From NCBI RefSeq assembly GCF_022808815.1, contig NZ_JAKZLC010000003.1:1-64000 (forward strand): a stretch of 64,000 bases of DNA, written 5' to 3'. A program made the position numbers and the translations under genes. This DNA comes from Geothrix paludis (GTDB taxonomy: Bacteria; Acidobacteriota; Holophagae; Holophagales; Holophagaceae). Below, in pieces: positions 1 through 64,000 of the stretch. Numbering within the stretch: the stretch's first letter is position 1; every line of letters begins with the position of its first letter. The notes beneath the pieces were generated by a model, which worked only from the letters and a program-made list of their open reading frames with translations, was not told where the DNA came from and did not search any database.

Positions 1-1
1 C

Positions 2-119
2 TTCGTCGCGGCTTTTCCCCAGGGGTCACACCCGTTCCCATCCCGAACACGGCCGTTAAGACCTGGAGGGCCGATGATACTGCTCCCCACAGGAGTGGAA
101 AAGTAGGTCGCTGCGACGT
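2..119 (+). rRNA. rrf: 5S ribosomal RNA
   Basis: The sequence carries the conserved 5S core (ACACCCGTTCCCATCCCGAAC at about 27-47, then GTTAAG) and the 3' AGTAGGTCGCTGC block. The 5' arm CGTCGC (4-9) pairs with GCGACG (113-118), closing helix I, so the gene is essentially complete. The rest of the rRNA operon would lie upstream of the window. The exact ends are uncertain by a few bases. Confidence 0.93.
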
Positions 120-127
120 TAAATCCC

Positions 128-165
128 CTCCGGGCCATCACAATTGATGGCCCGGAGCTGTTTTA
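128..165 (+). terminator. Intrinsic terminator of the rRNA operon
   Basis: A perfect 12-bp stem (128-139 with 146-157, loop ACAATT) is followed by CTGTTTTA, directly after the 5S gene and before thrS. It should end rRNA transcription and separate it from thrS. Confidence 0.85.
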
Positions 166-198
166 CTGATAAAATTCTTCTCCTATTTCGAGGAATCC

Positions 199-2112
199 AT
201 GTCCATCGAGGTCCGCCTTCCTGACGACTCCCTCCGGCAGCTGCCCGAGGGGGCCACCGGGACCGAGCTGGCCGCCGGCATCGGGGCCCGCCTGCTGGAC
301 GCGGCCTTGGCCATCAAGATGGACGGCCGCCTGGTGGACCTGAAGGCCCCCCTGGTGAACGGCGCGAAGGTCGAGATCGTCACCAGCAAGAGTCCCGAGA
401 GCCTGGAGCTGATCCGGCACTCCACCGCCCATCTCCTGGCCCACGCTGTCAAGCGCCTCTACCCCGAGGCCCGGGTGGGCATCGGCCCCGTCATCGAGGA
501 CGGCTTCTACTACGACTTCTGGGTGGACAAGCCCTTCACCCCCGAGGACCTGCCGGTCATCGAGGCGGAGATGCGGAAGATCGTGGCCGAGGGCGTTGAG
601 GTTGAGCGCGAGGATCTCGGCCGGGATGCCGCCGTGGCCCGGTTCCAGGCCATGGGGGAGCCCCTCAAGGTGGAGGTCGTCTCGGGCATCCCCGCCGGCG
701 ACATCATCAGCGGCTACAAGCAGGGCGACTTCTACGATCTCTGCCGGGGCCCCCATGTGCCCAACACCTCGAAGCTGAAGGCCTTCAAGCTGCTCAGCAT
801 CGCGGGCGCCTACTGGAAGGGCGACGAGAAGAACCAGATGCTCAGCCGCATTTACGGCACCGCCTTCCACACTCAGAAGGAGCTCGACGAGCACCTTCAG
901 CGGTTGGAGGAGGCCAAGGCCCGGGACCACCGCAAGCTGGGCAAGGAGCTGGGTCTCTACTCCTTCCATCCGGAGGCGCCTGCCTCGCCCTTCTTCCACC
1001 CCAAGGGCGCCCAGGTCTACAACGAGCTCGTGACCTACATGCGCGAGCTGTACTTCAAGTACGGGTACGACGAGGTGATCACGCCGCAGGTGCTGGACGT
1101 GGCCCTCTGGAAGACCAGCGGCCACTATGAGAACTATGCCGAGAACATGTACTTCACCACCGCGGAGGAACGGGAGTACGCGCTGAAGCCCATGAACTGC
1201 CCGGGCCACTGCATCATGTTCGGCAGCCACAAGCACAGCTACCGAGACCTGCCCATCCGCTACGCGGACTTCGGCCGCCTGCACCGCTACGAACGCAGCG
1301 GCGTGACGCACGGCCTCACCCGCGTGCGCACCTTCTGTCAGGACGACGCCCACATCTACTGCGCGCCCGAACAGATCAAGACAGAGATGGCGGCCTTTCT
1401 CGCCCTGCTGAAGGAGGTCTACGACACCTTCGGCTTCGAGGGCATGCGCGTGGCCCTCTCCACCCGCCCCGAGAAGCGCCTGGGCTCGGACGAGATCTGG
1501 GACGCGGCGGAGCAGGCACTGGGCGAGGCCCTGGACGAAGCGGGCATGCCCTACACCCTGAATCCCGGCGAAGGCGCCTTCTACGGCCCCAAGATCGAGT
1601 TCCAGATCCTGGATGCCCTCAAGCGGCCCTGGCAGCTGGGCACCCTCCAGGTGGACTACATGCTGCCGGAGCGCTTCGACCTGAAGTACACGAAGGCCGA
1701 CGGCGCCGAGGGGCGCCCCGTCATGCTGCACCGGGCCATCCTGGGCAGCCTGGAGCGCTTCATGGGCATCCTGGTGGAGCACACCGCCGGCGCCTTCCCG
1801 GCCTGGCTGGCGCCCGTGCAGGTGGCCATCCTGCCCATCACGGACCGGGCCCACGCCTTCTCCACGGAGGCCGCGGCGCAGGCGAAGGCCCTGGGCCTCA
1901 GGGCAGAGGTCGATCTGCGGAACGAGAGCCTGAAGGCGAAGATCCGCGAGGCTCAGCTGGCCAAGGTGCCCTACATGCTGGTGATCGGGGATCGCGAGGC
2001 GGAGGCCGGCACGGTGTCCGTGCGGCATCGCCACCGGGGGGATCTGGGCGTCCAGCCTTTGGATGGCTTCCTCAAGGGGCTCGCCACCGAAGTCCGCGAG
2101 CGACAGCGCTGA
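199..2112 (+). CDS. thrS: Threonine--tRNA ligase
   Basis: Cytoplasmic class II synthetase that charges tRNA-Thr with threonine. The 637-residue product is the usual full length: TGS domain (about 1-60), an editing domain with HSTAH at 74-78 and CRGPH near 182 (which clears Ser-tRNA-Thr), a catalytic core with MNCPGHC near 332 and motif 2 RVRTFCQDDAH near 375, a motif 3 region near 511, and a C-terminal anticodon-binding domain from about 540. The ATG has a GAGGAAT Shine-Dalgarno element just upstream. It leads a thrS-infC-rpmI-rplT cluster, the standard bacterial order. All expected catalytic and editing residues are visible. Confidence 0.98.
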   Translation: MSIEVRLPDDSLRQLPEGATGTELAAGIGARLLDAALAIKMDGRLVDLKAPLVNGAKVEIVTSKSPESLELIRHSTAHLLAHAVKRLYPEARVGIGPVIEDGFYYDFWVDKPFTPEDLPVIEAEMRKIVAEGVEVEREDLGRDAAVARFQAMGEPLKVEVVSGIPAGDIISGYKQGDFYDLCRGPHVPNTSKLKAFKLLSIAGAYWKGDEKNQMLSRIYGTAFHTQKELDEHLQRLEEAKARDHRKLGKELGLYSFHPEAPASPFFHPKGAQVYNELVTYMRELYFKYGYDEVITPQVLDVALWKTSGHYENYAENMYFTTAEEREYALKPMNCPGHCIMFGSHKHSYRDLPIRYADFGRLHRYERSGVTHGLTRVRTFCQDDAHIYCAPEQIKTEMAAFLALLKEVYDTFGFEGMRVALSTRPEKRLGSDEIWDAAEQALGEALDEAGMPYTLNPGEGAFYGPKIEFQILDALKRPWQLGTLQVDYMLPERFDLKYTKADGAEGRPVMLHRAILGSLERFMGILVEHTAGAFPAWLAPVQVAILPITDRAHAFSTEAAAQAKALGLRAEVDLRNESLKAKIREAQLAKVPYMLVIGDREAEAGTVSVRHRHRGDLGVQPLDGFLKGLATEVRERQR

Positions 2113-2186
2113 GCCGGTTTTCCTTGCTTGGCACGAATCCGTCCAAGTGGTAGACTTTTTGTCCTTGTGCAACTAGGGGAGGAACC

Positions 2187-2774
2187 ATTCGTCCGAACGA
2201 GACCCGCATCAACGACGGCATCCGGGCCCCCGAGGTCCGCGTCATTTCTGAAGATGGCGAACAGCTCGGCGTGATGCCCCCCCACCAGGCCATCCGGATC
2301 GCGGAAGAGCGCGGCCTCGACTTGGTGGAAGTGGCCGGGAACGCGAATCCGCCCGTCTGCAGGATCATGGACTACGGCAAGTACAAGTTCATGGAAGCCA
2401 AGCGAGAACACGCGGCCCGGGCCAAGCAGAAGAACATCGTGGTCAAGGAAGTGAAGTTCCGCCCCAAGACTGACGACCACGACTTCGACTTCAAGATGAA
2501 GCACATCCTGCGGTTCCTGGAGGAAGAAGACAAAGTCAAGGTAGTGGTCATGTTCCGCGGACGTGAAGTCGTCCATCGCGACATCGGCTACCGGATCATC
2601 GAGGAAGTCATCCGCCGGGTCGGCGACAAGGCCATCGTCGAGAAGGGCGCCGGCATCGATGGACGCGACATGCACGCCATCCTCGCCCCCCGGATCATCG
2701 AAGTCCCCAAGGCGCCCAAGAAGCCCAAGCCGGCCCAGCCGGAAACCCCTGAAACCGAAGCCAAGATCCAGTGA
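2187..2774 (+). CDS. infC: Translation initiation factor IF-3 (AUU start)
   Basis: IF-3 binds the 30S subunit, blocks premature 50S joining and checks the start codon and initiator tRNA. Reading back from the conserved [19 protein letters not shown] segment leads in frame to ATT at 2187, preceded by AGGGGAGG (2174-2182). This gives (M)[18 protein letters not shown], the normal IF-3 N-terminus, and 195 residues. A later GTG (2271) would remove the conserved first strands. The C-domain ([16 protein letters not shown] and onward) is intact. AUU initiation of infC is a known autoregulatory device in E. coli: IF-3 rejects its own non-canonical start when abundant. The gene lies between thrS and rpmI, as is usual. 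Confidence 0.95.
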
Positions 2775-2781
2775 GGAAGCC

Positions 2782-2982
2782 ATGAGCTACAAGATCAAGA
2801 GCCACAAGGGCGCCCAGAAGCGTTTCAAGAAGACCGCCGGCGGCAAGTTCAAGCGCGGGTGCTCGCACCAGCGCCACATCCTGACCAAGAAGACCGCCAA
2901 GCGGAAGCGCCAGCTGGACATGGGCGGCATGGTGGCCAAGGCCGATCAGAAGGCCGTGGCGGCGATGCTGCCCTACGCCTGA
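2782..2982 (+). CDS. rpmI: 50S ribosomal protein L35 (bL35)
   Basis: Small basic 66-residue large-subunit protein beginning [19 protein letters not shown] and containing the family [14 protein letters not shown] segment. The ATG lies 7 bp after the infC stop, with GAGGAAG as ribosome-binding site. Longer upstream extensions in this frame overlap infC and are not protein-like. It is co-transcribed with infC; rplT follows after an unusually long spacer that holds a repeat element. Confidence 0.97.
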
Positions 2983-2989
2983 TTCTATT

Positions 2990-3060
2990 CCGGGGGTTCC
3001 ACGCTCCGCTTCGCTGCGCGAACACCCCCGGACCCCCACGCCCTTGCAGGCCGAGCCTGC
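2990..3060 (+). repeat. Two-hairpin REP-like intergenic repeat, copy 1
   Basis: The main palindrome (2990-3031) starts CCGGGGGTTCC and ends ACACCCCCGG, enclosing a GC-rich variable loop. It is followed by ACCCCCACG and then a second hairpin, GCAGGC-CGA-GCCTGC (3046-3060). Two further copies with the same architecture lie at 28184-28244 (reverse orientation) and 53735-53795. This copy sits between rpmI and rplT. No gene is encoded in it. Confidence 0.75.
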
Positions 3061-3179
3061 GCGGGCTTGGATTCTCTCTCCGCCGGTCCTAGAATCGGTG
3101 GTTCAACCCGGTGGCTGAGGCCACCCCCGATGAGGCCTTCAAACGCTCGTTCTGAGCTGCCTCGAGGAAAGGAATCAAG

Positions 3180-3527
3180 ATGACTCGTGTAAAGCGTGGT
3201 TTTAAGCGGGCCCAGCGCCGCAAGCGGATGATGAAGTTCGCGAAGGGCTTCTACGGCGCCAAGTCGCGGCTGTACCGCTCCGCCAAGGAAGCCGTCGAGA
3301 AGGCCCTCGGCTATGCCTACCGCGACCGCAAGGTCAAGAAGCGCGACTTCCGCCGCCTCTGGGTGGTGCGCATCAGCGCCGCCTGCACGCAGAACGGCAC
3401 CAGCTACTCCAAGTTCATGGGCGGCCTGAAGAAGGCGTCCGTGGATCTGGACCGCAAGATTCTCGCGGATCTCGCCGTGCGCAATCCCGAAGCGTTTACC
3501 AAGCTCGTGGCCGTGGCCAAGGGCTGA
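3180..3527 (+). CDS. rplT: 50S ribosomal protein L20 (bL20)
   Basis: Full-length 115-residue bL20, which nucleates 23S rRNA folding early in 50S assembly. The N-terminal basic extension ([16 protein letters not shown]) and the globular part with [11 protein letters not shown] and NGTSYSKFM are family hallmarks. The ATG follows GAGGAAAGGAATCAAG. In other bacteria L20 represses this operon through an mRNA mimic of its rRNA site. The 197-bp rpmI-rplT spacer could hold such a site, but I cannot identify one with confidence. Confidence 0.98.
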
Positions 3528-3552
3528 TCGCGAACATCCATCGCAGACACCC

Positions 3553-3584
3553 GGAAGGCCGCGCGAGCGGCCTTCCCTTGTTTT
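3553..3584 (+). terminator. Intrinsic terminator after rplT
   Basis: A 10-bp stem (3553-3562 with 3567-3576) with a GCGA tetraloop is followed by CTTGTTTT. It ends the infC-rpmI-rplT transcript 24 bp before pheS. Confidence 0.85.
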
Positions 3585-3607
3585 GAGACACCTCTCCCGA
3601 GGGATCC

Positions 3608-4678
3608 ATGGACCACCTGCTTCCAGCCGAGATTCTCGAGGCGGACCGCGCCTTCCCGGTGGCCCTGGCCGCCTGCGCCGACCTGGATGCCCTCCTGCGC
3701 CTGAAGGGCGCCTACGTGGGCCGCGAGGGCAGCCACGCCGCGCGTCTCATGGACCTGCTGAAGGCCGCGCCCAAGGAGCAGAAGCGCGACCTGGGCGCCG
3801 CCATCAACGGCCTCAAGCAGGGCTGGGAGGAAGGCCTGAAGGCCCGCCAGACGGAGCTGGAGGCGGCGAAGAAGAACCTGAACGCGCTGGCCTCGAGCTG
3901 GGATCCCGCCCTGCCGCCGCCCGTGCCCGCCCGTGGGGCGCTGCATCCCCTGAACCGCCTCATGGACCGCCTGGTGGAGGTCTTCCGTCCCCTGGGCTTC
4001 CATGTGGAGGAGGGCCCGGAGGTCGAGACCGAGGCCCACAACTTCGACGGACTGAACATCCCGGAGGACCACCCCGCGAAGGCCTCCTCGGACACCTTCT
4101 ACCTGGCCGCCCACCCCGAGCTGCTGCTCCGCACGCACACCAGCCCCGTGCAGGTGCGCACGCTCCTGCGCGTGGCGCCGGACCTCCAGAAGCTCGGCGG
4201 CATCCGCTTCCTGGCGCCCGGGCGGGTCTACCGCAAGGACGAGATCGATCCCACCCACAGCCCCATGTTCCACCAGGTGGAGGGCATGCTCGTGGGCCAC
4301 GACATCGGCATGCAGCACCTCAAAGGCACCCTGGAATACGCGCTGCGGGCCCTGTTCGGCCCCCACACGGAGATCCGCCTGCGGCCTTCGTACTTCCCCT
4401 TCGTGGAGCCGGGCTGCGAGGTGGACGTGAGCTGCCCGCTCTGCGACGCCAAGGGCTGCCGCGTGTGCAAGGGCTCGGGCTGGGTGGAGATCCTGGGAGC
4501 GGGCCTCCTCCATCCGAACGTGCTCAAGTACGCGGGCATCGACCCCGAGGAATGGTCAGGTTGGGCCTTCGGCATGGGCGTGGAGCGTATGGCCATGATG
4601 CTGAGCCAGACGCCGGACCTGCGGCTCTTCTTCGAGAACGACCAGCGCTTCCTCGGGGCCATGGGAGGGCTCGACTGA
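3608..4678 (+). CDS. pheS: Phenylalanine--tRNA ligase alpha subunit
   Basis: Catalytic subunit of the alpha2-beta2 synthetase that charges tRNA-Phe. The 356-residue product has the N-terminal coiled-coil arm (about 1-105), motif 1 near FHVEEGPEVETEAHNFD, motif 2 around GRVYRKDEIDPTHSPMFHQ, and motif 3 GWAFGMGVERMAMM near the C-terminus. A CPLC...CRVC pair inserted before the GWVEILGAG strand resembles a small zinc knuckle that many bacterial PheS proteins carry. Its stop overlaps the pheT start (TGATG), implying translational coupling. Confidence 0.98.
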   Translation: MDHLLPAEILEADRAFPVALAACADLDALLRLKGAYVGREGSHAARLMDLLKAAPKEQKRDLGAAINGLKQGWEEGLKARQTELEAAKKNLNALASSWDPALPPPVPARGALHPLNRLMDRLVEVFRPLGFHVEEGPEVETEAHNFDGLNIPEDHPAKASSDTFYLAAHPELLLRTHTSPVQVRTLLRVAPDLQKLGGIRFLAPGRVYRKDEIDPTHSPMFHQVEGMLVGHDIGMQHLKGTLEYALRALFGPHTEIRLRPSYFPFVEPGCEVDVSCPLCDAKGCRVCKGSGWVEILGAGLLHPNVLKYAGIDPEEWSGWAFGMGVERMAMMLSQTPDLRLFFENDQRFLGAMGGLD

Positions 4679-6600
4679 TGTGGATCGAACGCAAGGCCCT
4701 CGCCGCTGAAATTCCCGCAGCCGCGGCCCTGGACACGCGCCAGCTCTGCGAGCTGCTGGCCTCCCTCGGCTTCCCCGTGGATGGCGTGGCCTCCCGTGAA
4801 GGCACGGACGTGCTGGACGTGGACATCACCGCCAACCGCGGCGACGCCATGTCCCACCGCGGCATGGCCCGCGAGGTGGCGGCGAAGCTGCGCCAGCCCC
4901 TGGCGCCCTTGGCCCCGCCCCCGGTGGCGGAAGGCGCGCCGCAGGTCCCCGTGCGCCTGGAGAGCCCGGCCTGCCCCCTGTACGCCACGGCCTTGTTGAG
5001 CCTGGGGACGGGCGGAACCCCGGCCGACGCGCAGGCCTTCCTGCGGGCTCTCGACGCCTCCGCCAAGGGCCTGCCCGCGGTGGACGCCTCCAACGAGCTG
5101 CTGCACCGCTACGGCCATCCCACCCACGCCTTCGACGCGGACCGCATCCAGGGCGCCGTCTCCGTGCGCTGGGCCATCTCCGGAGAGAAGCTGGTGACGC
5201 TGGATGGCGTGACCCGCACTCTCCTGGCCCAGGACCTCGTCATCGCCGACGAGGCCGGTCCCATCGCCCTGGCGGGGGTCATGGGCGGCGACGGCACCAA
5301 GGTGACAGAAGCCACCCGCCGCGTGCTGCTGGAGAGCGCCTGGTTCGATCCCAAGACCGTGCGGGCCACGGCCCGCCGCCACAGCCTGCACACGGACGCC
5401 TCCCACCGCTTCGGCCGCGGGGCGGATCCAGCCATGGCCACCGTGGCCCGGGACCTCCTGGTGGACCGCCTCCGCACCTGGGCCGGGGCCACCCTGGAGG
5501 GGGCCTGGACCGCCGGCGCCCTGCCGGCTCACGCTTCATCCGTGACCCTGTCCGAGGCCATGCTCGTGCGTGTGGCTGGCGAACCGCTGACCCTGGCCGA
5601 GGCGGCCGAGGCGCTGACGCGCCTGGGCTGCGTCGTGAAGGCCGGTTCCGACACCCTGACCGTCCAGCCCCCCACCTGGCGTCACGACATGGCCATCCCC
5701 GACGACTTGGCGGAGGAGGTGCTGCGCCTCCGGGGCTACGAGCACATCCCCTCGGTGCTGCCGCCTCTGGAGGGTCCGCCCCAGCGGCTGTCGCCGGACT
5801 ACCGCCTGCGCCAAGCCCTGGCCCGGCGTCTGGCCCACCTGGGCTTCCACCAGACCGTCACCTACGGCTTCATCAGCCCCGAGGCCGATGCCGCCTTCGC
5901 GGCGCCGGACAACGCCCCCGAAGGTCGCACCCTGGTCAACCCGCTGGGACAGGAGTACTCCGTGCTGCGGGGGACCCTCCTGTCCAGCCTGAAGGACGCG
6001 GCAGAGCAGAACCTCCGCCAGGGAGCGCGGGAAGTGCGCCTCTTCGAGGTGGCGCCCACCTACATCAGCGGCCCCAAGGGCCCCGGGGAGCGCTTCACCC
6101 TGGGCCTCGCCTGGGGCGGCACCCAGGGCGGCGAGGACTACCTGAGCCCCGCCCGGCCCGTGCGGGAGGCCGACCTCCGCGGCATCGCCCGGGACCTTGG
6201 GCTGGCGGCGCTGCCAGAGGTGCGCGCGCTGGGCGAGGGCCTCTTCGGCTTCGAGGTCCCCGTGGCCGACCTGCCCCGGCCCGGGGAGCGGATCGTCCCG
6301 GCCTTCCGTCCCTTCAGCCGCTTCCCCTCCGTGGAGCGGGACCTGTCCCTCCTGGTGGACCTGGGCCAGCCCTACGAGGCCCTGGCCGCGGCCATGCGGG
6401 CGGCTCTCCCGGCGGAGGTGCTCCAGGATCTGCGCTGCGTGGACGTCTTCCGCCACAAGAGCCTGCCCGAAGGCCGCCAGGCCTGGCTGATGCGCCTGCG
6501 TTTCCAGGCGGACCGCACCTTGGTGGGTTCCGAGGTGGACGGCTGGATGGCCTCGGCCCTGGCCGCCGCCGAGGCCCTCGGCGCGAAAATCCGGGCGTAG
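4678..6600 (+). CDS. pheT: Phenylalanine--tRNA ligase beta subunit, short form lacking the tRNA-binding (EMAP-like) domain
   Basis: Editing and structural partner of PheS. The ATG overlaps the pheS stop. The product is 640 residues, whereas typical bacterial PheT is about 790-800. The start (about 1-38) resembles the usual N-terminus, but the sequence then passes directly into the B1 segment DVLDVDITANRGDAMSHRG. The OB-fold/EMAP-like tRNA-binding domain normally inserted there (about residues 40-150) is absent. The B3/B4 editing region is present but compressed (HRYGHPTHAFD, LAGVMGGD). The B5 region, the catalytic-like core and the C-terminal FDX-ACB domain (RFPSVERDLSLLV onward) are intact. 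The frame is open throughout and the gene sits in its normal operon, so it is more likely a lineage form than a decayed gene. Confidence 0.95.
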   Translation: MWIERKALAAEIPAAAALDTRQLCELLASLGFPVDGVASREGTDVLDVDITANRGDAMSHRGMAREVAAKLRQPLAPLAPPPVAEGAPQVPVRLESPACPLYATALLSLGTGGTPADAQAFLRALDASAKGLPAVDASNELLHRYGHPTHAFDADRIQGAVSVRWAISGEKLVTLDGVTRTLLAQDLVIADEAGPIALAGVMGGDGTKVTEATRRVLLESAWFDPKTVRATARRHSLHTDASHRFGRGADPAMATVARDLLVDRLRTWAGATLEGAWTAGALPAHASSVTLSEAMLVRVAGEPLTLAEAAEALTRLGCVVKAGSDTLTVQPPTWRHDMAIPDDLAEEVLRLRGYEHIPSVLPPLEGPPQRLSPDYRLRQALARRLAHLGFHQTVTYGFISPEADAAFAAPDNAPEGRTLVNPLGQEYSVLRGTLLSSLKDAAEQNLRQGAREVRLFEVAPTYISGPKGPGERFTLGLAWGGTQGGEDYLSPARPVREADLRGIARDLGLAALPEVRALGEGLFGFEVPVADLPRPGERIVPAFRPFSRFPSVERDLSLLVDLGQPYEALAAAMRAALPAEVLQDLRCVDVFRHKSLPEGRQAWLMRLRFQADRTLVGSEVDGWMASALAAAEALGAKIRA

Positions 6601-6619
6601 AATCCCCCAAGAGGACTCC

Positions 6620-6856
6620 ATGGATCTGCTCAAACAGCTCGAATCGAAGATGCATGCCCTGGTGCAGCAGCGCAACCAGCTGAAGGAAGAACTGGATGCG
6701 CTGAAGACCGCCGGCTCGGCCGGGGAGCAGGAGCTGCAGTCCCTCCGGGCCCGGCTGGAGGAGGCCCTGGCCGAGAAGACGGCCCTGGAGAAGGACCGCG
6801 AGGCCGTGAAGACCCAGGTGGCCGCGATTCTGCAGGCCCTGGAGGCCCTGGGATGA
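6620..6856 (+). CDS. Small coiled-coil protein, ZapB-like
   Basis: A 78-residue, almost wholly alpha-helical protein with heptad-like leucines and many Glu/Lys/Gln (MDLLKQLESKMHALVQQRNQ and onward), as in the cell-division coiled-coil factor ZapB. It starts 19 bp after pheT with GAGGACTCC upstream, and its stop overlaps the zapA start (ATGA), so the two are translationally coupled. ZapB-type proteins bridge ZapA-FtsZ to the nucleoid or envelope. The assignment rests on size, coiled-coil character and the zapA partner; sequence identity to true ZapB cannot be shown here. Confidence 0.7.
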   Translation: MDLLKQLESKMHALVQQRNQLKEELDALKTAGSAGEQELQSLRARLEEALAEKTALEKDREAVKTQVAAILQALEALG

Positions 6857-7212
6857 AGCCCCAGCCGCCCCTGCCGGGGGTCCGGGCCGCCACGGTGTCG
6901 GTCCTGGGGCGGGAGCTCCAGGTCCAGACGGACCGGCCCGAGACCCTGGCGGCGGCGGTGCGGATCCTGGAGGACACCTTCCGCGACATGGACTCGCAAT
7001 GCCAGCTAAGATGGGGGAGTGTCCCGAAGGGCCTCGACACTCCGTCCTGGTACCTCCTGGGCGCCCTGAACCTGGCGCACCGTGTGGCGCGTCTCGAGCA
7101 GGAAGCCAACCAGCACACCCAGAACCTGGAACAGACTCTTTCAAAGCTGCTGAACGATGTTCCGGACGAACCTTCCGCCCCCGTGCCCTTCCTCGACGAG
7201 GACGGAGACTGA
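6853..7212 (+). CDS. zapA: Cell division protein ZapA
   Basis: A 119-residue protein with the ZapA fold. A short N-terminal beta segment (ATVSVLGRELQVQTDRPETL) is followed by a helix with AAAVRILEDTF and a long C-terminal helix (YLLGALNLAHRVARLEQEAN) that forms the tetrameric coiled coil. ZapA cross-links FtsZ protofilaments at the division site. The first ATG overlaps the stop of the preceding coiled-coil gene. The acidic tail (SAPVPFLDEDGD) is probably disordered. The gene is directly followed by a 6S RNA candidate, an arrangement known from many bacteria. Confidence 0.88.
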   Translation: MKPQPPLPGVRAATVSVLGRELQVQTDRPETLAAAVRILEDTFRDMDSQCQLRWGSVPKGLDTPSWYLLGALNLAHRVARLEQEANQHTQNLEQTLSKLLNDVPDEPSAPVPFLDEDGD

Positions 7213-7384
7213 TTTCCCTGCGAGGCCCGTGATCATGGCCAAGCGCTTGTTCCGTAAGTCGACCTGGGAGACCTTCCCCCTGTCCTGTGCGTTCCGCGCG
7301 TCGGCGCGCCTTAGCCAGGGACTCTGGTCTCCCCCCTACCAGCTAGGGAACTCGGCAAGCCTCCACGACTGAGCGGGGATTTTC
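7213..7384 (+). ncRNA. ssrS: 6S RNA candidate
   Basis: The 225-bp zapA-rny gap contains a self-complementary region of about 170 nt. TCCCTGC (7215-7221) pairs with GCGGGGA (7373-7379), GAGGC with GCCTC just inside, GCTTG/TTCC with GGAA/CAAGC further in, and GGGAGACC with GGTCTCCC around a central pyrimidine-rich open region. A T-rich tail (ATTTTCTTT) follows. Size, rod-like fold with a central bubble and position after zapA all match 6S RNA, the sigma70-RNA polymerase regulator. I cannot run a covariance model, so the identity is an inference; another structured RNA or leader of rny is the alternative. Confidence 0.68.
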
Positions 7385-7437
7385 TTTCACATTCTGGCGC
7401 TGGTGGCTCTTCGGATCCTCATTCCCTGGAGTCGCCC

Positions 7438-9078
7438 ATGAATTTGACCAGCTGGATCTTCCTCTTTCTCTTCTTCGCCGCGGCCGGCGTGGGCCTCCTG
7501 ATGGCCTTGCGGGCCCAGAAGGCCACCGTGGAGGCCTCGCAGGCGCATACCCGCGCCGAAGCCGATATCAAGGCCCAGCGCGAGAAGCTGTTGGACGAGG
7601 CCCAGCGCGAGGCCCAGCGCCTCCGGGAGCGGGGTGAGCAGGAGGCCGAGGCCCTTCGCAAGGAATCGGCGCTGAAGGCCAAGGAGCAGGCCCTCCAGGC
7701 GCGCCAGGAGGCGGAGAAGCTGCTGGCCGAGCGCCAGGCCAACCTGGAGAAGCAGGAGCAGCGGCTGCACACGAAGGAGACCGGCCTCCAGACCAAGGAG
7801 GAGGGCCTCGACAAGAAGCTCCAGCAGGTGGATCAGAAGACCAAGGACCTCGAAGCCCTCAACGAGAAGCGCAAGGCCGAGTTGGAGAAGCTGGAGGTCA
7901 AGCAGGCCGAGGCCAAGCAGCTGGTGGAGGCCCAGGCCCAGCGCCTGGAGGAGATCGCCGGGCTGACCCGGGAGGACGCCAAGAAGGAGCTGACCGCCCA
8001 GCTGGAGTACGCCGCCAAGATGGACGCCGCCAAGCTGGTGCGCCGCATCGAGGAGGAGGCCCAGGAGGAGGCCGCCAAGAAGGCCCGCTGGACCATCGGC
8101 GCCGCCATCCAGCGCGTGGCCTCGGATGTGGTGGCCGAGCAGGCCGTGAGCTCCGTCCAGCTGCCCAGCGACGACCTCAAGGGCCGCATCATCGGCCGCG
8201 AGGGCCGCAACATCCGGGCCCTGGAGAAGGCCACGGGCTGCGACCTCATCGTGGACGACACGCCCGAGAGCATCGTGGTCTCCAGCTTCGATCCGATCCG
8301 GCGCGAAGTGGCCCGCCAGGCCATCCTCAAGCTCCTGGCCGACGGCCGCATCCACCCCGCCCGCATCGAGGAGGTGGTGGAGAAGGTCAAGGTGGACATG
8401 GACCAGCACCTCAAGGAGATCGGCGAGGCCGCCTGCATCGAGCTGGGTTTCCCCGATGTCCACCCCAAGCTGCACAAGCTGGTGGGCCGCCTGAACTACC
8501 GCACCTCGTACGGCCAGAACGTGCTAGAGCACACGAAGGAGGTGGCCCGCATCGCCGAGTACATGGCCGGCGAGATGGGCGCCAACGCCAAGCTGGCCCG
8601 CCGGGCCGGCCTCTTCCACGACATCGGCAAGGCCATCGATCGCGAGGTGGAGGGCACCCACATCGAGATCGGCATGCAGCTCATGCAGCGCTACGGGGAG
8701 AAGGAAGAGGTCATCCACGCCATGAGCTGCCACCACGGCGACTTCGAGCCCCGCACGGTGGAGGCCATGCTCATCACCGCCGCGGACGCCCTCAGCGCGG
8801 CCCGCCCCGGCGCCCGCCGCGAGATGCTGGAGACCTACGTGAAGCGCCTCGAGAAGCTCGAGGAGATCGCCGGCAGCTACAAGGGCGTCCAGAAGAGCTA
8901 CGCCATGCAGGCGGGCCGGGAGATCCGCATCCTGGTGGACGCGGGCTCCGTCAACGACGACCAGGCCTACTGGATCGCCAAGGACGTCAGCCGCCGCATC
9001 GAATCCGAGATGCAGTACCCCGGCCAGATCAAGGTGACGGTCATGCGGGAGCTCCGCGCGGTGGAAATCGCGCGGTAG
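7438..9078 (+). CDS. rny: Ribonuclease Y
   Basis: Membrane-anchored endoribonuclease that starts bulk mRNA decay. The 546-residue product has an N-terminal transmembrane segment (about 5-25), a long charged coiled coil (about 30-200), a KH RNA-binding domain with GRIIGREGRNIRALEKATG near 247, and a metal-dependent HD domain with FHDIGKAID near 392. The C-terminus YPGQIKVTVMRELRAVEIAR is typical. The ATG has a GGAGTCGCCC ribosome-binding site. It is monocistronic here, between the 6S candidate and a histidine kinase. Confidence 0.97.
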   Translation: MNLTSWIFLFLFFAAAGVGLLMALRAQKATVEASQAHTRAEADIKAQREKLLDEAQREAQRLRERGEQEAEALRKESALKAKEQALQARQEAEKLLAERQANLEKQEQRLHTKETGLQTKEEGLDKKLQQVDQKTKDLEALNEKRKAELEKLEVKQAEAKQLVEAQAQRLEEIAGLTREDAKKELTAQLEYAAKMDAAKLVRRIEEEAQEEAAKKARWTIGAAIQRVASDVVAEQAVSSVQLPSDDLKGRIIGREGRNIRALEKATGCDLIVDDTPESIVVSSFDPIRREVARQAILKLLADGRIHPARIEEVVEKVKVDMDQHLKEIGEAACIELGFPDVHPKLHKLVGRLNYRTSYGQNVLEHTKEVARIAEYMAGEMGANAKLARRAGLFHDIGKAIDREVEGTHIEIGMQLMQRYGEKEEVIHAMSCHHGDFEPRTVEAMLITAADALSAARPGARREMLETYVKRLEKLEEIAGSYKGVQKSYAMQAGREIRILVDAGSVNDDQAYWIAKDVSRRIESEMQYPGQIKVTVMRELRAVEIAR

Positions 9079-9133
9079 GGGGCACGGCGTCTGATAGAGT
9101 CCTGGCAGACCATACCCACAGGCCGGATTCCTC

Positions 9134-11782
9134 TTGGACGTTTTCCCGCCCAACCCTTCCGATCCCCTCCCTGTCGATGAGGAGGCGGGTGCCGCAGGGC
9201 TGCGTCGGCACTTGGCGGAGGGCAGCTATTCCCTGAGCCTGGCCCGCACCCGGGAGGAAGTGTTCCGGGTGCTCCTCGGCCGGGCGCTGGAGATCCAACC
9301 CCGCGCCCAGTGGTTCGTCGGCCAGATCGAGGAGCGGGAGGGCCAGCGCACCCTGGCCGTGGCGGCCTCCTTCCCGCCCCTGGAGCCGCGGCTCGAGGCG
9401 GCCCTCCGGGAGGCCCGCCCGCCGCTCCTGGAGGCCGGCCTGGTGCGGGAGATCTGCGACCATCATCGCCCGGTCTTCGTGGCGCATGCGGCCGCCATGC
9501 CCGGGAAGGTGCCGCCTGAGTTCGTGGAGGCCACGGGCCTGGGCAGCCTGGTCGGCGTTCCCATGGTCCATGAGGGGCGGCTCGGAGGGGTGCTCCTCGG
9601 CGTCGGCCTTGGAGACGAGGAGGCCGTCCACCCCGGCGAGGGCGAGCTGGCCACGCTCCTGGACCTGGCCCGGGTGAGCGCCCTGGTTCTGGAGCGCATC
9701 CAGGCGGAGGCGCGGCTCGCGGAAACGGCCCTCCTCTTCCGGGACCTGGCCCGTGCCGCGCATGACCTGGCCGAAGCCGCGGACGAGGACACCCTGGTGG
9801 CCCAGCTGTTCCAGTGGGCCGGGCGGCTGGCCCCCCTTCCCGAGTGGTGGTTCAACCGCTTCGATGCCTCGGCCCGGGTGTGCCGCACCACCCATTGGAC
9901 CCGCGGCCTGGAGGCCCATGGCACGGTCGAAGGCATCCGCAAGCCCGATCCGGTGGATGGGGATCGCATCCTGGAGCGGGTCTACCTCCGGCAGAAGGCC
10001 GTCCACATCCGCCGGTGGGAGGACCTTCCGGTTGAGCCGAACCGGTCCGGGTGGCCGGGACCCCTCCGCACCTGGGTGGGCCTTCCCCTGGCCCACGAGG
10101 GCGCGGTGGTGGGGTCGCTCAGCGGCGGTTCCCTCGGGGATCAGGGCCACGTGGTGATCTCGGAGGAACAGTTCGAGGCGCTCCAGAGCCTGGCGGAAAC
10201 CGCCGGCCTGGTGCTGAACCGCCTCCAGGCCCGGAAGGCCCTGGAGGCCGAGGAGATGCGGTTTCGCCGCCTGTTCGAGCACTCCCCCGACCCCATCATC
10301 CTCCTGGTGCATGGCGTGATCCAGGATGTGAACCGGGCCCTGACGGACCTGCTTGGGCAGCCTGGCTCGGCCCTGCTCGGCCAGGACCCCACCCGGCTGA
10401 GCCCGGCCCGGCAGCCTTCGGGCCTGCCCAGCCGCGAGGCGGCGCTGGAACTGCTGGCGGAGGTGAAGGCGGGCACCCGCAACCGCTTCGAGTGGGTGCT
10501 GCTCCACGCGAGTGGCCGGGAGATCCCCTGCGACGTGGCCATCACCCAGTACCGCCTGGGGACTCAGCACATCTACCACGCCGTCCTCCGGGACCTCACG
10601 GAGCAGAAGCGGGCCGAGGCGGAGCGCGCGACCCTGGAGCGGCAGCTGTTTCAGGCCCAGAAGATGGAAAGCCTGGGCGTGCTGGCGGGCGGGATCGCCC
10701 ACGACTTCAACAACCTGCTCATGGGCGTCCTGGGGCACGCGGGCCTGGCCCTGGACCAGCTCAACCCGTTGCACCCGGCCAAGCGGAACCTCGAGGCCAT
10801 CCAGAAGGCGGGGCAGCGGGCTGCGGACCTCACCCGCCAGATGCTTGCCTATTCCGGCCGCGGGCGCTTCGAGGTCCGGAACCTGGATCTCAGCGTCCAG
10901 GTGGAGGAGATGCTCCACCTCCTGGAAGTGAGCCTGCCCAAGACCGTGGTGCTGAGCCTCAGCTTGAAGAAGGGCCTTCCGGCGGTCTCCGCGGACGCAT
11001 CCCAGATCCAGCAGGTGATCATGAACCTGGTGATCAACGCCGCCGAGGCCATCGGCGAGGCCTCCGGCACGATCACCCTCGCCACGGGCCTCCAGCGCGT
11101 GGACGCGACTTCCGCCCAGACCATGCTGGTGGGGCAGGATGCGGCGCCGGGCCCCTACGTCTACCTGGAGGTGGCCGACACGGGCTGCGGGATGGACCCG
11201 GAGACCCAGGGCCGGATCTTCGAACCCTTCTTCACCACCAAGTTCACGGGCCGGGGCCTGGGGCTTTCGGCCATCATGGGCATCGTCCGGGGCCACAAGG
11301 GTGCCCTGCGCGTCTACTCCGAGGTGGGGCACGGCACCACGTTCAAGGTGCTCCTGCCGGCCCTCGACCTGGAGACCGAGGCCGCCGTGGTGGTGGAGGA
11401 GGCCCCCTGGACCGGCCACGGCCTCGTGCTGGTCGTGGACGATGACGAGACCGTGCGGATCGTGGCCCGGCAGATCCTGGAGAAGCGGGGGCTCCAGGTG
11501 CTGGAGGCCCAGGACGGCCAGGAGGCCGTGGATCTGGTGCGCACCCGGGGAGCCGACATCGGCGTGGTCCTGCTGGACATGACCATGCCCCGCATGGGCG
11601 GCGAGGAGGCCTTCCGGGAGATGCGGCGCCTCCAGCCTGACATCCGCGTCATCCTGAGCTCGGGCTACAACGAGGGCGAAGCCATGGGCCGCTTCGTGGG
11701 CAAGGGGCTCCGGGGCTTCATCCAGAAGCCGTACGGCCCCAAAGAGCTGCTGGCCAAGATCCAGAGCGTGCTCGAAGCTTGA
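9134..11782 (+). CDS. Hybrid sensor histidine kinase/response regulator (GAF-GAF-PAS-HisKA-HATPase-REC)
   Basis: An 882-residue protein with no clear membrane segment, so probably a cytoplasmic sensor. Two GAF-like regions (about 20-190 and 205-365) precede a PAS domain (about 375-490, FRRLFEHSPDPIILLV). The phosphoacceptor H-box GGIAHDFNN follows near 522, then the N-box NLVINAAEA near 630, the ATP-lid motifs VADTGCGMD and GRGLGLSAI, and a C-terminal receiver domain (LVLVVDDDETV near 764, acceptor Asp in VVLLDMTMP near 815, KPY lysine). The start is uncertain: TTG at 9134 keeps the longest sensible N-terminus but has only a weak ribosome-binding site. No cognate output gene is adjacent, so signal and target are unknown. 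Confidence 0.9.
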   Translation: MDVFPPNPSDPLPVDEEAGAAGLRRHLAEGSYSLSLARTREEVFRVLLGRALEIQPRAQWFVGQIEEREGQRTLAVAASFPPLEPRLEAALREARPPLLEAGLVREICDHHRPVFVAHAAAMPGKVPPEFVEATGLGSLVGVPMVHEGRLGGVLLGVGLGDEEAVHPGEGELATLLDLARVSALVLERIQAEARLAETALLFRDLARAAHDLAEAADEDTLVAQLFQWAGRLAPLPEWWFNRFDASARVCRTTHWTRGLEAHGTVEGIRKPDPVDGDRILERVYLRQKAVHIRRWEDLPVEPNRSGWPGPLRTWVGLPLAHEGAVVGSLSGGSLGDQGHVVISEEQFEALQSLAETAGLVLNRLQARKALEAEEMRFRRLFEHSPDPIILLVHGVIQDVNRALTDLLGQPGSALLGQDPTRLSPARQPSGLPSREAALELLAEVKAGTRNRFEWVLLHASGREIPCDVAITQYRLGTQHIYHAVLRDLTEQKRAEAERATLERQLFQAQKMESLGVLAGGIAHDFNNLLMGVLGHAGLALDQLNPLHPAKRNLEAIQKAGQRAADLTRQMLAYSGRGRFEVRNLDLSVQVEEMLHLLEVSLPKTVVLSLSLKKGLPAVSADASQIQQVIMNLVINAAEAIGEASGTITLATGLQRVDATSAQTMLVGQDAAPGPYVYLEVADTGCGMDPETQGRIFEPFFTTKFTGRGLGLSAIMGIVRGHKGALRVYSEVGHGTTFKVLLPALDLETEAAVVVEEAPWTGHGLVLVVDDDETVRIVARQILEKRGLQVLEAQDGQEAVDLVRTRGADIGVVLLDMTMPRMGGEEAFREMRRLQPDIRVILSSGYNEGEAMGRFVGKGLRGFIQKPYGPKELLAKIQSVLEA

Positions 11783-11785
11783 GCC

Positions 11786-11884
11786 ATGTGGACCGTCCTC
11801 CTGCTCATCCTCAGCAATGTGTTCTTCGCCCTGCGGGCTCAGACCTCAGGCCCGATTGTCGTGGCCTCGGAGGGTGGCCGATGA
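11786..11884 (+). pseudogene. Truncated duplicate of the DUF486 N-terminus (32-codon stub)
   Basis: A 32-codon open frame, MWTVLLLILSNVFFALRAQ and onward, starts 3 bp after the hybrid kinase stop and ends in an ATGA overlap with the DUF486 gene. Its first 14 codons match the start of that gene (MRTVILLVLSNIFMTF) in both DNA and protein, then the resemblance stops. The simplest reading is a partial tandem duplication of the gene's 5' end. It could still be translated as a short hydrophobic peptide or a coupling leader. Confidence 0.55.
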
Positions 11885-12210
11885 GAACGGTCATCCTCCT
11901 CGTCCTCAGCAACATTTTCATGACCTTCGCCTGGTACGGGCACCTGAAGCACCACCGCGACAGCCCGCTCTGGATCGCCATCCTGGCGAGCTGGGGCATC
12001 GCGTTCTTCGAGTACTGCCTCATGGTTCCCGCCAACCGCTTCGGCTACGGGCGCTTCAGCCTCCCCCAGCTGAAGGTGATCCAGGAGGTGGTGACGCTGA
12101 TGGTGTTCGCCGTGTTCACGGTGGCCTGGATGCGGGAACGGCTGCACCTCAACCACCTCTGGGCGGGGCTCTGCCTCGTGGGGGCCGTGTTCTTCACGTT
12201 CCGGAAGTAG
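11881..12210 (+). CDS. DMT-superfamily small membrane protein (DUF486)
   Basis: A 109-residue protein with about four predicted membrane helices: an N-terminal helix, then LWIAILASWGIAFFEYCLM, VVTLMVFAVFTVAWM and LWAGLCLVGAVFF. The N-terminus, the PANRFGY segment and the FTLPQLKVIQE-like segment (here FSLPQLKVIQE) are characteristic of DUF486, an uncharacterised family related to small drug/metabolite transporters. Its ATG overlaps the stop of the preceding 32-codon stub. It converges on a response regulator gene with only 3 bp between stops. Substrate unknown. Confidence 0.88.
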   Translation: MRTVILLVLSNIFMTFAWYGHLKHHRDSPLWIAILASWGIAFFEYCLMVPANRFGYGRFSLPQLKVIQEVVTLMVFAVFTVAWMRERLHLNHLWAGLCLVGAVFFTFRK

Positions 12211-12213
12211 GCG

Positions 12214-12858
12214 TCAGCCGTCCAGGTGGATGATGCCCCGCTTGAGGGCCACCATGGCGGCCTCGGTGCGGTCCTTCACCTGGAGCTTGCGCAGCAGGTT
12301 GTTCACGTGGATCTTCACCGTGGGCTCCGCCAGGCCGAGGGAGTCCGCGATCTCACGGTTCCGCTGGCCCTGGGCAAGCAGGCGCAGCACATCCAGCTCC
12401 CGGGCGGTGAGGCGCTCGGATTCCATGCCCTCCACCAGGCGGGCGGCCGTGGCGGGAGGCAGGTACCGCTGCCCCGCGGCCACGGCGCGAACGGCCTCGA
12501 TGAGTGTGCCGCGTCGCATGCTCTTCAGCAGGTAGCCCCGGGCCCCGGCCTCCAGGGCGCGCTGGATGTCGGCATCGCCGTCGAAGGTGGTGAGGACCAG
12601 GATCCGGGCATCCGGATCCTCGCGCCGGATGGCCGTGATGGCCTCCACGCCCGTCTGGCCGGGAAGCTGGAGGTCCATGATGATGACCGTGGGGCGCAGG
12701 GTGCGCCAGGCCGCCACGGCCTCCTTGCCGTCACCGGCCTCGCCGACCACTTCGAGATCGGGTTCCCCGTGGTGGAGGATGGCTACCAGGCCATCGCGGA
12801 CCACTGGATGGTCGTCCACGATGAGGAGACGGATGGGATCGGAAGGGGTCGTGGTCAT
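12214..12858 (-). CDS. NarL/FixJ-family response regulator
   Basis: A 214-residue two-component regulator. The N-terminal receiver has LLIVDDHPVVRDG, the phospho-acceptor Asp in VIIMDLQLPG and the Lys in GYLLKSM. The C-terminal LuxR-type helix-turn-helix has LTARELDVLRLLAQGQRNREIA and PTVKIHVNNLLRKL. I chose the ATG at 12858 because it overlaps the kinase stop (ATGA) and has GGAG at good spacing; a start 9 bases upstream would put that GGAG against the codon. Coupled translation with the propeller kinase marks them as a cognate pair. Confidence 0.93.
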   Translation of the reverse strand: MTTTPSDPIRLLIVDDHPVVRDGLVAILHHGEPDLEVVGEAGDGKEAVAAWRTLRPTVIIMDLQLPGQTGVEAITAIRREDPDARILVLTTFDGDADIQRALEAGARGYLLKSMRRGTLIEAVRAVAAGQRYLPPATAARLVEGMESERLTARELDVLRLLAQGQRNREIADSLGLAEPTVKIHVNNLLRKLQVKDRTEAAMVALKRGIIHLDG

Positions 12859-15800
12859 GGGCGCCATCTCCGGAGGGGCAGGATGATGGTGATGCGGGTG
12901 CCCCGTCCCGGTCCACTGTCGATATCGATGCGGCCCCGGAGCTTGCCCAGGGTTTCTCGGATGCTGCGGAGGCCATAGCCCGCGGCCCCGGCCGCTGGGT
13001 CGAAGCCCTTGCCGTCATCCTCGACGCGCAGTCCCACCTCCCGCCGCTTGTAGTGGACAGTCACCCGGACCCACTTGGCCTTGCCATGGCGGAGGGCGTT
13101 GGTGAGGGCCTCCTGCGCCATGCGCAGCAGCTCCTCCTCCAGCTTGGCGTCCAGGCGCCTCGGCTCTCCGGTATGGGCCAACTCCACCCGGATGCCCGTG
13201 CCCGCGAGGAGGCGGTCCGACAGGATGCGCAGGGCGCCCAGCAGGTCGGTCCCCTCGGGCTTGCGGGGGCTCAGGGCCATCACGGACCGGCGCGCCTCCT
13301 GGAGGCTGGCGGCCGCCAGCTCGCGGGCCCGGTCGAGGCGGGTGAGCACCGGCGCGGGATCGCCCGCCAGGCGGGCTAGGCCGGCCTCGGCGGCCTCGAG
13401 CTGGAGCAGCACGCCCGTGAAACCCTGGGCCAGGTGGTCATGGATCTCCCGGGCCATGCGGTTGCGCTCGTCCAGCACGGCGGAGCGGGCCTCCACCTGC
13501 TGGAGGCGGAGGCGCAGCAGCCACCATCCGAAGAGGCCGGCCGCCAGGGCGCACAGGGCCCAGAACACCGGACGCTGGTGGAAGAAGGGCTGGACCCGCA
13601 CTTCGAGGGAGACCTCCTGCGGGGGGCCCTCCTCCCCGGGCCGCCAGGCCTGGAGGCGGAAGCGCCGCGTGCCCGGGGGCAGGTTCGAGTACACCGCGAA
13701 GCGCCGGTCCCCCACTTCGTTCCAGCCCGGATCGATGCCCTCCATGCGGTACCGGAACCGCAGCTTCTCGGCGCCCGTGAGGCTGATGCCCGTGTAGTGG
13801 ATCTCCAGCCGGTGGCTGCCGGGCGCCAGGTCCAGGGGACCCACGATGGATCGCGCCGATTCGTCGCTCAGCACCTTCGCCAGATACAGGCGGAGGGGCG
13901 GCGGAGGCGGCGGCAGCCGGCGGGTGTCCGCATGGGCCATGCCCCGGCTGGTGGGAACCCAGAGCTCGCCTTCACGGGTGAGCCAGGCGACGGGCTGGGG
14001 GCCTCCGTGGGTCTCCCGGGCGGGCAGGCCGTCCCAGTGATCGAAGGTGGTGAGGGGGGAGGGGCCGGCGGCGGGCAGCCCCCGGCTCAGGGTCGGCCGG
14101 GGAACGCGGAGCACGCCCTGGCTGGTGCTGAGCCATAGGTTCTGGTCCGCGTCCTCCAGGATGGCGTGGATGGCCGTCTTCAGGAGCCCCTCGGGACCGG
14201 TGAACGCCTGGAAGGCGTCATGGCGGAAGAGGCGCAGGCCGTCCGAGGTGCCCACCCACAGGGATCCCGCCGCATCCAGGTACAGGGCCTGGGCGCCGGC
14301 GGAAGCCAGACCCTGGGCGGCCCCGAACCAGTGCAGGCCCTCGGCGTCCAGGATCCCGACCCCCTGGGATGGGCTGGCCACGTACAGGGGCTCCGGGCCG
14401 CCTCCGGCCATGGCCACCACGCCCCGGGCCAGCGGGAAGAGCTGGTGCGACCCGCTGGACAGGAGCTTCAGCAGCCCCTGACGGGGCGTGGCGATCCACA
14501 GGTCGCCGGCGGGGTCTTCGTAGAGGGTGAGGATCTCATCGGGCTCCGGTCCGCCCTGCCAGGGCACGGCCCGGGCCCTTCCCGCCTCCAGGATGAACAG
14601 CCCCCCTTTCCGGGTGCCCATCCAGAGGCCGCCGCTCTTGCGGGGCCACAGCGCGGAGATGGGCCCGGGCCCCACGGCCCCGGTCAGGGCGAAGGGTTCG
14701 ATGCGGCCGTCGCGGACCTGGCCCAGGACCTGATCCCCCGTGAGGCACCAGACGGTGCCCGAGGCGTCCTGGCAGACCATCCTGGCCGCTTCTTCTGGCT
14801 CGGGCCCCCTCACCGGCACGGCCTGGAAGGGAGCGGCGACCGCCGCGCGGAGGCCGCGGTCTTCGCTTCCCACCCACAGGGTTCCGGCGCGGTCCTCCAG
14901 CAGGCAGAGCACGGTCCACCGGATCTGCGGCCCATCGGGCGCAGTCTCCAGCCGGCCGTCCCGCATCCGGTGGTACAGGCCCGCCTGTTCGGTCCCGATC
15001 CAGAGGCCGCCGCCGCGGTCCGCCCGGAGGGTGGTGATGGCCCGCGCGGGGAGACCGCCGAGGCCGCTGGAAGGCCCCAGGCGGCCGTCCGCGAAGGTGA
15101 GCAGTCCCTGGGTCCGCGTGCCCACCCACAGCGTCCCGGCGGCGTCCTGCTCGAGGGCCGTGATGTCGCCGGCCGAGAGGGCCACCAGCTCCATCCGCCG
15201 GTCCCGGACCCGCCAAAGCCCAGATCCCGCCGTGCCCACCCAGAGTGTGCCCTCGCGGTCCGTCGCCATGGCCTGGATCCGCACGTGGACGGCGTCACAG
15301 GCGATCGGCTGGAACCGCTCCCCGACCAGTTGCACCAGCGGTCCTTCGGCCGGGGCGGCCCAGAGGGTGCCCCGGGGATCCGCCGCCAGGCGGAGGATGG
15401 GGCTGTCGGGCAGGCCTTCCGCAGGGCCGAGGGCGGTGAAGACGCCCTGCTTCAGGCGGAAGAGGCCCGGCTGCGAGGTGCCGATCCAGAGGCTGCCGTC
15501 CGGGGTTTCGGCCAGGCATCGCACGTCATTGTGGGTGAAGGCGGGCGCCTCGCGCCGGGACAGGCGATCGAACCGGGCTCCATCGAACCGGGCCAGGCCA
15601 TCCTCGGTGCCCACCCACAGGAACCCGTCCCGGCTTTCCAGCAGGGCCGTGGCCGTGTCCTGGGCCAGTCCCGGCTGGTTCCGCCAGAGCCGATGGCCCT
15701 GGGCCGGGGGCTGGGCGCGGTTGGAGTCGCGGGCCGCGAGGATCGTGGGCGCCACGAGCATCATCGACACCATGAGCATCATGGGCATCGCGATCCCCAG

Positions 15801-15872
15801 CGACAGGGCGGCGGCGCACCATCCGGCCCAGCCTCTGCGGAAGCCCTGAAAACCTGCCCAGCCCATGATCAT
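12855..15872 (-). CDS. Two-component sensor kinase with periplasmic beta-propeller and HisKA_3 domain
   Basis: A 1005-residue sensor. A Met-rich hydrophobic N-terminus (about 17-46) serves as signal anchor. It is followed by about 13 ligand-binding 'two-component regulator propeller' repeats of the DGxLWVGTxxGL type (about 60-660), a Y_Y_Y-like domain (about 690-755, LRFRYRMEGIDPGWNEVGDR), one membrane helix (VFWALCALAAGLFGWWLL), a HisKA_3 domain with acceptor His in REIHDHLAQGF near 810, and a HATPase domain. This is the architecture of periplasmic polymer or metabolite sensors. It is transcribed divergently from the multiheme cytochrome cluster, which could be its target. The ligand cannot be read from sequence. 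Confidence 0.93.
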   Translation of the reverse strand: MIMGWAGFQGFRRGWAGWCAAALSLGIAMPMMLMVSMMLVAPTILAARDSNRAQPPAQGHRLWRNQPGLAQDTATALLESRDGFLWVGTEDGLARFDGARFDRLSRREAPAFTHNDVRCLAETPDGSLWIGTSQPGLFRLKQGVFTALGPAEGLPDSPILRLAADPRGTLWAAPAEGPLVQLVGERFQPIACDAVHVRIQAMATDREGTLWVGTAGSGLWRVRDRRMELVALSAGDITALEQDAAGTLWVGTRTQGLLTFADGRLGPSSGLGGLPARAITTLRADRGGGLWIGTEQAGLYHRMRDGRLETAPDGPQIRWTVLCLLEDRAGTLWVGSEDRGLRAAVAAPFQAVPVRGPEPEEAARMVCQDASGTVWCLTGDQVLGQVRDGRIEPFALTGAVGPGPISALWPRKSGGLWMGTRKGGLFILEAGRARAVPWQGGPEPDEILTLYEDPAGDLWIATPRQGLLKLLSSGSHQLFPLARGVVAMAGGGPEPLYVASPSQGVGILDAEGLHWFGAAQGLASAGAQALYLDAAGSLWVGTSDGLRLFRHDAFQAFTGPEGLLKTAIHAILEDADQNLWLSTSQGVLRVPRPTLSRGLPAAGPSPLTTFDHWDGLPARETHGGPQPVAWLTREGELWVPTSRGMAHADTRRLPPPPPPLRLYLAKVLSDESARSIVGPLDLAPGSHRLEIHYTGISLTGAEKLRFRYRMEGIDPGWNEVGDRRFAVYSNLPPGTRRFRLQAWRPGEEGPPQEVSLEVRVQPFFHQRPVFWALCALAAGLFGWWLLRLRLQQVEARSAVLDERNRMAREIHDHLAQGFTGVLLQLEAAEAGLARLAGDPAPVLTRLDRARELAAASLQEARRSVMALSPRKPEGTDLLGALRILSDRLLAGTGIRVELAHTGEPRRLDAKLEEELLRMAQEALTNALRHGKAKWVRVTVHYKRREVGLRVEDDGKGFDPAAGAAGYGLRSIRETLGKLRGRIDIDSGPGRGTRITIILPLRRWRP

Positions 15873-16224
15873 GGAAGCAGCAGGTTAGGCCATCCCCGAG
15901 GCGCGGGCAACCAGGGATCTCGAAGGCTCCTGCGGATGCCGACAGCCAGCGTCGGGAGACCCGGCGACCATCTCGGGATGTCCGAGTCGCGGCGGCGGCC
16001 TTACATCTAAAGGCCTAACAACAACATTCGTTGGATGTATCGACATGGGTCCGCGATCGGGAGATCGTTCCTCATCATCCAAATCCTTCCCGGGATCCCC
16101 GCATGACCAGGGGCACTGGGATCCCCGGGCAGGGAAGCCGGCCATCCGAGCCTCCCCCTGTCCTCTTTCTGAGCCTCCCGCCGTCGGCTCCCGTGCGGCG
16201 CAGGCCGCCGCCGGAGGTGCCAGC
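15873..16224. other. Divergent intergenic region upstream of the cytochrome cluster
   Basis: A 352-bp gene-free stretch between the propeller kinase (left, minus) and the multiheme cytochrome (right, plus). It contains an AT-richer patch at 16001-16042, unusual for this GC-rich context, flanked by the inverted repeat TACATC (16002-16007) and GATGTA (16034-16039). That is a plausible operator/promoter zone for one or both directions. Further right, GGGATCCCCG occurs twice within 50 bp. No convincing -35/-10 pair stands out, and the remaining frames are not protein-like. Confidence 0.4.
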
Positions 16225-18120
16225 ATGAGCAGGATCCCAGCCTGGACGAGCCTTTGCGGGGTCCTTCTCCTGGTGACCGCCGCCCTGATCGGTTGCGGAA
16301 AGGGGGCCACCGATCCGGTGACGTACTACGGCTACTACCACCCGGCCGGCTGGATCAACGAGCACGCCGGCAAGGCCATGGCGGATGTGGGCAGCTGCGC
16401 CAAGTGCCACGAACTGACGGTCCTGAAGGTCGGCAGCGGCGTGCCGTCCTGCATGACCTCGGCCTGCCACCACGGCACCCAGCCCGGCTGGGCGAACGCG
16501 GATCTCCACGGGCTGCGGGCGAAGCTGGCGGCGGGCCCTTCGGGCGGAAGCTTCGCCTCCTGCCAGATCTGCCACGGGAAGGACTTCTCCGGGGGCGGTT
16601 CGGCGAACGCCTGCGCGACCTGCCACGGGGTCCAGGCGCCGCACCCCGCCAAGCCATGGCGCCTCTCCGCCGGATCGCTCCACACGCACACCACCACGGA
16701 TCCCTCCAACGCCGCGGTCTGCGCCCAGTGCCACTACCCGGGCTCCCCCAACAACCCCGCGGGGCATCCGGCCGCGCCGGCCCCAGCGGGCACGCAGCCC
16801 GGCTGCTACAACGCCACCCTCTGCCACGCGAACGCCGGCGCGCCCCATCCGCTCGGCCCCATCTGGACGGATGCCACGAGCCCCTCGTTCCATGGGATCC
16901 AGGCCAAGCAGGACCTGCTCTACTGCCAGAGCTGCCACGGCACGCCCGGCACTCCGAAGTTCGATGGCGGCACAGCGTCGACGGCCTGCTCCGCCTGCCA
17001 CACGGCGGCCTTCGCCCATTCCACGACCTGGTACCAGGATCCGGTCCAGACCTTCCCCGGCTATGTGCCTTCGCATCGCAACGCGGGCAGTCTCGCGGCC
17101 TGCCAGGCCTGCCATGACGGCCTCGTCCAGGGCCGGACCGCACCCCTGCCCGCGGCTCCGAGCTGCTACTCGGCCTCCTTCGACAACGGCGTCCACGGCA
17201 CGGTCGGATGCCACTCCAACGGCCCCGCCGCGCCCAACCATCCTGTCCCCTTCACGGGCACGACCCACACGACGGTGACCCAGGCCCAGTTCACCGCGGA
17301 CTGCGCGTCCTGCCATGCGGTGGCCGGGACCTCTCCGGTGTCGGGGGCGCCGCTTTGCAGCGTGTGCCACCAGGCCGCCTCCCCCCTGGACGCCGGGAAG
17401 GGCCCGGGGACTTGCCTCTCCTGCCACGTGGGCGCGGCCGGCCTGCCCGCCGGTCCCACGGGCACGGCCTTCCCCAGCCTGGCCGGAGCTCATGCCAAGC
17501 ATATGGGCCTGCGGACCTCCCTGACCTGCAACACCTGCCACAACGGCATCGGCGCCGGCAGCCTGACGCACTACAACGCCGCCAACGCGCGCGTCTCCCA
17601 GCCGACCTCCCCGGCCCCGGTGGCCATGGTGGCCACCTTCAACGCCCAGTCGGGCACGGCCGGGTTCACTGCCGCCGCGCTGACCTGCTCCAACGTGAGC
17701 TGCCACGGCGGCCAGACGACCCCCAACTGGCAGACGGGGACGCTCGCCGTGAATGCCACCACCTACTGCCAGGCCTGCCACAAGATCGCCTCCACGCCCA
17801 CGCAGTACAACGACGCCACGGGCCGGCATAACAACCCGAGCGACCACAACCAGACCTGCGACTACTGCCATGACATGACGCAGGCCAAGCCGGGCGCCCA
17901 GAACCACTTCAAGTACCTCGACACCACCGCGGTCAGCGGAGCCGTCACCGGCGCGCCCGCCGACCAGTTCCCCAGTGACACCATCCGGTTCGGAGGCGGC
18001 TCGCAGCCGGCCACCGGCGCGCTCACCTACACCGTCACGTCCAGCACCCAGGGGCAGGGCGGTTGTGCGCTCAGCTGCCACGGCCAGACCCACACCACCT
18101 CCGGGAACACCTGGAACTGA
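16225..18120 (+). CDS. Multiheme c-type cytochrome lipoprotein (13 CXXCH motifs plus CX4CH variants)
   Basis: A 631-residue exported electron carrier. The N-terminus is a lipoprotein signal (VTAALIGC, acylated Cys24), preceded by a GGAGGTGCCAGC ribosome-binding site. I count 13 canonical CXXCH heme sites (including CAKCH, CQICH, CATCH, CAQCH, CQSCH, CSACH, CASCH, CSVCH, CLSCH, CNTCH and CDYCH). There are also wider-spaced cysteine-CH motifs: CMTSACH, CSNVSCH, CYNATLCH and CALSCH. The CSNVSCHGG ... CQACH unit is the CX4CH/CXXCH arrangement seen in Geobacter outer-membrane cytochromes. The product is probably a periplasmic-side or surface lipoprotein in extracellular or trans-outer-membrane electron transfer. 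It leads a four-gene cluster with a monoheme cytochrome, a beta-barrel and a membrane protein with a heme motif. Confidence 0.92.
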   Translation: MSRIPAWTSLCGVLLLVTAALIGCGKGATDPVTYYGYYHPAGWINEHAGKAMADVGSCAKCHELTVLKVGSGVPSCMTSACHHGTQPGWANADLHGLRAKLAAGPSGGSFASCQICHGKDFSGGGSANACATCHGVQAPHPAKPWRLSAGSLHTHTTTDPSNAAVCAQCHYPGSPNNPAGHPAAPAPAGTQPGCYNATLCHANAGAPHPLGPIWTDATSPSFHGIQAKQDLLYCQSCHGTPGTPKFDGGTASTACSACHTAAFAHSTTWYQDPVQTFPGYVPSHRNAGSLAACQACHDGLVQGRTAPLPAAPSCYSASFDNGVHGTVGCHSNGPAAPNHPVPFTGTTHTTVTQAQFTADCASCHAVAGTSPVSGAPLCSVCHQAASPLDAGKGPGTCLSCHVGAAGLPAGPTGTAFPSLAGAHAKHMGLRTSLTCNTCHNGIGAGSLTHYNAANARVSQPTSPAPVAMVATFNAQSGTAGFTAAALTCSNVSCHGGQTTPNWQTGTLAVNATTYCQACHKIASTPTQYNDATGRHNNPSDHNQTCDYCHDMTQAKPGAQNHFKYLDTTAVSGAVTGAPADQFPSDTIRFGGGSQPATGALTYTVTSSTQGQGGCALSCHGQTHTTSGNTWN

Positions 18121-18160
18121 CGCCTACCGCCTTTCAACCCTCCCCATAGGAGATTCCTCC

Positions 18161-18514
18161 ATGAGCCGTGCCATCCTGCCCCTCCTGCTGCTCGCCGGCG
18201 TCACGCTGACCGCCGGGGACCCCGCCAAGGACCTGCCCAAGTTCCAGGGCGATCTCCAGAAGTACTGGACCGATGCCTGCGCCCGCTGCCACGGCGTCAA
18301 CGGCAACGGCCGCGACAACAGCGGCAAGCCGCTCCCCGATGCCGGCTTCGACTTCACCGATAGCCGCAAGGCCAACAAGAAGAAGGACAGCGACTGGGTG
18401 AAGGTCACCATGCAGGGCAAGGACAAGATGCCGGCCTTCAAGGACAAGATGTCCGAGGCTGACGCCCAGAGGATGATCACGGACATCGTCCGCAAGTTCG
18501 CCGCCAAGCGCTGA
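18161..18514 (+). CDS. Small monoheme cytochrome c
   Basis: A 117-residue periplasmic protein with a cleavable signal (MSRAILPLLLLAGVTLTAG). The class I cytochrome c domain has one heme site CARCHGVNGNG and a likely axial Met in GKDKMPAF near residue 89, followed by the usual C-terminal helix with DIVRKFAAKR. The ribosome-binding site AGGAGATTCCTCC lies directly before ATG. It lies 40 bp downstream of the multiheme cytochrome and 11 bp upstream of the beta-barrel gene, so it is probably their soluble electron shuttle. Confidence 0.92.
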   Translation: MSRAILPLLLLAGVTLTAGDPAKDLPKFQGDLQKYWTDACARCHGVNGNGRDNSGKPLPDAGFDFTDSRKANKKKDSDWVKVTMQGKDKMPAFKDKMSEADAQRMITDIVRKFAAKR

Positions 18515-18525
18515 GTGGAGGTCGG

Positions 18526-19392
18526 ATGCCACGGAAGCTTCTCTCCCTCGCCTGCGCCCTCGGAGCCGCGGGTGCCCTCCACGCCGAGTCCTCGGACTAT
18601 CCTCTGGCCATCAACCTCCCCACGGCCGAGCGGATGCAGTTCTGGGACATCGGCCTCGCCTTCACCCACCGCTTCGTCACCCCGGTGAAGGACCACGGCA
18701 AGGATGTCTACGGCCTGGACGGCTACGCCTATGCCGGACTGGGGTTCACCTTCGGGATCAAGCCGGTCCCGGGCCTCAATGCGTTCATCTACCGCACGGC
18801 GGACAACAAGACCTTCACCTTCGGCCTGCAGCAGCAGGTGCTGGACCTGGATCGCATCCGCATGGCCGTGCGGGCCGAGCGGTTCGACGAGGTGGTGCCG
18901 GCCACCACCACACCCATCGGAAGGGTGGGCGTCGCCGGTGGCGTCTTCCAGGTTCCCACGGAGATCTTCCTCACGGACGACATCATCTTCTCGGTGGTGC
19001 CCACCTACATCACGAAGACCACCACCACCGACACGATCCTGGCGGTGCCGCCCGGGGCCGCGCCCAACACCTCGCCCAACACGGGAGGCGTGTTCAACGT
19101 GGGCCTGGGCCTGCGCATCGGGTTCACCGAAAAGTTCTCCTTCATGGGCGAGTACTATCCGCGGCCGTCCAAGTTCGCCCACGCCACGCCCGGCGTCGTG
19201 ACGGACGGCAGCACCTACCGGCCGGGCTTCGCCGCCGGCGTCTCCTACCGGACCTTCAAGCACCGCTTCACCCTCATCGGCACGAACGTTCCGGGCACCA
19301 CGGCCAACCAGGTCCTCAGCGGAGACTACGGGGGCGGGCCCAGGTCCTCCTCCCAGTGGTCCATCGGCTTCAACGTCGTCCGCGTGTTCTGA
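18526..19392 (+). CDS. Outer-membrane beta-barrel protein (DUF5777-like)
   Basis: A 288-residue protein with a signal peptide (about 1-20, ending ALHAES). The mature part has alternating hydrophobic/polar strands, many Gly/Tyr/Phe turns and a C-terminal aromatic residue (IGFNVVRVF), all typical of outer-membrane barrels. LPTAERMQFWDIGLAFTHRF and the GEYYPRP segment recall DUF5777 barrels, which often sit beside cytochrome c genes. Position after two cytochromes suggests a porin through which the multiheme protein, or electrons, could cross the outer membrane. The function is inferred; the barrel nature is well supported. Confidence 0.85.
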   Translation: MPRKLLSLACALGAAGALHAESSDYPLAINLPTAERMQFWDIGLAFTHRFVTPVKDHGKDVYGLDGYAYAGLGFTFGIKPVPGLNAFIYRTADNKTFTFGLQQQVLDLDRIRMAVRAERFDEVVPATTTPIGRVGVAGGVFQVPTEIFLTDDIIFSVVPTYITKTTTTDTILAVPPGAAPNTSPNTGGVFNVGLGLRIGFTEKFSFMGEYYPRPSKFAHATPGVVTDGSTYRPGFAAGVSYRTFKHRFTLIGTNVPGTTANQVLSGDYGGGPRSSSQWSIGFNVVRVF

Positions 19393-19404
19393 GGTCACCC
19401 GCCC

Positions 19405-20382
19405 GTGTCCACCACCTCCCTGCTCGAGTTCATCGCCCGGGAGCACCCGGCCTTCGTCCACATCCCCCTGGGCCTGATCGCCGTGCTGCCGCTGGCCATG
19501 CTGGCCTCCTTCCATCCGAGGCATGTCCGCCTGTGGACGGGCACCTCATTCTTCCTGGCCCTCGTGGGATGGCTGGGCAGCACCGTGGCCCTGGCCAGCG
19601 GCCTCCTGTGGGGGCGCCAGATCGCGCTCATCCCGCCCGGGGCCTTCCTGCCGCGAGTGGCCACCGAGAAGCAGGTCCTGCAGCGGATCCTGCAGCTCCA
19701 CGAGCTGGCGGCCTTCAGCGGGTTCCTGATCGGTGGCCTCTGCCTCTGGCTGCTCTGGCGCGCTTGGCGCCGGCTCGATGCCCCCGCGGCACTGGGTCGT
19801 CCCAGGCGGGGGGGGCGCCGGTTCTGGGAACGGGGGGTGGGGGCGGGTCCGTTGCTGGTGGGCGTCATCTGGCTGGGGTGCTGGGGCTTCAGCGGGAAGC
19901 TGGGCGGCATCATGGTCTTCGGCAACGAGGAGACCAACCGGGCCGCGGCGGAGGCGGACGCCGCCAAGCGCGCCGACACCGAGGCGGACCTGCCCATCCG
20001 GGCCCTGGACTATGCCAGCCTGGAACCGGCCACGCCGGCGCCGATGCGGAGCAGGGCCCACGGCGACCGCTGGCTGCGCGCCTGGATCACCGCCTCGGGG
20101 ATCGACGCCTACCGTGCCGGCCAGCCGCTTCCCCCGGGGGCCTACGCGGTGCTCTCCACCTACGAGGACGACCACGGCCGGCCCGGGACCGAGCCGGGTC
20201 CGCTCTACATGAGGGAGACGAAGGCCGACGGAACCAGCGCCTTCGTCTTCTACTGGCCCCGGGTGCCGGAGGCCCGGCGCGGAGAGGTGGAGGGCCAGGA
20301 CGGGGTCTACTGGCGGAGTCCCGACCCGCACCTGGCGGCCTGCGGGGACTGCCACGCGAAACCCGGCGCGGCCCGGAAATAG
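19405..20382 (+). CDS. DUF2231-like membrane protein with C-terminal P460-like heme-binding domain
   Basis: A 325-residue protein starting at GTG, with GAGG a little upstream. The N-terminal half has four hydrophobic helices and the EHPAFVHIPLGL motif of DUF2231-like membrane proteins. After a hydrophilic linker, the C-terminal domain (about 215-325) contains a WITASGIDAYRAG segment, a FYWPRVPEA strand and a single CGDCH heme site at the very end, resembling cytochrome P460-type domains. It could be the inner-membrane electron entry point for the preceding cytochromes. The P460 label is tentative; a generic monoheme domain is the alternative. Confidence 0.75.
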   Translation: MSTTSLLEFIAREHPAFVHIPLGLIAVLPLAMLASFHPRHVRLWTGTSFFLALVGWLGSTVALASGLLWGRQIALIPPGAFLPRVATEKQVLQRILQLHELAAFSGFLIGGLCLWLLWRAWRRLDAPAALGRPRRGGRRFWERGVGAGPLLVGVIWLGCWGFSGKLGGIMVFGNEETNRAAAEADAAKRADTEADLPIRALDYASLEPATPAPMRSRAHGDRWLRAWITASGIDAYRAGQPLPPGAYAVLSTYEDDHGRPGTEPGPLYMRETKADGTSAFVFYWPRVPEARRGEVEGQDGVYWRSPDPHLAACGDCHAKPGAARK

Positions 20383-20396
20383 GATCGCCCCGGGTT

Positions 20397-20436
20397 GACC
20401 TCAAGACACGAGGCTGACACCGTCGTGCCTGAGGTC
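20397..20436 (+). promoter_or_regulatory. Leader hairpin covering the ribosome-binding site of the BNR-repeat gene
   Basis: GACCTCA (20397-20403) pairs with TGAGGTC (20430-20436), and CACGA (20407-20411) with TCGTG (20423-20427). The likely Shine-Dalgarno GAGG (20431-20434) lies in the 3' arm, 4 bp before the ATG at 20441. There is no T-run, so it is not a terminator. It may restrain translation of the downstream gene. Confidence 0.4.
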
Positions 20437-20440
20437 CCCC

Positions 20441-23125
20441 ATGCGCCTGATGATCCTGAGCCCCCTGGCCCTGTCGATCTGCCTGGCTTCGCCGCTGGCC
20501 GCCGCGGGTCGCCCCCGGAAGGCTGAGCCCGCGGCGCCGCCCGCGGCCCCGGCCCTCCCGGTGGACGCCACCTTCCTGAAGCCCCTCAAGGCCAGGGCCA
20601 TCGGCCCCGCCGTCATGGGCGGGCGCATCTCCGACGTGGCCGTGGATCCCTCGGATCCCTTCACCTGGTACGTGGCCCTCGCCCACGGCGGCGTGATGAA
20701 GACCACCGACGCGGGCGCCAGCTTCCAGCCCGTCTTCGACAAGACGGGCGTAGCTTCCATCGGCGCCTTGGCCGTCTCGCCGGCCAACCCCAAGGTGGTG
20801 TGGGCCGGCACGGGCGAGGCCAACGACCGCAACAGCTCTGGCTGGGGCAAGGGCGTCTTCCGCAGTGAGGATGGCGGGGCCACCTGGGGCGCGGCGGGGC
20901 TTACTGCCAGCCGCTGCATCGCGCGCCTGGCCGTCCACCCGAAAGACGAGGCCGTGGCCTATGCGGCGGCCATGGGCGACCTGTGGACGCCGGGCGGCGA
21001 GCGGGGACTCTACAAGACCACCGACGGCGGGAAGAGCTGGAAGGCCGTGCTCACCGCCCTGGCGCCCTTCGGCGACCGGGTGGGCTGCGGGGATGTGGTG
21101 CTGGACCCGCGGAACCCCGACACCGTCTATGCGGCCCTCTACGCGCGACGCCGCTTCCCCTGGGCCTTCCAGGCGGGGCCGGCGGCCACAGAGGGGCGTG
21201 ACCTGGGCGGGATCTTCCGCAGCACGGACGGCGGGGCCACCTGGACCAAGCTCACGAAGGGCCTGCCGGCGGGCACCGGGCGCATCGGCCTGGCCGTCGG
21301 CGCCTCCAAGCCAGGCGTGGTCATGGCCGTGGTGCAGAGTGACGAGGGCGGCACCGTCCCCATCATGGACATCATGAGCAAGGCCGGCGGCACCTTCCGC
21401 TCCGAGGATGGCGGCGACACCTGGACCCGCACCAGCCCCCTGAACCCCCGCCCCTTCTACTTCAGCCAGATCCGCATCGCCCCGGATGACGACCGCCGCG
21501 TCTACGTCCTGGGTTTCGGCCTGCACGTCTCCGAGGATGGCGCCGCCACCTGGCGGGAGGACCGCTCCGAGAAGGTGCATCCCGATCTTCACGCCCTGGC
21601 CTTCGATCCCAAGGCCCCGAAGCACCTCCTGCTGGGGACCGATGGCGGCCTGTACCAGAGCCATTCCGCCGGCGCCTCCTGGGAGGCGCTGAACCGCTTC
21701 CCCGCCGGGGAGTACTACCGCATCGCCGTGGACGACAGCACGCCCTACCGGGTGGCGGGCGGGCTCCAGGACAACCGGAACTGGGTGGGACCCGGCCGCA
21801 CCTTCAGCAAGGACGGCATCCTCAACCAGGACTGGACGAACCTGGGCGGTGGCGACGGTTTTCACGTGCTGTTCGATCCCGCCGACGCCGGTGTCCTGTT
21901 CGCGGAAAGCCAGGGAGGATCCATCTTCCGGGTGAACCTCCGCAGCGGGGCCATGAAGTTCCTGCGGCCCGAGCCCGCCGAGGGCCAGGAGGCCTACCGC
22001 TTCCACTGGGCCAGCCCCTTCCTCCGCAGCCGCCATGCCAAGGACGTGCTCTACCTGGCGGGCAACCGTGTGTTCAAGCTCACGGACCGAGGCGAGCGCT
22101 GGAAGCCCATCAGCCCCGACCTCACCACCCAGGATCCGAAGCGGACCCGCACCAGCGGCAGTGGCGCCGAGACCTACGGCGTGATCTACACCCTGGCCGA
22201 ATCCCCGGCCAAGGCCGGGCTGCTCTGGGCCGGCACCGATGACGGCAAGGTCTGGCGCACCGAGGACGAGGGCGGCACCTGGACCGACCTGACGCCGAAC
22301 CTGCCGGCGGCCGTGAAGGGCCAGTGGATCCAGCGCCTCGAGGCCGGCCGGGAGCCCGGCGTGGCCTACCTGGCGGTCCAGGCCCACCGGACCGGTTCGT
22401 ACGCGCCGCTGGTCTACCGCACGGCGGACGGCGGGAAGACCTGGCAGGGGCTTGGCGCGGGCCTGCCCCAGGACCAGCCGGCCCATGTGGTGAAGGAGGA
22501 TCCGGTCAACCCGAAGGTGCTCTACTGCGGCACCGAGGGCGGCCTGTTCGTGAGCCTGGACCAGGGCCAGCGCTGGCTACCTCTGGGCGATCTGCCGCCG
22601 GTGCCCGTGGACGACCTGGCCATCCAGGCCCGGGAGAACGATCTGGTCATCGCCACTCACGGCCGCAGCCTCTACGTGCTGGACGACCTCTCCGTGCTGC
22701 AGGGCTTGTCTCCGGAGGTGCTGGGCGGGGAGCTGCACCTCTTCGCGCCCCGGCGCGTCCTGGCCCGCCAGCTCCTGCCCGGAAACGCCAGCGAGGAGGG
22801 GAAGGCCGGGACCTTCCGGGGGACCAACCCGCCCCTGGGCGCCACCTTCCAGATCTACCTCAAGGCCGACACCGGGGAGGACCTGAGCTTGGCCATCAAT
22901 GCTCCGGACGGGCGGCCGGTGGCCAACCTCAAGGCGCCGGGCCGGGCCGGCCTCCAGCGCATCGCCTGGGACCTGAAGCCCACCTCGGACCTGGTTTCCG
23001 AGTACCGCGGCGAAGGCTCGAAGTTCGTCAAGCCAGGCCCCTACACCGTCACCGTGACCCGGGGTTCGGCGAAGGCCACGGGGACGATCCAGGTGGAGGT
23101 CGGCGAGGATCTGGAGACGCGCTGA
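20441..23125 (+). CDS. Secreted BNR/sortilin-type beta-propeller protein
   Basis: An 894-residue exported protein (signal MRLMILSPLALSICLASPLAA, then a Pro/Ala linker). Two propeller regions carry repeated Asp-box sequences such as TTDAGASFQ, SEDGGATW, TTDGGKSW and STDGGATW, with GGR and GTGEAN segments as in the VPS10/sortilin-related 'glycosyl hydrolase' annotations of Bacteroidota and Acidobacteriota. A C-terminal immunoglobulin-like part (about 790-894) ends GTIQVEVGEDLETR. No glycosidase catalytic residues can be assigned, so a binding or scaffold role is as likely as hydrolysis. It converges with a hybrid kinase with 1 bp between stops. Confidence 0.85.
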   Translation: MRLMILSPLALSICLASPLAAAGRPRKAEPAAPPAAPALPVDATFLKPLKARAIGPAVMGGRISDVAVDPSDPFTWYVALAHGGVMKTTDAGASFQPVFDKTGVASIGALAVSPANPKVVWAGTGEANDRNSSGWGKGVFRSEDGGATWGAAGLTASRCIARLAVHPKDEAVAYAAAMGDLWTPGGERGLYKTTDGGKSWKAVLTALAPFGDRVGCGDVVLDPRNPDTVYAALYARRRFPWAFQAGPAATEGRDLGGIFRSTDGGATWTKLTKGLPAGTGRIGLAVGASKPGVVMAVVQSDEGGTVPIMDIMSKAGGTFRSEDGGDTWTRTSPLNPRPFYFSQIRIAPDDDRRVYVLGFGLHVSEDGAATWREDRSEKVHPDLHALAFDPKAPKHLLLGTDGGLYQSHSAGASWEALNRFPAGEYYRIAVDDSTPYRVAGGLQDNRNWVGPGRTFSKDGILNQDWTNLGGGDGFHVLFDPADAGVLFAESQGGSIFRVNLRSGAMKFLRPEPAEGQEAYRFHWASPFLRSRHAKDVLYLAGNRVFKLTDRGERWKPISPDLTTQDPKRTRTSGSGAETYGVIYTLAESPAKAGLLWAGTDDGKVWRTEDEGGTWTDLTPNLPAAVKGQWIQRLEAGREPGVAYLAVQAHRTGSYAPLVYRTADGGKTWQGLGAGLPQDQPAHVVKEDPVNPKVLYCGTEGGLFVSLDQGQRWLPLGDLPPVPVDDLAIQARENDLVIATHGRSLYVLDDLSVLQGLSPEVLGGELHLFAPRRVLARQLLPGNASEEGKAGTFRGTNPPLGATFQIYLKADTGEDLSLAINAPDGRPVANLKAPGRAGLQRIAWDLKPTSDLVSEYRGEGSKFVKPGPYTVTVTRGSAKATGTIQVEVGEDLETR

Positions 23126-23126
23126 C

Positions 23127-25445
23127 CTAGCGGGTCCCAGAGGCCCCCAGCATCTCGGCCATGAGGGCGAGCAGCCGCGACAGCTCGAAGGGCTTGGGCA
23201 GGAGCCGCACCCGGGGCACCTTGGCCAGCTTCGCCTCCATGCCCTCCAGTCCCTGGCCGCTCACCAGGATGAAGGGCACCGTCGAGCCCGTGGCGCGGAT
23301 CCGCTCCAGCAGCTCCAGGCCCGTGCAGTCGGGCATGCGATGGTCGCTCAGCACCAGGTCGAAGCGGCCCGTCTGCCAGGCCTGCCAGGCCACGCCGCCG
23401 TCCGGGGTCGCCGTGACCTGGGCCCGGGCCAGGGTCAGGGCGTCCGCCAGCATGTCGCGCAGCAGGGCCTCATCCTCGGCCACCAGGATCCGCCGTCCGG
23501 CCAGGGTTCCCGGGGCCCCGGCGGGATCGGTCGGGGCCGGGGCTTCCTGAGGCGCGTCCGTGGGGATCGGCGGGAGGCACATGCGGAAACAGGCTCCGCC
23601 GCCTGGGGCGTTCTCCGCCCAGATCTGCCCCTGGTGGGCCCGCACGATGCCGAAGACCATGGCCAGGCCCAGGCCGGTGCCCTTGGTCGAATCCTTGGTG
23701 GTGACAAAGGGCTCGAAGATGTGCGGCAGGAGGTGGTCGGGGATGCCCGTGCCCGTGTCCTGGACCTCCATGCAGACCTGCCCTTCCTCGCCCAGGAAGG
23801 TCCGGAGGGTGAGGCTGCCCCCCGCCGGCATGGCATCTCGTGCGTTCACCACCAGGTTCATGAGCACCTGCTCCAGTTGCACCGAGTCGCCCTCCACCCG
23901 GGGAAGGTTCAGGTCGAGGGCCAGGTGCAGCCGGATCATGCCCCCCAGCAGGCGCTCCATGAGGGCCGCCGTATCGCGGATGAGCGCGTTGAGGTCGAGG
24001 GGCTTCAGCTCCGGCCGCGACTGGTGGCTGAAGGACAGCAGGGCCTTGGTGGTCTGGGCACAGCGTTTCGTGGCCTCCTCGGCGCGGAGGATCCGGGCGA
24101 TCACCGGATGCCCCTCGGGCAGCAGCTCCCGGCTCAGGTGGAGCTGGCCCAGGATCGCGGCCAGCTGGTTGTTGACGTCGTGGGCGATGCCCCCCGCCAG
24201 GGTGCCCACGGTCTCCATGCGCTGGCTGTGCTCCAGCTGGCTCTGCAGGCGGGCGCGGTCCGCGAGGCTCTCGTCCGCCCGGAGGAGGGCGCGCTCCAGG
24301 CTGCGGATCTCCTGGATGTCCGAGCGGACGGTGGGAGCGGGTCCGCCCTGCCCCAGGGTTTCCGCCATGGTTCCGAGGGCGGTGATGGGTTCGGCCACCC
24401 TGCGGGCGATGTGGTGGATGCGCCAGGCCGCCAGGGCGAGGCCGATGATGACCAGGCCGAGCAGGCCCGCCACCCGGAATCCCAGCGGGCCCAGCAGGTC
24501 ATCCTCGGGGATGGCCAGCAACAGCGACCAGTGGAGGCCCGGGAGGCCCTCGAAGGAGCGGGACAGCCCCATGGCCGTCCGGCCCCCCAGGTGGACGCGG
24601 CGGGGCGCCCCATCCCTCGCATCGTCCTCCAGGCGGATCCCCGGATTCGGGAAGCGGGCTTCCGGGGCCTTGAGAAAGGCCTGGCGGCGGTGTTCGGGGG
24701 ACTCGTAGGCCGCATCCCGCGGAAGGATCAGGGCCCGTCCCTGGGGATCCACCACGAGGGATTGGCTGCCGGGCGTGGGCTGGGCGGACCAGACGCGGCG
24801 GGTGAGGTCGTCCAGCAGGAAGTCCAGGGCCACCACGCCCCGGAGGCCGGCCCCGTCACGGAGGGGCAGGGTGTACGTGATGCCGGGATCCTGGGTGGTG
24901 TAGAAGGTGTAGGGCTCGGTCCAGGCCGGGGCCGAGGCCGCCGCCCCGGCGGCGTACCAGGGCCGGGTGCGGGGGTCGTAGGGCATGGGCGTCCACGGCC
25001 CCGGCGCCGCCGGTCCCGCCAGTTCCAGGCGCCGCCAGCGGATCCGGGCCCCGGGCCCCGCGTTCTCCAGTTCCCGGAGGGACCAGACTTGGCCGATTCT
25101 CAGGAAGAGCAGGGATCGCCCCTCCGCGGTGGCCAGGTTGAGGCTGGTGATGCTGTGCTGGGCCGTCAGGGCCGGCAGGATCATCCGGGCGGCCTGCTCG
25201 GGCTGGGCCGGATCCAGGGTCCCGTCCGCCCACCAGTCATGGACCACTTGGCCGAGGGACTGGGAGGCTTGGAGATCGATCCGGAGCAGCTCGTCGAGGT
25301 GGCGCAGCGCCGTCTTGGCCCGGGCGCCCGCCTGCCGCTCCAGCGCCCGCTGCTGGCCCCACCAGGCCAGGCCGAGGAGCAGCGTGAACAGACCCGTCAT
25401 GAGGATCAGGTGATCCCGCAACAGCAGGCGGCGGATGGGAAGCAT
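23127..25445 (-). CDS. Membrane hybrid histidine kinase with periplasmic Cache-type sensor and receiver domain
   Basis: A 772-residue sensor. A first membrane helix (about 13-32) is followed by a periplasmic region of about 270 residues with dCache-like features (YDPRTRPWYAAGA, YTLPLRDGAGLRGVVALDF). A second helix (GLLGLVIIGLALAAW) and a HAMP-like linker come next, then HisKA with acceptor His in GGIAHDVNNQ near 420, HATPase motifs (NLVVNARDA, DTGTGIP, GTGLGLAM), and a C-terminal receiver (VAEDEALLRD near 653, acceptor Asp in LVLSDHRMP near 698). DPRTRPWY is typical of small-molecule-binding Cache domains. It has no adjacent partner; the gene stands alone upstream of a convergent BNR-repeat gene. 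Confidence 0.92.
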   Translation of the reverse strand: MLPIRRLLLRDHLILMTGLFTLLLGLAWWGQQRALERQAGARAKTALRHLDELLRIDLQASQSLGQVVHDWWADGTLDPAQPEQAARMILPALTAQHSITSLNLATAEGRSLLFLRIGQVWSLRELENAGPGARIRWRRLELAGPAAPGPWTPMPYDPRTRPWYAAGAAASAPAWTEPYTFYTTQDPGITYTLPLRDGAGLRGVVALDFLLDDLTRRVWSAQPTPGSQSLVVDPQGRALILPRDAAYESPEHRRQAFLKAPEARFPNPGIRLEDDARDGAPRRVHLGGRTAMGLSRSFEGLPGLHWSLLLAIPEDDLLGPLGFRVAGLLGLVIIGLALAAWRIHHIARRVAEPITALGTMAETLGQGGPAPTVRSDIQEIRSLERALLRADESLADRARLQSQLEHSQRMETVGTLAGGIAHDVNNQLAAILGQLHLSRELLPEGHPVIARILRAEEATKRCAQTTKALLSFSHQSRPELKPLDLNALIRDTAALMERLLGGMIRLHLALDLNLPRVEGDSVQLEQVLMNLVVNARDAMPAGGSLTLRTFLGEEGQVCMEVQDTGTGIPDHLLPHIFEPFVTTKDSTKGTGLGLAMVFGIVRAHQGQIWAENAPGGGACFRMCLPPIPTDAPQEAPAPTDPAGAPGTLAGRRILVAEDEALLRDMLADALTLARAQVTATPDGGVAWQAWQTGRFDLVLSDHRMPDCTGLELLERIRATGSTVPFILVSGQGLEGMEAKLAKVPRVRLLPKPFELSRLLALMAEMLGASGTR

Positions 25446-25519
25446 GGGTGGGACGCCTCCGGGGGAGTACTACCTCCATCTTGTCGGACCCGGAGGGCGG
25501 AAGGTAACCCTTGGCCGGA

Positions 25520-28141
<2,622 letters not shown>

Positions 28142-28183
28142 AGGTGATCCAGGATATCGGACGATCGGAAAGAAAAGCGCGGA

Positions 28184-28244
28184 ACGGGCTTTGCCCGTGT
28201 CGCGCGCGGGGGCTCCGGGGGTGTGCGCGCAGCGCGGAACCCCC
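28184..28244 (-). repeat. Two-hairpin REP-like intergenic repeat, copy 2 (reverse orientation)
   Basis: Read on the minus strand: CCGGGGGTTCC, a GCGC-type variable hairpin, ACACCCCCGGAGCCCCC (main palindrome at 28213-28244), then a second hairpin ACGGGC-AAA-GCCCGT (28184-28198). It has the same order and spacing as copies 1 and 3, with different bases in both variable stems but pairing preserved. It fills the purH-alaS gap. Confidence 0.75.
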
Positions 28245-28252
28245 GGACAGCA

Positions 28253-29797
28253 TCAATGCCTGAAGTGCCGCATGCCGGTGAAGAAGAGCCACACGCCGAG
28301 TTTCTGGGCGGCGGCGATGACTTCGTTGTCGCGGAGGCTGCCGCCGGGTTCCACGAAGGCGGTCACGCCGTGGTTGGCCGCCAGCTCGAGGCCGTCGGCG
28401 AAGGGGAAGAAGGCATCGCTGCCCAGCACGGCTCCGCGGGACCGCGTCCCGGCCTTGCGGCAGGCGATCTCCACGGAATCCACGCGGCTCATCTGCCCGG
28501 CGCCGATGCCCACGGTGGCGCCGTCCTTCACCAGCACGATGGCGTTGGACTTCACGGCCTTGGCCACGCGCTGGGCCAGCATGAGGTCCTCCGCCCGGGG
28601 CTTGGCGCCGGACCCGCTGGCCTTCACCTCCCAGTCCTCGAAGGGCACGAAGCCGTCGTCCGCGTGCTGGACCAGATAGCCACCGCCGATGGAGCGGGTG
28701 TCCAGGCCCTCGGCCGCCTGGGGCCAGTGGTCCGGGGTCTGCAGGATGCGGAGCTGCTTCTTGGCCGCGAAGACCTCCAGGGCCTCGCCGGTGAAGGCCG
28801 GCGCGAGGATCACCTCCCAGAAGGTCTGGGCCATGACGCGCGCCACTTCGACGCCCACCGGGCGATTGAAGGCCACGATGCCGCCGAAGGCGCTGACGGG
28901 GTCGCCGGCCTGGGCGCGCATGAAGGCCTCCAGCGCATGGGGCCCCTGGCCCACGCCGCAGGGGTTGTTGTGCTTGACGATGACGCAGGCCGGGGCCGGG
29001 AACTGCCAGACCAGCTTGGCGCAGGCGTCGGCGTCCAGCAGGTTGTTGAAGCTGAGCTCCTTGCCCTGGTGCTGGTGGCAGGCGGCCATGCCCTCCACCT
29101 TGCGGCCGGGCTCCACGTAGAAGGCCGCGGGCTGGTGCGGGTTCTCGCCGTAGCGCAGGCCCTGCTTCTGGACCAGGTTCAGGCAGAGGTGGTGGGGCAG
29201 CTCGGCGGCCTTGCCGTGGGCCAGTTCCCGCTCCATCCAGCCGGCGATGGCGGCATCGTAGGCTGCGGTGCGGCGGAAGGCCTCCAGGGCGCAGCGGCGG
29301 CGGTCCTCCAGCCCCCAGGTGCCGGCCTTGAGCTTCGCGAGGAAGGGCTCGTACTGATCGGGGCCGGTGAGCACGGTGACCGAGGCGTGGTTCTTGGAAG
29401 CGCTCCGGATCATGCTGGGACCGCCGATGTCGATCTGCTCGATGGCCTCGGCGGGAGTGGTTCCTTCCCGGGCGATGGTGGCTTCGAAGGGGTAGAGGTT
29501 GATCACCACCAGGTCGATGGGGTCGATGCCCTGGGCCTTGGCGTCGGCCACATGCTCCGGCAGATCGCGGCGGTAGAGCAGGCCCCCGTGGATGCGGGGG
29601 TGCAGGGTCTTCACCCGGCCGTCGAAGCACTCCGGGGCGCCGGTGTAGGCGGCCACCTCCTGGGCCTCCAGCTTGGCTTCCTGCAGGGCGCGGAGCGTTC
29701 CTCCGGTGGCCAGGATGCGCCAGCCCTGCGCCAGAAGTCCCTTGGCCAGGGGCAGCAGCCCCGTCTTGTCGTACACCGAGATCAATGCCGTAGGCAT
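28253..29797 (-). CDS. purH: Bifunctional AICAR formyltransferase/IMP cyclohydrolase
   Basis: Catalyses the last two steps of IMP synthesis. The ATG at 29797 gives 514 residues starting MPTALISVYDKTGLLPLAKG, the normal PurH N-terminus, with GGGGGCGGAC upstream. The N-terminal MGS-like cyclohydrolase domain has ILATGGT and KTLHPRIHGGLLYRR. The C-terminal transformylase has NPHQPAAFYV, the Lys-His pair in VKHNNPCGVG, and the end GVWLFFTGMRHFRH. Extensions upstream of 29797 are not protein-like. The gene is divergent from the nuoG-like gene and followed by a repeat, then alaS. Confidence 0.97.
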   Translation of the reverse strand: MPTALISVYDKTGLLPLAKGLLAQGWRILATGGTLRALQEAKLEAQEVAAYTGAPECFDGRVKTLHPRIHGGLLYRRDLPEHVADAKAQGIDPIDLVVINLYPFEATIAREGTTPAEAIEQIDIGGPSMIRSASKNHASVTVLTGPDQYEPFLAKLKAGTWGLEDRRRCALEAFRRTAAYDAAIAGWMERELAHGKAAELPHHLCLNLVQKQGLRYGENPHQPAAFYVEPGRKVEGMAACHQHQGKELSFNNLLDADACAKLVWQFPAPACVIVKHNNPCGVGQGPHALEAFMRAQAGDPVSAFGGIVAFNRPVGVEVARVMAQTFWEVILAPAFTGEALEVFAAKKQLRILQTPDHWPQAAEGLDTRSIGGGYLVQHADDGFVPFEDWEVKASGSGAKPRAEDLMLAQRVAKAVKSNAIVLVKDGATVGIGAGQMSRVDSVEIACRKAGTRSRGAVLGSDAFFPFADGLELAANHGVTAFVEPGGSLRDNEVIAAAQKLGVWLFFTGMRHFRH

Positions 29798-30079
29798 GTC
29801 CGCCCCCTGAACCCTTGATTTTTTCATGCCGTGGGCCCATCCGGAAGGGCTGGATGTCCCGGGCGTCCCCGAGGTCCGGCCCTTCCGGGTTCCGGAGCGC
29901 CGGCCGAAGGCGCCCGTCCCGAATGTGACTCCCGCCACAGGAGGCCGCCGCCGGCCGGATCTGGCGGATTTCCTGGACTTCCGGGCTCCCGGAAGGACCT
30001 GGGCCGCTGGAAGGGGTTGGGGCGTCCACCTTTACCTCCAGCGCCCCAAGCCCCATCCTGGAAGGCCTGGAGTGGGCCC
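29798..30079. other. Divergent purH / nuoG-like intergenic region with hairpins
   Basis: 282 bp without a credible gene. It holds several short inverted repeats built on CTTCCGG/CCGGAAG and, near the right end, a strong interrupted stem: GGGGTTGGGGCG (30013-30024) with CGCCCCAAGCCCC (30042-30054). That stem lies 25 bp before the nuoG-like start and has no T-run, so it is a leader structure rather than a terminator. No clear promoter was recognised. Confidence 0.35.
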
Positions 30080-31528
30080 ATGCCGACGATCAAGATCAAC
30101 GATGTCGAACTGAGCGTGAACCCCGGCACCCTGGTGCTGGATGCCTGCCGCACCGTGGGCATCGACATCCCCCACTACTGCTACCACCCCGCGCTCACGC
30201 CCGTGGCCACCTGCCGCATGTGCCTCGTGGAGATCAAGGGCCAGCCCAAGCTCGCCACCAGCTGCACCACCACCGTGCCGCCCGCGCCCAAGGACAATCC
30301 CGAGGCCGTGGTGATGGAGGTCTTCACCAACACGCCCGCCGTGGCCGATGCCCGGGCCGGCGTCATGGAATTCCTCCTCATGAACCACCCGCTGGACTGC
30401 CCCATCTGCGACCAGGCGGGCGAGTGCAAGCTCCAGGACTACTCGTACCATTACGGCAGCGGCGACTCCCGCATGGCCGAGGTGAAGCGGCGCTACCGCT
30501 ACGAGGACCTGGGCGCCAAGATCGTCATCGACAAGAACCGCTGCATCCACTGCACCCGCTGCGTGCGCTTCACCAAGGAGATCAGCGGCGGCTACGAGCT
30601 CACGGTCGCGCAGCGCGGCGCCCACCTGGAAGTCACCACCTACACGGGCAAGTCCCTCGACCAGAACCCCTACGCGGGCAACGTGGTGGACCTCTGCCCC
30701 GTGGGCGCCCTGACCAGCCGCGACTTCCGCTTCCGCAAGCGCGTCTGGTACCTCAAGAACACGCCCTCCATCAGCCGCCACTCGGCGCTGGGCAACCCCA
30801 TCTGGATCGACCATGAGGCCAACCAGATCCACCGCTTCCGCCCCCGGCCCCTGGAGGGCAAGGAGACCACGCACTTCATCAGCGACGCGGAGCGCTACGC
30901 CTACGTGCACTACAACCGGCAGGGTGGGACCCCCGCGCCCCTGCTGAAGGGCGCGCCGGCCTCGCTTGATGCCATTCGCGAGGCCCTCCAGGCCGCGGGC
31001 CCCGTGGCGGTCATCGGCCAGGGCACCTTCGGCTGCGACACCGCCCAGCGCCTGGGCGACTTGGCGGCCTCCGAAGGCCTGCGCTACGGCAGCGGCGACA
31101 AGACCATCCCCGCGGTGCTGCCCAAGTACCAGACCAGCGAGGACGGCATCCTCAACCGCCGGGGCTTCACGGAGCGTGGCTACCGCTTCGGCGCGCTGGA
31201 AGAGCTGCTGGCCAAGGTCCAGAAGGGCGAGGTCAAGGCCGTGGCGCTACTGCACGACGCCGCCTTCACCAGCCCCAAGGAGACCGAGCTGCTGGGCCAG
31301 ATCCTCAAGGCCGCCGAGTTTAGCCTGGCCTTCGAGGTGGAAGCCTCGGACCTGGGCCGCGCCGCCACCGCCTGGCTGCCCATCACCAGCTACACCGAAG
31401 AGAGCGACTTCATCGTCAACCACGAGGGTGAGCTCCGCCGCTACCAGAAGGCCCTGCAGGCGCCCAAGGGCGTCCGCACCCTGCCCGCCTGGGTGAAGGA
31501 GCTGGCCGCCGTTCCTGCCGCCGTCTAG
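30080..31528 (+). CDS. NuoG-like iron-sulfur protein (complex I 75-kDa subunit family), short form
   Basis: A 482-residue protein whose N-terminal part matches NADH dehydrogenase subunit G. A [2Fe-2S] domain has cysteines at about 34, 45, 48 and 62 (HYCYHP, CRMC). Next come the His/Cys N4-type site HPLDCPICDQAGEC, a ferredoxin-like site CIHCTRC with CPVGAL, and the start of the molybdopterin-type domain (WYLKNTPSISRHSALGNP). The large C-terminal domain is reduced to about 200 residues; typical NuoG has 680-900. The ATG has GGAG seven bases upstream. No other nuo gene is adjacent: purH is divergent, and a YiiX-type hydrolase follows 18 bp later. It may serve complex I in trans or another NAD-linked enzyme (hydrogenase or formate dehydrogenase). 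Confidence 0.85.
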   Translation: MPTIKINDVELSVNPGTLVLDACRTVGIDIPHYCYHPALTPVATCRMCLVEIKGQPKLATSCTTTVPPAPKDNPEAVVMEVFTNTPAVADARAGVMEFLLMNHPLDCPICDQAGECKLQDYSYHYGSGDSRMAEVKRRYRYEDLGAKIVIDKNRCIHCTRCVRFTKEISGGYELTVAQRGAHLEVTTYTGKSLDQNPYAGNVVDLCPVGALTSRDFRFRKRVWYLKNTPSISRHSALGNPIWIDHEANQIHRFRPRPLEGKETTHFISDAERYAYVHYNRQGGTPAPLLKGAPASLDAIREALQAAGPVAVIGQGTFGCDTAQRLGDLAASEGLRYGSGDKTIPAVLPKYQTSEDGILNRRGFTERGYRFGALEELLAKVQKGEVKAVALLHDAAFTSPKETELLGQILKAAEFSLAFEVEASDLGRAATAWLPITSYTEESDFIVNHEGELRRYQKALQAPKGVRTLPAWVKELAAVPAAV

Positions 31529-31546
31529 CGGAGGAAAGGGGGAACC

Positions 31547-32323
31547 ATGTTCCTCCACGATGCGCTGACCAAGGGCCTCGTCCGCTACCTCACGGCCGAG
31601 CTGCCCAGCTACCAGCGGCGGGTGCCCAACGATGTGGAGCGGCTCCGGGCCGGGCTCCGCCCCGGCGACGTGGTGCTGGTGGAGGGCAAGTCCCGCATCA
31701 GCCGCATGATCATGAGCCTCAGCCAGAGCTCGTGGAGCCACGCCGCCATGTACATCGGCGACGCCCTGCTGCGCTGGGGCGGCCCCCATGCCGAGTCGGC
31801 CCTGGATCGCTTCGGGGCCGAGGCTTCCCATCTGGTCCTGGAGAGCGACATGGCCGAAGGCGTGCGGGTGTTCCCCGTGGCCTGGTACGCGGACCACAAC
31901 TTAAGGGTCTGCCGGCCCCAGGGCCTCTCCACCGACGATCTGGAGCGGGTGGTGGCGGAGATGCTCCGGCACCTTGGGCTGCGCTACGACAGGAGGAACA
32001 TCTTCGACCTGGGACGCTACCTCACCCCTGTCCACCTGCTGCCGGCCCGCTGGCGGCGGCGCCCCCTGTACCTGGGCAGCTCCAGCAGCCGCGAGGTGAT
32101 CTGCTCGGCGCTCATCGCCAAGGCCTTCTACCGGGTGGGTTTTCCCGTGCAGCCCCTGGTCGGCGAGGCGTCCGCCTCCCATTCGCGCCAGGTGATCGCG
32201 CGGCACCCGAGCTACATCATGCCCCGGGACTTCGATCTGAGCGCCAACTTCGAGGTGCTGAAGGTCAACCTGGCCCCACCTGAAAAAGCGGGCGCCTGGG
32301 GGCGCCCGCTTGCCGAAGGTTGA
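31547..32323 (+). CDS. YiiX/YebB-like permuted NlpC/P60 cysteine hydrolase
   Basis: A 258-residue protein with the circularly permuted papain-like signature. GDVVLVEGKSRISRMIM leads to the catalytic His in SSWSHAAMYIGD (about residue 65). The candidate nucleophile Cys is in EVICSALIAKAF (about residue 186). Members act on lipids or peptide/amide bonds; the substrate is unknown. There is no signal peptide. The last 14 codons (about EKAGAWGRPLAEG) are made by DNA that doubles as the terminator of the opposing gene. The gene is 18 bp after the nuoG-like gene and probably co-transcribed. Confidence 0.85.
   Translation: MFLHDALTKGLVRYLTAELPSYQRRVPNDVERLRAGLRPGDVVLVEGKSRISRMIMSLSQSSWSHAAMYIGDALLRWGGPHAESALDRFGAEASHLVLESDMAEGVRVFPVAWYADHNLRVCRPQGLSTDDLERVVAEMLRHLGLRYDRRNIFDLGRYLTPVHLLPARWRRRPLYLGSSSSREVICSALIAKAFYRVGFPVQPLVGEASASHSRQVIARHPSYIMPRDFDLSANFEVLKVNLAPPEKAGAWGRPLAEG
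32283..32309 (-). terminator. Minus-strand intrinsic terminator embedded in the end of a plus-strand gene
   Basis: On the minus strand GCGGGCGCC (complement of 32301-32309) pairs with its mirror arm (32288-32296) around a CCCAG-type loop and is followed by TTTTT (complement of 32283-32287). It lies about 40 bp past the stop of the OB-fold lipoprotein gene, whose transcript it should end. It overlaps the 3' coding end of the YiiX-like gene. Confidence 0.8.
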
Positions 32324-32347
32324 AGCCTGAGACCTGAGGACTGGAGC

Positions 32348-33106
32348 CTACTTCTTCACCTTGGCATCCTCGATGAGGACCGCGTAGGAATAGCCGGAGC
32401 CGAAGTCCTTGTCCGTGCGCACCACGCCGGTGACGGTGACCGTGTCGCCCTTGGCGGCCGGGTCATTGCTGGTGACGGTGATGTCGTTGCTGCCGGCCTT
32501 CGCATCGCCGCTGCCGTCCTGCAGGTGCAGCCAGTTCTTGCCCATGATGCCGGCGTTGTACTTCACGACCTTGCCGCGCACGGTGACGGTCTTCCCCTTG
32601 AGGGCGCCCTTCTGGGCCCAGACTTCGGCGACGGTGCGGGCATCCGCCCCCGAGGCCTTCTCGACCTTCCCCACTTCCACGGCCGCCGCTTGGCCTGCGG
32701 AGGCATGGGGATCGCCAGCGGGGGCCGCGGCCGGGCCGCTGCCGGCCAGGGTGCCGAAATAGATCTCGGCGAAGGTCCGCTTCAGGGTCTTGGATTCGAA
32801 GTCCCGCATGATCATGGCGCCGGTCACCGTGACCTCGGCGCCCTTCTCGACCTTGGTCTCGGGCACGGCGGCCCAGACTTCGCCCTGGGCGGTCTGGATG
32901 CGCAGGTAGGAATAGGGCGACGCGGCGATGCGCTCCAGGAGCTTCCCGGTGACGGACAGGCCCGCGGAAGGCGCGCCAGCCGGCGCGGCACCGGGCGCGG
33001 CGGTCTGGCCCTGGATGGGGGCGGCGACCACGGGAGCCTGGGACTTGTTGGAATTGCAGCCGATGATGGCCGCGGCGATGAGCAGGACGGGAAGGGTGCT
33101 GCGCAT
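32348..33106 (-). CDS. Lipoprotein with two OB-fold-like domains
   Basis: A 252-residue exported lipoprotein (MRSTLPVLLIAAAIIGC, acylated Cys17) starting at the ATG behind AAGGAGTCCCATCC. After an Ala/Pro linker come two related beta-barrel units: about 50-110 (SVTGKLLERI...VWAAVPETKVEKGAEVTVTG) and about 160-252 (GKTVTVRGKVVKYNAGIMG...WLHLQDGSGD...DTVTVTGVV). The second resembles OB-fold proteins annotated 'DNA-binding' or NrfJ-like, often found with cytochromes. A periplasmic location argues against nucleic-acid binding. It is the last gene of the minus-strand efp-rsgA-acyltransferase run. Confidence 0.8.
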   Translation of the reverse strand: MRSTLPVLLIAAAIIGCNSNKSQAPVVAAPIQGQTAAPGAAPAGAPSAGLSVTGKLLERIAASPYSYLRIQTAQGEVWAAVPETKVEKGAEVTVTGAMIMRDFESKTLKRTFAEIYFGTLAGSGPAAAPAGDPHASAGQAAAVEVGKVEKASGADARTVAEVWAQKGALKGKTVTVRGKVVKYNAGIMGKNWLHLQDGSGDAKAGSNDITVTSNDPAAKGDTVTVTGVVRTDKDFGSGYSYAVLIEDAKVKK

Positions 33107-33161
33107 GGATGGGACTCCTTGTAGGAACCGGGAAGAGGCCACGGGACCCTGAAGCTTACGG

Positions 33162-34166
33162 TCAAACACCTATGACCGTCGACAAAGGCTCCGCGGGGGT
33201 GGTCTGCCCCGGGCCCCTGGGGCCGGAGGCCCGGGCCGGGTCGTCCCAGAAGGGATAGAAGCAGTACCACTGGCTGGGATGCTGGCGGATCAACTGTTCC
33301 AGGGTGGAGACATAGGTCCGCATTCCTGCCTCGATGGCGGCCTGCCGCTCCCCCCGGCGGCCCAGGACCCGGATGGGCTCACCGAACCGGGCATGGAAGC
33401 GCCGCGCCTCGTCCGTGTAGAAGAAGCTGGTGACGATGGACGCGCCGGTCATGGCCGCCAGTTCCCAGGGGCCGCGGGGGAAGGGCGCCTCCCGGCCGAA
33501 GAAGGGGATGGGCAGCCCGTTCAGGCTGAAGTCCCGGTCCCCCTGCATGCCCACCAGGGCGCCCTCCCGCAGCAGCTTGACCAGGGGCAGGGTGGAGAAG
33601 CCGATGCCATCCACGGGGACGCCCACCACGCCGCCCTGGGCGCGCATCTGCTCCCGCAGCCGCTCCACCGCCTCGAAGCGGTCGGGCTTGTAGACCGTGT
33701 GGATCTTCAGGTTCCGGGCCCGCAGCAGCAGCCCGCCCAGCTCGTAGTTGCCCGCGTGGGCCGTGAGGAGGATGACGCCCCGCCCCTCGGCCATCGCCGT
33801 GTCCAGGTGCTCCAGGCCCTCCAGGGAGGTGAATTGCGCCAGGGCCTCCTCCGGGGCGCGCTGGCCGTAGTAGAAGAAGTCCACCCAGGCGCGGGCGTGC
33901 TGGCGCACCATGTCCCGGGCGATCCGGTCCACCTCCGGGTGGGTGGGGCGCAGCCCCAGCATCTGGGCCGTGTTGCCCAGGATGGCCTCCAGGTACTTGG
34001 GGCGCAGCGTCACGAAGGCGTGGGCGATCTGGTCGGCGATCTCGTGGCCCCGCTCGCGCCGGGCGAAGGAGCGGGCCGCGAAGTGGAACAGGGGGAACAG
34101 CGAGCCGAAGACCGCCCCGTAGGCGAGGCCCAGGAGCCTGGAGTCGGACTGCATCCGGTCCTGCAT
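33162..34166 (-). CDS. LpxL/HtrB-family lipid A-type acyltransferase
   Basis: A 334-residue membrane-associated acyltransferase. It has an N-terminal hydrophobic segment (LLGLAYGAVFGSLFPLFHF), the catalytic HX4E motif in LLTAHAGNYELGG, and the GDRDFSLNGLPIPFFGREAPFPRGP block typical of LpxL/LpxM, with the FYPFWDD end. Family members add secondary acyl chains to lipid A, so the outer membrane likely carries lipopolysaccharide. It starts 10 bp downstream of rsgA on the minus strand, suggesting one operon with efp and rsgA. Confidence 0.9.
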   Translation of the reverse strand: MQDRMQSDSRLLGLAYGAVFGSLFPLFHFAARSFARRERGHEIADQIAHAFVTLRPKYLEAILGNTAQMLGLRPTHPEVDRIARDMVRQHARAWVDFFYYGQRAPEEALAQFTSLEGLEHLDTAMAEGRGVILLTAHAGNYELGGLLLRARNLKIHTVYKPDRFEAVERLREQMRAQGGVVGVPVDGIGFSTLPLVKLLREGALVGMQGDRDFSLNGLPIPFFGREAPFPRGPWELAAMTGASIVTSFFYTDEARRFHARFGEPIRVLGRRGERQAAIEAGMRTYVSTLEQLIRQHPSQWYCFYPFWDDPARASGPRGPGQTTPAEPLSTVIGV

Positions 34167-34176
34167 CCCCGGCCTC

Positions 34177-35313
34177 CTAGCGCCACACGTTCTGGTTGGG
34201 ATTGCGGTCCTCCATCTCCAGCCACAGGCGCTGGAGGCTCTGGAGGCGCTCGGGGTACTCGAGGTCGAGGCGGTCCAGCGTCGCGTCGTCGTCGGCGTCG
34301 TAGGCGCAGGGATCCTCCAGCACCTCGGCGGGGAACTCGGGGAACACCTCCGCGAGCAGGGCCCGGTCGAAGCCGCGCACGCTGAGGGTGCGGATGCCCG
34401 GTGTGTCCACCAGGGTGCCCCCCTCCAGGGCCAGCCAGCGGGCGGCCGTGGTGGTCTGCTTGCCGGTGCCGAACTTCGTGAGGCCGCCGATCTTCAGGGC
34501 CGCCTGCGGGTGCAGGGCGTTCACGAGGGTGCTCTTGCCCACGCCGCTGTGGCCCAGCAGCACCACCACCTTGCCCTGCAGGAGGTCGCGCAGGGCCTCC
34601 AGCCCTTCGCCCTTGAGGGCGGAGGTCTCATGGATGGAGACCTGCTGGCCCCGTAGCGGATCCAGCTCGGGCAGGGTGTCCTTCTTCGAGGCCCGGTCCC
34701 GCTTGGTGACGATGACGCGGAAGGCGAGGCTCGCATCCAGGGCCAGCACCTGGGCCCGCTCCAGGAGACCGGGGCGCAGGGGCGGATCCACCACGGCGGC
34801 GCAGATCCAGAGCTCGTCGGCGTTGGCGCAGATGAGCTGCCAGGGCTCGCGATCGTCGATGCCGCCCCGCTTGAGCAGGCTCTTGCGCGGCATCACCGCC
34901 ACCACCTGGGCCTCGGGGGAGCCCCCGTCGCCGCGGACGGACGGGGAGGCGGGGGCCCTGGGCTCATCGAGTTCGATGGGGACGGCCGAATAGCGCACCC
35001 GGTCGCCGCAGACCAGGCGCACGCCCTTGAGCTTGCCGCTCAAGGTGGCCCGCATCACCGTGCGGTCCGCCAGCTCCAGGTCCACCCACTGGCTGTGGCG
35101 CTGGATGAGCGTGGCCTCGGGCAGGTGCATCCAGGGCGCGGGATCCGGAAGGCGCAGCAGGGCCTCGGGGTCGTGCGCCTCGATGCCGGTCTCCAGACGC
35201 TCGGCGTGGCGCTGGCGCCGCTTGCTGTCCGCCGCCCGCTCGCGGGAATAGGCCTCCCGGTGGTCCAGGTCTTGGGCCTCCCGGCTCTGGCCGAGGCGGA
35301 ACTTGCGGGTCAT
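34177..35313 (-). CDS. rsgA: Ribosome small subunit-dependent GTPase A
   Basis: A 378-residue late 30S assembly GTPase. An OB-fold N-domain (WVDLELADRTVMRATLSGKL) precedes a circularly permuted GTPase domain with motifs in the family order G4 (VTKRD), G5 (SALKGEG), G1 (GHSGVGKST), G2 (GTGKQTTT), G3 (DTPG). A charged N-terminal extension of about 60 residues is present. The usual C-terminal zinc module (Cys-x-Cys/His-rich, with a EPGC-type end) is not recognisable. The segment reads FPEFPAEVLEDPCAYDADDD, with one cysteine. Its ATG overlaps the efp stop (ATGA). Confidence 0.93.
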   Translation of the reverse strand: MTRKFRLGQSREAQDLDHREAYSRERAADSKRRQRHAERLETGIEAHDPEALLRLPDPAPWMHLPEATLIQRHSQWVDLELADRTVMRATLSGKLKGVRLVCGDRVRYSAVPIELDEPRAPASPSVRGDGGSPEAQVVAVMPRKSLLKRGGIDDREPWQLICANADELWICAAVVDPPLRPGLLERAQVLALDASLAFRVIVTKRDRASKKDTLPELDPLRGQQVSIHETSALKGEGLEALRDLLQGKVVVLLGHSGVGKSTLVNALHPQAALKIGGLTKFGTGKQTTTAARWLALEGGTLVDTPGIRTLSVRGFDRALLAEVFPEFPAEVLEDPCAYDADDDATLDRLDLEYPERLQSLQRLWLEMEDRNPNQNVWR

Positions 35314-35885
35314 GCCCTGCCTGCGAACTCGCCGGTCTCGGTGCTCACCTTCACCTTCTCGCCCTCCTTGATGAAGAGGGGCACCTTGATCTCGATGCCG
35401 GTCTCCAGCTTGGCGGGCTTGGTGACGTTGCCGCTGGCCGTGTCGCCGCGGGCGCCGGGCTCCGTGTAGGTGACGGCCAGTTCCACCTGGCCGGGCATCT
35501 GCAGGCCGATGGGGTTGCCGTTGAACTTCTGGATCTGGACGATGAGGCCCTCGGTCAGGTAGTCGAGGGCGTCGCCCATGAGGCCGGTGCCCAGCGTGTG
35601 GGTCTCGTAGGTCTCCTGGTCCATGAAGTGGGAGCCTTCGCCGTCGCTGTAGAGGTAGCTGGCGGGCGTGAGGACCAGATCCGGCTCCTTGAACTTGTCC
35701 CCGGCCTTGAAGGTCTTGTCGAAGACGGCGCGGGTGAGGAGGTTGCGCATCTTGATGCGCACCAGCGTCTGGCCGCCCCGGGCTGTGGGGGTCGAAATTT
35801 CCACATCCAGGCAGTGGTAGGGCGTGTCTTCGAGTTCGAAGAACATCTTGCGCTTGATTTCGATGGCTTCGAGCAGGGCGGCCAT
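35310..35885 (-). CDS. efp: Elongation factor P family protein with EfpL/YeiP-type loop
   Basis: A 191-residue three-domain EF-P fold protein that binds the ribosome at stalled polyproline sequences. The N-domain starts MAALLEAIEIKRKMFFELED. The loop that normally carries a modified Lys or Arg reads STPTARGGQTL (residues 31-41), close to SPTARGAATL of E. coli YeiP/EfpL rather than PGKGQAF of canonical EF-P. The exposed Arg is residue 36. Domains II and III (YLYSDGEGSHFMDQETYE; FIKEGEKVKVSTETGEFAGRA) are standard. It heads a run with rsgA and an acyltransferase. No modification enzyme gene (epmA/epmB or earP) is visible nearby. Confidence 0.9.
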   Translation of the reverse strand: MAALLEAIEIKRKMFFELEDTPYHCLDVEISTPTARGGQTLVRIKMRNLLTRAVFDKTFKAGDKFKEPDLVLTPASYLYSDGEGSHFMDQETYETHTLGTGLMGDALDYLTEGLIVQIQKFNGNPIGLQMPGQVELAVTYTEPGARGDTASGNVTKPAKLETGIEIKVPLFIKEGEKVKVSTETGEFAGRA

Positions 35886-35960
35886 GGGCACTCCAGAATG
35901 TCGAATCCTCCATTCTAGCCCGGCTTCGGAGAGGGGTCTCGTGGTTAGAATTTCAGTTCC

Positions 35961-37181
35961 ATGGCAGATCCAAGAACCATCGGCAGGTACCAGGTCCTGC
36001 GGCCCCTCGGACAGGGCGGCATGGGGACTGTCTATCTGGCGGAGGATCCGCTGCTCAAGCGGCGCGTGGCCATCAAGGTGGTGCGGGTCACGGGCGTCGC
36101 GCGGCACCAGGCCACCCTGCGATTCCGGCGCGAGGCGGAGATCAGCGCCCAGCTGAACCATCCGAACCTGGTGACGGTCTTCGACGTGGGCGTGGAGGAG
36201 GACCTGGGGCCCTTCCTCGCCATGGAGTACGTGGAAGGAAAGAGCCTCGGCCGCCACATCAAGGACAAGGACCTGGACACGGAAACCAGCGCCCGGGTCC
36301 TGATCCAGACCGCCCGCGCCCTGCGGGCCGCCCATCGCCGCGCCATCGTGCACCGCGACGTGAAGCCTGACAACATCCTGCTGAGCGAAGAGGGCCGGGC
36401 CAAGCTCATGGACTTCGGCATCGCCCGCACCCTGGGCCACCTGGGCCCGGGTTCCGACCAGTCCCTGGACATGCCCCTCATGGAGGGAGATGGCGCCGCG
36501 CTGGCGCAAACGCTGGCCCTCCGGTTGACCTCCTCCGGCGACTTCCTGGGCTCCCCCGCCTACGCGCCTCCGGAAGTGCTCCGGGGCAGCGAGGGCACGC
36601 CGGCCTCGGACCGCTACAGCTTCGCCGCCACGGCCTTCGAGCTCCTCACCGGCAAGCTGCCGCACCCGGGGAGCGGCCTCGCCGAGATCATCCTCCACAT
36701 CCTCCAGGAGCCCGTGGCCATCCCGGCGGACGTGTCCCCCCGCATGGCCACCGTGTTCCGGCGGGCCCTGGCGGCGGATCCGGACGACCGCTACACGACG
36801 CTCCCCGAGTTCATGGAAGAGCTGATCGACGCCTTGCCGGGCCCCGTCAGCATGCGGGCCCGCCTGTTCACGTTCCTCGGGCAGGACGAGGACGGCACCG
36901 GCAGCGTCTCCACGGCGCGGTTCCGGCAGATCGAGCCTGCGCCGGCGACAGAATCCGGATCCCACGAGTCCCGCGCCCGGGGCACGGCGCCCCTCAAGAT
37001 CGCCCTGGCCGAGGACCCGGTGGAATCCTACCTCTCCACCCGGAAGCGCGCCGGCCGCCAGGCCGGTTCCGATGGCCCGGGCACCAACTGGGGGCAGGTC
37101 CTGAAGTGGATCGTCCTGGCCTTCATCGTTCTCCAGCTCTTCTGGTGGCTGGCGCCCGCCCTGTCGCGCCTCCAGTTCTGA
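35961..37181 (+). CDS. Membrane-anchored serine/threonine protein kinase
   Basis: A 406-residue Hanks-type kinase. It has a glycine-rich loop LGQGGMGTVYLA, VAIKVV lysine, catalytic HRDVKPDN, the DFG motif in LMDFGIAR, and APE-like APPEVLRG. The activation segment carries an insert of about 45 residues between DFG and GSPAYAPPE. After a linker of about 100 residues with acidic and basic patches, a single C-terminal membrane helix (WIVLAFIVLQLFWWLAPAL) anchors it, leaving almost nothing outside. There are no PASTA or other sensor repeats. It is divergent from efp with 75 bp between starts. Confidence 0.93.
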   Translation: MADPRTIGRYQVLRPLGQGGMGTVYLAEDPLLKRRVAIKVVRVTGVARHQATLRFRREAEISAQLNHPNLVTVFDVGVEEDLGPFLAMEYVEGKSLGRHIKDKDLDTETSARVLIQTARALRAAHRRAIVHRDVKPDNILLSEEGRAKLMDFGIARTLGHLGPGSDQSLDMPLMEGDGAALAQTLALRLTSSGDFLGSPAYAPPEVLRGSEGTPASDRYSFAATAFELLTGKLPHPGSGLAEIILHILQEPVAIPADVSPRMATVFRRALAADPDDRYTTLPEFMEELIDALPGPVSMRARLFTFLGQDEDGTGSVSTARFRQIEPAPATESGSHESRARGTAPLKIALAEDPVESYLSTRKRAGRQAGSDGPGTNWGQVLKWIVLAFIVLQLFWWLAPALSRLQF

Positions 37182-37232
37182 GAGGACGGCCCCGGACGGC
37201 CCGGACGGTGTCAGGAACAGCTCAGGACGGGC

Positions 37233-38579
37233 TCAGGAGAAGGCCCGCATCAGCAGGAAGAGCGACCCGTTCCAGCAGGCATGGACGAGGATGGCGGGCC
37301 AGAGGCTGCCGGTGCGCCGCACGGCCAGGGCGAGCACCAGGCCCAGGGTGCTGAGGATGGGCAGGCCCGCGGGCTGCAGGTGGATGGCTCCGAAGAGCAG
37401 GGCCGAGGCCACCAGGGCGAGGGTGACGCGGCCCCCCCGCGCCAGCACCGGGAACAGGAACCCGCGGAAGAGGAACTCCTCGAAGACTGGGGCCACGCCC
37501 GCCACCACGAGGAACATGGCCAGGGTGGGGCCCCAGCCCGTCAGCCCCCGCAGCAGTTCCTGCAGGTCCCGCTGGGGGTTCTGCTCCGGCTTCAGCACCT
37601 GGCTCGTGGCCATGGCCACCGCCAGCACCAGGAACACGGCCAGGGCGAGGAAGGCCACGGCCCAGGCCAGGTCTCGGCGGGTCGGCGAGGGCCCCACCCG
37701 TCGCCACAGCCCGGAGAAGGAGAGGCCTTCCGCCCAGCCGAGCAGGCGCAGGCCCACCCCGGCATGGAGGAGGGTGCCAAGGGGCACGACGGCCCAGCGC
37801 AGGGAGGGCCAGGGAACGAGGAGCAGCCCGGCCAGGTTGCCCGCCGCGAAGAAGGCCATGAACCAGCCCAGGAAGACCAGGGCGGCCGCCCGGCCCGACA
37901 GGCCCCAGGCGGGCAGGGGCCGGACCGGCGGCTGCCGGCGCGTGGCCCAGAGGTAGATGCCCACGGCCAGGCCTCCGACAGCGAGGGCCGTCACCAGCAG
38001 CCCGAGGCCCCCCAGGGCCGCCAGGCGGGTGATCAGCAGGCCGCGGGCCTGGGCGCGCAAGGGCTCGCCGGCGCCGGGCCCTCCTTCCCGGTCCCGCAGC
38101 CGGGCTTCCAGCAGGCGGGCCGTGTAGCCGTTCCCCAGCCGCCGCTGGACCTCCGCGCGCGTGGCGGCATCCGGGACGGGGGCGCCTTCATAGGCGGCCT
38201 CGAAGGTCCGCTGGAAGCGCGCTCCCGCGGCGCCGGCGGGGAGGCTGGTCTGGACGAGCTCCCGCGCCCCGGCCGGGTCGCCCAGTTCCGCCATGAGCAC
38301 CGCGAGCAGGGACCGGTCCCACGGATCCGTCACTCCGCCCCGCGCCTTGGCCCATTCCTGGGGCGGGATGGGGGTGCCCCGCAGCAGGTGGGATCCGGCC
38401 AGGCCGGCTTCGAGGATCTGGCCCTGGAGGGTGGTCCGGCCCGAGGGGCGGTGGTTCCCCTCCTGGCGGATGCGGAGGGTGAGACCCGCGGCCATCAGGG
38501 CGAGGAGGGCCAGGAAGGCGATGAGGGGATCGGCCCAGCGGCGGTCCGGGTGCCAGGGGCTTGGAGGGGTGGAATCCAT
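37233..38579 (-). CDS. CPBP-family intramembrane metalloprotease
   Basis: A 448-residue polytopic membrane protein. A first helix (LIAFLALLALMAAGLTL) leads to an exported region of about 150 residues. This is followed by at least seven hydrophobic helices with the CPBP/Abi signature: the glutamate pair and arginine in VFEEFLFRGFLFP, then LLFGAIH and LVHACWNG supplying the metal-binding His residues. The family includes prenyl-protein proteases (Rce1) and bacteriocin self-immunity proteins; the substrate here is unknown. It starts 10 bp from the stop-distal end of the neighbouring DCC gene, on the same strand. Confidence 0.9.
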   Translation of the reverse strand: MDSTPPSPWHPDRRWADPLIAFLALLALMAAGLTLRIRQEGNHRPSGRTTLQGQILEAGLAGSHLLRGTPIPPQEWAKARGGVTDPWDRSLLAVLMAELGDPAGARELVQTSLPAGAAGARFQRTFEAAYEGAPVPDAATRAEVQRRLGNGYTARLLEARLRDREGGPGAGEPLRAQARGLLITRLAALGGLGLLVTALAVGGLAVGIYLWATRRQPPVRPLPAWGLSGRAAALVFLGWFMAFFAAGNLAGLLLVPWPSLRWAVVPLGTLLHAGVGLRLLGWAEGLSFSGLWRRVGPSPTRRDLAWAVAFLALAVFLVLAVAMATSQVLKPEQNPQRDLQELLRGLTGWGPTLAMFLVVAGVAPVFEEFLFRGFLFPVLARGGRVTLALVASALLFGAIHLQPAGLPILSTLGLVLALAVRRTGSLWPAILVHACWNGSLFLLMRAFS

Positions 38580-38589
38580 GGTTCCCAGG

Positions 38590-38958
38590 CTACGCGAAGG
38601 GCGGCCGGCCGGTGCGGCGGAAGCGGCGGACCGCCACCCACAGGTAGACCCGGTTCAGCAGGCGGGGCAGGCCCGGGATCGCCAGCAGCGGCGCGACCCA
38701 GCGCCAGCCGGGCAGTCGCCGGGCGATGGGCCGGAGGAGGGCCGCCCCCGCCCAGACCTGGCGCGTGCCCAGGTCGAGGCCGTGGATCTCCGCCTCCAAG
38801 GGACGCCCGGCCAGCTCGGGTCCCAGGGCCAACAGGTCCGGATCGCGCAGGGAGGCGATGTGCAGAAGGCCCCGGCGATCCCGCCGGGCCAGCCAGAGGG
38901 CCATGCGGCAGCAGAGGGTGCAGGCCGGATCGTAGGCGAGGAGCAGGGGCGCGGGCAT
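38590..38958 (-). CDS. DCC-family (DUF393) thiol-disulfide oxidoreductase-like protein
   Basis: A 122-residue protein with the family signature YDPACTLCCRMALWL near the N-terminus, where DxxCxxC forms a thioredoxin-like active site. The central SLRDPDLLALGPELAG and C-terminal LNRVYLWVAVRRF segments are also family-like. Biochemical role is undefined for the family. It lies 10 bp upstream of the CPBP protease gene on the same strand and is divergent from the thioesterase gene. Confidence 0.85.
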   Translation of the reverse strand: MPAPLLLAYDPACTLCCRMALWLARRDRRGLLHIASLRDPDLLALGPELAGRPLEAEIHGLDLGTRQVWAGAALLRPIARRLPGWRWVAPLLAIPGLPRLLNRVYLWVAVRRFRRTGRPPFA

Positions 38959-39009
38959 CGGGACGCATCATGCCACGGTTGGCGGTAAGGTTGAGGCTCC
39001 GGAGGCTCC

Positions 39010-39405
39010 ATGCCCTTCTCCCATCCCATCGAGGTGCGGTTCAGCGACCTGGACGCCATGGGCCACGTGAACAACGCCGTGGTGGTGAGCTTCATGGAGC
39101 AGGGGCGCTTCCAGTGGTGGCGCAGCTTCCTGGGCGGCCGGGCCTTCACGGACGAAGGCTTCCTCATCGCGCGCATCGAGGTGGACTACCGCATGCCCAT
39201 CCTCCTGGGCGACGACGTCCGGGTGGAGCTCCACTGCGCCCGGGTGGGCAACAGCTCCTTCGACCTGGGCTACCGCCTCACCAAGGGCCTGGGCGGTCCG
39301 GTGTTCGCCGAGGGGAGGAGCGTGCAGGTGATGCTGGACTTCGCCACCAACCGGCCCAAGCCGCTCTCGGCCGCCACCCGCGCCTGGCTCGAAGCCCAGG
39401 CCTGA
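39010..39405 (+). CDS. Acyl-CoA thioesterase, YbgC/4HBT (hotdog) family
   Basis: A 131-residue hotdog-fold enzyme. VRFSDLDAMGHVNNAVV contains the catalytic Asp and the GHVNN motif of 4-hydroxybenzoyl-CoA thioesterase-type proteins. IEVDYRMPILLGDDVRVEL follows as usual. It likely hydrolyses acyl-CoA thioesters; the chain preference is not visible. The ATG has GGAGGCTCC upstream. The following unknown gene starts 8 bp later. Confidence 0.92.
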   Translation: MPFSHPIEVRFSDLDAMGHVNNAVVVSFMEQGRFQWWRSFLGGRAFTDEGFLIARIEVDYRMPILLGDDVRVELHCARVGNSSFDLGYRLTKGLGGPVFAEGRSVQVMLDFATNRPKPLSAATRAWLEAQA

Positions 39406-39412
39406 TCCGCGG

Positions 39413-40162
39413 ATGCTCCTGGGTACCGCCGCCTGGGCCGAGGGGCCCCTGGAACGCCGGACGCTCGTGGGCCGGCTGGCGTCAGGCCGCCTGGCGGATC
39501 TGAACCGCATCGAGGCCATGCGCCTCCGCAAGCTGGGGGAGGGCGATCCCGAGCGGCTGGCCGAGGCCCTGGTCCCGGGAAGCCTCCGGCGCCTGCTGGA
39601 AGGCGGGGCCCGAGCCTTGGCCAGGGCCAAGCAGACCCTGGCCTACGCCGAGAAATGGGACCGCCGCGGCACCCTGCCGGAATCCCTGGCCCCCTCCCCG
39701 GAATCCGCGGACCTGCTGCCCTGCCTGCCCCGGCCCGCGGCGCTGCACCGGGCTGACGGGACCGCCCTCGACCGCTTCCGGGTGAGGGGACCCGGGGCGG
39801 AGCTGATGGAACTGCCCCGTCCCGGCCTGGCGGTCCTGGGCTTGGCGGGCGGAGGCGCCGCGGGATTCTGCCTGGCCCTGGAGGACGGGGGAAGCGTCCT
39901 GCTGGGAGCCTGGATGGTGGATGCCTGGCCGGAGGGGAGCCTGGAACTACGGGCCGGCGCCGCCCGCCGCAGCACGCCCCTCGGGGCCTGGGAGGGCCTG
40001 GAGCTGCCGACCCTCCGCCCGGGCGAGGTCCTGCTGCTGCCGGTGCCGAAGCTCAAACCCCTGCAGGAGCTGCTGCCGGGGGCCGAGGTCCTGGTGGGCA
40101 CGGCCTTCGAAACCCTGATCCTGCGGGCCGGGCCGGAGGGGATCCACCCCACCGTGCACTGA
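39413..40162 (+). CDS. Hypothetical protein
   Basis: A 249-residue open frame with family-like amino acid composition that I do not recognise. The N-terminal third is helical and basic (LNRIEAMRLRKLGEGDPERL), the centre is Pro/Ala-rich, and the last 110 residues alternate beta-type strands with Gly turns (GLAVLGLAGGGAAGFCLALEDG; RPGEVLLLPVPKLKP). It has no clear membrane helix or catalytic motif and no strong Shine-Dalgarno site. It is likely translated by coupling, since it begins 8 bp after the thioesterase stop. Confidence 0.6.
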   Translation: MLLGTAAWAEGPLERRTLVGRLASGRLADLNRIEAMRLRKLGEGDPERLAEALVPGSLRRLLEGGARALARAKQTLAYAEKWDRRGTLPESLAPSPESADLLPCLPRPAALHRADGTALDRFRVRGPGAELMELPRPGLAVLGLAGGGAAGFCLALEDGGSVLLGAWMVDAWPEGSLELRAGAARRSTPLGAWEGLELPTLRPGEVLLLPVPKLKPLQELLPGAEVLVGTAFETLILRAGPEGIHPTVH

Positions 40163-40262
40163 CGTGCCACTCAGGGACTGGTCCGGGCTGGGCCGACCCG
40201 GAATGAGTGTCGCGACAGTTCCATCGGCGCTATCCTGCGGCCCCTGTCCCAGAGGAGCGACC

Positions 40263-40715
40263 ATGCCGACGAACACCGTCCGGCTCCACCGCGTGCTGCG
40301 GGCCACGCCCGACCGGATCTACCGGGCCTTCCTCGATCCGGATGCCATGGCCAAGTGGCTCCCGCCGCACGGCTTCACGGGCAAGGTCCACCACCTGGAG
40401 GCCCGGGTGGGCGGCACCTACCGGATGACCTTCACGAACTTCGGCACGGGCAGCAGCCACAGCTTCGGCGGCGAGTATCTGGAACTGGTGCCCGGGGCGC
40501 GCATCCGGCACACGGACACCTTCGACGATCCGAACCTGCCCGGAACCATGGAGACGACGATCTCCCTGAAGGCCGTGTCCGTCGGCACCGAGGTGGACAT
40601 CGTGCAGGCGGGCATTCCGGCCGTCATCCCGCCGGAGGCCTGCTATCTGGGCTGGCAGGAGTCGCTCCTGCTGCTGGCGCAGCTGGTGGAGCCCGAGATT
40701 CCGGACGGAGCCTAG
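40263..40715 (+). CDS. SRPBCC/AHSA1-domain protein
   Basis: A 150-residue START-like fold protein. LRATPDRIYRAFLDPDAMAKWLPPHGFTG is the typical AHSA1 opening with the conserved Trp. GGTYRMTFTN, GGEYLELVPGARIRHTDTF and a C-terminal amphipathic helix (WQESLLLLAQLVE) complete the helix-grip fold. Such proteins bind hydrophobic ligands or act as Hsp90 co-chaperone-like factors; the ligand is unknown. The ATG follows GAGGAGCGACC. Confidence 0.88.
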   Translation: MPTNTVRLHRVLRATPDRIYRAFLDPDAMAKWLPPHGFTGKVHHLEARVGGTYRMTFTNFGTGSSHSFGGEYLELVPGARIRHTDTFDDPNLPGTMETTISLKAVSVGTEVDIVQAGIPAVIPPEACYLGWQESLLLLAQLVEPEIPDGA

Positions 40716-40727
40716 AGTCTGTAGATC

Positions 40728-42056
40728 CTAGCCCCGCATCATCTCCGCGATGAGGAAGGCCATCTCCAGGCTCTGGGTGCCGTTCAGCCGCGGATCGCAG
40801 CCGGTCTCGTAGGCCTTGGCCAGGTCCGCCTCGGAGAGGCCCTCGCTGCCGCCGGTGCACTCGGTGACGGCCTCGCCCGTGAGCTCGATGTGGACGCCGC
40901 CCAGGTGGGAGCCGTGGGCCCGGTGGATCTCGAAGGCCTGGCGCAGCTCCGAGAGGATGGCCCCGAAGTCGCGGGTCTTGAGGCCCTGGGCGCTCTCGGC
41001 GCCGTTTCCGTGCATGGGGTCGCAGCTCCAGAGCACCGGATGGTCCGTGGCCTGGACGGCCTTCAGGAGGGGCGGCAGGGCCGCCTGGATCTTCGCGGCG
41101 CCGAAGCGGGAGATGAGGGTGAGGCGCCCGGGCTCCCGGTCCGGGTCCAGGCGGTCCAGCAGGGCCGCCAGGTGCTCGGGCGTGGCGCTGGGACCCACCT
41201 TCACGCCGATGGGGTTGCGGAGGCCGCGCAGGTACTCGATGTGGGCGCCGTCCAATTGGCGGGTGCGCTCGCCCACCCAGAGGGTATGGGCCCCCAGGTT
41301 GTAGTAGGCGGACGTTTCGCCCACCCAGCGGGTGAGGGCCTCTTCGTAGGGCAGGAGCAGGGCCTCGTGGCTGGTGTAGAAGTCGATGCGCTCCAGGGCG
41401 TCCCGCTGCACGCCGCCCAGGGCCTCCAGGAAATCCAGGGACTCGCGCACCTGGTCCAGGGTGCGCCGGTACTCGGGCACCCGGCCCGCCTCGCCGGGCA
41501 GCTCCCAGCGCTCGGGGTGGTGCAGGTCCGCGTAGCCGCCGGCGGCGAGGGAGCGCAGGTGGTTCAGGGTGGCGGAGGCGTGGAAGTAGGCCTCCAGCAT
41601 GCGGCCGGGATCCGGGCGGCGGGCGGCCTCGTCCGCCTCGAGGCCGTTCACGAGGTCGCCGCGGTAGCTGGGAAGCTCCTGGCCCCGCACCAGCTCCGTG
41701 GGCTTGCTGCGGGGCTTGGCGAACTGGCCGGCGATGCGGCCCACCCGCACCACCGGCTTCCGCCCGCCGTGGGTGAGGGCCACGGACATCTGGAGCAGCA
41801 CCCGCAGCTTGCCCGCGATGGATTCCGCCGTGCAGTCCTTGAACTGCTCCGCGCAGTCGCCGCCCTGGAGGAGGAAGCGGCGTCCCGCGGCGGCCTCGGC
41901 CAGCAGGCCCCGGAGGCGGTCCACCTCCTGGGGCACCACCAGGGGAGGCATGCGGCGCAGCCGCGCCAGGACGCCCTCCAGCTCGGAGGGATCGTCATAG
42001 GCCGGCTGCTGCGCGGCGGGGAAGCGCTGCCAGCTGTGGGGGTTCCAGGGCGCCAT
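40728..42056 (-). CDS. Class II 3-deoxy-7-phosphoheptulonate (DAHP) synthase
   Basis: First enzyme of the shikimate pathway, condensing phosphoenolpyruvate with erythrose 4-phosphate. The 442-residue product is plant/mycobacterial type (class II): WQRFPAAQQPAYDD, LLQGGDCAEQF with the metal Cys, VRVGRIAGQFAKPRS, and SCDPMHGNG. It is unrelated in sequence to E. coli AroFGH. The stretch downstream of the start is complete and ends QSLEMAFLIAEMMRG. It lies 25 bp after an OmpR-type regulator gene on the same strand. Confidence 0.96.
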   Translation of the reverse strand: MAPWNPHSWQRFPAAQQPAYDDPSELEGVLARLRRMPPLVVPQEVDRLRGLLAEAAAGRRFLLQGGDCAEQFKDCTAESIAGKLRVLLQMSVALTHGGRKPVVRVGRIAGQFAKPRSKPTELVRGQELPSYRGDLVNGLEADEAARRPDPGRMLEAYFHASATLNHLRSLAAGGYADLHHPERWELPGEAGRVPEYRRTLDQVRESLDFLEALGGVQRDALERIDFYTSHEALLLPYEEALTRWVGETSAYYNLGAHTLWVGERTRQLDGAHIEYLRGLRNPIGVKVGPSATPEHLAALLDRLDPDREPGRLTLISRFGAAKIQAALPPLLKAVQATDHPVLWSCDPMHGNGAESAQGLKTRDFGAILSELRQAFEIHRAHGSHLGGVHIELTGEAVTECTGGSEGLSEADLAKAYETGCDPRLNGTQSLEMAFLIAEMMRG

Positions 42057-42081
42057 CGGACCTCGGGGACGAAGGTCCAGT

Positions 42082-42795
42082 CTACCCGTTCGACGCGGCC
42101 CCGCCGGCCTCCGGTTCCACGGGGGTGATCCACCGGTAGCCTTCGCCGCCCACCGTGGTGATCCAGGGCGAACCGAGCTCCTCCCCGAGCTTGCGGCGCA
42201 GGTTGGCGATGTGGACGTCCACCGTGCGGGCGCTGGGGCGGGCGTCCGGCTCCCAGGCCAGCTGCAGCAGCTCCTTGCGGCTGTGGGTCCGGCCCGCGTG
42301 GGTGATGAGGATCTCCAGCAGGCGGAACTCGCGGGGGGTCAGCTCCAGGGGCCTCCCTTCCCGCCGGGCCTCCAGGCGCGGGAGGTTGAACCGGAAGGGG
42401 CCGGACCGCAGCTGGGTCGGCCGGTCCACGGGGCGGGTCCGGCGCAGGATCGCCTTCACCCGGGCGACGAGCTCCAGCACGGAGAAGGGCTTCACCAGGT
42501 AGTCGTCGGCGCCCAGGCTCAGGCCCTTCACCCGGTCCGCCTCCTCGCCCCGGGCCGTGAGGAGGAGCACGGGAACATGATCCTGCCGGTCCCGGAGGGT
42601 GCGGAGGACCTCGAACCCGTCCAGCTGGGGCAGCATCAGGTCCAGCACGATGAGATCCGCGGCCCGGGCCGTGTGGGCCGCCAGGGCGGGCACACCATCC
42701 TCCACGGCCTCCACGGAGTAGCCTTCGAAGCTCAGGTTGTTGACGAGGAGTTGGCAGAGGGAGGGCTCATCCTCCACCACGAGGATGTGGATCAC
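42082..42795 (-). CDS. OmpR/PhoB-family response regulator
   Basis: A 237-residue regulator. The receiver has ILVVEDEPSLCQLL, acceptor Asp in LIVLDLMLPQ and Lys in DYLVKPF. The winged-helix domain has LTPREFRLLEILITHAGRTHSRKELL and SARTVDVHIANLRRKLGE. The sensor kinase of the pair is probably the one at 43820-45391; the TsdA-like cytochrome gene lies between them. All three are on the minus strand. Confidence 0.95.
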   Translation of the reverse strand: MIHILVVEDEPSLCQLLVNNLSFEGYSVEAVEDGVPALAAHTARAADLIVLDLMLPQLDGFEVLRTLRDRQDHVPVLLLTARGEEADRVKGLSLGADDYLVKPFSVLELVARVKAILRRTRPVDRPTQLRSGPFRFNLPRLEARREGRPLELTPREFRLLEILITHAGRTHSRKELLQLAWEPDARPSARTVDVHIANLRRKLGEELGSPWITTVGGEGYRWITPVEPEAGGAASNG

Positions 42796-42891
42796 GGCAT
42801 CTCGCTCAAGGATCGTGCTTCATCCACGATGCGAGCATTGCCTTGGAAAGGCAAGTTGGATCGGCTGCAATTTCCTAGTGCGGGTATTCCT

Positions 42892-43692
42892 TCAGTACCG
42901 GCTGTCCGCGGGCTTCCCGCCCCGGGGCCAATCGTTCACCTTCCCGGGGAAGTCCGGCCGGGGCTGATGGGTGAAGTAGGCGGACACATCGCAGGCCTCC
43001 TGGGCCGTGAGGGGCTCCGTTCCGCCCAGCCCGCTCATGTTGGCCTTCACGAAGGCCGCGGCCTTGCTGGTGCGGGCCATGCCGGCCCCGAGGTTGAAGG
43101 ACCGGGGACCCCAGAGCGGCGGAATGTCCGCGGAGCCCTGGCCGTCCTCTCCGTGGCAGACCACGCAGGCCCGGGCGTAGACCGCCTTGCCGCGTTCCGG
43201 ATCCGCGGGCGCGGGGGCCTGCAGGGGGGGATTTCCCCGGCCCACCACCTCGGCCCCCACGGGGACATCCTTGGACAGCCACCAGACATAGGCCAGCAGG
43301 CCGCGCATCTCCTCGCTGTTGGTCGGCAGGGGCTTGCCGTTCATGGAGCGCAGGAAACAGCCGTTGATGCGGTCCTCCATGGTTCCCACGCGCCCGGCCC
43401 GGGGCAGGTAGGTGGGGAAGACGGCCCAGAGGCCCACCATGGGCGCGGCGTGGGGCGCCTTCCCGGCGTCCCGGTGGCAGCTGCTGCAGCTGAGCGCATT
43501 CCCGGAATAGGCCGGAGCGTACTTGGGGGTGTTCGTGAAGATCTTCTGGCCCATGCGGATCGCCTCGCCGACGGGCCCCGGGGGGATGGTCGCCTCCTGG
43601 GGCGCCTTCAAGGGCACCTGGACGGGCTTGGGCGGCTCGGCGGCCACCATGCCCAGGCTGAGAACCACGAGGCCCATCCATGAACGCGTCAT
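42892..43692 (-). CDS. Diheme cytochrome c, thiosulfate dehydrogenase (TsdA)-like
   Basis: A 266-residue periplasmic protein with signal MTRSWMGLVVLSLGMVAAEP. Two heme sites are CSSCH and CVVCH. The first domain follows TsdA closely: GNALSCSSCHRDAG, APMVGLWAVFPTYLPRAGRVGTMEDRI, then INGCFLRSMNGKPLP. The Cys of NGCF is in the position of the unusual axial Cys ligand of TsdA heme 1. TsdA joins two thiosulfates to tetrathionate (or the reverse). I start at the second ATG (43692), which has GGGGGA in front; another ATG lies four codons upstream. It sits between a sensor kinase and a response regulator. Confidence 0.85.
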   Translation of the reverse strand: MTRSWMGLVVLSLGMVAAEPPKPVQVPLKAPQEATIPPGPVGEAIRMGQKIFTNTPKYAPAYSGNALSCSSCHRDAGKAPHAAPMVGLWAVFPTYLPRAGRVGTMEDRINGCFLRSMNGKPLPTNSEEMRGLLAYVWWLSKDVPVGAEVVGRGNPPLQAPAPADPERGKAVYARACVVCHGEDGQGSADIPPLWGPRSFNLGAGMARTSKAAAFVKANMSGLGGTEPLTAQEACDVSAYFTHQPRPDFPGKVNDWPRGGKPADSRY

Positions 43693-43819
43693 GACTTCCC
43701 CCATCAGGGCGGGTGTCGCCCGCCTGATGGTAGGTCCCGGGAGGAGCCGTGCCCCGTGATCCTGGTCATCTCTGAAGGTGCCAGGCAGGTGGAAACCGAG
43801 CGGGGATGGGGCCTTCGGG

Positions 43820-45391
43820 TCAGGCGACCGGCACCTCCAGAAGGGCCGAGAGGCCCTCGCCGGGAGCGGAGGTGAAGGAGAGGCCCCAGCCTTCCTGCTC
43901 CGCCACCTGCACCAGGAGGCTCAGGCCGAGCCCCTGGCCTTCCCGCATGAAGCCCTCCTTCCCCTTGGAGCGCAGGCGCTGGAAGGGCTTGCCCAGGGCC
44001 TTGAGCTGGTGGGGTTCCAAGCCGTCCCCCTCGTCGGTGACCCGGAGGCAGAGGCGGCGCCGGGTCCGCCAGGATTCCAGGGTGACCCGGCCCCGCCCGT
44101 GGGTCAGGGCGTTCTCCACCAGGGTGAGCAGGGCCGAGCGCAAGGAGGGCAGCGGGGCCCGCCCCGACGCCTCCACCAGCTGGATCTCCAGGGGCCTGCC
44201 TTCGACCTCGAATCCGGGGCGCAGGTCCTCCACCACGTCGCGGATCCAGGCGGGCGTGGCCAGGCCGTGGGGACCGGAGGCGCCGCCGCCGCGGATGACC
44301 CGCAGGCCGGTCTCGATGATGGTGGTGAGGTGGTCCACCTCCTCGCCGATCTTGAGCAGCTCCTCGTCGGCCCGCTCGGGGCTGAGGCGGCCCAGGCGCA
44401 GGGAGTCGCAGCGGAACTTGAGGATGGCCAGGGGCGTCTTGAGGCTGTGGGTCATGGAGGCCATGCGATCGGCGTCCAGCTCGGCCTTGCGCCGGGTCCG
44501 GTGCCGCAGCCACAGGCCCAGCAGCATGGCGAGCCCCACGGAGAGGGCCACGCCTGAGACCAGGCGCCGCTGGGACTTGAGCGTCCGGCGGAAAGCCGCC
44601 TGGTCGTCATCGAAGGCCACGCCGCCCAGGGACCAGCCCTCTCCGAAGGCGTTGGTCTTGGTGATGGAGCCCAGGGGCAGGACGATGAGCCGCTGGGGGT
44701 CGGCCTGGAGGTTGGGCTGGGCCCCCCAGGGCTGGGGCTTCAGGTCCTTCCGCGTGGCGTCCGATTCCCGGAGGAGCCCCATGCGCAGGGCCCGGCGCGG
44801 AGCCAGGGCGATGCCCAGCTCGCGCTCCACGTCCGGGGACCCGGGCCGCCAGCGCTTGATCACCAGCCAGCGGTCCGACAGCAGGACCACCGTGGCCACC
44901 TTCCCGAAGTCGGGATCCTGCTCCCGCGGCGGGTTCCACTCGAAGCGCTGGGCCATCTCGGCGTGGGTCATCCATCCCAGGTACTGCTGGGTCTGGGCGG
45001 GGTCCTCGGGGGGGACCAGGTGGTCGCCCTCGCGGACCCAGAGGTGGCGGCCCTCGAAGCGGTCCAGCAGGGCCACCACCAGGGGCTGGTCGGCGAGAAA
45101 GCGGCGGACGTCCTCCTCATCGCCCCGCTGGATGCTGTGGAGGATCGGCAGGCTCTTCCAGTGCCGCTCCACCGCCTCGAAGTCCACCCAGTGGGCATCC
45201 ATGTAGGCCTGCTGCGCGTTGCCGATCTGATCCATCAGGTAGTACCGGGGGGCGAAATACAGCACCCCCGCCGTCAACAGGCCCGCCAGGACCAGGAGGA
45301 CGATGCCGCTCTGCTGCTGGAGGCGCTGCCACCGGGAGGTTCCGAAGCCGGGATGGAGGACGCGGAAGCGGGAGGTGCGATGGCGGGGCAT
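43820..45391 (-). CDS. Membrane sensor histidine kinase
   Basis: A 523-residue two-helix sensor. The first helix (SGIVLLVLAGLLTAGVLYF) precedes an extracytoplasmic domain of about 230 residues without a recognised fold. The second helix (LVSGVALSVGLAMLLGLWL) precedes HisKA with acceptor His in MASMTHSLKTPLAIL and a HATPase domain (LLTLVENALTHG, VTDEGDGLEPHQL, GQGLGLSLLV). The likely partner is the OmpR-type regulator two genes downstream, with the TsdA-like cytochrome in between. Confidence 0.92.
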   Translation of the reverse strand: MPRHRTSRFRVLHPGFGTSRWQRLQQQSGIVLLVLAGLLTAGVLYFAPRYYLMDQIGNAQQAYMDAHWVDFEAVERHWKSLPILHSIQRGDEEDVRRFLADQPLVVALLDRFEGRHLWVREGDHLVPPEDPAQTQQYLGWMTHAEMAQRFEWNPPREQDPDFGKVATVVLLSDRWLVIKRWRPGSPDVERELGIALAPRRALRMGLLRESDATRKDLKPQPWGAQPNLQADPQRLIVLPLGSITKTNAFGEGWSLGGVAFDDDQAAFRRTLKSQRRLVSGVALSVGLAMLLGLWLRHRTRRKAELDADRMASMTHSLKTPLAILKFRCDSLRLGRLSPERADEELLKIGEEVDHLTTIIETGLRVIRGGGASGPHGLATPAWIRDVVEDLRPGFEVEGRPLEIQLVEASGRAPLPSLRSALLTLVENALTHGRGRVTLESWRTRRRLCLRVTDEGDGLEPHQLKALGKPFQRLRSKGKEGFMREGQGLGLSLLVQVAEQEGWGLSFTSAPGEGLSALLEVPVA

Positions 45392-45442
45392 GGGGGGCTC
45401 GGCGGGAAGGGGGTGACAGCCAGCTTAGCGGCCGCCGGCCTC

Positions 45443-46411
45443 CTAACCCAGGGCCAGCATCCGCTCCAGGGGCTTGAGGGCCTTCAGCCGGACGGCCTCG
45501 TCCAGGCGGATCTCCGGCTGCAGGTCCCGCAGGCAGAGGTAGAGCTTTTCCAGGCTGTTGAGCTTCATGTAGGGGCAGAGGCTGCAGTTGCAACCGCTGT
45601 CCGCCGGGGCGGGGATCAGCTCGGCGTCGGGCCGCCGGTGGCGCATCTGGTGGAGGATGCCGGCCTCGGTGGCCACGATGAAGGCCTTGGCGCTGTCCTT
45701 GGCCACGAAGTTGAGCAGGGCCGCCGTGGAACCCACGAAGTCTGCCAGCTGGCTGACGGTGGCGTCGCACTCGGGGTGGGCGATGAGCTTGGCCTCGGGG
45801 TGCTGGGCCTTGAGGGCGGCCAGGCGCTTGGCCGTGAACTGCTCGTGGACGATGCAGAAGCCAGGGAAGAGCACCATCTCGCGACCCGTCTGCTGCATCA
45901 CCCACTTGCCTAGGTGGCGATCGGGGGCGAAGACGATCTTGCGATCCTTCGGCAGGCTCTCCACCACGCGCACGGCGTTGCTGCTGGTGCAGATGACGGT
46001 GCTGAGGGCCTTCACGCCCGCGGAGCAGTTGATGTAGCTGACCACGTCGTGATCCGGGTACTGCTTCAGCCACTCGGCGAAGTGGTCCGCCGGGCAGCGG
46101 TCCGCCAGGCTGCAGCCGGCGTCCATGTCGGGGATGACCACGGTCTTGCCGGGGTTGAGGATCTTGGCGGTCTCAGCCATGAAGTGGACGCCGCAGAAGG
46201 CGATGACGTCGGCATCGGCCTTGGCCGCCTGCTGGCTGAGCTGGAGGCTGTCCCCCACGAAGTCCGCCAGATCCTGGATCTCGGGTTCCTGGTAGTAGTG
46301 CGCCAGGAGGACGGCCCGCCGCTCGGCCTTCAGCCGCCGGATCTCGGCGGGCAGGTCGAGGCCCGCGGGGATGCTTTCGAGGTCGGGGACGTAGGGGGCG
46401 GTCAGGTCCAT
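45443..46411 (-). CDS. nadA: Quinolinate synthase
   Basis: A [4Fe-4S] enzyme that condenses iminoaspartate with dihydroxyacetone phosphate to quinolinate in NAD synthesis. The 322-residue product has [21 protein letters not shown], the three cluster cysteines in regions [18 protein letters not shown] and [12 protein letters not shown], and the substrate-binding YINCSA and HPEC motifs. No nadB or nadC lies in the window. Confidence 0.97.
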
Positions 46412-46420
46412 GGCTCCATT

Positions 46421-46705
46421 CTAGGCCTTCTCAAGGAACCGGCGGATCCGCTGTCCCGGACCCGGGTCGTCGAAGACGGCGGCGAAGGCCGCCCGTTCCC
46501 AGGCCAGGGCGGCGGGGCGGGGGATCCCTTCCTGCCGCCTCTGGAGATCCCCCAGGAGAAAAAGAGCCCGTTCGCAGACGGGAAAATCTGTCGCCACAAG
46601 GGGGATTCCGCTACCCTGGGGGTGGATCGCAGGATCCAGGTGGACATGGGAATCCGATGGCTGCCCCCGAGGGGCGGACATCGGTCCTTTTGTATTTACA
46701 GTCAT
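46421..46705 (-). CDS. Possible small ORF or gene remnant upstream of nadA
   Basis: A 94-codon open frame between nadA and glnA. Only its last about 55 residues look protein-like (ERALFLLGDLQRRQEG ... ALAWERAAFAAVFDD ... RIRRFLEKA). Their end vaguely recalls the C-terminal helix of enoyl-CoA hydratases. The first half overlaps the structured glnA leader on the other strand, and no ribosome-binding site is evident. It may be the decayed tail of an old gene, or chance coding in GC-rich DNA. Confidence 0.25.
   Translation of the reverse strand: MTVNTKGPMSAPRGQPSDSHVHLDPAIHPQGSGIPLVATDFPVCERALFLLGDLQRRQEGIPRPAALAWERAAFAAVFDDPGPGQRIRRFLEKA
46603..46692 (+). promoter_or_regulatory. glnA leader with terminator-like hairpin and alternative pairing
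   Basis: CCGATG (46654-46659) pairs with CATCGG (46679-46684) around an inner GCCCC-GAG-GGGC stem, followed by TCCTTTTGTATTT: a terminator shape about 45 bp before glnA. Upstream GGATTCC (46603-46609) can pair with GGAATCC (46649-46655), whose last two bases belong to the terminator stem. This fits transcription attenuation of glnA, but the ligand and the promoter are not identified. Confidence 0.4.
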
Positions 46706-46733
46706 CTTTCACCACCGTCCAAAGGGGGGACAC

Positions 46734-48893
46734 ATGGCCAAGGCGCCGGCGCCAGACACTTCCAGCATCTCACGGCTGGACCAGACCAAGATCAGCCAGT
46801 ACTTCGGCTGCAACACCTTCAGCGAGCGGACCATGCGCGACCGCCTGCAGAAGGATGTCTACAAGGCCTACCGCCAGGCGCTGAAGCGCGGCGAGGCCCT
46901 GTCGCCCGAGGTGGCCAAGAGCGTGGCCCAGGCCATGAAGGACTGGGCTCTGGAGCAGGGCTGCACGCACTTCACCCACTGGTTCCTCCCCATGACCGGC
47001 GCCACCGCCGAGAAGCACGATGCCTTCATCTCCTGGGACGAGCCGGGCCAGGTCATCGAGCGCTTCAGCGGCAGCCAGCTCATCCAGGGCGAGCCCGACG
47101 CCAGTTCCTTCCCCAGCGGCGGCCTGCGCGCCACCTTCGAGGCCCGCGGCTACACGGCCTGGGATCCGGCCAGCCCGGCCTTCCTCATCGAAGGCCCCAT
47201 CGGCAAGACCCTCTGCATCCCCACGGCCTTCGTGGGGTACCACGGCGAGGCCCTGGACCACAAGGTGCCCCTGCTGCGGTCCATGGAGGTGGTCTCCCGG
47301 CGCGCCAGCGAGGGCCTGGCCCACTTCGGCGTAGCCGCCGACGCGGTGGTGGCCCAGTGCGGCCCCGAGCAGGAGTACTTCGCCGTGGACCTGGAGCTGG
47401 CCCAGCAGCGGCCGGACCTCATGTTCGCCAACCGCACCCTCCAGGGCGCCAAGCCGCCCAAGGGCCAGGAGCTGGAGGACCACTACTTCGGCAGCATCAA
47501 GGAGCGGGTCCTCGGCTTCATGCAGGAGGTCGAGCTGGAGTGCTTCAAGCTCGGCATCCCCGCCAAGACCCGCCACAACGAGGTGGCCCCCAACCAGTTC
47601 GAGATCGCGCCCATCTACGAGGCCGCCAACATCGCCAGCGACCACAACCAGCTGCTCATGGAGATCCTCAAGTCCGTGGGCGAGCGCCACGGCCTGGCCA
47701 TCCTCCTGCACGAGAAGCCCTTCGCTGGCGTCAACGGCAGCGGCAAGCACGTGAACTGGAGCCTGGCCACGGACGAGGGCCAGAACCTGCTGGAGCCCGG
47801 GCAGACTCCCGAGGAGAACCTGCAGTTCCTCTACTTCCTCAGCGCCACCCTGAAGGCCATCCACACCCACGGCGGCCTGCTGCGGGCCGCCATCGCCAGC
47901 GCCGGGAACGACCACCGCCTGGGCGCCAACGAGGCGCCGCCGGCCATCATGTCCGTGTTCCTCGGCGCCCAGCTGAGCCACATCCTCGACGCCATCGAGA
48001 AGGGCGCGGCCGCCGACGCCTCCTCCCAGCGCATCCTGGATCTCGGCATCGGCAACCTGCCCCGCATCGAGAAGGACGCCACGGACCGCAACCGCACCAG
48101 CCCCTTCGCCTTCACGGGCAACAAGTTCGAGTTCCGCGCCGTGGGTTCCAGCCAGCCCATCGCCCTGCCGCTGACGGTGATCAACGCCGCCGTGGCCGAG
48201 GCACTGGAAGGGCTGAACGCCAAGCTCGACGCCGAGATCAAGGCCGGCAAGGAGCACCGTGCCGCCGTCCTGTCCGTGGTGCGCGAAGCCATCATCGAGA
48301 CCAAGTCCATCCGCTTCGAGGGGAACGGCTACTCCGACGAGTGGAAGGCGGAGGCCGAGCGCCGCGGCCTTCCCCACGCGAAGGACACGGTGGCGGCCCT
48401 GCACATCTGGGAGAACCCCGCGGCCAAGTCCGTGTTCTCCAAGCCGGGCATCCTGTCCGAAGGTGAGCTGGAATCCCGCATCCACATCCGCCACGAGCAG
48501 TACCAGAAGGCCATCGCCATCGAAACGCAGGTGCTGCGCGAGATGGCGGAGACCCAGATCCTGCCGTCCATCACGGCGGACCTGGGAGCCCGGGCCAAGA
48601 GCCTCGGCCGGCTGGCAGCCGCGGGCATCGCGGTGCCCGAGACCCTGAAGGCCTCGCTCCAGGCCCAGGCCACCCTCGCGGGCGAGGCCCAGTCACGCCT
48701 TTCCGCCATGAAGGCCGCCCTGGCCGACGCGGATGCCATCGAGGACCTGCATGCGCGGACCGAGGCCTTCGGGCAGAAGGTGAACGAGGCCAAGCACGCC
48801 CTGCGGGAGGTGCTCGACCTCCTGGAAGAGGCCTGCGACGCCGACCTCTGGCCCCTGCCCAAGTACTGGCAGCTCTTGTCGCCCCTGCTCTAG
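46734..48893 (+). CDS. glnN: Glutamine synthetase type III
   Basis: ATP-dependent amidation of glutamate, the main ammonia-assimilation step. The 719-residue length and sequence mark the GSIII (GlnN) type, not GSI (about 470). Visible are the GSIII N-terminal TKISQYFGCNTFSERTM, THFTHWFLPMTG, the EQEYFAVD active-site Glu region, AKTRHNEVAPNQFEIAP and NGSGKHVNWSLAT with the metal/ATP residues, and SAGNDHRLGANEAPPA. The AAAAGGGGGGACAC ribosome-binding region fits the ATG. It is flanked by a leader hairpin upstream and a bidirectional terminator downstream. GSIII forms dodecamers and is not regulated by adenylylation. Confidence 0.96.
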   Translation: MAKAPAPDTSSISRLDQTKISQYFGCNTFSERTMRDRLQKDVYKAYRQALKRGEALSPEVAKSVAQAMKDWALEQGCTHFTHWFLPMTGATAEKHDAFISWDEPGQVIERFSGSQLIQGEPDASSFPSGGLRATFEARGYTAWDPASPAFLIEGPIGKTLCIPTAFVGYHGEALDHKVPLLRSMEVVSRRASEGLAHFGVAADAVVAQCGPEQEYFAVDLELAQQRPDLMFANRTLQGAKPPKGQELEDHYFGSIKERVLGFMQEVELECFKLGIPAKTRHNEVAPNQFEIAPIYEAANIASDHNQLLMEILKSVGERHGLAILLHEKPFAGVNGSGKHVNWSLATDEGQNLLEPGQTPEENLQFLYFLSATLKAIHTHGGLLRAAIASAGNDHRLGANEAPPAIMSVFLGAQLSHILDAIEKGAAADASSQRILDLGIGNLPRIEKDATDRNRTSPFAFTGNKFEFRAVGSSQPIALPLTVINAAVAEALEGLNAKLDAEIKAGKEHRAAVLSVVREAIIETKSIRFEGNGYSDEWKAEAERRGLPHAKDTVAALHIWENPAAKSVFSKPGILSEGELESRIHIRHEQYQKAIAIETQVLREMAETQILPSITADLGARAKSLGRLAAAGIAVPETLKASLQAQATLAGEAQSRLSAMKAALADADAIEDLHARTEAFGQKVNEAKHALREVLDLLEEACDADLWPLPKYWQLLSPLL

Positions 48894-48910
48894 CTTTTTC
48901 CAGTCTTCAC

Positions 48911-48941
48911 AAAAAACGGGCCGCGATCGCGGCCCGTTTTT
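48911..48941. terminator. Bidirectional intrinsic terminator
   Basis: A nearly perfect palindrome, AAAAAACGGGCCGCGA paired with TCGCGGCCCGTTTTT, gives a GC-rich stem with a T-run on either strand. It serves both glnN (plus) and the converging outer-membrane protein gene (minus). Confidence 0.92.
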
Positions 48942-48958
48942 CGTGAGTGGAACGGAGG

Positions 48959-49534
48959 CTATCGGCCGAAGCGGAACACCGCGCTCACCTGGAGCCAGGT
49001 GGCGGTGTCGAAGCCGAAGCCATCGTTGCCGTTCTTGTCCACGAAGACCTGGTTCAGGGAGCCTTCGAGGGAGAACATCTTGTTGAAGGTGTAGCCGCCA
49101 CCGCCACGGATACCGAGCTTGCCGCTCTGGCTGGCGCTGCCGCTGAAGCCGTTTCCGCTGTAATCGTCCTTGACGCTGTTGAGGGAGGCGCCGGCGATGG
49201 TGTACCAGCCCTGGTTCGGGCTCTGGAAGTTGTAGACCCAGTCGGCACCAATCTGCAGGATCTTGAAGTCGTTGTTGACATCAGCCGGGCCGCCCCAGCC
49301 GGAGCCGGGAAGGCTGTGGTAGGTCAACTGGGCGCGGACCTGGTGGTGGGAGGTGATGTTGAAGTCCAGGTGACCGCCGATGTGGGCGCCGAAGAACTGG
49401 TTGGTGCCGAAATCGGTCTTGTCCTTCAGGTCCCCGACCGGCAGAGTGAGCCCCGTCTGCAGACCGCCAGTGATGTCCTGGGCGGCGAGGGGCAGGCCCA
49501 GAAGGGCGAGGGCAAGGGCAACGCGGTGACGCAT
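48959..49534 (-). CDS. Outer-membrane beta-barrel protein
   Basis: A 191-residue protein with a signal peptide (MRHRVALALALLGLPLAAQ). The mature chain consists of amphipathic strands (GGLQTGLTLPVGDL, AHIGGHLDFNI, HQVRAQLTYHSL, LGIRGGGGYTFN) with Gly/Asn turns. It ends in an aromatic strand (WLQVSAVFRFGR) as in eight-stranded OmpX/OmpW-like barrels. No specific function can be assigned. It has its own terminator and lies downstream of rfaE2 on the minus strand. Confidence 0.82.
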   Translation of the reverse strand: MRHRVALALALLGLPLAAQDITGGLQTGLTLPVGDLKDKTDFGTNQFFGAHIGGHLDFNITSHHQVRAQLTYHSLPGSGWGGPADVNNDFKILQIGADWVYNFQSPNQGWYTIAGASLNSVKDDYSGNGFSGSASQSGKLGIRGGGGYTFNKMFSLEGSLNQVFVDKNGNDGFGFDTATWLQVSAVFRFGR

Positions 49535-49617
49535 GAGACCTCCGACAATGACGGGCCCCGGTGTGAGGCCGGTCCCAGCCTAGCGAGGTACTGTCACAAT
49601 TGGATCATCCGAAGGAT

Positions 49618-50115
49618 CTATGCGCGGGGTTCGAGCGTGACGCCGCGCCCGCTGAGGATCCGCTGCTCGATGCGCGAGGTGCTGTGGCCCGGGAGGAAGG
49701 GCAGGAGCACCAGCTTCCCCCCGTGCGCCTCCACGATCTCGCGCCCCACCACGTTGTCCGGCGTGTAGTCTCCGCCCTTCACCAGCACGTCCGGCTGGAG
49801 GGCGCGGATGAGCTCCAGTGGCGTGTCCTCCCTGAAGAGCACGACCGCATCCACGCTGCGCAGGGCCAGGAGGATGGTGGCCCGGGCGGCCTCGTCCTGC
49901 AGCGGCCGGCCCGGGCCCTTGAGCCGCGCCACGGAGGCGTCGCTGTTGAGGCCCACCACGAGGAAGTCACCCAGGGCGCGGGCCTCGGCCAGGTACTGCA
50001 CGTGGCCTGGATGGATCAGGTCGAAGCAGCCGTTGGTGAAGCACAGCGTTCCCGGACGGGGCACGGCCGCGAGGAAGGCTTCAGGGCTCTGGAAGAAACG
50101 GGTCGGTGACGGCAT
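49618..50115 (-). CDS. rfaE2: D-glycero-beta-D-manno-heptose 1-phosphate adenylyltransferase
   Basis: Forms ADP-heptose precursor from heptose 1-phosphate and ATP for lipopolysaccharide core. The 165-residue stand-alone adenylyltransferase corresponds to the C-terminal half of HldE. It has the nucleotidyltransferase HxGH motif in [35 protein letters not shown] and VKGGDY, ending [14 protein letters not shown]. No heptose kinase partner is adjacent. It is divergent from the FmdB-type gene. Confidence 0.95.
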
Positions 50116-50171
50116 CTAAGAGACCAGGATAAAATGGAAGGTTCAGGGAGAAGTCCCAGGAGAAGTCTGCC

Positions 50172-50444
50172 ATGCCGCTCTATGAATACCGTTGTGAAGC
50201 TTGTGGCCAGCCCGAGGAGAAGCTGGAGAGCATGTCCGCCCCCGACACGCATGCGTGCCCGGCCTGCGGCGAGCCCGGCGGCATGAGGCGGCAGCTGTCC
50301 GTGTCGGCCTTCGCCCTGACCGGCGGGGGGTGGTACAAGGGCGCCGCCTCCGCGCCCGCCACGGCTTCCGCTTCGGCCCCGGAGGCCTCCAAGGGCGGTC
50401 ACGGCTGCGCCGCTGGCGGCTGCGGGTGCCCCCTGGCCGGGTGA
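50172..50444 (+). CDS. FmdB-family zinc ribbon protein
   Basis: A 90-residue protein whose N-terminus MPLYEYRCEACG ... CPACG is the FmdB/CxxC_CxxC_SSSS zinc ribbon, with the usual MRRQLSVSAFALTGGGWYK segment. After an Ala/Ser-rich linker, a Cys-rich tail (HGCAAGGCGCPLAG) adds further metal ligands. Family function (transcriptional regulator of amidase/formamidase genes) is weakly established. The upstream region carries two AGAAGTC direct repeats around its ribosome-binding site. Confidence 0.88.
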   Translation: MPLYEYRCEACGQPEEKLESMSAPDTHACPACGEPGGMRRQLSVSAFALTGGGWYKGAASAPATASASAPEASKGGHGCAAGGCGCPLAG

Positions 50445-50475
50445 GGCCCGTCTCCATGGGTTTCCGCCTGGTGCG

Positions 50476-50503
50476 TTGACTTCCATGGCCATTCCGATAA
50501 CCT
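50476..50503 (+). promoter_or_regulatory. Candidate sigma70 promoter of the rpsL-rpsG-fusA operon
   Basis: TTGACT (50476-50481), a 16-bp spacer and TAACCT (50498-50503), about 120 bp before rpsL. It leaves a leader of about 115 nt that contains short GC-rich inverted repeats (for example GGCCCCGTGGGCC). Judged by eye only. Confidence 0.45.
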
Positions 50504-50626
50504 AGATGGTTCCGGCCCCGTGGGCCGGCGCAGGATTTCATCCGTCCGACGTTCTCCGGAGCCTCCATCGCGGCGAACCTCTCGGGCCCAGGCCCGGATC
50601 CACCGGCGCCTTCCTTGGAGGATGGT

Positions 50627-51025
50627 GTGCCTACCATCAATCAGCTGATCCGCCTCGGGCGGAAGACGTTCCAGAACAAGACGAAGAGCCCCGCGCTCGA
50701 CGCCTGCCCGCAGAAGCGTGGCGTGTGCACCCGTGTGTTCACCACCACCCCCAAGAAGCCGAACTCCGCGCTTCGCAAGGTGGCTCGCGTGCGCCTCACC
50801 AACGGCATCGAGTGCACGACCTACATTCCGGGCGTGGGCCACAACCTGCAGGAGCACAGCATCGTGCTTATCCGCGGCGGCCGCGTGAAGGATCTGCCGG
50901 GCGTGCGCTACCACGTCGTCCGCGGCACCCTGGACGCCACCGGCGTCGCGGGCCGCAACCAGTCCCGTTCCAAGTACGGCGCCAAGCGCCCCAAGGCTGG
51001 CGCCGCGCCGGCCAAGAAGAAGTAG
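50627..51025 (+). CDS. rpsL: 30S ribosomal protein S12 (uS12)
   Basis: Decoding-centre protein, 132 residues. The start is GTG at 50627, preceded by GGAGG five bases upstream, giving the standard [15 protein letters not shown]. The streptomycin-site lysines are wild type in [13 protein letters not shown] and [13 protein letters not shown]. The C-terminal basic tail is slightly longer than in E. coli. First gene of the str operon. Confidence 0.97.
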
Positions 51026-51034
51026 GGGAGGTGA

Positions 51035-51508
<474 letters not shown>

Positions 51509-51522
51509 CAGCCCGTCCGACC

Positions 51523-51553
51523 GGAAGGAGCCGCCAACCCGGCGGCTCCTTCC
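51523..51553 (+). terminator. Strong rpsG-fusA intercistronic hairpin
   Basis: A perfect 13-bp stem GGAAGGAGCCGCC / GGCGGCTCCTTCC (51523-51535 and 51541-51553) has an AACCC loop. The following bases (GCGAAGGTCTTTG) are only weakly T-rich, so it may be a partial terminator or mRNA-stability element that lowers fusA relative to rpsG, rather than a full stop. Confidence 0.55.
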
Positions 51554-51614
51554 GCGAAGGTCTTTGAAGCATTTCCCGACTCCGATTCTGCATTGATCCT
51601 TTCAGGAGGCCGCT

Positions 51615-53723
51615 GTGGCCCGCCAGACCCCCCTCGAGCGCTACCGGAACATCGGCATCATGGCGCACATCGATGCCGGCAAGACCACCACGACGGAGCG
51701 CATCCTCTACTACACCGGCAAGATCCACAAGATCGGCGAGGTGCATGAGGGTGCCGCGACCACCGACTGGATGGTGCAGGAGCAGGAGCGGGGCATCACC
51801 ATCACCTCCGCCGCCATCACGGCCGCCTGGACGCCCCAGACCGGCCAGCTGAAGGGCGTAGAGCACCGCATCAACATCATCGACACCCCGGGCCACGTGG
51901 ACTTCACGGCCGAGGTGGAGCGCAGCCTCCGTGTGCTCGACGGCGCCGTGGCCGTGTTCTGCGCCGTGGGTGGCGTGCAGCCCCAGTCCGAGACCGTGTG
52001 GCGCCAGGCCGACAAGTACGGCGTGCCCCGCCTGGCCTTCGTGAACAAGATGGACCGCACCGGCGCGGACTTCTTCCGCGTCGTCAAGATGATGCAGGAC
52101 CGCCTGAAGGCGCGTCCCTGCCCCATCCAGATCCCCATCGGCGCCGAGGAGAACTTCAAGGGCGTGGTGGACCTGATCCTCATGAAGGCCGTCACCTTCG
52201 ACGATGCCGACAAGGGATTCAAGACCCTCTACGGCGAGATCCCCGCCGACCTGGTGGAGACCGCCAAGGAGTGGCGCGAGAAGATGGTCGAGATGGTCGC
52301 CGAGACCGACGAGCACCTCATGGAGAAGTACCTGGGCGGCGAGGAGTTGACCGAGGCCGAGCTGCGCGAGGGTATCCGCAAGGGCTGCGTGTCGCTGGCC
52401 TTCACGCCCATGACCTGCGGCTCCGCCTTCAAGAACAAGGGCGTCCAGCCCATGCTCGACGCCGTGGTGAGCTACATGCCCTCGCCCCTGGACATCCCCG
52501 CCATCAAGGGCATGGACAGCGACGGCAACGAGGTGGAGCGCAAGGCCGACGACAACGAGCCCTTCAGCGCCCTCATCTTCAAGATCATGGCCGATCCCTT
52601 CGTGGGCTCCCTGGCCTTCCTGCGCGTCTACTCCGGCATCCTGCCGGCCGGCTCCGGCGTCTACAACGCCAACAAGGGCCGCCGCGAGCGCATCGGCCGC
52701 CTCCTCCAGATGCACGCCAACAAGCGCGAAGACATCGAGGAAGTCCGCACGGGCGACATCGGAGCCGCCGTGGGCCTGAAGGACGTGCTGACCGGCCAGA
52801 CCATCTGCGACGAGAACAACCCCGTGGTGCTCGAGTCCATGGACTTCCCGGATCCCGTGATCCAGGTCGCCATCGAGCCCAAGACCAAGGCCGACCAGGA
52901 GAAGATGGGCATCGCCCTGGCCCGCCTGGCCCAGGAGGATCCCACCTTCAAGGTGAAGACCGATCCCGAGACCAACCAGACGATCATCGCCGGCATGGGC
53001 GAGCTGCACCTCGAGATCATCGTCGACCGCATGATGCGCGAGTTCAAGGTCGAGGCCAACGTGGGCAAGCCCCAGGTGGCCTACCGCGAGACCATCCGCA
53101 AGCGGGTGGAGTCCGAGGGCAAGTTCGTCCGCCAGTCCGGTGGCCGCGGCCAGTACGGCCACGTCAAGCTCATCGTCGAGCCCAACGAGGTCGGCAAGGG
53201 CTACGAGTTCATCAACGAGATCAAGGGCGGCGTGGTTCCCAAGGAATACATCAAGCCCACCGACGAAGGCATCCAGGAGGCCATGCACTCCGGCGTCCTC
53301 GCCGGCTACCCCGTGGTGGACATCAAGGTGACCATCTACGACGGCAGCTTCCACGAAGTGGACTCCAACGAAATGGCCTTCAAGATCGCCGGTTCCATGG
53401 GCTTCAAGGCTGGCTGCGAGAAGGCCAGCCCCGTGATCCTCGAGCCCATCATGGCCGTGGAGGTCGAGACCCCCGAGGACTACATGGGTGACGTCATCGG
53501 CAACCTGAACAGCCGCCGTGGCCGCATCGAGAACATGGAAGAGCGCTCGGGTTCCAAGGTCATCACCTCCAAGGTGCCCCTGGCCGAGATGTTCGCCTAC
53601 TCCACGACCCTGCGCTCCATGACCCAGGGCCGCGGCACCTACACCATGCAGTTCTCGCACTACGAAGAGGCTCCCCGGAACGTGGCGGAAGAAATCATCG
53701 CCAAGGTCAAGGGTGCCAAGTAG
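51615..53723 (+). CDS. fusA: Elongation factor G
   Basis: Translocation GTPase, 702 residues. A GTG start follows AGGAGGCC and gives [20 protein letters not shown]. GTPase motifs are G1 [14 protein letters not shown]3 DTPGHVDF and G4 NKMDRTGAD. Domains II-V are complete ([14 protein letters not shown] in domain IV; the end is [11 protein letters not shown]). It is followed by a 347-bp non-coding stretch rather than tuf. Confidence 0.98.
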
Positions 53724-53734
53724 GTCGATGTTCT

Positions 53735-53795
53735 CCGGGGGTTCCGTGCTTCGCACACACCCCCGGACCCCCGCAACTCGGCCTGGCGAAGCCAG
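53735..53795 (+). repeat. Two-hairpin REP-like intergenic repeat, copy 3
   Basis: The main palindrome CCGGGGGTTCC-GTGC-TTC-GCAC-ACACCCCCGG (53735-53766) is followed by ACCCCCG and a second hairpin CTGGC-GAA-GCCAG (53783-53795). It has the same order and orientation as copy 1, with compensatory changes in both inner stems. It lies just after fusA and may also help end its transcript. Confidence 0.75.
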
Positions 53796-53953
53796 CCCTC
53801 GTTGCCTCCCATTGCACCAACATCAGTAACTTGCTTTATCTGCAGTCTTAGCCCCCTCCGGGGGTGAGGCCGTCCTTCGAACCTTCGGGTTGCCGGGCCT
53901 CTAGATCCACCCGCTTCCTCCCCCGGGAGGTCGTGCGTTCTCTCAAAAAGCCG
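53796..53953 (+). other. Structured non-coding region between fusA and the S10 promoter
   Basis: No gene is visible. A composite stem-loop at 53866-53901 pairs GAGGCC with GGCCTC around an inner AACC-TTCG-GGTT hairpin capped by a stable UUCG tetraloop. A smaller CCCC/GGGG hairpin lies just upstream (53852-53864). No T-run follows, so a processing, stability or regulatory role is more likely than termination. tuf, often found here, is absent. Confidence 0.45.
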
Positions 53954-53981
53954 TTGAATTTGCAGCGGCTTTTGTTATGCT
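53954..53981 (+). promoter_or_regulatory. Candidate sigma70 promoter of the S10-spc operon
   Basis: TTGAAT (53954-53959), a 16-bp spacer and TATGCT (53976-53981), about 90 bp before rpsJ. The same DNA forms an AAAAGCCG / CGGCTTTT hairpin followed by TTTTGTT, which may terminate read-through from fusA, so the promoter lies inside a terminator-like element. Confidence 0.55.
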
Positions 53982-54001
53982 GATCAGCCCTGTCCCTGTC
54001 G

Positions 54002-54060
54002 TTGGGACGGATTTACATGGGCGGTCAGCGCCCCACGTCTATGGACGGTTCCCGTCCCAA
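54002..54060 (+). promoter_or_regulatory. S10-operon leader hairpin
   Basis: TTGGGACGG (54002-54010) pairs perfectly with CCGTCCCAA (54052-54060), enclosing a GGGCG/CGCCC hairpin (54019-54033). The structure ends directly before the rpsJ ribosome-binding site (GGAG, 54062-54065). In E. coli the S10 leader mediates L4 autoregulation; whether this structure does the same is inference. Confidence 0.5.
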
Positions 54061-54070
54061 TGGAGTGAGC

Positions 54071-54397
54071 ATGAAAGACAACATCCGCATCCGTTTGCGT
54101 GCCTTCGACCACCGTCTGCTCGATCAGAGCACCCGCGAGATCGTGGACACCGCCAAGCGCACGGGCGCCCAGGTGGCGGGACCGATTCCCCTCCCCACCC
54201 GGACGAACAAGTACACCGTGAACCGTTCCCCCCACGTGGACAAGAAGAGCCGGGACCAGTTCGAGATCCGCACGCACAAGCGGCTGCTCGACATCCTGAA
54301 CCCGACCCAGAACACCGTGGACACTCTCATGCGCCTGGACCTGCCCGCTGGCGTCGACGTGGAGATCAAGGTCTTCAGCCGTCAGGGCAACCGGTAG
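54071..54397 (+). CDS. rpsJ: 30S ribosomal protein S10 (uS10)
   Basis: A 108-residue 30S head protein (also the NusE partner in antitermination). [20 protein letters not shown] and [22 protein letters not shown] are diagnostic. The ATG at 54071 has GGAG five bases before it; a GTG two codons upstream is in frame but less well placed. First gene of the S10 operon. Confidence 0.96.
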
Positions 54398-54411
54398 AGG
54401 GGGGAGAAAAC

Positions 54412-55038
54412 ATGTCCAAAGGAATCATCGGCAAGAAGCTGGGGATGACCCAGATCTTCAATGAGCAGGGCCAGATCGTCCCCGTGACCGTCATCCAGGC
54501 CGGCCCCTGCGTGGTCGTGATGCGCAAGACCTCCGCCAAGGATGGCTACGAGGCCGTGCAGATCGGCTACGTGGACCCCAATGGCGGCAAGCGCGCCTCC
54601 AAGGCCGAGAAGGGCCACTGCGAGAAGCAGGGCGTCGCTCCGGTCCGCGTGCTGCGCGAGATCAAGGTGGACGCGGCTGACACGTCCAAGCCCGGCGACA
54701 GCGTCCTGGCCAGCGCCTTCGAGGCGAAGACCAAGGTGAACGTCACCGGCATCAGCAAGGGCAAGGGCTTCGCCGGCGTCATCAAGCGGCACCACTTCGC
54801 TGGCGGCCGCGCGACCCACGGCTCCATGTTCCACCGCGCTCCCGGCTCCATCGGCCAGTCGAGCTACCCCAGCCGCGTTTTCCCCGGCATGCGCATGGCC
54901 GGCCACATGGGCGACGCCCAGGTGACCGTGCGCAACCTGGAGATCGCCAAGGTGGACGCCGAGAACAACCTGCTGCTCATCAAGGGCGCCGTCCCCGGCC
55001 CCAAGGGTGGGTACATCGTCATCAAGCAGGAGGCCTAG
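54412..55038 (+). CDS. rplC: 50S ribosomal protein L3 (uL3)
   Basis: A 208-residue early-assembly protein. MSKGIIGKKLGMTQIFNEQG and the GGRATHGSMFHRAPGSIGQ loop near the peptidyl-transferase centre are characteristic. GGGGGGAGAAAAC precedes the ATG, 14 bp after rpsJ. Confidence 0.98.
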   Translation: MSKGIIGKKLGMTQIFNEQGQIVPVTVIQAGPCVVVMRKTSAKDGYEAVQIGYVDPNGGKRASKAEKGHCEKQGVAPVRVLREIKVDAADTSKPGDSVLASAFEAKTKVNVTGISKGKGFAGVIKRHHFAGGRATHGSMFHRAPGSIGQSSYPSRVFPGMRMAGHMGDAQVTVRNLEIAKVDAENNLLLIKGAVPGPKGGYIVIKQEA

Positions 55039-55039
55039 G

Positions 55040-55675
55040 ATGGCAGCGTTCCAGCACCCCGTCGTCAACCTCGACAACAAGCAGGTCGGCACCGTCGACC
55101 TCCTGCCCGAGGTGTTCAAGCTCGAGGACCTGAACGAGCACCTGATCTGGGAAGCGGTTCGCCACTTCCTGGCCAAGCGCCGCTCCGGCACCGCCAAGAC
55201 CAAGGACAAGTGGGAAGTCAGCGGCTCCGGCAAGAAGCTCTGGAAGCAGAAGGGCACCGGCCGCGCCCGCGTGGGCTCCATCCGCAGCCCGCTGTGGAAG
55301 GGCGGCGCCACGGTCCATGGCCCCCACCCCCGTTCCTATGACTACGCCTTCCCCAAGAAGGCCCGGCGCGCCGCCCTGCGGAACGCCCTGTCCGCGAAGC
55401 TCGCCAGCGGCCAGATGCTGGTGGTGGAGAGTTGGGAGGTCGAGTCCCACAAGACCAAGGCCCTGATCCAGACCCTGGGCAAGCTCGGCGTCACCGGTTC
55501 CGCCCTCCTGGTGGGCACCGAGGCCAGCGAGAAGCTCTCCCGCGCCGCCGGCAACAACCCGAAGCTGCAGACCGTCGAGAGCCTGGGCGTCAACGTCTAT
55601 GAGCTCCTCAAGTACGACCAGGTGATCTTCTCCAAGGAAGCCGTCCTGGCCCTCCAGGAGGTGGTGAAGCCATGA
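55040..55675 (+). CDS. rplD: 50S ribosomal protein L4 (uL4)
   Basis: A 211-residue exit-tunnel protein. The ATG at 55040 immediately follows the rplC stop and gives MAAFQHPVVNLDNKQVG. The tunnel loop KKLWKQKGTGRARVGSIRSP is intact. In E. coli L4 also represses the S10 operon. The stop overlaps the rplW start region. Confidence 0.97.
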   Translation: MAAFQHPVVNLDNKQVGTVDLLPEVFKLEDLNEHLIWEAVRHFLAKRRSGTAKTKDKWEVSGSGKKLWKQKGTGRARVGSIRSPLWKGGATVHGPHPRSYDYAFPKKARRAALRNALSAKLASGQMLVVESWEVESHKTKALIQTLGKLGVTGSALLVGTEASEKLSRAAGNNPKLQTVESLGVNVYELLKYDQVIFSKEAVLALQEVVKP

Positions 55676-55947
55676 CCAAGATCTTCGACGTGATCCGCAA
55701 GCCCCTCCTCACCGAGAAGGGCCAGATCCTGCGGGAGAAGAACATCCAGGTGTTCGAGGTGGCCACCTGGGCCACCAAGCACCAGATCCAGGAGGCCGTG
55801 GAGCTCCTGCTCCAGTCCAAGGTGAAGAGCGTCCGCACCGTGCGGATCCCCAGCCGGACCAAGCGCCTCGGCCGCTTCGTGGGGACCTCCAGCCCCCGCA
55901 AGAAGGCCTATGTCGAACTCGCCGAAGGCGCACCCGCGTCCGAGTAG
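55672..55947 (+). CDS. rplW: 50S ribosomal protein L23 (uL23)
   Basis: A 91-residue protein at the tunnel exit, the docking site for trigger factor and SRP. MTKIFDVIRKPLLTEKGQIL and the VEVATWATKHQIQEAVELLL-type region (here FEVATWATKHQI) are typical. The ATG overlaps the rplD stop (ATGA). Confidence 0.97.
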   Translation: MTKIFDVIRKPLLTEKGQILREKNIQVFEVATWATKHQIQEAVELLLQSKVKSVRTVRIPSRTKRLGRFVGTSSPRKKAYVELAEGAPASE

Positions 55948-56020
55948 GCGATCCATGGCGGACGGACAAGCTTTGCCCACTATCGCCCGCCCCTTTCAAC
56001 CCTGAGGCAAGAGGACACCC

Positions 56021-56842
56021 ATGAGCATCAAGCAGCTCAAGCCCACGACCCCCGGTCAGCGCGGCATGTCCAAGTTCGGCTTCGAGGAAATCACGACGGA
56101 TACGCCTGAGCGTTCCCTGATTGCCAAGAAGAACCGCACTGGCGGCCGGTCCAACACCGGTCGGGTCACCACCCGCCACATCGGCGGCGGCCACAAGCGC
56201 CAGTACCGCATCATCGACTTCAAGCGCAACAAGCTCGAAGTCCCGGCCAAGGTCGCGACCATCGAATACGATCCCAACCGCACCGCCCGCATCGCCCTCC
56301 TGGTCTACGCGGACGGCGAGAAGCGCTACATCCTGGCCCCCGATGGCCTGGAAGTGGGCCGCACCGTGGTGGCCGGCAAGAACGCCGACATCCTGGTGGG
56401 CAACGCGCTGCCCCTGCGGAACATCCCCGTGGGCAACACGGTGCACAACATCGAGATGAAGCCCGGCAAGGGCGGCCAGATCGCCCGCGCCGCCGGCACC
56501 TTCGCCCAGCTCGTGGCGAAGGAGGACGACTACGCCCAGCTCCGCATGCCCTCCGGCGAGATCCGCAAGATCCACCTGGATTGCTACGCGACCATCGGCA
56601 CCGTCGGCAACCTGCAGCACGAGAACATCCAGATCGGCAAGGCCGGTCGCACCCGCTGGAAGGGCATCCGTCCGACCGTCCGCGGCGTGGTCATGAACCC
56701 CGTCGACCACCCGCACGGTGGCGGCGAGGGTCGCACCTCCGGTGGCCGTCACCCCGTGACGCCCTGGGGCCAGCCGACCCGTGGCTACAAGACCCGTGGC
56801 AACCGTCGCACGGACAAGTTCATCGTCAAGCGGATCAACTAG
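56021..56842 (+). CDS. rplB: 50S ribosomal protein L2 (uL2)
   Basis: A 273-residue protein near the peptidyl-transferase centre. It begins [20 protein letters not shown] and contains the conserved [18 protein letters not shown] loop with the functional His, and the basic end [16 protein letters not shown]. It is 73 bp after rplW, with AAGAGGACACCC before the ATG. Confidence 0.98.
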
Positions 56843-56853
56843 GAGGCCCGACA

Positions 56854-57138
56854 ATGGCACGTTCCCTGAAAAAAGGCCCGTTCATTGACGCCCACCTCCA
56901 GAAGAAGGTGGAAGTCGCCCAGGCGGCCAACGACAAGCGCGTGATCAAGACCTGGTCCCGCCGCTCCACCGTGGTCCCGCAGATGATCGGACTGACCCTC
57001 GCCGTGCACAACGGCAACAAGTTCATTCCTGTCTATGTCACCGAGAACATGATCGGCCACAAGCTGGGCGAGTTCGCCCTGACCCGCACCTTCAAGGGTC
57101 ACGCTGGCAAGGCCGACACCAAGGCGAAGGGGAAGTAG
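56854..57138 (+). CDS. rpsS: 30S ribosomal protein S19 (uS19)
   Basis: A 94-residue 30S head protein. [19 protein letters not shown] and [39 protein letters not shown] are conserved. The ATG at 56854 has AGGAGGCCC upstream; longer readings overlap rplB. Confidence 0.98.
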
Positions 57139-57140
57139 CG

Positions 57141-57494
57141 ATGGCTGAGATCGTTTCCAGCGCCACCGTTCGCCACCTGCGCGGTTCGGCCCAGAAGGCC
57201 CGCCTCGTGGTGGACATGATCCGCGGCAAGCACGTCGGCGAGGCCCAGTGGGTGCTCGCGCAGGCCAAGAAGTACGCCGCCGCCCCCATCCGCAAGCTCC
57301 TGGATTCCGCCGTGGCCAACGCCATCGACAAGAACCCGTCCGTCAACCCGGACGAGCTGATGGTCAAGACCGCCTTCGTGGACGAGGGCTTCCGCATGAA
57401 GCGGGTCCGCCCTGCACCCATGGGCCGCGCCTACCGGGTCCAGAAGCGCACCTGCCACATCACCATCCAGCTTTCTGCGGCCGGGGAGGAGTAG
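57141..57494 (+). CDS. rplV: 50S ribosomal protein L22 (uL22)
   Basis: A 117-residue tunnel protein. The [21 protein letters not shown] start and the tunnel hairpin region [25 protein letters not shown] (positions about 87-111) are intact. It starts 2 bp after rpsS and probably uses coupled translation. Confidence 0.97.
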
Positions 57495-57496
57495 TC

Positions 57497-58144
57497 ATGG
57501 GTCAGAAGGTCCACCCCTACGGGTTCCGCCTCGTCCACCAGAAGAACTGGCGCAGCAAGTGGTTCTCCAAGCGCGAGTACTCTTCGCTGCTTCACGAGGA
57601 CATTAAGCTGCGCCGCGAACTCAAGAAGCAGCTGCACAGCTTGAACGCGATGATCTCGAAGATCGACATCGAGCGCGCCGCGGACAAGGTCACCGTGCGC
57701 ATCTTCACCGCCCGTCCCGGCATCGTTATCGGCCGCAAGGGCGCCGAGATCGACAAGCTTCGCGAAGACCTCCAGAAGCGCCTGAACCGCCCCGTGTCCG
57801 TCGACATCCAGGAGATCAAGAAGCCTGAGGTCGATGCCCAGCTCGTGGCCGAGGGCGTGGCCCAGCAGCTCGAGCGCCGCATCGCCTTCCGCCGCGCCAT
57901 GCGCAAGGCGGAGGAGGCCGCGATCCGCTTCGGCGCCAAGGGTTTCAAGATCAAGGTCTCCGGCCGCCTGAACGGCGCCGAGATCGCCCGGACCGAGGAC
58001 TACCTCTCCGGTCAGATGCCCCTGCAGACCATTCGCGCGGGCGTGGATTACGGTTTCGCCGAGGCCCGCACGACCTACGGGATCATCGGCATCAAGGTTT
58101 GGGTGAACCTGGGCGACCAGGTTGCCGAGACCGTGAAGCGCTGA
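57497..58144 (+). CDS. rpsC: 30S ribosomal protein S3 (uS3)
   Basis: A 215-residue mRNA-entry protein. [18 protein letters not shown], the KH domain [18 protein letters not shown] and the C-terminal [18 protein letters not shown] are conserved. The ATG at 57497 lies 2 bp after rplV with GGGGAGGAGTAGTC. Confidence 0.98.
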
Positions 58145-58153
58145 GGTGACCCC

Positions 58154-58573
58154 ATGCTGATGCCCAAGAAGGTCAAGAACCGCAAAACCCAGAAGGGCCG
58201 CACCCGCGGCGTCGCCACGCGCGGCAATGATCTCGCCTTTGGCGACTACGGCCTCAAGGCGACGGAGCACTGCTGGCTGACCAACCGCCAGATCGAAGCC
58301 GCCCGTATCGCCATGACCCGCCACATCAAGCGCGGCGGCAAGATCTGGATCCGCATCTTCCCGGACCGTCCCACCACCTCGAAGCCCGCGGAGACCCGCA
58401 TGGGCTCCGGCAAGGGGGCTCCGGACGGCTGGGTGGCGGTGATCCGCCCTGGCCGCATCCTCTTCGAGATGGAGGGGGTGACCGACGAGGTGGCGCGCGA
58501 AGCCCTGCGCCTGGCCCAGATGAAGTTGTCCGTGGCGTCTGAAATCGTCACCCGCACGCCGCCGGAGGAGTGA
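58154..58573 (+). CDS. rplP: 50S ribosomal protein L16 (uL16)
   Basis: A 139-residue protein of the A-site/central protuberance region. The typical N-terminus [19 protein letters not shown] and [21 protein letters not shown] and the [20 protein letters not shown] run are present. It overlaps none of its neighbours and ends at the rpmC ribosome-binding site. Confidence 0.97.
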
Positions 58574-58578
58574 TCGCC

Positions 58579-58779
58579 ATGACCAAGAAGAATCCCTTTT
58601 CCGATTTGACCGGCAAGAGCGTCGAGGAGCTGGCGCAGCTGGAGGCCGAACTGGCCGCCAAGCGCTTCACCCTCCGCTTCCAGCACGCCGTGGGCCAGGT
58701 CGAGAACACCGCCGAGATCCGCAAGACTCGCCGTGAGCTCGCCCGTGTCAAAACCGCCCTGGCGACGAAGCTGGCCTAG
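58579..58779 (+). CDS. rpmC: 50S ribosomal protein L29 (uL29)
   Basis: A 66-residue two-helix protein near the tunnel exit ([35 protein letters not shown]). The ATG at 58579 has GGAGGAG upstream and is preferred over an in-frame GTG at 58570 that overlaps the rplP stop. Confidence 0.95.
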
Positions 58780-58787
58780 GAGATCCC

Positions 58788-59045
58788 ATGAGCCTCGAAA
58801 ACAAGATGATTCGTAACGGCGTCGTGGTCTCCAACAAGGCCGACAAGACCGTGGTGGTGAAGGTGGAGCGCAAGTTCCAGCACCCCCTCTACCACCGCAC
58901 GGTCAAGCAGACCGCCAAGTTCATGGCCCACGACGAGACCAACGCCTGCGGCATCGGCGACGTGGTCAAGATCGTGGAGACCCGCCCCCTTTCCAAGCGC
59001 AAGCGCTGGACGGTCCTCGAGATCGTCCAGAAGGCCGGCGAGTAA
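58788..59045 (+). CDS. rpsQ: 30S ribosomal protein S17 (uS17)
   Basis: An 85-residue OB-fold protein. [20 protein letters not shown] and [20 protein letters not shown] are family-typical. It starts 8 bp after rpmC behind AGGAGATCCC. Confidence 0.97.
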
Positions 59046-59054
59046 GGAGCTCAC

Positions 59055-59423
59055 ATGATCCAGATGGGAACCATGCTCACCGTCGCCGACAACTCCGGCG
59101 CCAAGAAGATCTGCTGCATCCTGCCCCTGGGCGGCGGTGTGGGCAAGATCGCGCAGCTCGGCGACGTGATCACCGCCTCCGTCAAGGAAGCGATCCCGGG
59201 CGGCACGGTCAAGAAGAAGGCCGTCGTCCAGGCCGTGATCGTCCGCCAGCGCAAGGCCTACCGCCGCAAGGACGGCTCCTACATCCGTTTCGACGAGAAC
59301 GCCGCCGTCATCATCAAGAAGGATGGCGAGCCCGTCGGCACCCGCGTGTTCGGCCCCGTGGCCCGCGAGCTGCGCGAGCGGAAGTACATGAAGATCGTCT
59401 CCCTCGCCCCTGAGGTGCTGTAA
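59055..59423 (+). CDS. rplN: 50S ribosomal protein L14 (uL14)
   Basis: A 122-residue intersubunit-bridge protein. [40 protein letters not shown] and the C-terminal [24 protein letters not shown] (positions about 99-122) are conserved. Its stop overlaps the rplX start (TAATG). Confidence 0.98.
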
Positions 59424-59698
59424 TGGAAGCCACCACCACCAAGATGAAGCTCAAGAAGGGCGACCAGGTCGTCGTCATCGCCGGCAAGGAGAAGGGCAAG
59501 ACCGGGACCGTCTCCAAGGTCAGCCCCGCCACCAACCGGGTGGTCGTCGTCGGCGTCAACATGATCAAGAAGGCCACCAAGCCCAATCCCCAGACCGGGG
59601 AGGGCGGCGGCATCGTCGAGAAGGAGGCCTCCATCCACGCCTCCAACGTCATGCTCCTCGACGCCAAGACTGGCAAGGGCACCCGCAAGCGTTCGTAA
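59423..59698 (+). CDS. rplX: 50S ribosomal protein L24 (uL24)
   Basis: A 91-residue assembly-initiator protein with a KOW motif ([20 protein letters not shown]). An extra short N-terminus (MEATTTKMK) precedes it. The ATG overlaps the rplN stop. A 191-bp gap follows before rplE, which breaks the otherwise tight packing of the operon. Confidence 0.96.
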
Positions 59699-59889
59699 GC
59701 AATTCGCTTTCCATCTTCCTTACTTCATGGGAAGATCTTCGTTCTGCCCCGTGCGCGGGGTGGGAATCCACGGCGCATATCGCGCCATGACAACTGAGGT
59801 TGGGGGGAAACGGGCCGGACCGCCGTCCCAAGCCCCCCCGCCCTCCCGAACCCCTGGGGCATAGCCGCCCCACGGAAATGGAGGCATCC
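59699..59889 (+). other. rplX-rplE intercistronic region, possible regulatory leader
   Basis: A 191-bp non-coding stretch inside the spc operon. It contains a CCCCG/CGGGG hairpin (about 59748-59761) and a GGCGC-type inverted repeat (about 59770-59785), then long C- and G-runs before the rplE ribosome-binding site. In E. coli S8 binds the spc mRNA at this junction to repress translation. A match to the S8 site was not shown here. Confidence 0.4.
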
Positions 59890-60453
59890 ATGACTGCCAA
59901 GCAGGACCACGCGGAGCCCCGCGTCAAGGCTCGCTACCACCAGGAGGTGGTGTCGAAGCTCAAGGAGGAGTTCGCTTTCTCCTCCGCCATGCAGGTGCCC
60001 CGCCTGCAGAAGATCGTCATCAACATGGGCGTCGGCGACGCCATCCAGAACATCAAGGTCCTGGACGTGGCTGTTGACGAGCTGACCGCCATCGCTGGCC
60101 AGAAGGCCGTCGTGCGCAAGGCCAAGAAGAGCGTCGCCCAGTTCAAGCTGCGCGCCGGCATGCCCATCGCCTGCATGGTGACCCTGCGCGGTCCCCGCAT
60201 GTGGGAGTTCTTCGACCGCCTGGTGACCCTGTCCCTTCCCCGCGTCCGCGACTTCCGCGGCGTGCCCACCAAGTCCTTCGACGGCCGCGGCAACTACACG
60301 CTGGGCCTCAAGGATCAGCTGATCTTCCAGGAGATCGACTACGCCAAGGTGGACAAGATGAAGGGCATGAACATCACCTTCGTGACCACCGCCAAGAACG
60401 ACGCCGAAGCGCGGGCCCTGCTGGCCCACCTCGGTATGCCCTTCCGCAAATAG
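59890..60453 (+). CDS. rplE: 50S ribosomal protein L5 (uL5)
   Basis: A 187-residue 5S rRNA-binding protein. [39 protein letters not shown] and [17 protein letters not shown] are conserved. The ATG at 59890 has TGGAGG five bases before it; an in-frame ATG 12 bases upstream overlaps that ribosome-binding site. Confidence 0.96.
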
Positions 60454-60471
60454 GCTAAGGAGATCATACCG

Positions 60472-60657
60472 ATGGCCAAGATTTCCAAAATCGTCAAGGA
60501 TTCGCGCAAGCCGAAGTTCTCGACCCAGCACCGCAACCGCTGCAAGTGCTGCGGCCGGCCCCGGGGCTTCATGCGCAAGTTTGAACTCTGCCGTCTGTGC
60601 TTCCGCAAGTTCGCCCTCAACGGCGAGCTGCCGGGCGTCCAGAAGTCGAGCTGGTAA
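60472..60657 (+). CDS. rpsZ: 30S ribosomal protein S14, zinc-binding type Z (uS14)
   Basis: A 61-residue short S14 with the zinc ligands CKCC ... CRLC ([12 protein letters not shown]), the form that depends on zinc. The longer zinc-free paralogue (about 100 residues) is not in the window. It is 18 bp after rplE behind AAGGAGATCATACC. Confidence 0.97.
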
Positions 60658-60669
60658 GGAGAGGGGACC

Positions 60670-61065
60670 ATGCATACCGATCCCATCGCTGACTACCTCA
60701 CCCGCATCCGCAACGGCATCATGGCCGGTCACGATGCCGTGGTGGTGCCCGCCTCCAAGATCAAGGCTGGCCTCTGCGGCATCCTGAAGCAGGAGGGCTA
60801 CATCCATTCCTTCAAGCAGGTGGAGCACGAGGGCCGCGCGTACCTCATCCTCAACCTCAAGTACGTGAAGGACAAGGAGAACGTGATCCACGGCCTGCGC
60901 CGCGTGTCCCGCCCCGGCCTGCGCATCTACTCCGGCGCGCAGGAGATCCCCGAGGTCCACGGCGGCCTCGGCATCGCCATCCTGTCCACCCCGAAGGGCC
61001 TCCTGACGGGCAAGGACGCCAAGAAGCAGAACGTCGGCGGCGAAGTCCTCGCCCACGTCTGGTAA
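60670..61065 (+). CDS. rpsH: 30S ribosomal protein S8 (uS8)
   Basis: A 131-residue central-domain assembly protein. [20 protein letters not shown] and the [12 protein letters not shown] and [19 protein letters not shown] segments are conserved. S8 is the spc-operon repressor in E. coli. AAGGAGAGGGGACC precedes the ATG. Confidence 0.98.
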
Positions 61066-61113
61066 CCCATCCTGAAATGGGCGGCATCGCCGCCCTCATC
61101 TAAGGAATCCACC

Positions 61114-61650
61114 ATGTCTCGAATCGGAAAGAAGCCCGTGACGCTGCCCAAGGGCGTGAAGGTCACAGTCACCGGGTCCGAGGCCGTCGTCGAGGGCGCC
61201 AAGGGCAAGCTCACCTGCCCGATCCCCACCGGGATCACCCTCGAAGTCCAGGCCGACTCCGTGAACCTCACCCGCGTCAACGATGAGCCCCAGACCCGTG
61301 CCTACCACGGCCTGACCCGCGCCCTGCTCGGCAACGCCGTCACTGGCGTGACCGAGGGCTGGAAGAAGGAGCTGGACATCGTCGGCGTCGGCTACAAGGC
61401 CGCCATGGACGGCGCCAAGCTCAACCTCGAGCTGGGCTACAGCCATCCCATCAAGTACGAGGCTCCCGCGGGCATCCAGATGGCCGTCGAGAAGGCCACC
61501 CACATCGTCGTGACCGGCATCGACCGGCAGCTGGTGGGCCAGGTCGCCGCCGACATCCGGAAGTTCCGCAAGCCCGAGCCTTACAAGGGCAAGGGCGTCA
61601 TGTACACCGGCGAAGTCATCCGCCGCAAGGCCGGCAAGACCGGGAAGTAA
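61114..61650 (+). CDS. rplF: 50S ribosomal protein L6 (uL6)
   Basis: A 178-residue protein near the sarcin-ricin loop. MSRIGKKPVTLPKGVKVTV, the duplicated fold with GVTEGWKKELDIVGVGYKA and the RKPEPYKGKGVMYTGEVIRR end (about 148-168) are conserved. The 48-bp spacer after rpsH carries a small hairpin GGGCGG-CATCG-CCGCCC. Confidence 0.98.
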   Translation: MSRIGKKPVTLPKGVKVTVTGSEAVVEGAKGKLTCPIPTGITLEVQADSVNLTRVNDEPQTRAYHGLTRALLGNAVTGVTEGWKKELDIVGVGYKAAMDGAKLNLELGYSHPIKYEAPAGIQMAVEKATHIVVTGIDRQLVGQVAADIRKFRKPEPYKGKGVMYTGEVIRRKAGKTGK

Positions 61651-61659
61651 GGGGAACCC

Positions 61660-62022
61660 ATGGCGAACGATATCAACATTCGGCGTGACAAGACCAAGGC
61701 CCGCATCCGCGGCCGCGTGAGCGGCACGCCCGAGCGGCCCCGCCTCACCATCTACAAGAGCCTGAAGCGCATCTACGTGCAGGCGGTGGACGACAGCAAG
61801 GGCATCACCCTGGCCTCCGCCAGCAGCCTCGAGAAGGACCTGCGCGAGAAGCTGAAGAACGGCGCCAACATCGAAGCCGCCAAGGCCGTCGGTGCCAGCA
61901 TCGCCGCCCGCCTGAAGGAGAAGGGCATCACGTCCGTGGTGTTCGACCGGAACGGCTACGTCTACCACGGCCGCGTCAAGGCGCTGGCTGACAGCGCCCG
62001 CGAAGCCGGGCTCCAGTTCTAG
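61660..62022 (+). CDS. rplR: 50S ribosomal protein L18 (uL18)
   Basis: A 120-residue 5S rRNA-binding protein. [38 protein letters not shown] and the C-terminal [20 protein letters not shown] are conserved. It is 9 bp after rplF. Confidence 0.97.
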
Positions 62023-62031
62023 GGGATCACC

Positions 62032-62559
62032 ATGGCGACTGCAGAGCTCAAGGACAACAAGGAAACCCGCAACAACCCCGAAGCCGGGGAATTCAAGGAC
62101 CAGGTCATCTACGTGGGCCGCGTCACCAAGGTGGTGAAGGGGGGCAAGAACTTCTCCTTCTCCGCGCTGGTGGTCGTGGGCGACGGCAACGGTAAGGTCG
62201 GCTTCGGTCTCGGCAAGGCCCTGGAAGTGCCCTCCGCGATCAAGAAGGGCATCGAGAGCGCCAAGCGCAACATGATCAAGGTCCCCCTCACCTCGAACGG
62301 CAGCCTGCCGCACCCGGTGACGGGCATCTTCGGTTCCGGCAGCGTGCTGCTGAAGCCGGCCCCCGAGGGCACCGGCATCATCGCCGGCGCCGCGGTGCGC
62401 GCCATCATGGAGGCCGCCGGCGTCCACAACGTGCTGACGAAGAGCCTGGGCTCCTCCAACCCCCACAACGTGGTTCGCGCCACGTTCGAAGGGCTGAAGG
62501 ACCTCATGGATCCCTACACGGTCCTGACCAACCGGGGCCTGGACCAGGCGGAGGTTTAA
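62032..62559 (+). CDS. rpsE: 30S ribosomal protein S5 (uS5)
   Basis: A 175-residue protein at the mRNA entry and decoding region. It contains [39 protein letters not shown] and [19 protein letters not shown]. It starts 9 bp after rplR. Confidence 0.98.
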
Positions 62560-62560
62560 C

Positions 62561-62758
62561 ATGTCGCAGTTCATCGGCAAGCAGGTGGTGCTGACCCTCA
62601 AGCGCTCCATCATCTGCACCACTCCCAAGCACCGGGCCTTCATGCAGACCCTCGGTCTGAAGCGCCCCGGCGATACCCGCGAATGCGAATACACCCCCAA
62701 CGTCCACGGGATGGTCAAGCTCGTCCCGCATCTCATCGACGTTCAGGTGAAGGGGTAG
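62561..62758 (+). CDS. rpmD: 50S ribosomal protein L30 (uL30)
   Basis: A 65-residue protein that begins MSQFIGKQVVLTLKRSIIC and has KHRAFMQTLGLKRPGDTREC and HGMVKLVPHLIDV. It starts 1 bp after the rpsE stop, consistent with coupled translation. Confidence 0.95.
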   Translation: MSQFIGKQVVLTLKRSIICTTPKHRAFMQTLGLKRPGDTRECEYTPNVHGMVKLVPHLIDVQVKG

Positions 62759-62761
62759 GTC

Positions 62762-63223
62762 ATGAAGCTCAACGAACTCAAGCCCGCTGAGGGCGCCACC
62801 AAGACCCGCAAGCGCCTGGGCCGCGGCAAGGGCTCCGGCCTCGGCAAGACGTCCGGCCGCGGCGAGAAGGGCCAGAAGTCCCGGTCCGGCTATCGCAGCA
62901 AGCGCGGTTTCGAGGGCGGCCAGATGCCCCTCGTCCGCCGCCTGCCCAAGCGCGGTTTCACCAACATCTTCGCTCCCGAGACCAAGGAGATCACCCTCAG
63001 CCTCATCTCCATCCACTTCAAGGATGGCGAGACGGTCTGTCTGGATGCCCTGCGGGACAAGAAGCTCGTCAACTCCCGCGTCGAGAAGATCGTGGTGCTG
63101 GCCAGCGGCGAACTCACCACCAAGGTGAACGTCGTGGCCGACCGCATCACCAAGGGCGCCCGTGAAGCCATCCTGGCCAAGGGTGGCACGATCCAGGAGC
63201 CCGTCGCGAAGTCTGCCGAGTAA
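62762..63223 (+). CDS. rplO: 50S ribosomal protein L15 (uL15)
   Basis: A 153-residue late-assembly protein. MKLNELKPAEGATKTRKRLG, the Gly/Arg-rich RGKGSGLGKTSGRGEKGQKS stretch and GGQMPLVRRLPKRGFTN are diagnostic. It starts 3 bp after rpmD and ends 6 bp before secY. Confidence 0.98.
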   Translation: MKLNELKPAEGATKTRKRLGRGKGSGLGKTSGRGEKGQKSRSGYRSKRGFEGGQMPLVRRLPKRGFTNIFAPETKEITLSLISIHFKDGETVCLDALRDKKLVNSRVEKIVVLASGELTTKVNVVADRITKGAREAILAKGGTIQEPVAKSAE

Positions 63224-63229
63224 CGGCCG

Positions 63230-64000
63230 ATGAACCGCCTCAAGAACCTCTTCGCAATCCCGGAGCTGCGCAAGCGGCTCCTCTTCACCCTCATCCTCCT
63301 GGCCATCTACCGCCTGGGGGTGCACGTCAGCGTGCCGGGGGTGAACGCCGAGAACCTGGCTGCCGCGCTCAAGCGCGGCGGCGGCGGGCTCTTCGACGTC
63401 GTCGACCTGTTCTCCGGTGGTGCGTTCAAGAAGTTCTCGGTCTTCGCCCTCGGCATCGCCCCCTACATCACGGCCAGCATCGTGCTGCAGCTGATGGGGG
63501 CCGTGGTGCCCTACCTGGAGAACCTCCAGAAGAAGGAAGGCGAAGCCGGCCGGCAGAAGATCACCCAGTGGACCCGCTACCTTACCGTGCTCCTGGCCTT
63601 CATCCAGGGCATGGGCATCGCCTCCCTGGCCCAGAGCCAGAATGCGCCGGGCCTCGAGGTGGTGACCAGCGCCATCTCGCCGACCGCCTTCCGCTTCCTG
63701 GCGGCTTTCACGCTGTCCGTGGGCACGATCTTCGTCATGTGGATCGGCGAGCAGATCACCGAGCGGGGCATCGGCAACGGCATCAGCCTGCTGATCTTCG
63801 CCGGCATCGTCGCGGGCCTGCCCCAGGGCCTCACCACCCTGACCGTGATGATCACCCAGTCCCTGAAGAACGCCCCGAACGTCCCGCCCCCGGGCATCTT
63901 CATCCTGCTCATCGGGGCCATGACCGTGGTGCTGCTGGCGGTGGTGCTGGTGGAGAACGCCTACCGGCGCATCCCCATCCACTACGCCCGCCGGGCCGAC
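63230..64000 (+). CDS. secY: Protein translocase subunit SecY (3' end cut by window)
   Basis: The first 257 residues of the translocon channel protein; the frame is open to the window edge. MNRLKNLFAIPELRKRLLFT, the first helix (LFTLILLAIYRLGV), the plug region, FALGIAPYITASIVLQLMG and EQITERGIGNGISLLIFAGI are standard SecY. About 180-200 residues should follow outside. Its location at the end of the spc operon is normal. Confidence 0.97.
   Translation, partial: MNRLKNLFAIPELRKRLLFTLILLAIYRLGVHVSVPGVNAENLAAALKRGGGGLFDVVDLFSGGAFKKFSVFALGIAPYITASIVLQLMGAVVPYLENLQKKEGEAGRQKITQWTRYLTVLLAFIQGMGIASLAQSQNAPGLEVVTSAISPTAFRFLAAFTLSVGTIFVMWIGEQITERGIGNGISLLIFAGIVAGLPQGLTTLTVMITQSLKNAPNVPPPGIFILLIGAMTVVLLAVVLVENAYRRIPIHYARRAD

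Follow-up and report, generated by a model that had tools for sequence, protein, structure and literature searches.

Organisation of the locus

The window (64,000 nucleotides of Geothrix DNA, the whole stretch that was analysed) contains four genes on the + strand, here called A to D, separated by gaps of 40 (A-B), 11 (B-C) and 12 nt (C-D); an earlier note had described this tight one-strand layout with correct coordinates. Gene A (16225–18120) encodes a 631-residue putative multiheme lipoprotein with 18 CXnCH motifs, B (18161–18514) a 117-residue monoheme c-type cytochrome whose N-terminus resembles a signal peptide, and C (18526–19392) a 288-residue predicted outer-membrane beta-barrel. Gene D (19405–20382), which has a GTG start, encodes a DUF2231-like membrane protein that has four hydrophobic segments and, at the C-terminus, a P460-like domain with CXXCH at its end. 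GGAGG/AGGAG-like stretches lie upstream of A, B and C. The three smaller products answer to the small monoheme cytochrome, the DUF5777-like barrel and the DUF2231/P460-like membrane protein with a terminal CXXCH that the earlier note had picked out. B matches Pfam Cytochrome_CBB3 (8.7e-10) and carries a single CARCH, kept in all 18 rows of its alignment; A and D, the latter with one CXXCH, are the only other genes of the cluster with heme motifs. C matches DUF5777 (PF19089) at 1.2e-18 and 67.7 bits, well over the Pfam cut-off of 23.1. The match of D to DUF2231 (7.3e-5) lies under Pfam's own cut-off. In an alignment of 22 D proteins, 18 cluster-type and four paralogs, DUF2231 was matched in 20 and Cytochrome_P460 in 14 (best 9e-4, E values up to 1), and we regard both assignments as weak. 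A, B and C are absent from all six D-paralog loci that were examined (L029-L034).

A divergent gene for a sensor histidine kinase (Reg_prop/Y_Y_Y/HisKA_3; 12855–15872, − strand) forms a conserved left flank in Geothrix and adjoins a response regulator gene (12214–12867, − strand). Among the 26 loci L105-L130 the kinase lies next to the unit in 22 (as a partial gene in L130), and in the remaining four the contig stops short of it. This regulator pair was rejected as part of the unit because it persists without A-D (a regulator ortholog of at least 85% identity in six of eight unit-less Geothrix genomes, the kinase at four empty sites) and because neither gene was found in L131-L136. A downstream gene with sortilin/BNR repeats (20441–23125) was likewise rejected, being present, among the loci compared, only in L105, L106 and their duplicates L036 and L035.

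The multiheme protein and conservation of the unit

The lipobox of A is LIGC (residues 21–24). Its motifs comprise 13 CXXCH, two CX4CH and one each of CX3CH, CX5CH and CX14CH; when the residues were shuffled 2000 times the mean was 0.14 CXXCH and the maximum 2, versus 13 in the real protein. The 13 CXXCH and 'CX4CH-type' motifs reported earlier are real, the latter being CX3CH, CX4CH and CX5CH, and the CX14CH motif was missing from that account. All five non-standard motifs are conserved, and that with the CX14 spacing presumably resembles the one in OmcZ. The motifs are arranged as a head (H6; residues 58–201, 16396–16827, + strand) with the order CX2, CX4, CX2, CX2, CX2, CX5, a four-motif block (T4; residues 234–330, 16924–17214, + strand) with CX2, CX2, CX2, CX14, and an eight-motif block (O8; 17212–18117 with its flanks, + strand) with four CX2 and then CX4, CX2, CX2, CX3. 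A grammar of one six-heme head, zero, one or two four-heme blocks and one to five tandem eight-heme blocks fits 32 of the 33 complete A proteins, the misfit being that of L135; the order of motifs in H6 is identical in 32 of the 33. This count omits L109 and L133, which are cut by contig ends, and L125, which has no A, and a stray CCH 5' of the start in L111 was skipped by the test. The final T4 motif varies among relatives, being CX14 or a shorter long spacing. Across species the wires form a length series of 14, 18, 22, 26, 30, 34, 42 and 50 motifs, and to judge from these motifs A could bind between 14 and 50 hemes in different species.

The profile TIGR01904 (CxxxxCH/CxxCH cytochromes) matches residues 473–537 of A with 32 bits (NCBIfam cut-off 27), and a phmmer search of A against the PDB gave no match at E 0.1. 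A structure model of the O8 block (mean pLDDT 72.4) had no Foldseek match in the PDB, which does not amount to proof of a new fold. A profile match between O8 and UndA (3.5e-4) was set aside, and no homology is claimed, because the alignment consists of four weak stretches joined by CXXCH motifs.

The synteny check suggested in the earlier note was run within Acidobacteriota. All four genes are present and in the order A-B-C-D in 30 of 32 named loci; in L125 the contig begins within B, and L133 contains a fragment of A together with C. The latter locus, with A and C and neither B nor D, counts against reading the quartet as a conduit. Cluster-type C occurs in 23 of 396 Acidobacteriota genomes and is directly adjoined by D in 22 of these. 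The sample includes 26 Geothrix genomes, 18 with cluster-type C as well as D and 8 with neither, so that the unit is present or absent as a whole. Four of the 8 unit-less species have clean empty sites of 126–263 bp, and in a fifth genome (G008) the contig ends at the site (L223). A 29-row tree of the neighbouring AlaRS gene implies four whole-unit changes (losses or gains), at least three of which are forced by well-supported branches. The conserved synteny that the earlier note asked for was borne out within Acidobacteriota; among the 396 genomes a cluster-type D beside C is limited to one family. No plasmid record matched A or C.

The small barrel and its relatives

The AlphaFold model built from C and 19 close homologs is a barrel of about 12 strands; its mean pLDDT is 52.9, and the count depends on it. 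The first 21 VIA matches of this model (Z 16.2 to 14.0) are EspP (16.2), KdgM (15.8), FapF (15.3), NanC (14.1) and similar proteins, which have 12 strands, and an entry titled as a 12-stranded design scored Z 12.6. The best Foldseek matches are CymD, AlgE, FapF and other barrels at an rmsd of about 7–13, and we therefore read no function from the fold. With low confidence, the model suggests that C is too narrow for a multiheme plug. Since a barrel of about 12 strands would be too narrow to sheathe a multiheme protein, monoheme B is its likelier partner.

A second, classical-looking conduit locus lies elsewhere in the same genome (G000:C4, L236), with a putative barrel of about 460 aa and pentaheme, six-heme and decaheme proteins; A-D would accordingly not be needed for all electron export. 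In G308, which lacks C, the neighbours of an A homolog with 47% identity and 34 motifs are a pentaheme protein and a putative barrel of 461 aa, and G009 and G033 contain similar trios. These barrels, joined to A-type wires (L218, L237, L238), are related to that of the G000:C4 conduit. The three wires lie outside the 33 proteins used for the grammar, and their eight-heme blocks end in CX3CH or an unassigned spacing. Since three Geothrix genomes pair an A-type wire with a pentaheme protein and a putative barrel larger than C, A looks like an exchangeable outer wire.

Barrels related to C were sampled at 50 DUF5777 loci in other Acidobacteriota, outside the family of the cluster. A heme or CuA motif occurs within 1 kb upstream of the barrel in 41 of the 50, in the barrel's own frame in 20, in another frame in 27 and in both in 6. 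The antisense control gave 1 of 50 and the downstream control 9 of 50, where six loci have less than 1 kb and at least some of the nine look like real cytochromes or zinc ribbons. One of the nine barrels with no such upstream motif, in L195, has a fused cupredoxin according to Pfam. A profile of the monoheme lipoproteins found separate upstream genes in 22 of the 50 loci, 9 N-terminal fusions and one C-terminal match (L207); it was built from barrel neighbours and is hence biased towards them, and the count of 41 is independent of it. In L169 and L198 Pfam places Cytochrome_CBB3 and DUF5777, the families of B and C, in a single ORF, and of ten fused ORFs scanned, five yielded a DUF5777 match alone, with no cytochrome or cupredoxin family that has a name. 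A full-text literature search returned no paper on DUF5777, and we found no description of DUF5777 fusions in the literature on cupredoxin/beta-barrel fusions and on Geothrix.

Because DUF5777 barrels elsewhere are paired with or fused to one-cofactor redox domains, the reading that we prefer for B-C is that of a Cyc2-like gate split in two. B occurs in 31 of the 32 named loci, and in each of these it has a reading frame of its own, apart from that of C. We suggest more tentatively, with doubt slightly outweighing confidence, that DUF5777 barrels may be small electron gates of the outer membrane, a class widespread but so far unrecognised, with a one-cofactor plug that is fused or neighbouring, a reading to which the fusions lend weight. 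Geothrix would then combine a split gate with a multiheme wire, the reach of which is tuned by tandem copies of O8 and which can dock either here or on a conduit with a larger barrel. The kinds of plug in such a class would be monoheme cytochromes, CuA-type cupredoxins and Rieske proteins.

A candidate conduit and its relation to known systems

On balance we consider it probable that A-B-C-D are an accessory conduit for electron export across the outer membrane. The heme loading, location, contacts, direction, quinol use and acceptor of the quartet are what we infer from its genes. D would take up electrons at the inner membrane, probably from quinol, and pass them through its P460-like c-heme domain to B in the periplasm. 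B would sit inside the small barrel C or at its opening, so that the two proteins together would correspond to the one-heme barrel Cyc2. Electrons would then move to lipoprotein A on the outer side, a wire with 14–50 heme motifs whose length differs between species and which could reduce an external acceptor (Fe(III), humics, an electrode or a partner cell). The electron-conduit reading of the earlier note is supported by the conserved quartet, by its presence or absence as a unit and by the wire gene shared with a larger-barrel and pentaheme cluster, but C, at about 12 strands in a low-confidence model, appears too narrow to sheathe multiheme A as MtrB does.

C might instead be a portal that exports or anchors A without carrying electrons, in the manner of FapF or an autotransporter, with the larger-barrel conduit feeding surface-exposed A, and B and D serving maturation of A or a side path. 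The translocators EspP and FapF are among the best VIA matches of C and a classical-looking conduit is present in the same genome, but the porins KdgM and NanC score about equally against what is a poor model, G308 has an A-type wire without C, and in other loci a one-cofactor redox domain precedes the DUF5777 barrel or is fused to it; we consider this arrangement unlikely. More doubtful again is an inward conduit, in which Fe(II), reduced humics or a partner cell would supply A with electrons that pass via C-B and D to the quinone pool. Passages of PMC6148476 and PMC6295460 describe outer-membrane conduits of other bacteria as bidirectional, and a one-heme barrel resembles the iron oxidase Cyc2 as presented in part of PMC8406198; against this, Geothrix is described as an electrogen in an excerpt of PMC12285243, and ImcH homologs, including that of G. 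fermentans, are proposed as quinol oxidases in the cited part of PMC6295460.

Least probable, in our estimation, is a periplasmic respiratory or detoxifying system in which the P460-like domain of D converts a small molecule (NO, hydroxylamine) and A is a periplasmic electron store. The weak P460 match in 14 of 22 D proteins and the D paralogs that stand without A, B and C fit such a role, yet it leaves unexplained the barrel, the lipoprotein wire and the occurrence of A-type wires together with a pentaheme protein and a putative barrel of larger size. The export conduit, if correct, bears on outer-membrane electron transfer in Acidobacteriota such as Geothrix, reported electrogens of humic lakes. 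The quartet is a discrete genetic unit with natural knock-outs, the clean empty-site species, and a natural series of wire lengths, and it makes testable whether electrons can cross a barrel that is not wide enough for a multiheme plug, and whether the length of the wire decides which acceptors it reaches. DUF5777, a family without an assigned function, gains a concrete hypothesis.

Set against the porin-cytochrome conduit as defined in the cited part of PMC6148476, the cluster contains a barrel (C, by its DUF5777 match and low-confidence model) and, by sequence, a redox lipoprotein (A); in place of a periplasmic multiheme cytochrome it has B, with one CARCH. The Geobacter conduits OmbB-OmaB-OmcB, ExtABCD and ExtEFG, as described there, similarly group the genes of an outer-membrane barrel and a multiheme lipoprotein, and their surface lipoprotein is the most variable part. 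Their periplasmic cytochrome is multiheme, whereas the quartet has B and a membrane partner D, and the Ext-cluster barrels have 18–21 predicted transmembrane segments (PMC6148476, same passages) compared with about 12 strands in the model of C. CymA, CbcL and ImcH, the quinol oxidases known from electron export, are multiheme c-type membrane proteins, unlike D with its one CXXCH and its matches to DUF2231 and P460. MtrCAB, MtoAB and PioAB also cross the outer membrane with a barrel and cytochromes, but their barrels, with 24–32 strands around a decaheme protein in the cited parts of PMC8406198 and PMC5566968, leave C, as modelled, far too narrow by comparison; an MtrAB-type sheath has about 26 strands enclosing a decaheme cytochrome, and C has 288 residues. 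The putative PCC3 and PCC4 clusters of iron oxidisers, as outlined in sections of PMC5566968, resemble the quartet in grouping a barrel, many-heme cytochromes and a conserved inner-membrane protein in one cluster. They differ in the barrels of up to 42 strands and the periplasmic multiheme protein of PCC3, and in an inner-membrane protein of five helices with WX3HX13H motifs, compared with four hydrophobic segments plus a P460-like heme domain in D.

Novel, unspecified porin-cytochrome clusters in Geothrix are already mentioned in a passage of PMC6344600 and may be this quartet; in the literature on Geothrix cytochromes, porins, conduits and iron-reducing species (supplements being outside the scope) we found no description of it. 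Cyc2 and Cyc572 each join one heme and one barrel, with the cytochrome as the proposed plug according to parts of PMC8406198 and PMC10654088, and the likeness of B-C to them is one of layout. At about 12 strands, in a model of mean pLDDT 52.9, versus 16, C would be a narrower barrel than that of Cyc2, which counts against the conduit. Cyc2 is a single chain with 16 predicted strands, whereas B and C are separate genes with a multiheme wire added, and it is other DUF5777 relatives of C that are fused to heme domains, as in Cyc2 and Cyc572.

A four-gene unit and its distribution

The four genes lie on the plus strand at 16225–20382, where the earlier note had placed them. Gene A (16225–18120) encodes a 631-residue lipoprotein, here called the wire, with 18 CXnCH motifs (13 CXXCH, one CX3CH, two CX4CH, one CX5CH and one CX14CH); in 2000 residue-shuffled versions CXXCH occurs 0.14 times on average and at most twice. 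Pfam and NCBIfam models assign A to the Cytochrome_C7, MtrC/MtrF-like and CxxxxCH/CxxCH cytochromes, B (18161–18514) to the CBB3-type cytochrome c family, C (18526–19392) to DUF5777 and D (19405–20382), weakly, to DUF2231. The intervening gaps are 40, 11 and 12 nt. D contains four hydrophobic segments, and its alignment rows match DUF2231 in 20 of 22 cases and Cytochrome_P460 in 14 of 22 (E up to 1). Its terminal CXXCH and His 14, 19 and 99 (counted from the GTG-initiated protein, i.e. alignment number plus one) are invariant in cluster and paralog forms alike; the histidines lie in or adjoin the membrane part and may be b-heme ligands. A sortilin/BNR-repeat protein directly downstream (20441–23125) is shared only by the closest relatives, Geothrix sp. 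SG200 and G. terrae, which also hold the named loci nearest to the window, itself part of a Geothrix (Acidobacteriota) genome.

The earlier note had asked for conserved synteny of the four genes, and within the Acidobacteriota this is what we find: among 32 named-genome loci located through C, 30 keep the order A-B-C-D. Locus L125 begins inside B, and L133 (JAJTBC010000172.1) holds an A fragment and C without B and D. In the record for L133, titled Bacillota bacterium, the A-C pair is of Holophagaceae type. Its contig also appears as genome G316, which is placed in the window's family, and the title is probably wrong. A search of 60 relatives with D found a full cluster-type D in 28 of the 37 genomes of the same genus, the window's own among them; B and C adjoin it in all 28, and an end of A is visible in 25. 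The quartet also occurs in other genera of the family (genomes G379, G160, G199 and G416; loci L131, L135, L136 and L091) and at two loci with no genus given, L132 and L134.

The strongest evidence that A, B, C and D act together is their repeated joint absence. Taking as cluster-type a high-scoring C and a D directly adjoining it, we find such a C in 23 of 396 Acidobacteriota genomes, with D beside it in 22, G316 being the sole exception; outside the family, D gave just three weak partial matches in these genomes. Both genes are present in 18 of the 26 Geothrix genomes surveyed and neither in 8, which retain paralogs only and include some fragmented assemblies; eight-heme wire blocks were not found in 7 of these 8. 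Empty sites in G015, G207, G133 and G019 bring the flanks, a sensor kinase on the left and on the right another (window 23127–25445) followed by alanyl-tRNA synthetase, to within 126–263 bp of each other. At these four loci B and C had no match at E up to 1, and A and D one chance-level match each (0.003, located elsewhere in L221, and 0.13). On a tree of the neighbouring alanyl-tRNA synthetase (29 rows, 4 empty), presence and absence take four changes to explain, of which well-supported branches force three; this count does not separate losses from gains. All 26 Geothrix genomes, quartet-less ones included, carry a D-like paralog. The window's own genome has a second D copy (G000:C4:196838–197731; L031:9842–10729), about 41% identical, with no A, B or C nearby; close to it, a gene at L031:7445–8890 encodes three rhodanese stretches and a single CTTCH motif.

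Modular construction and exchange of the wire

Read as CXnCH spacings, A consists of a head (2-4-2-2-2-5), zero to two four-motif blocks (2-2-2 and then 14 or a shorter long spacing) and one to five eight-motif blocks (2-2-2-2-4-2-2 and then 3 or 4). This grammar fits 32 of 33 complete proteins, the misfit (L135) having a shorter head, and yields totals of 14, 18, 22, 26, 30, 34, 42 or 50 motifs, from 6+4+8 = 18 in the window to 50 in the 1744-residue frame of L132. That the non-standard motifs are strictly conserved argues, short of proof, that they too bind heme. A quickly built tree of 76 block copies, without support values, clusters the blocks of three-block Geothrix proteins by position and puts the window's single eight-heme block closer to last-position blocks. 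Three inner blocks of L132 fall together with a single inner block from the related L131, which suggests recent multiplication of inner copies.

Wires also occur beside a different partner. Genome G308, which has no C and no cluster-type D, encodes a 1167-residue A homolog (47% identical, 34 motifs). Its neighbours are a pentaheme protein of 159 residues that bears a lipobox, and a 461-residue protein without Pfam or NCBIfam match whose sequence suggests a barrel. G009 and G033 have the same trio; the contig of G033 ends within it, and G009 additionally holds a window-type quartet. A relative of this larger putative barrel is present in 31 of 37 same-genus genomes; the own-genome copy (45% identical) adjoins pentaheme and decaheme proteins, as does that of G015, which lacks the quartet. 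The own-genome region (G000:C4, L236:1–10863) runs from the putative larger barrel through pentaheme and six-heme proteins to decaheme lipoproteins, whose N-termini bear (GTN)n collagen-like repeats. Geothrix thus appears to have a classical-looking conduit, to which the quartet would be an accessory second. The occurrence of A-type wires with both kinds of feeder supports A as the outward component and suggests that it is exchangeable between them.

The DUF5777 barrel and its redox partners

The model of C has about twelve strands (mean pLDDT 52.9), and its best VIA matches are barrels of similar strand number. If the strand count of this low-confidence model holds, the barrel could not enclose a multiheme chain. 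DUF5777 is present in 118 of 396 Acidobacteriota genomes versus 0 of 14 controls; a full-text literature search found no mention of the term. We read 50 loci, one per genome, outside the family (L160–L209; 30 plus 20 of the next-ranked matches). In this set, barrels are seen that carry an N-terminal heme or CuA-like cupredoxin domain in the same frame, or that come after separate genes for such domains. At 41 of 50 loci, the 1 kb preceding the barrel domain on the same strand contains a CXXCH/CX4CH or CuA-type (CX3CX3HX2M) motif (inside the barrel's own open frame at 20, in another frame at 27, in both at 6), compared with 1 of 50 antisense and 9 of 50 downstream. Pfam recovered DUF5777 in all ten fused frames scanned, joined to Cytochrome_CBB3 in L169 and L198, uniting the families of B and C in one chain, and to Cupredoxin_1 in L195 (outside the 41 motif-positive loci), L200 and L205; the remaining five had no Pfam match to a named redox family. 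In all four Geothrix loci read for it, a Rieske gene is followed by a paralog of C. At G000:C2 (L085:8661–10030) the Rieske protein stands immediately before a second DUF5777 barrel, and the pair is seen again in L097, L098 and L099. In L092 a barrel of this kind has both a Rieske protein and a monoheme cytochrome close by, and in L103 and L104 barrels also adjoin CHRD/PKD-domain proteins. As counter-examples, related barrels in G332 and G372 adjoin an alpha/beta hydrolase; pairing with a one-cofactor domain is thus common, not universal. These pairings and fusions lead us to read B-C, as the best interpretation, as a split form of a Cyc2-like gate.

A probable electron route and its relation to known conduits

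Most probably, D would hand electrons from the inner membrane to B in the periplasm, B would dock on C at the outer membrane, and electrons would pass from the docked pair to A on the surface, which would reduce an external acceptor. The sequences themselves show which genes are present and in what order, their joint absence, the wire's grammar and exchange, and the fusions of barrels with redox domains, whereas each step of electron flow is inferred. A published account of Geothrix as an electrogen, from a humic lake and from electrodes (PMC12285243), favours the export direction. Ext-cluster barrels have 18–21 strands, Mto/Pio 24–32, Mtr 26–28 and Cyc2 16 (PMC6148476, PMC5566968, PMC8406198), so that known conduit barrels have at least 18 strands, and Cyc2 16, against about twelve in the low-confidence model of C. 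Novel porin-cytochrome clusters in Geothrix, left unspecified, are already in print (PMC6344600). PMC6148476 defines a conduit by three parts: an outer-membrane barrel, a lipoprotein with redox cofactors and, in the periplasm, a multiheme cytochrome. The quartet contains no component of the last kind and is therefore not classed as a member under that wording, only as a system that would work like one.
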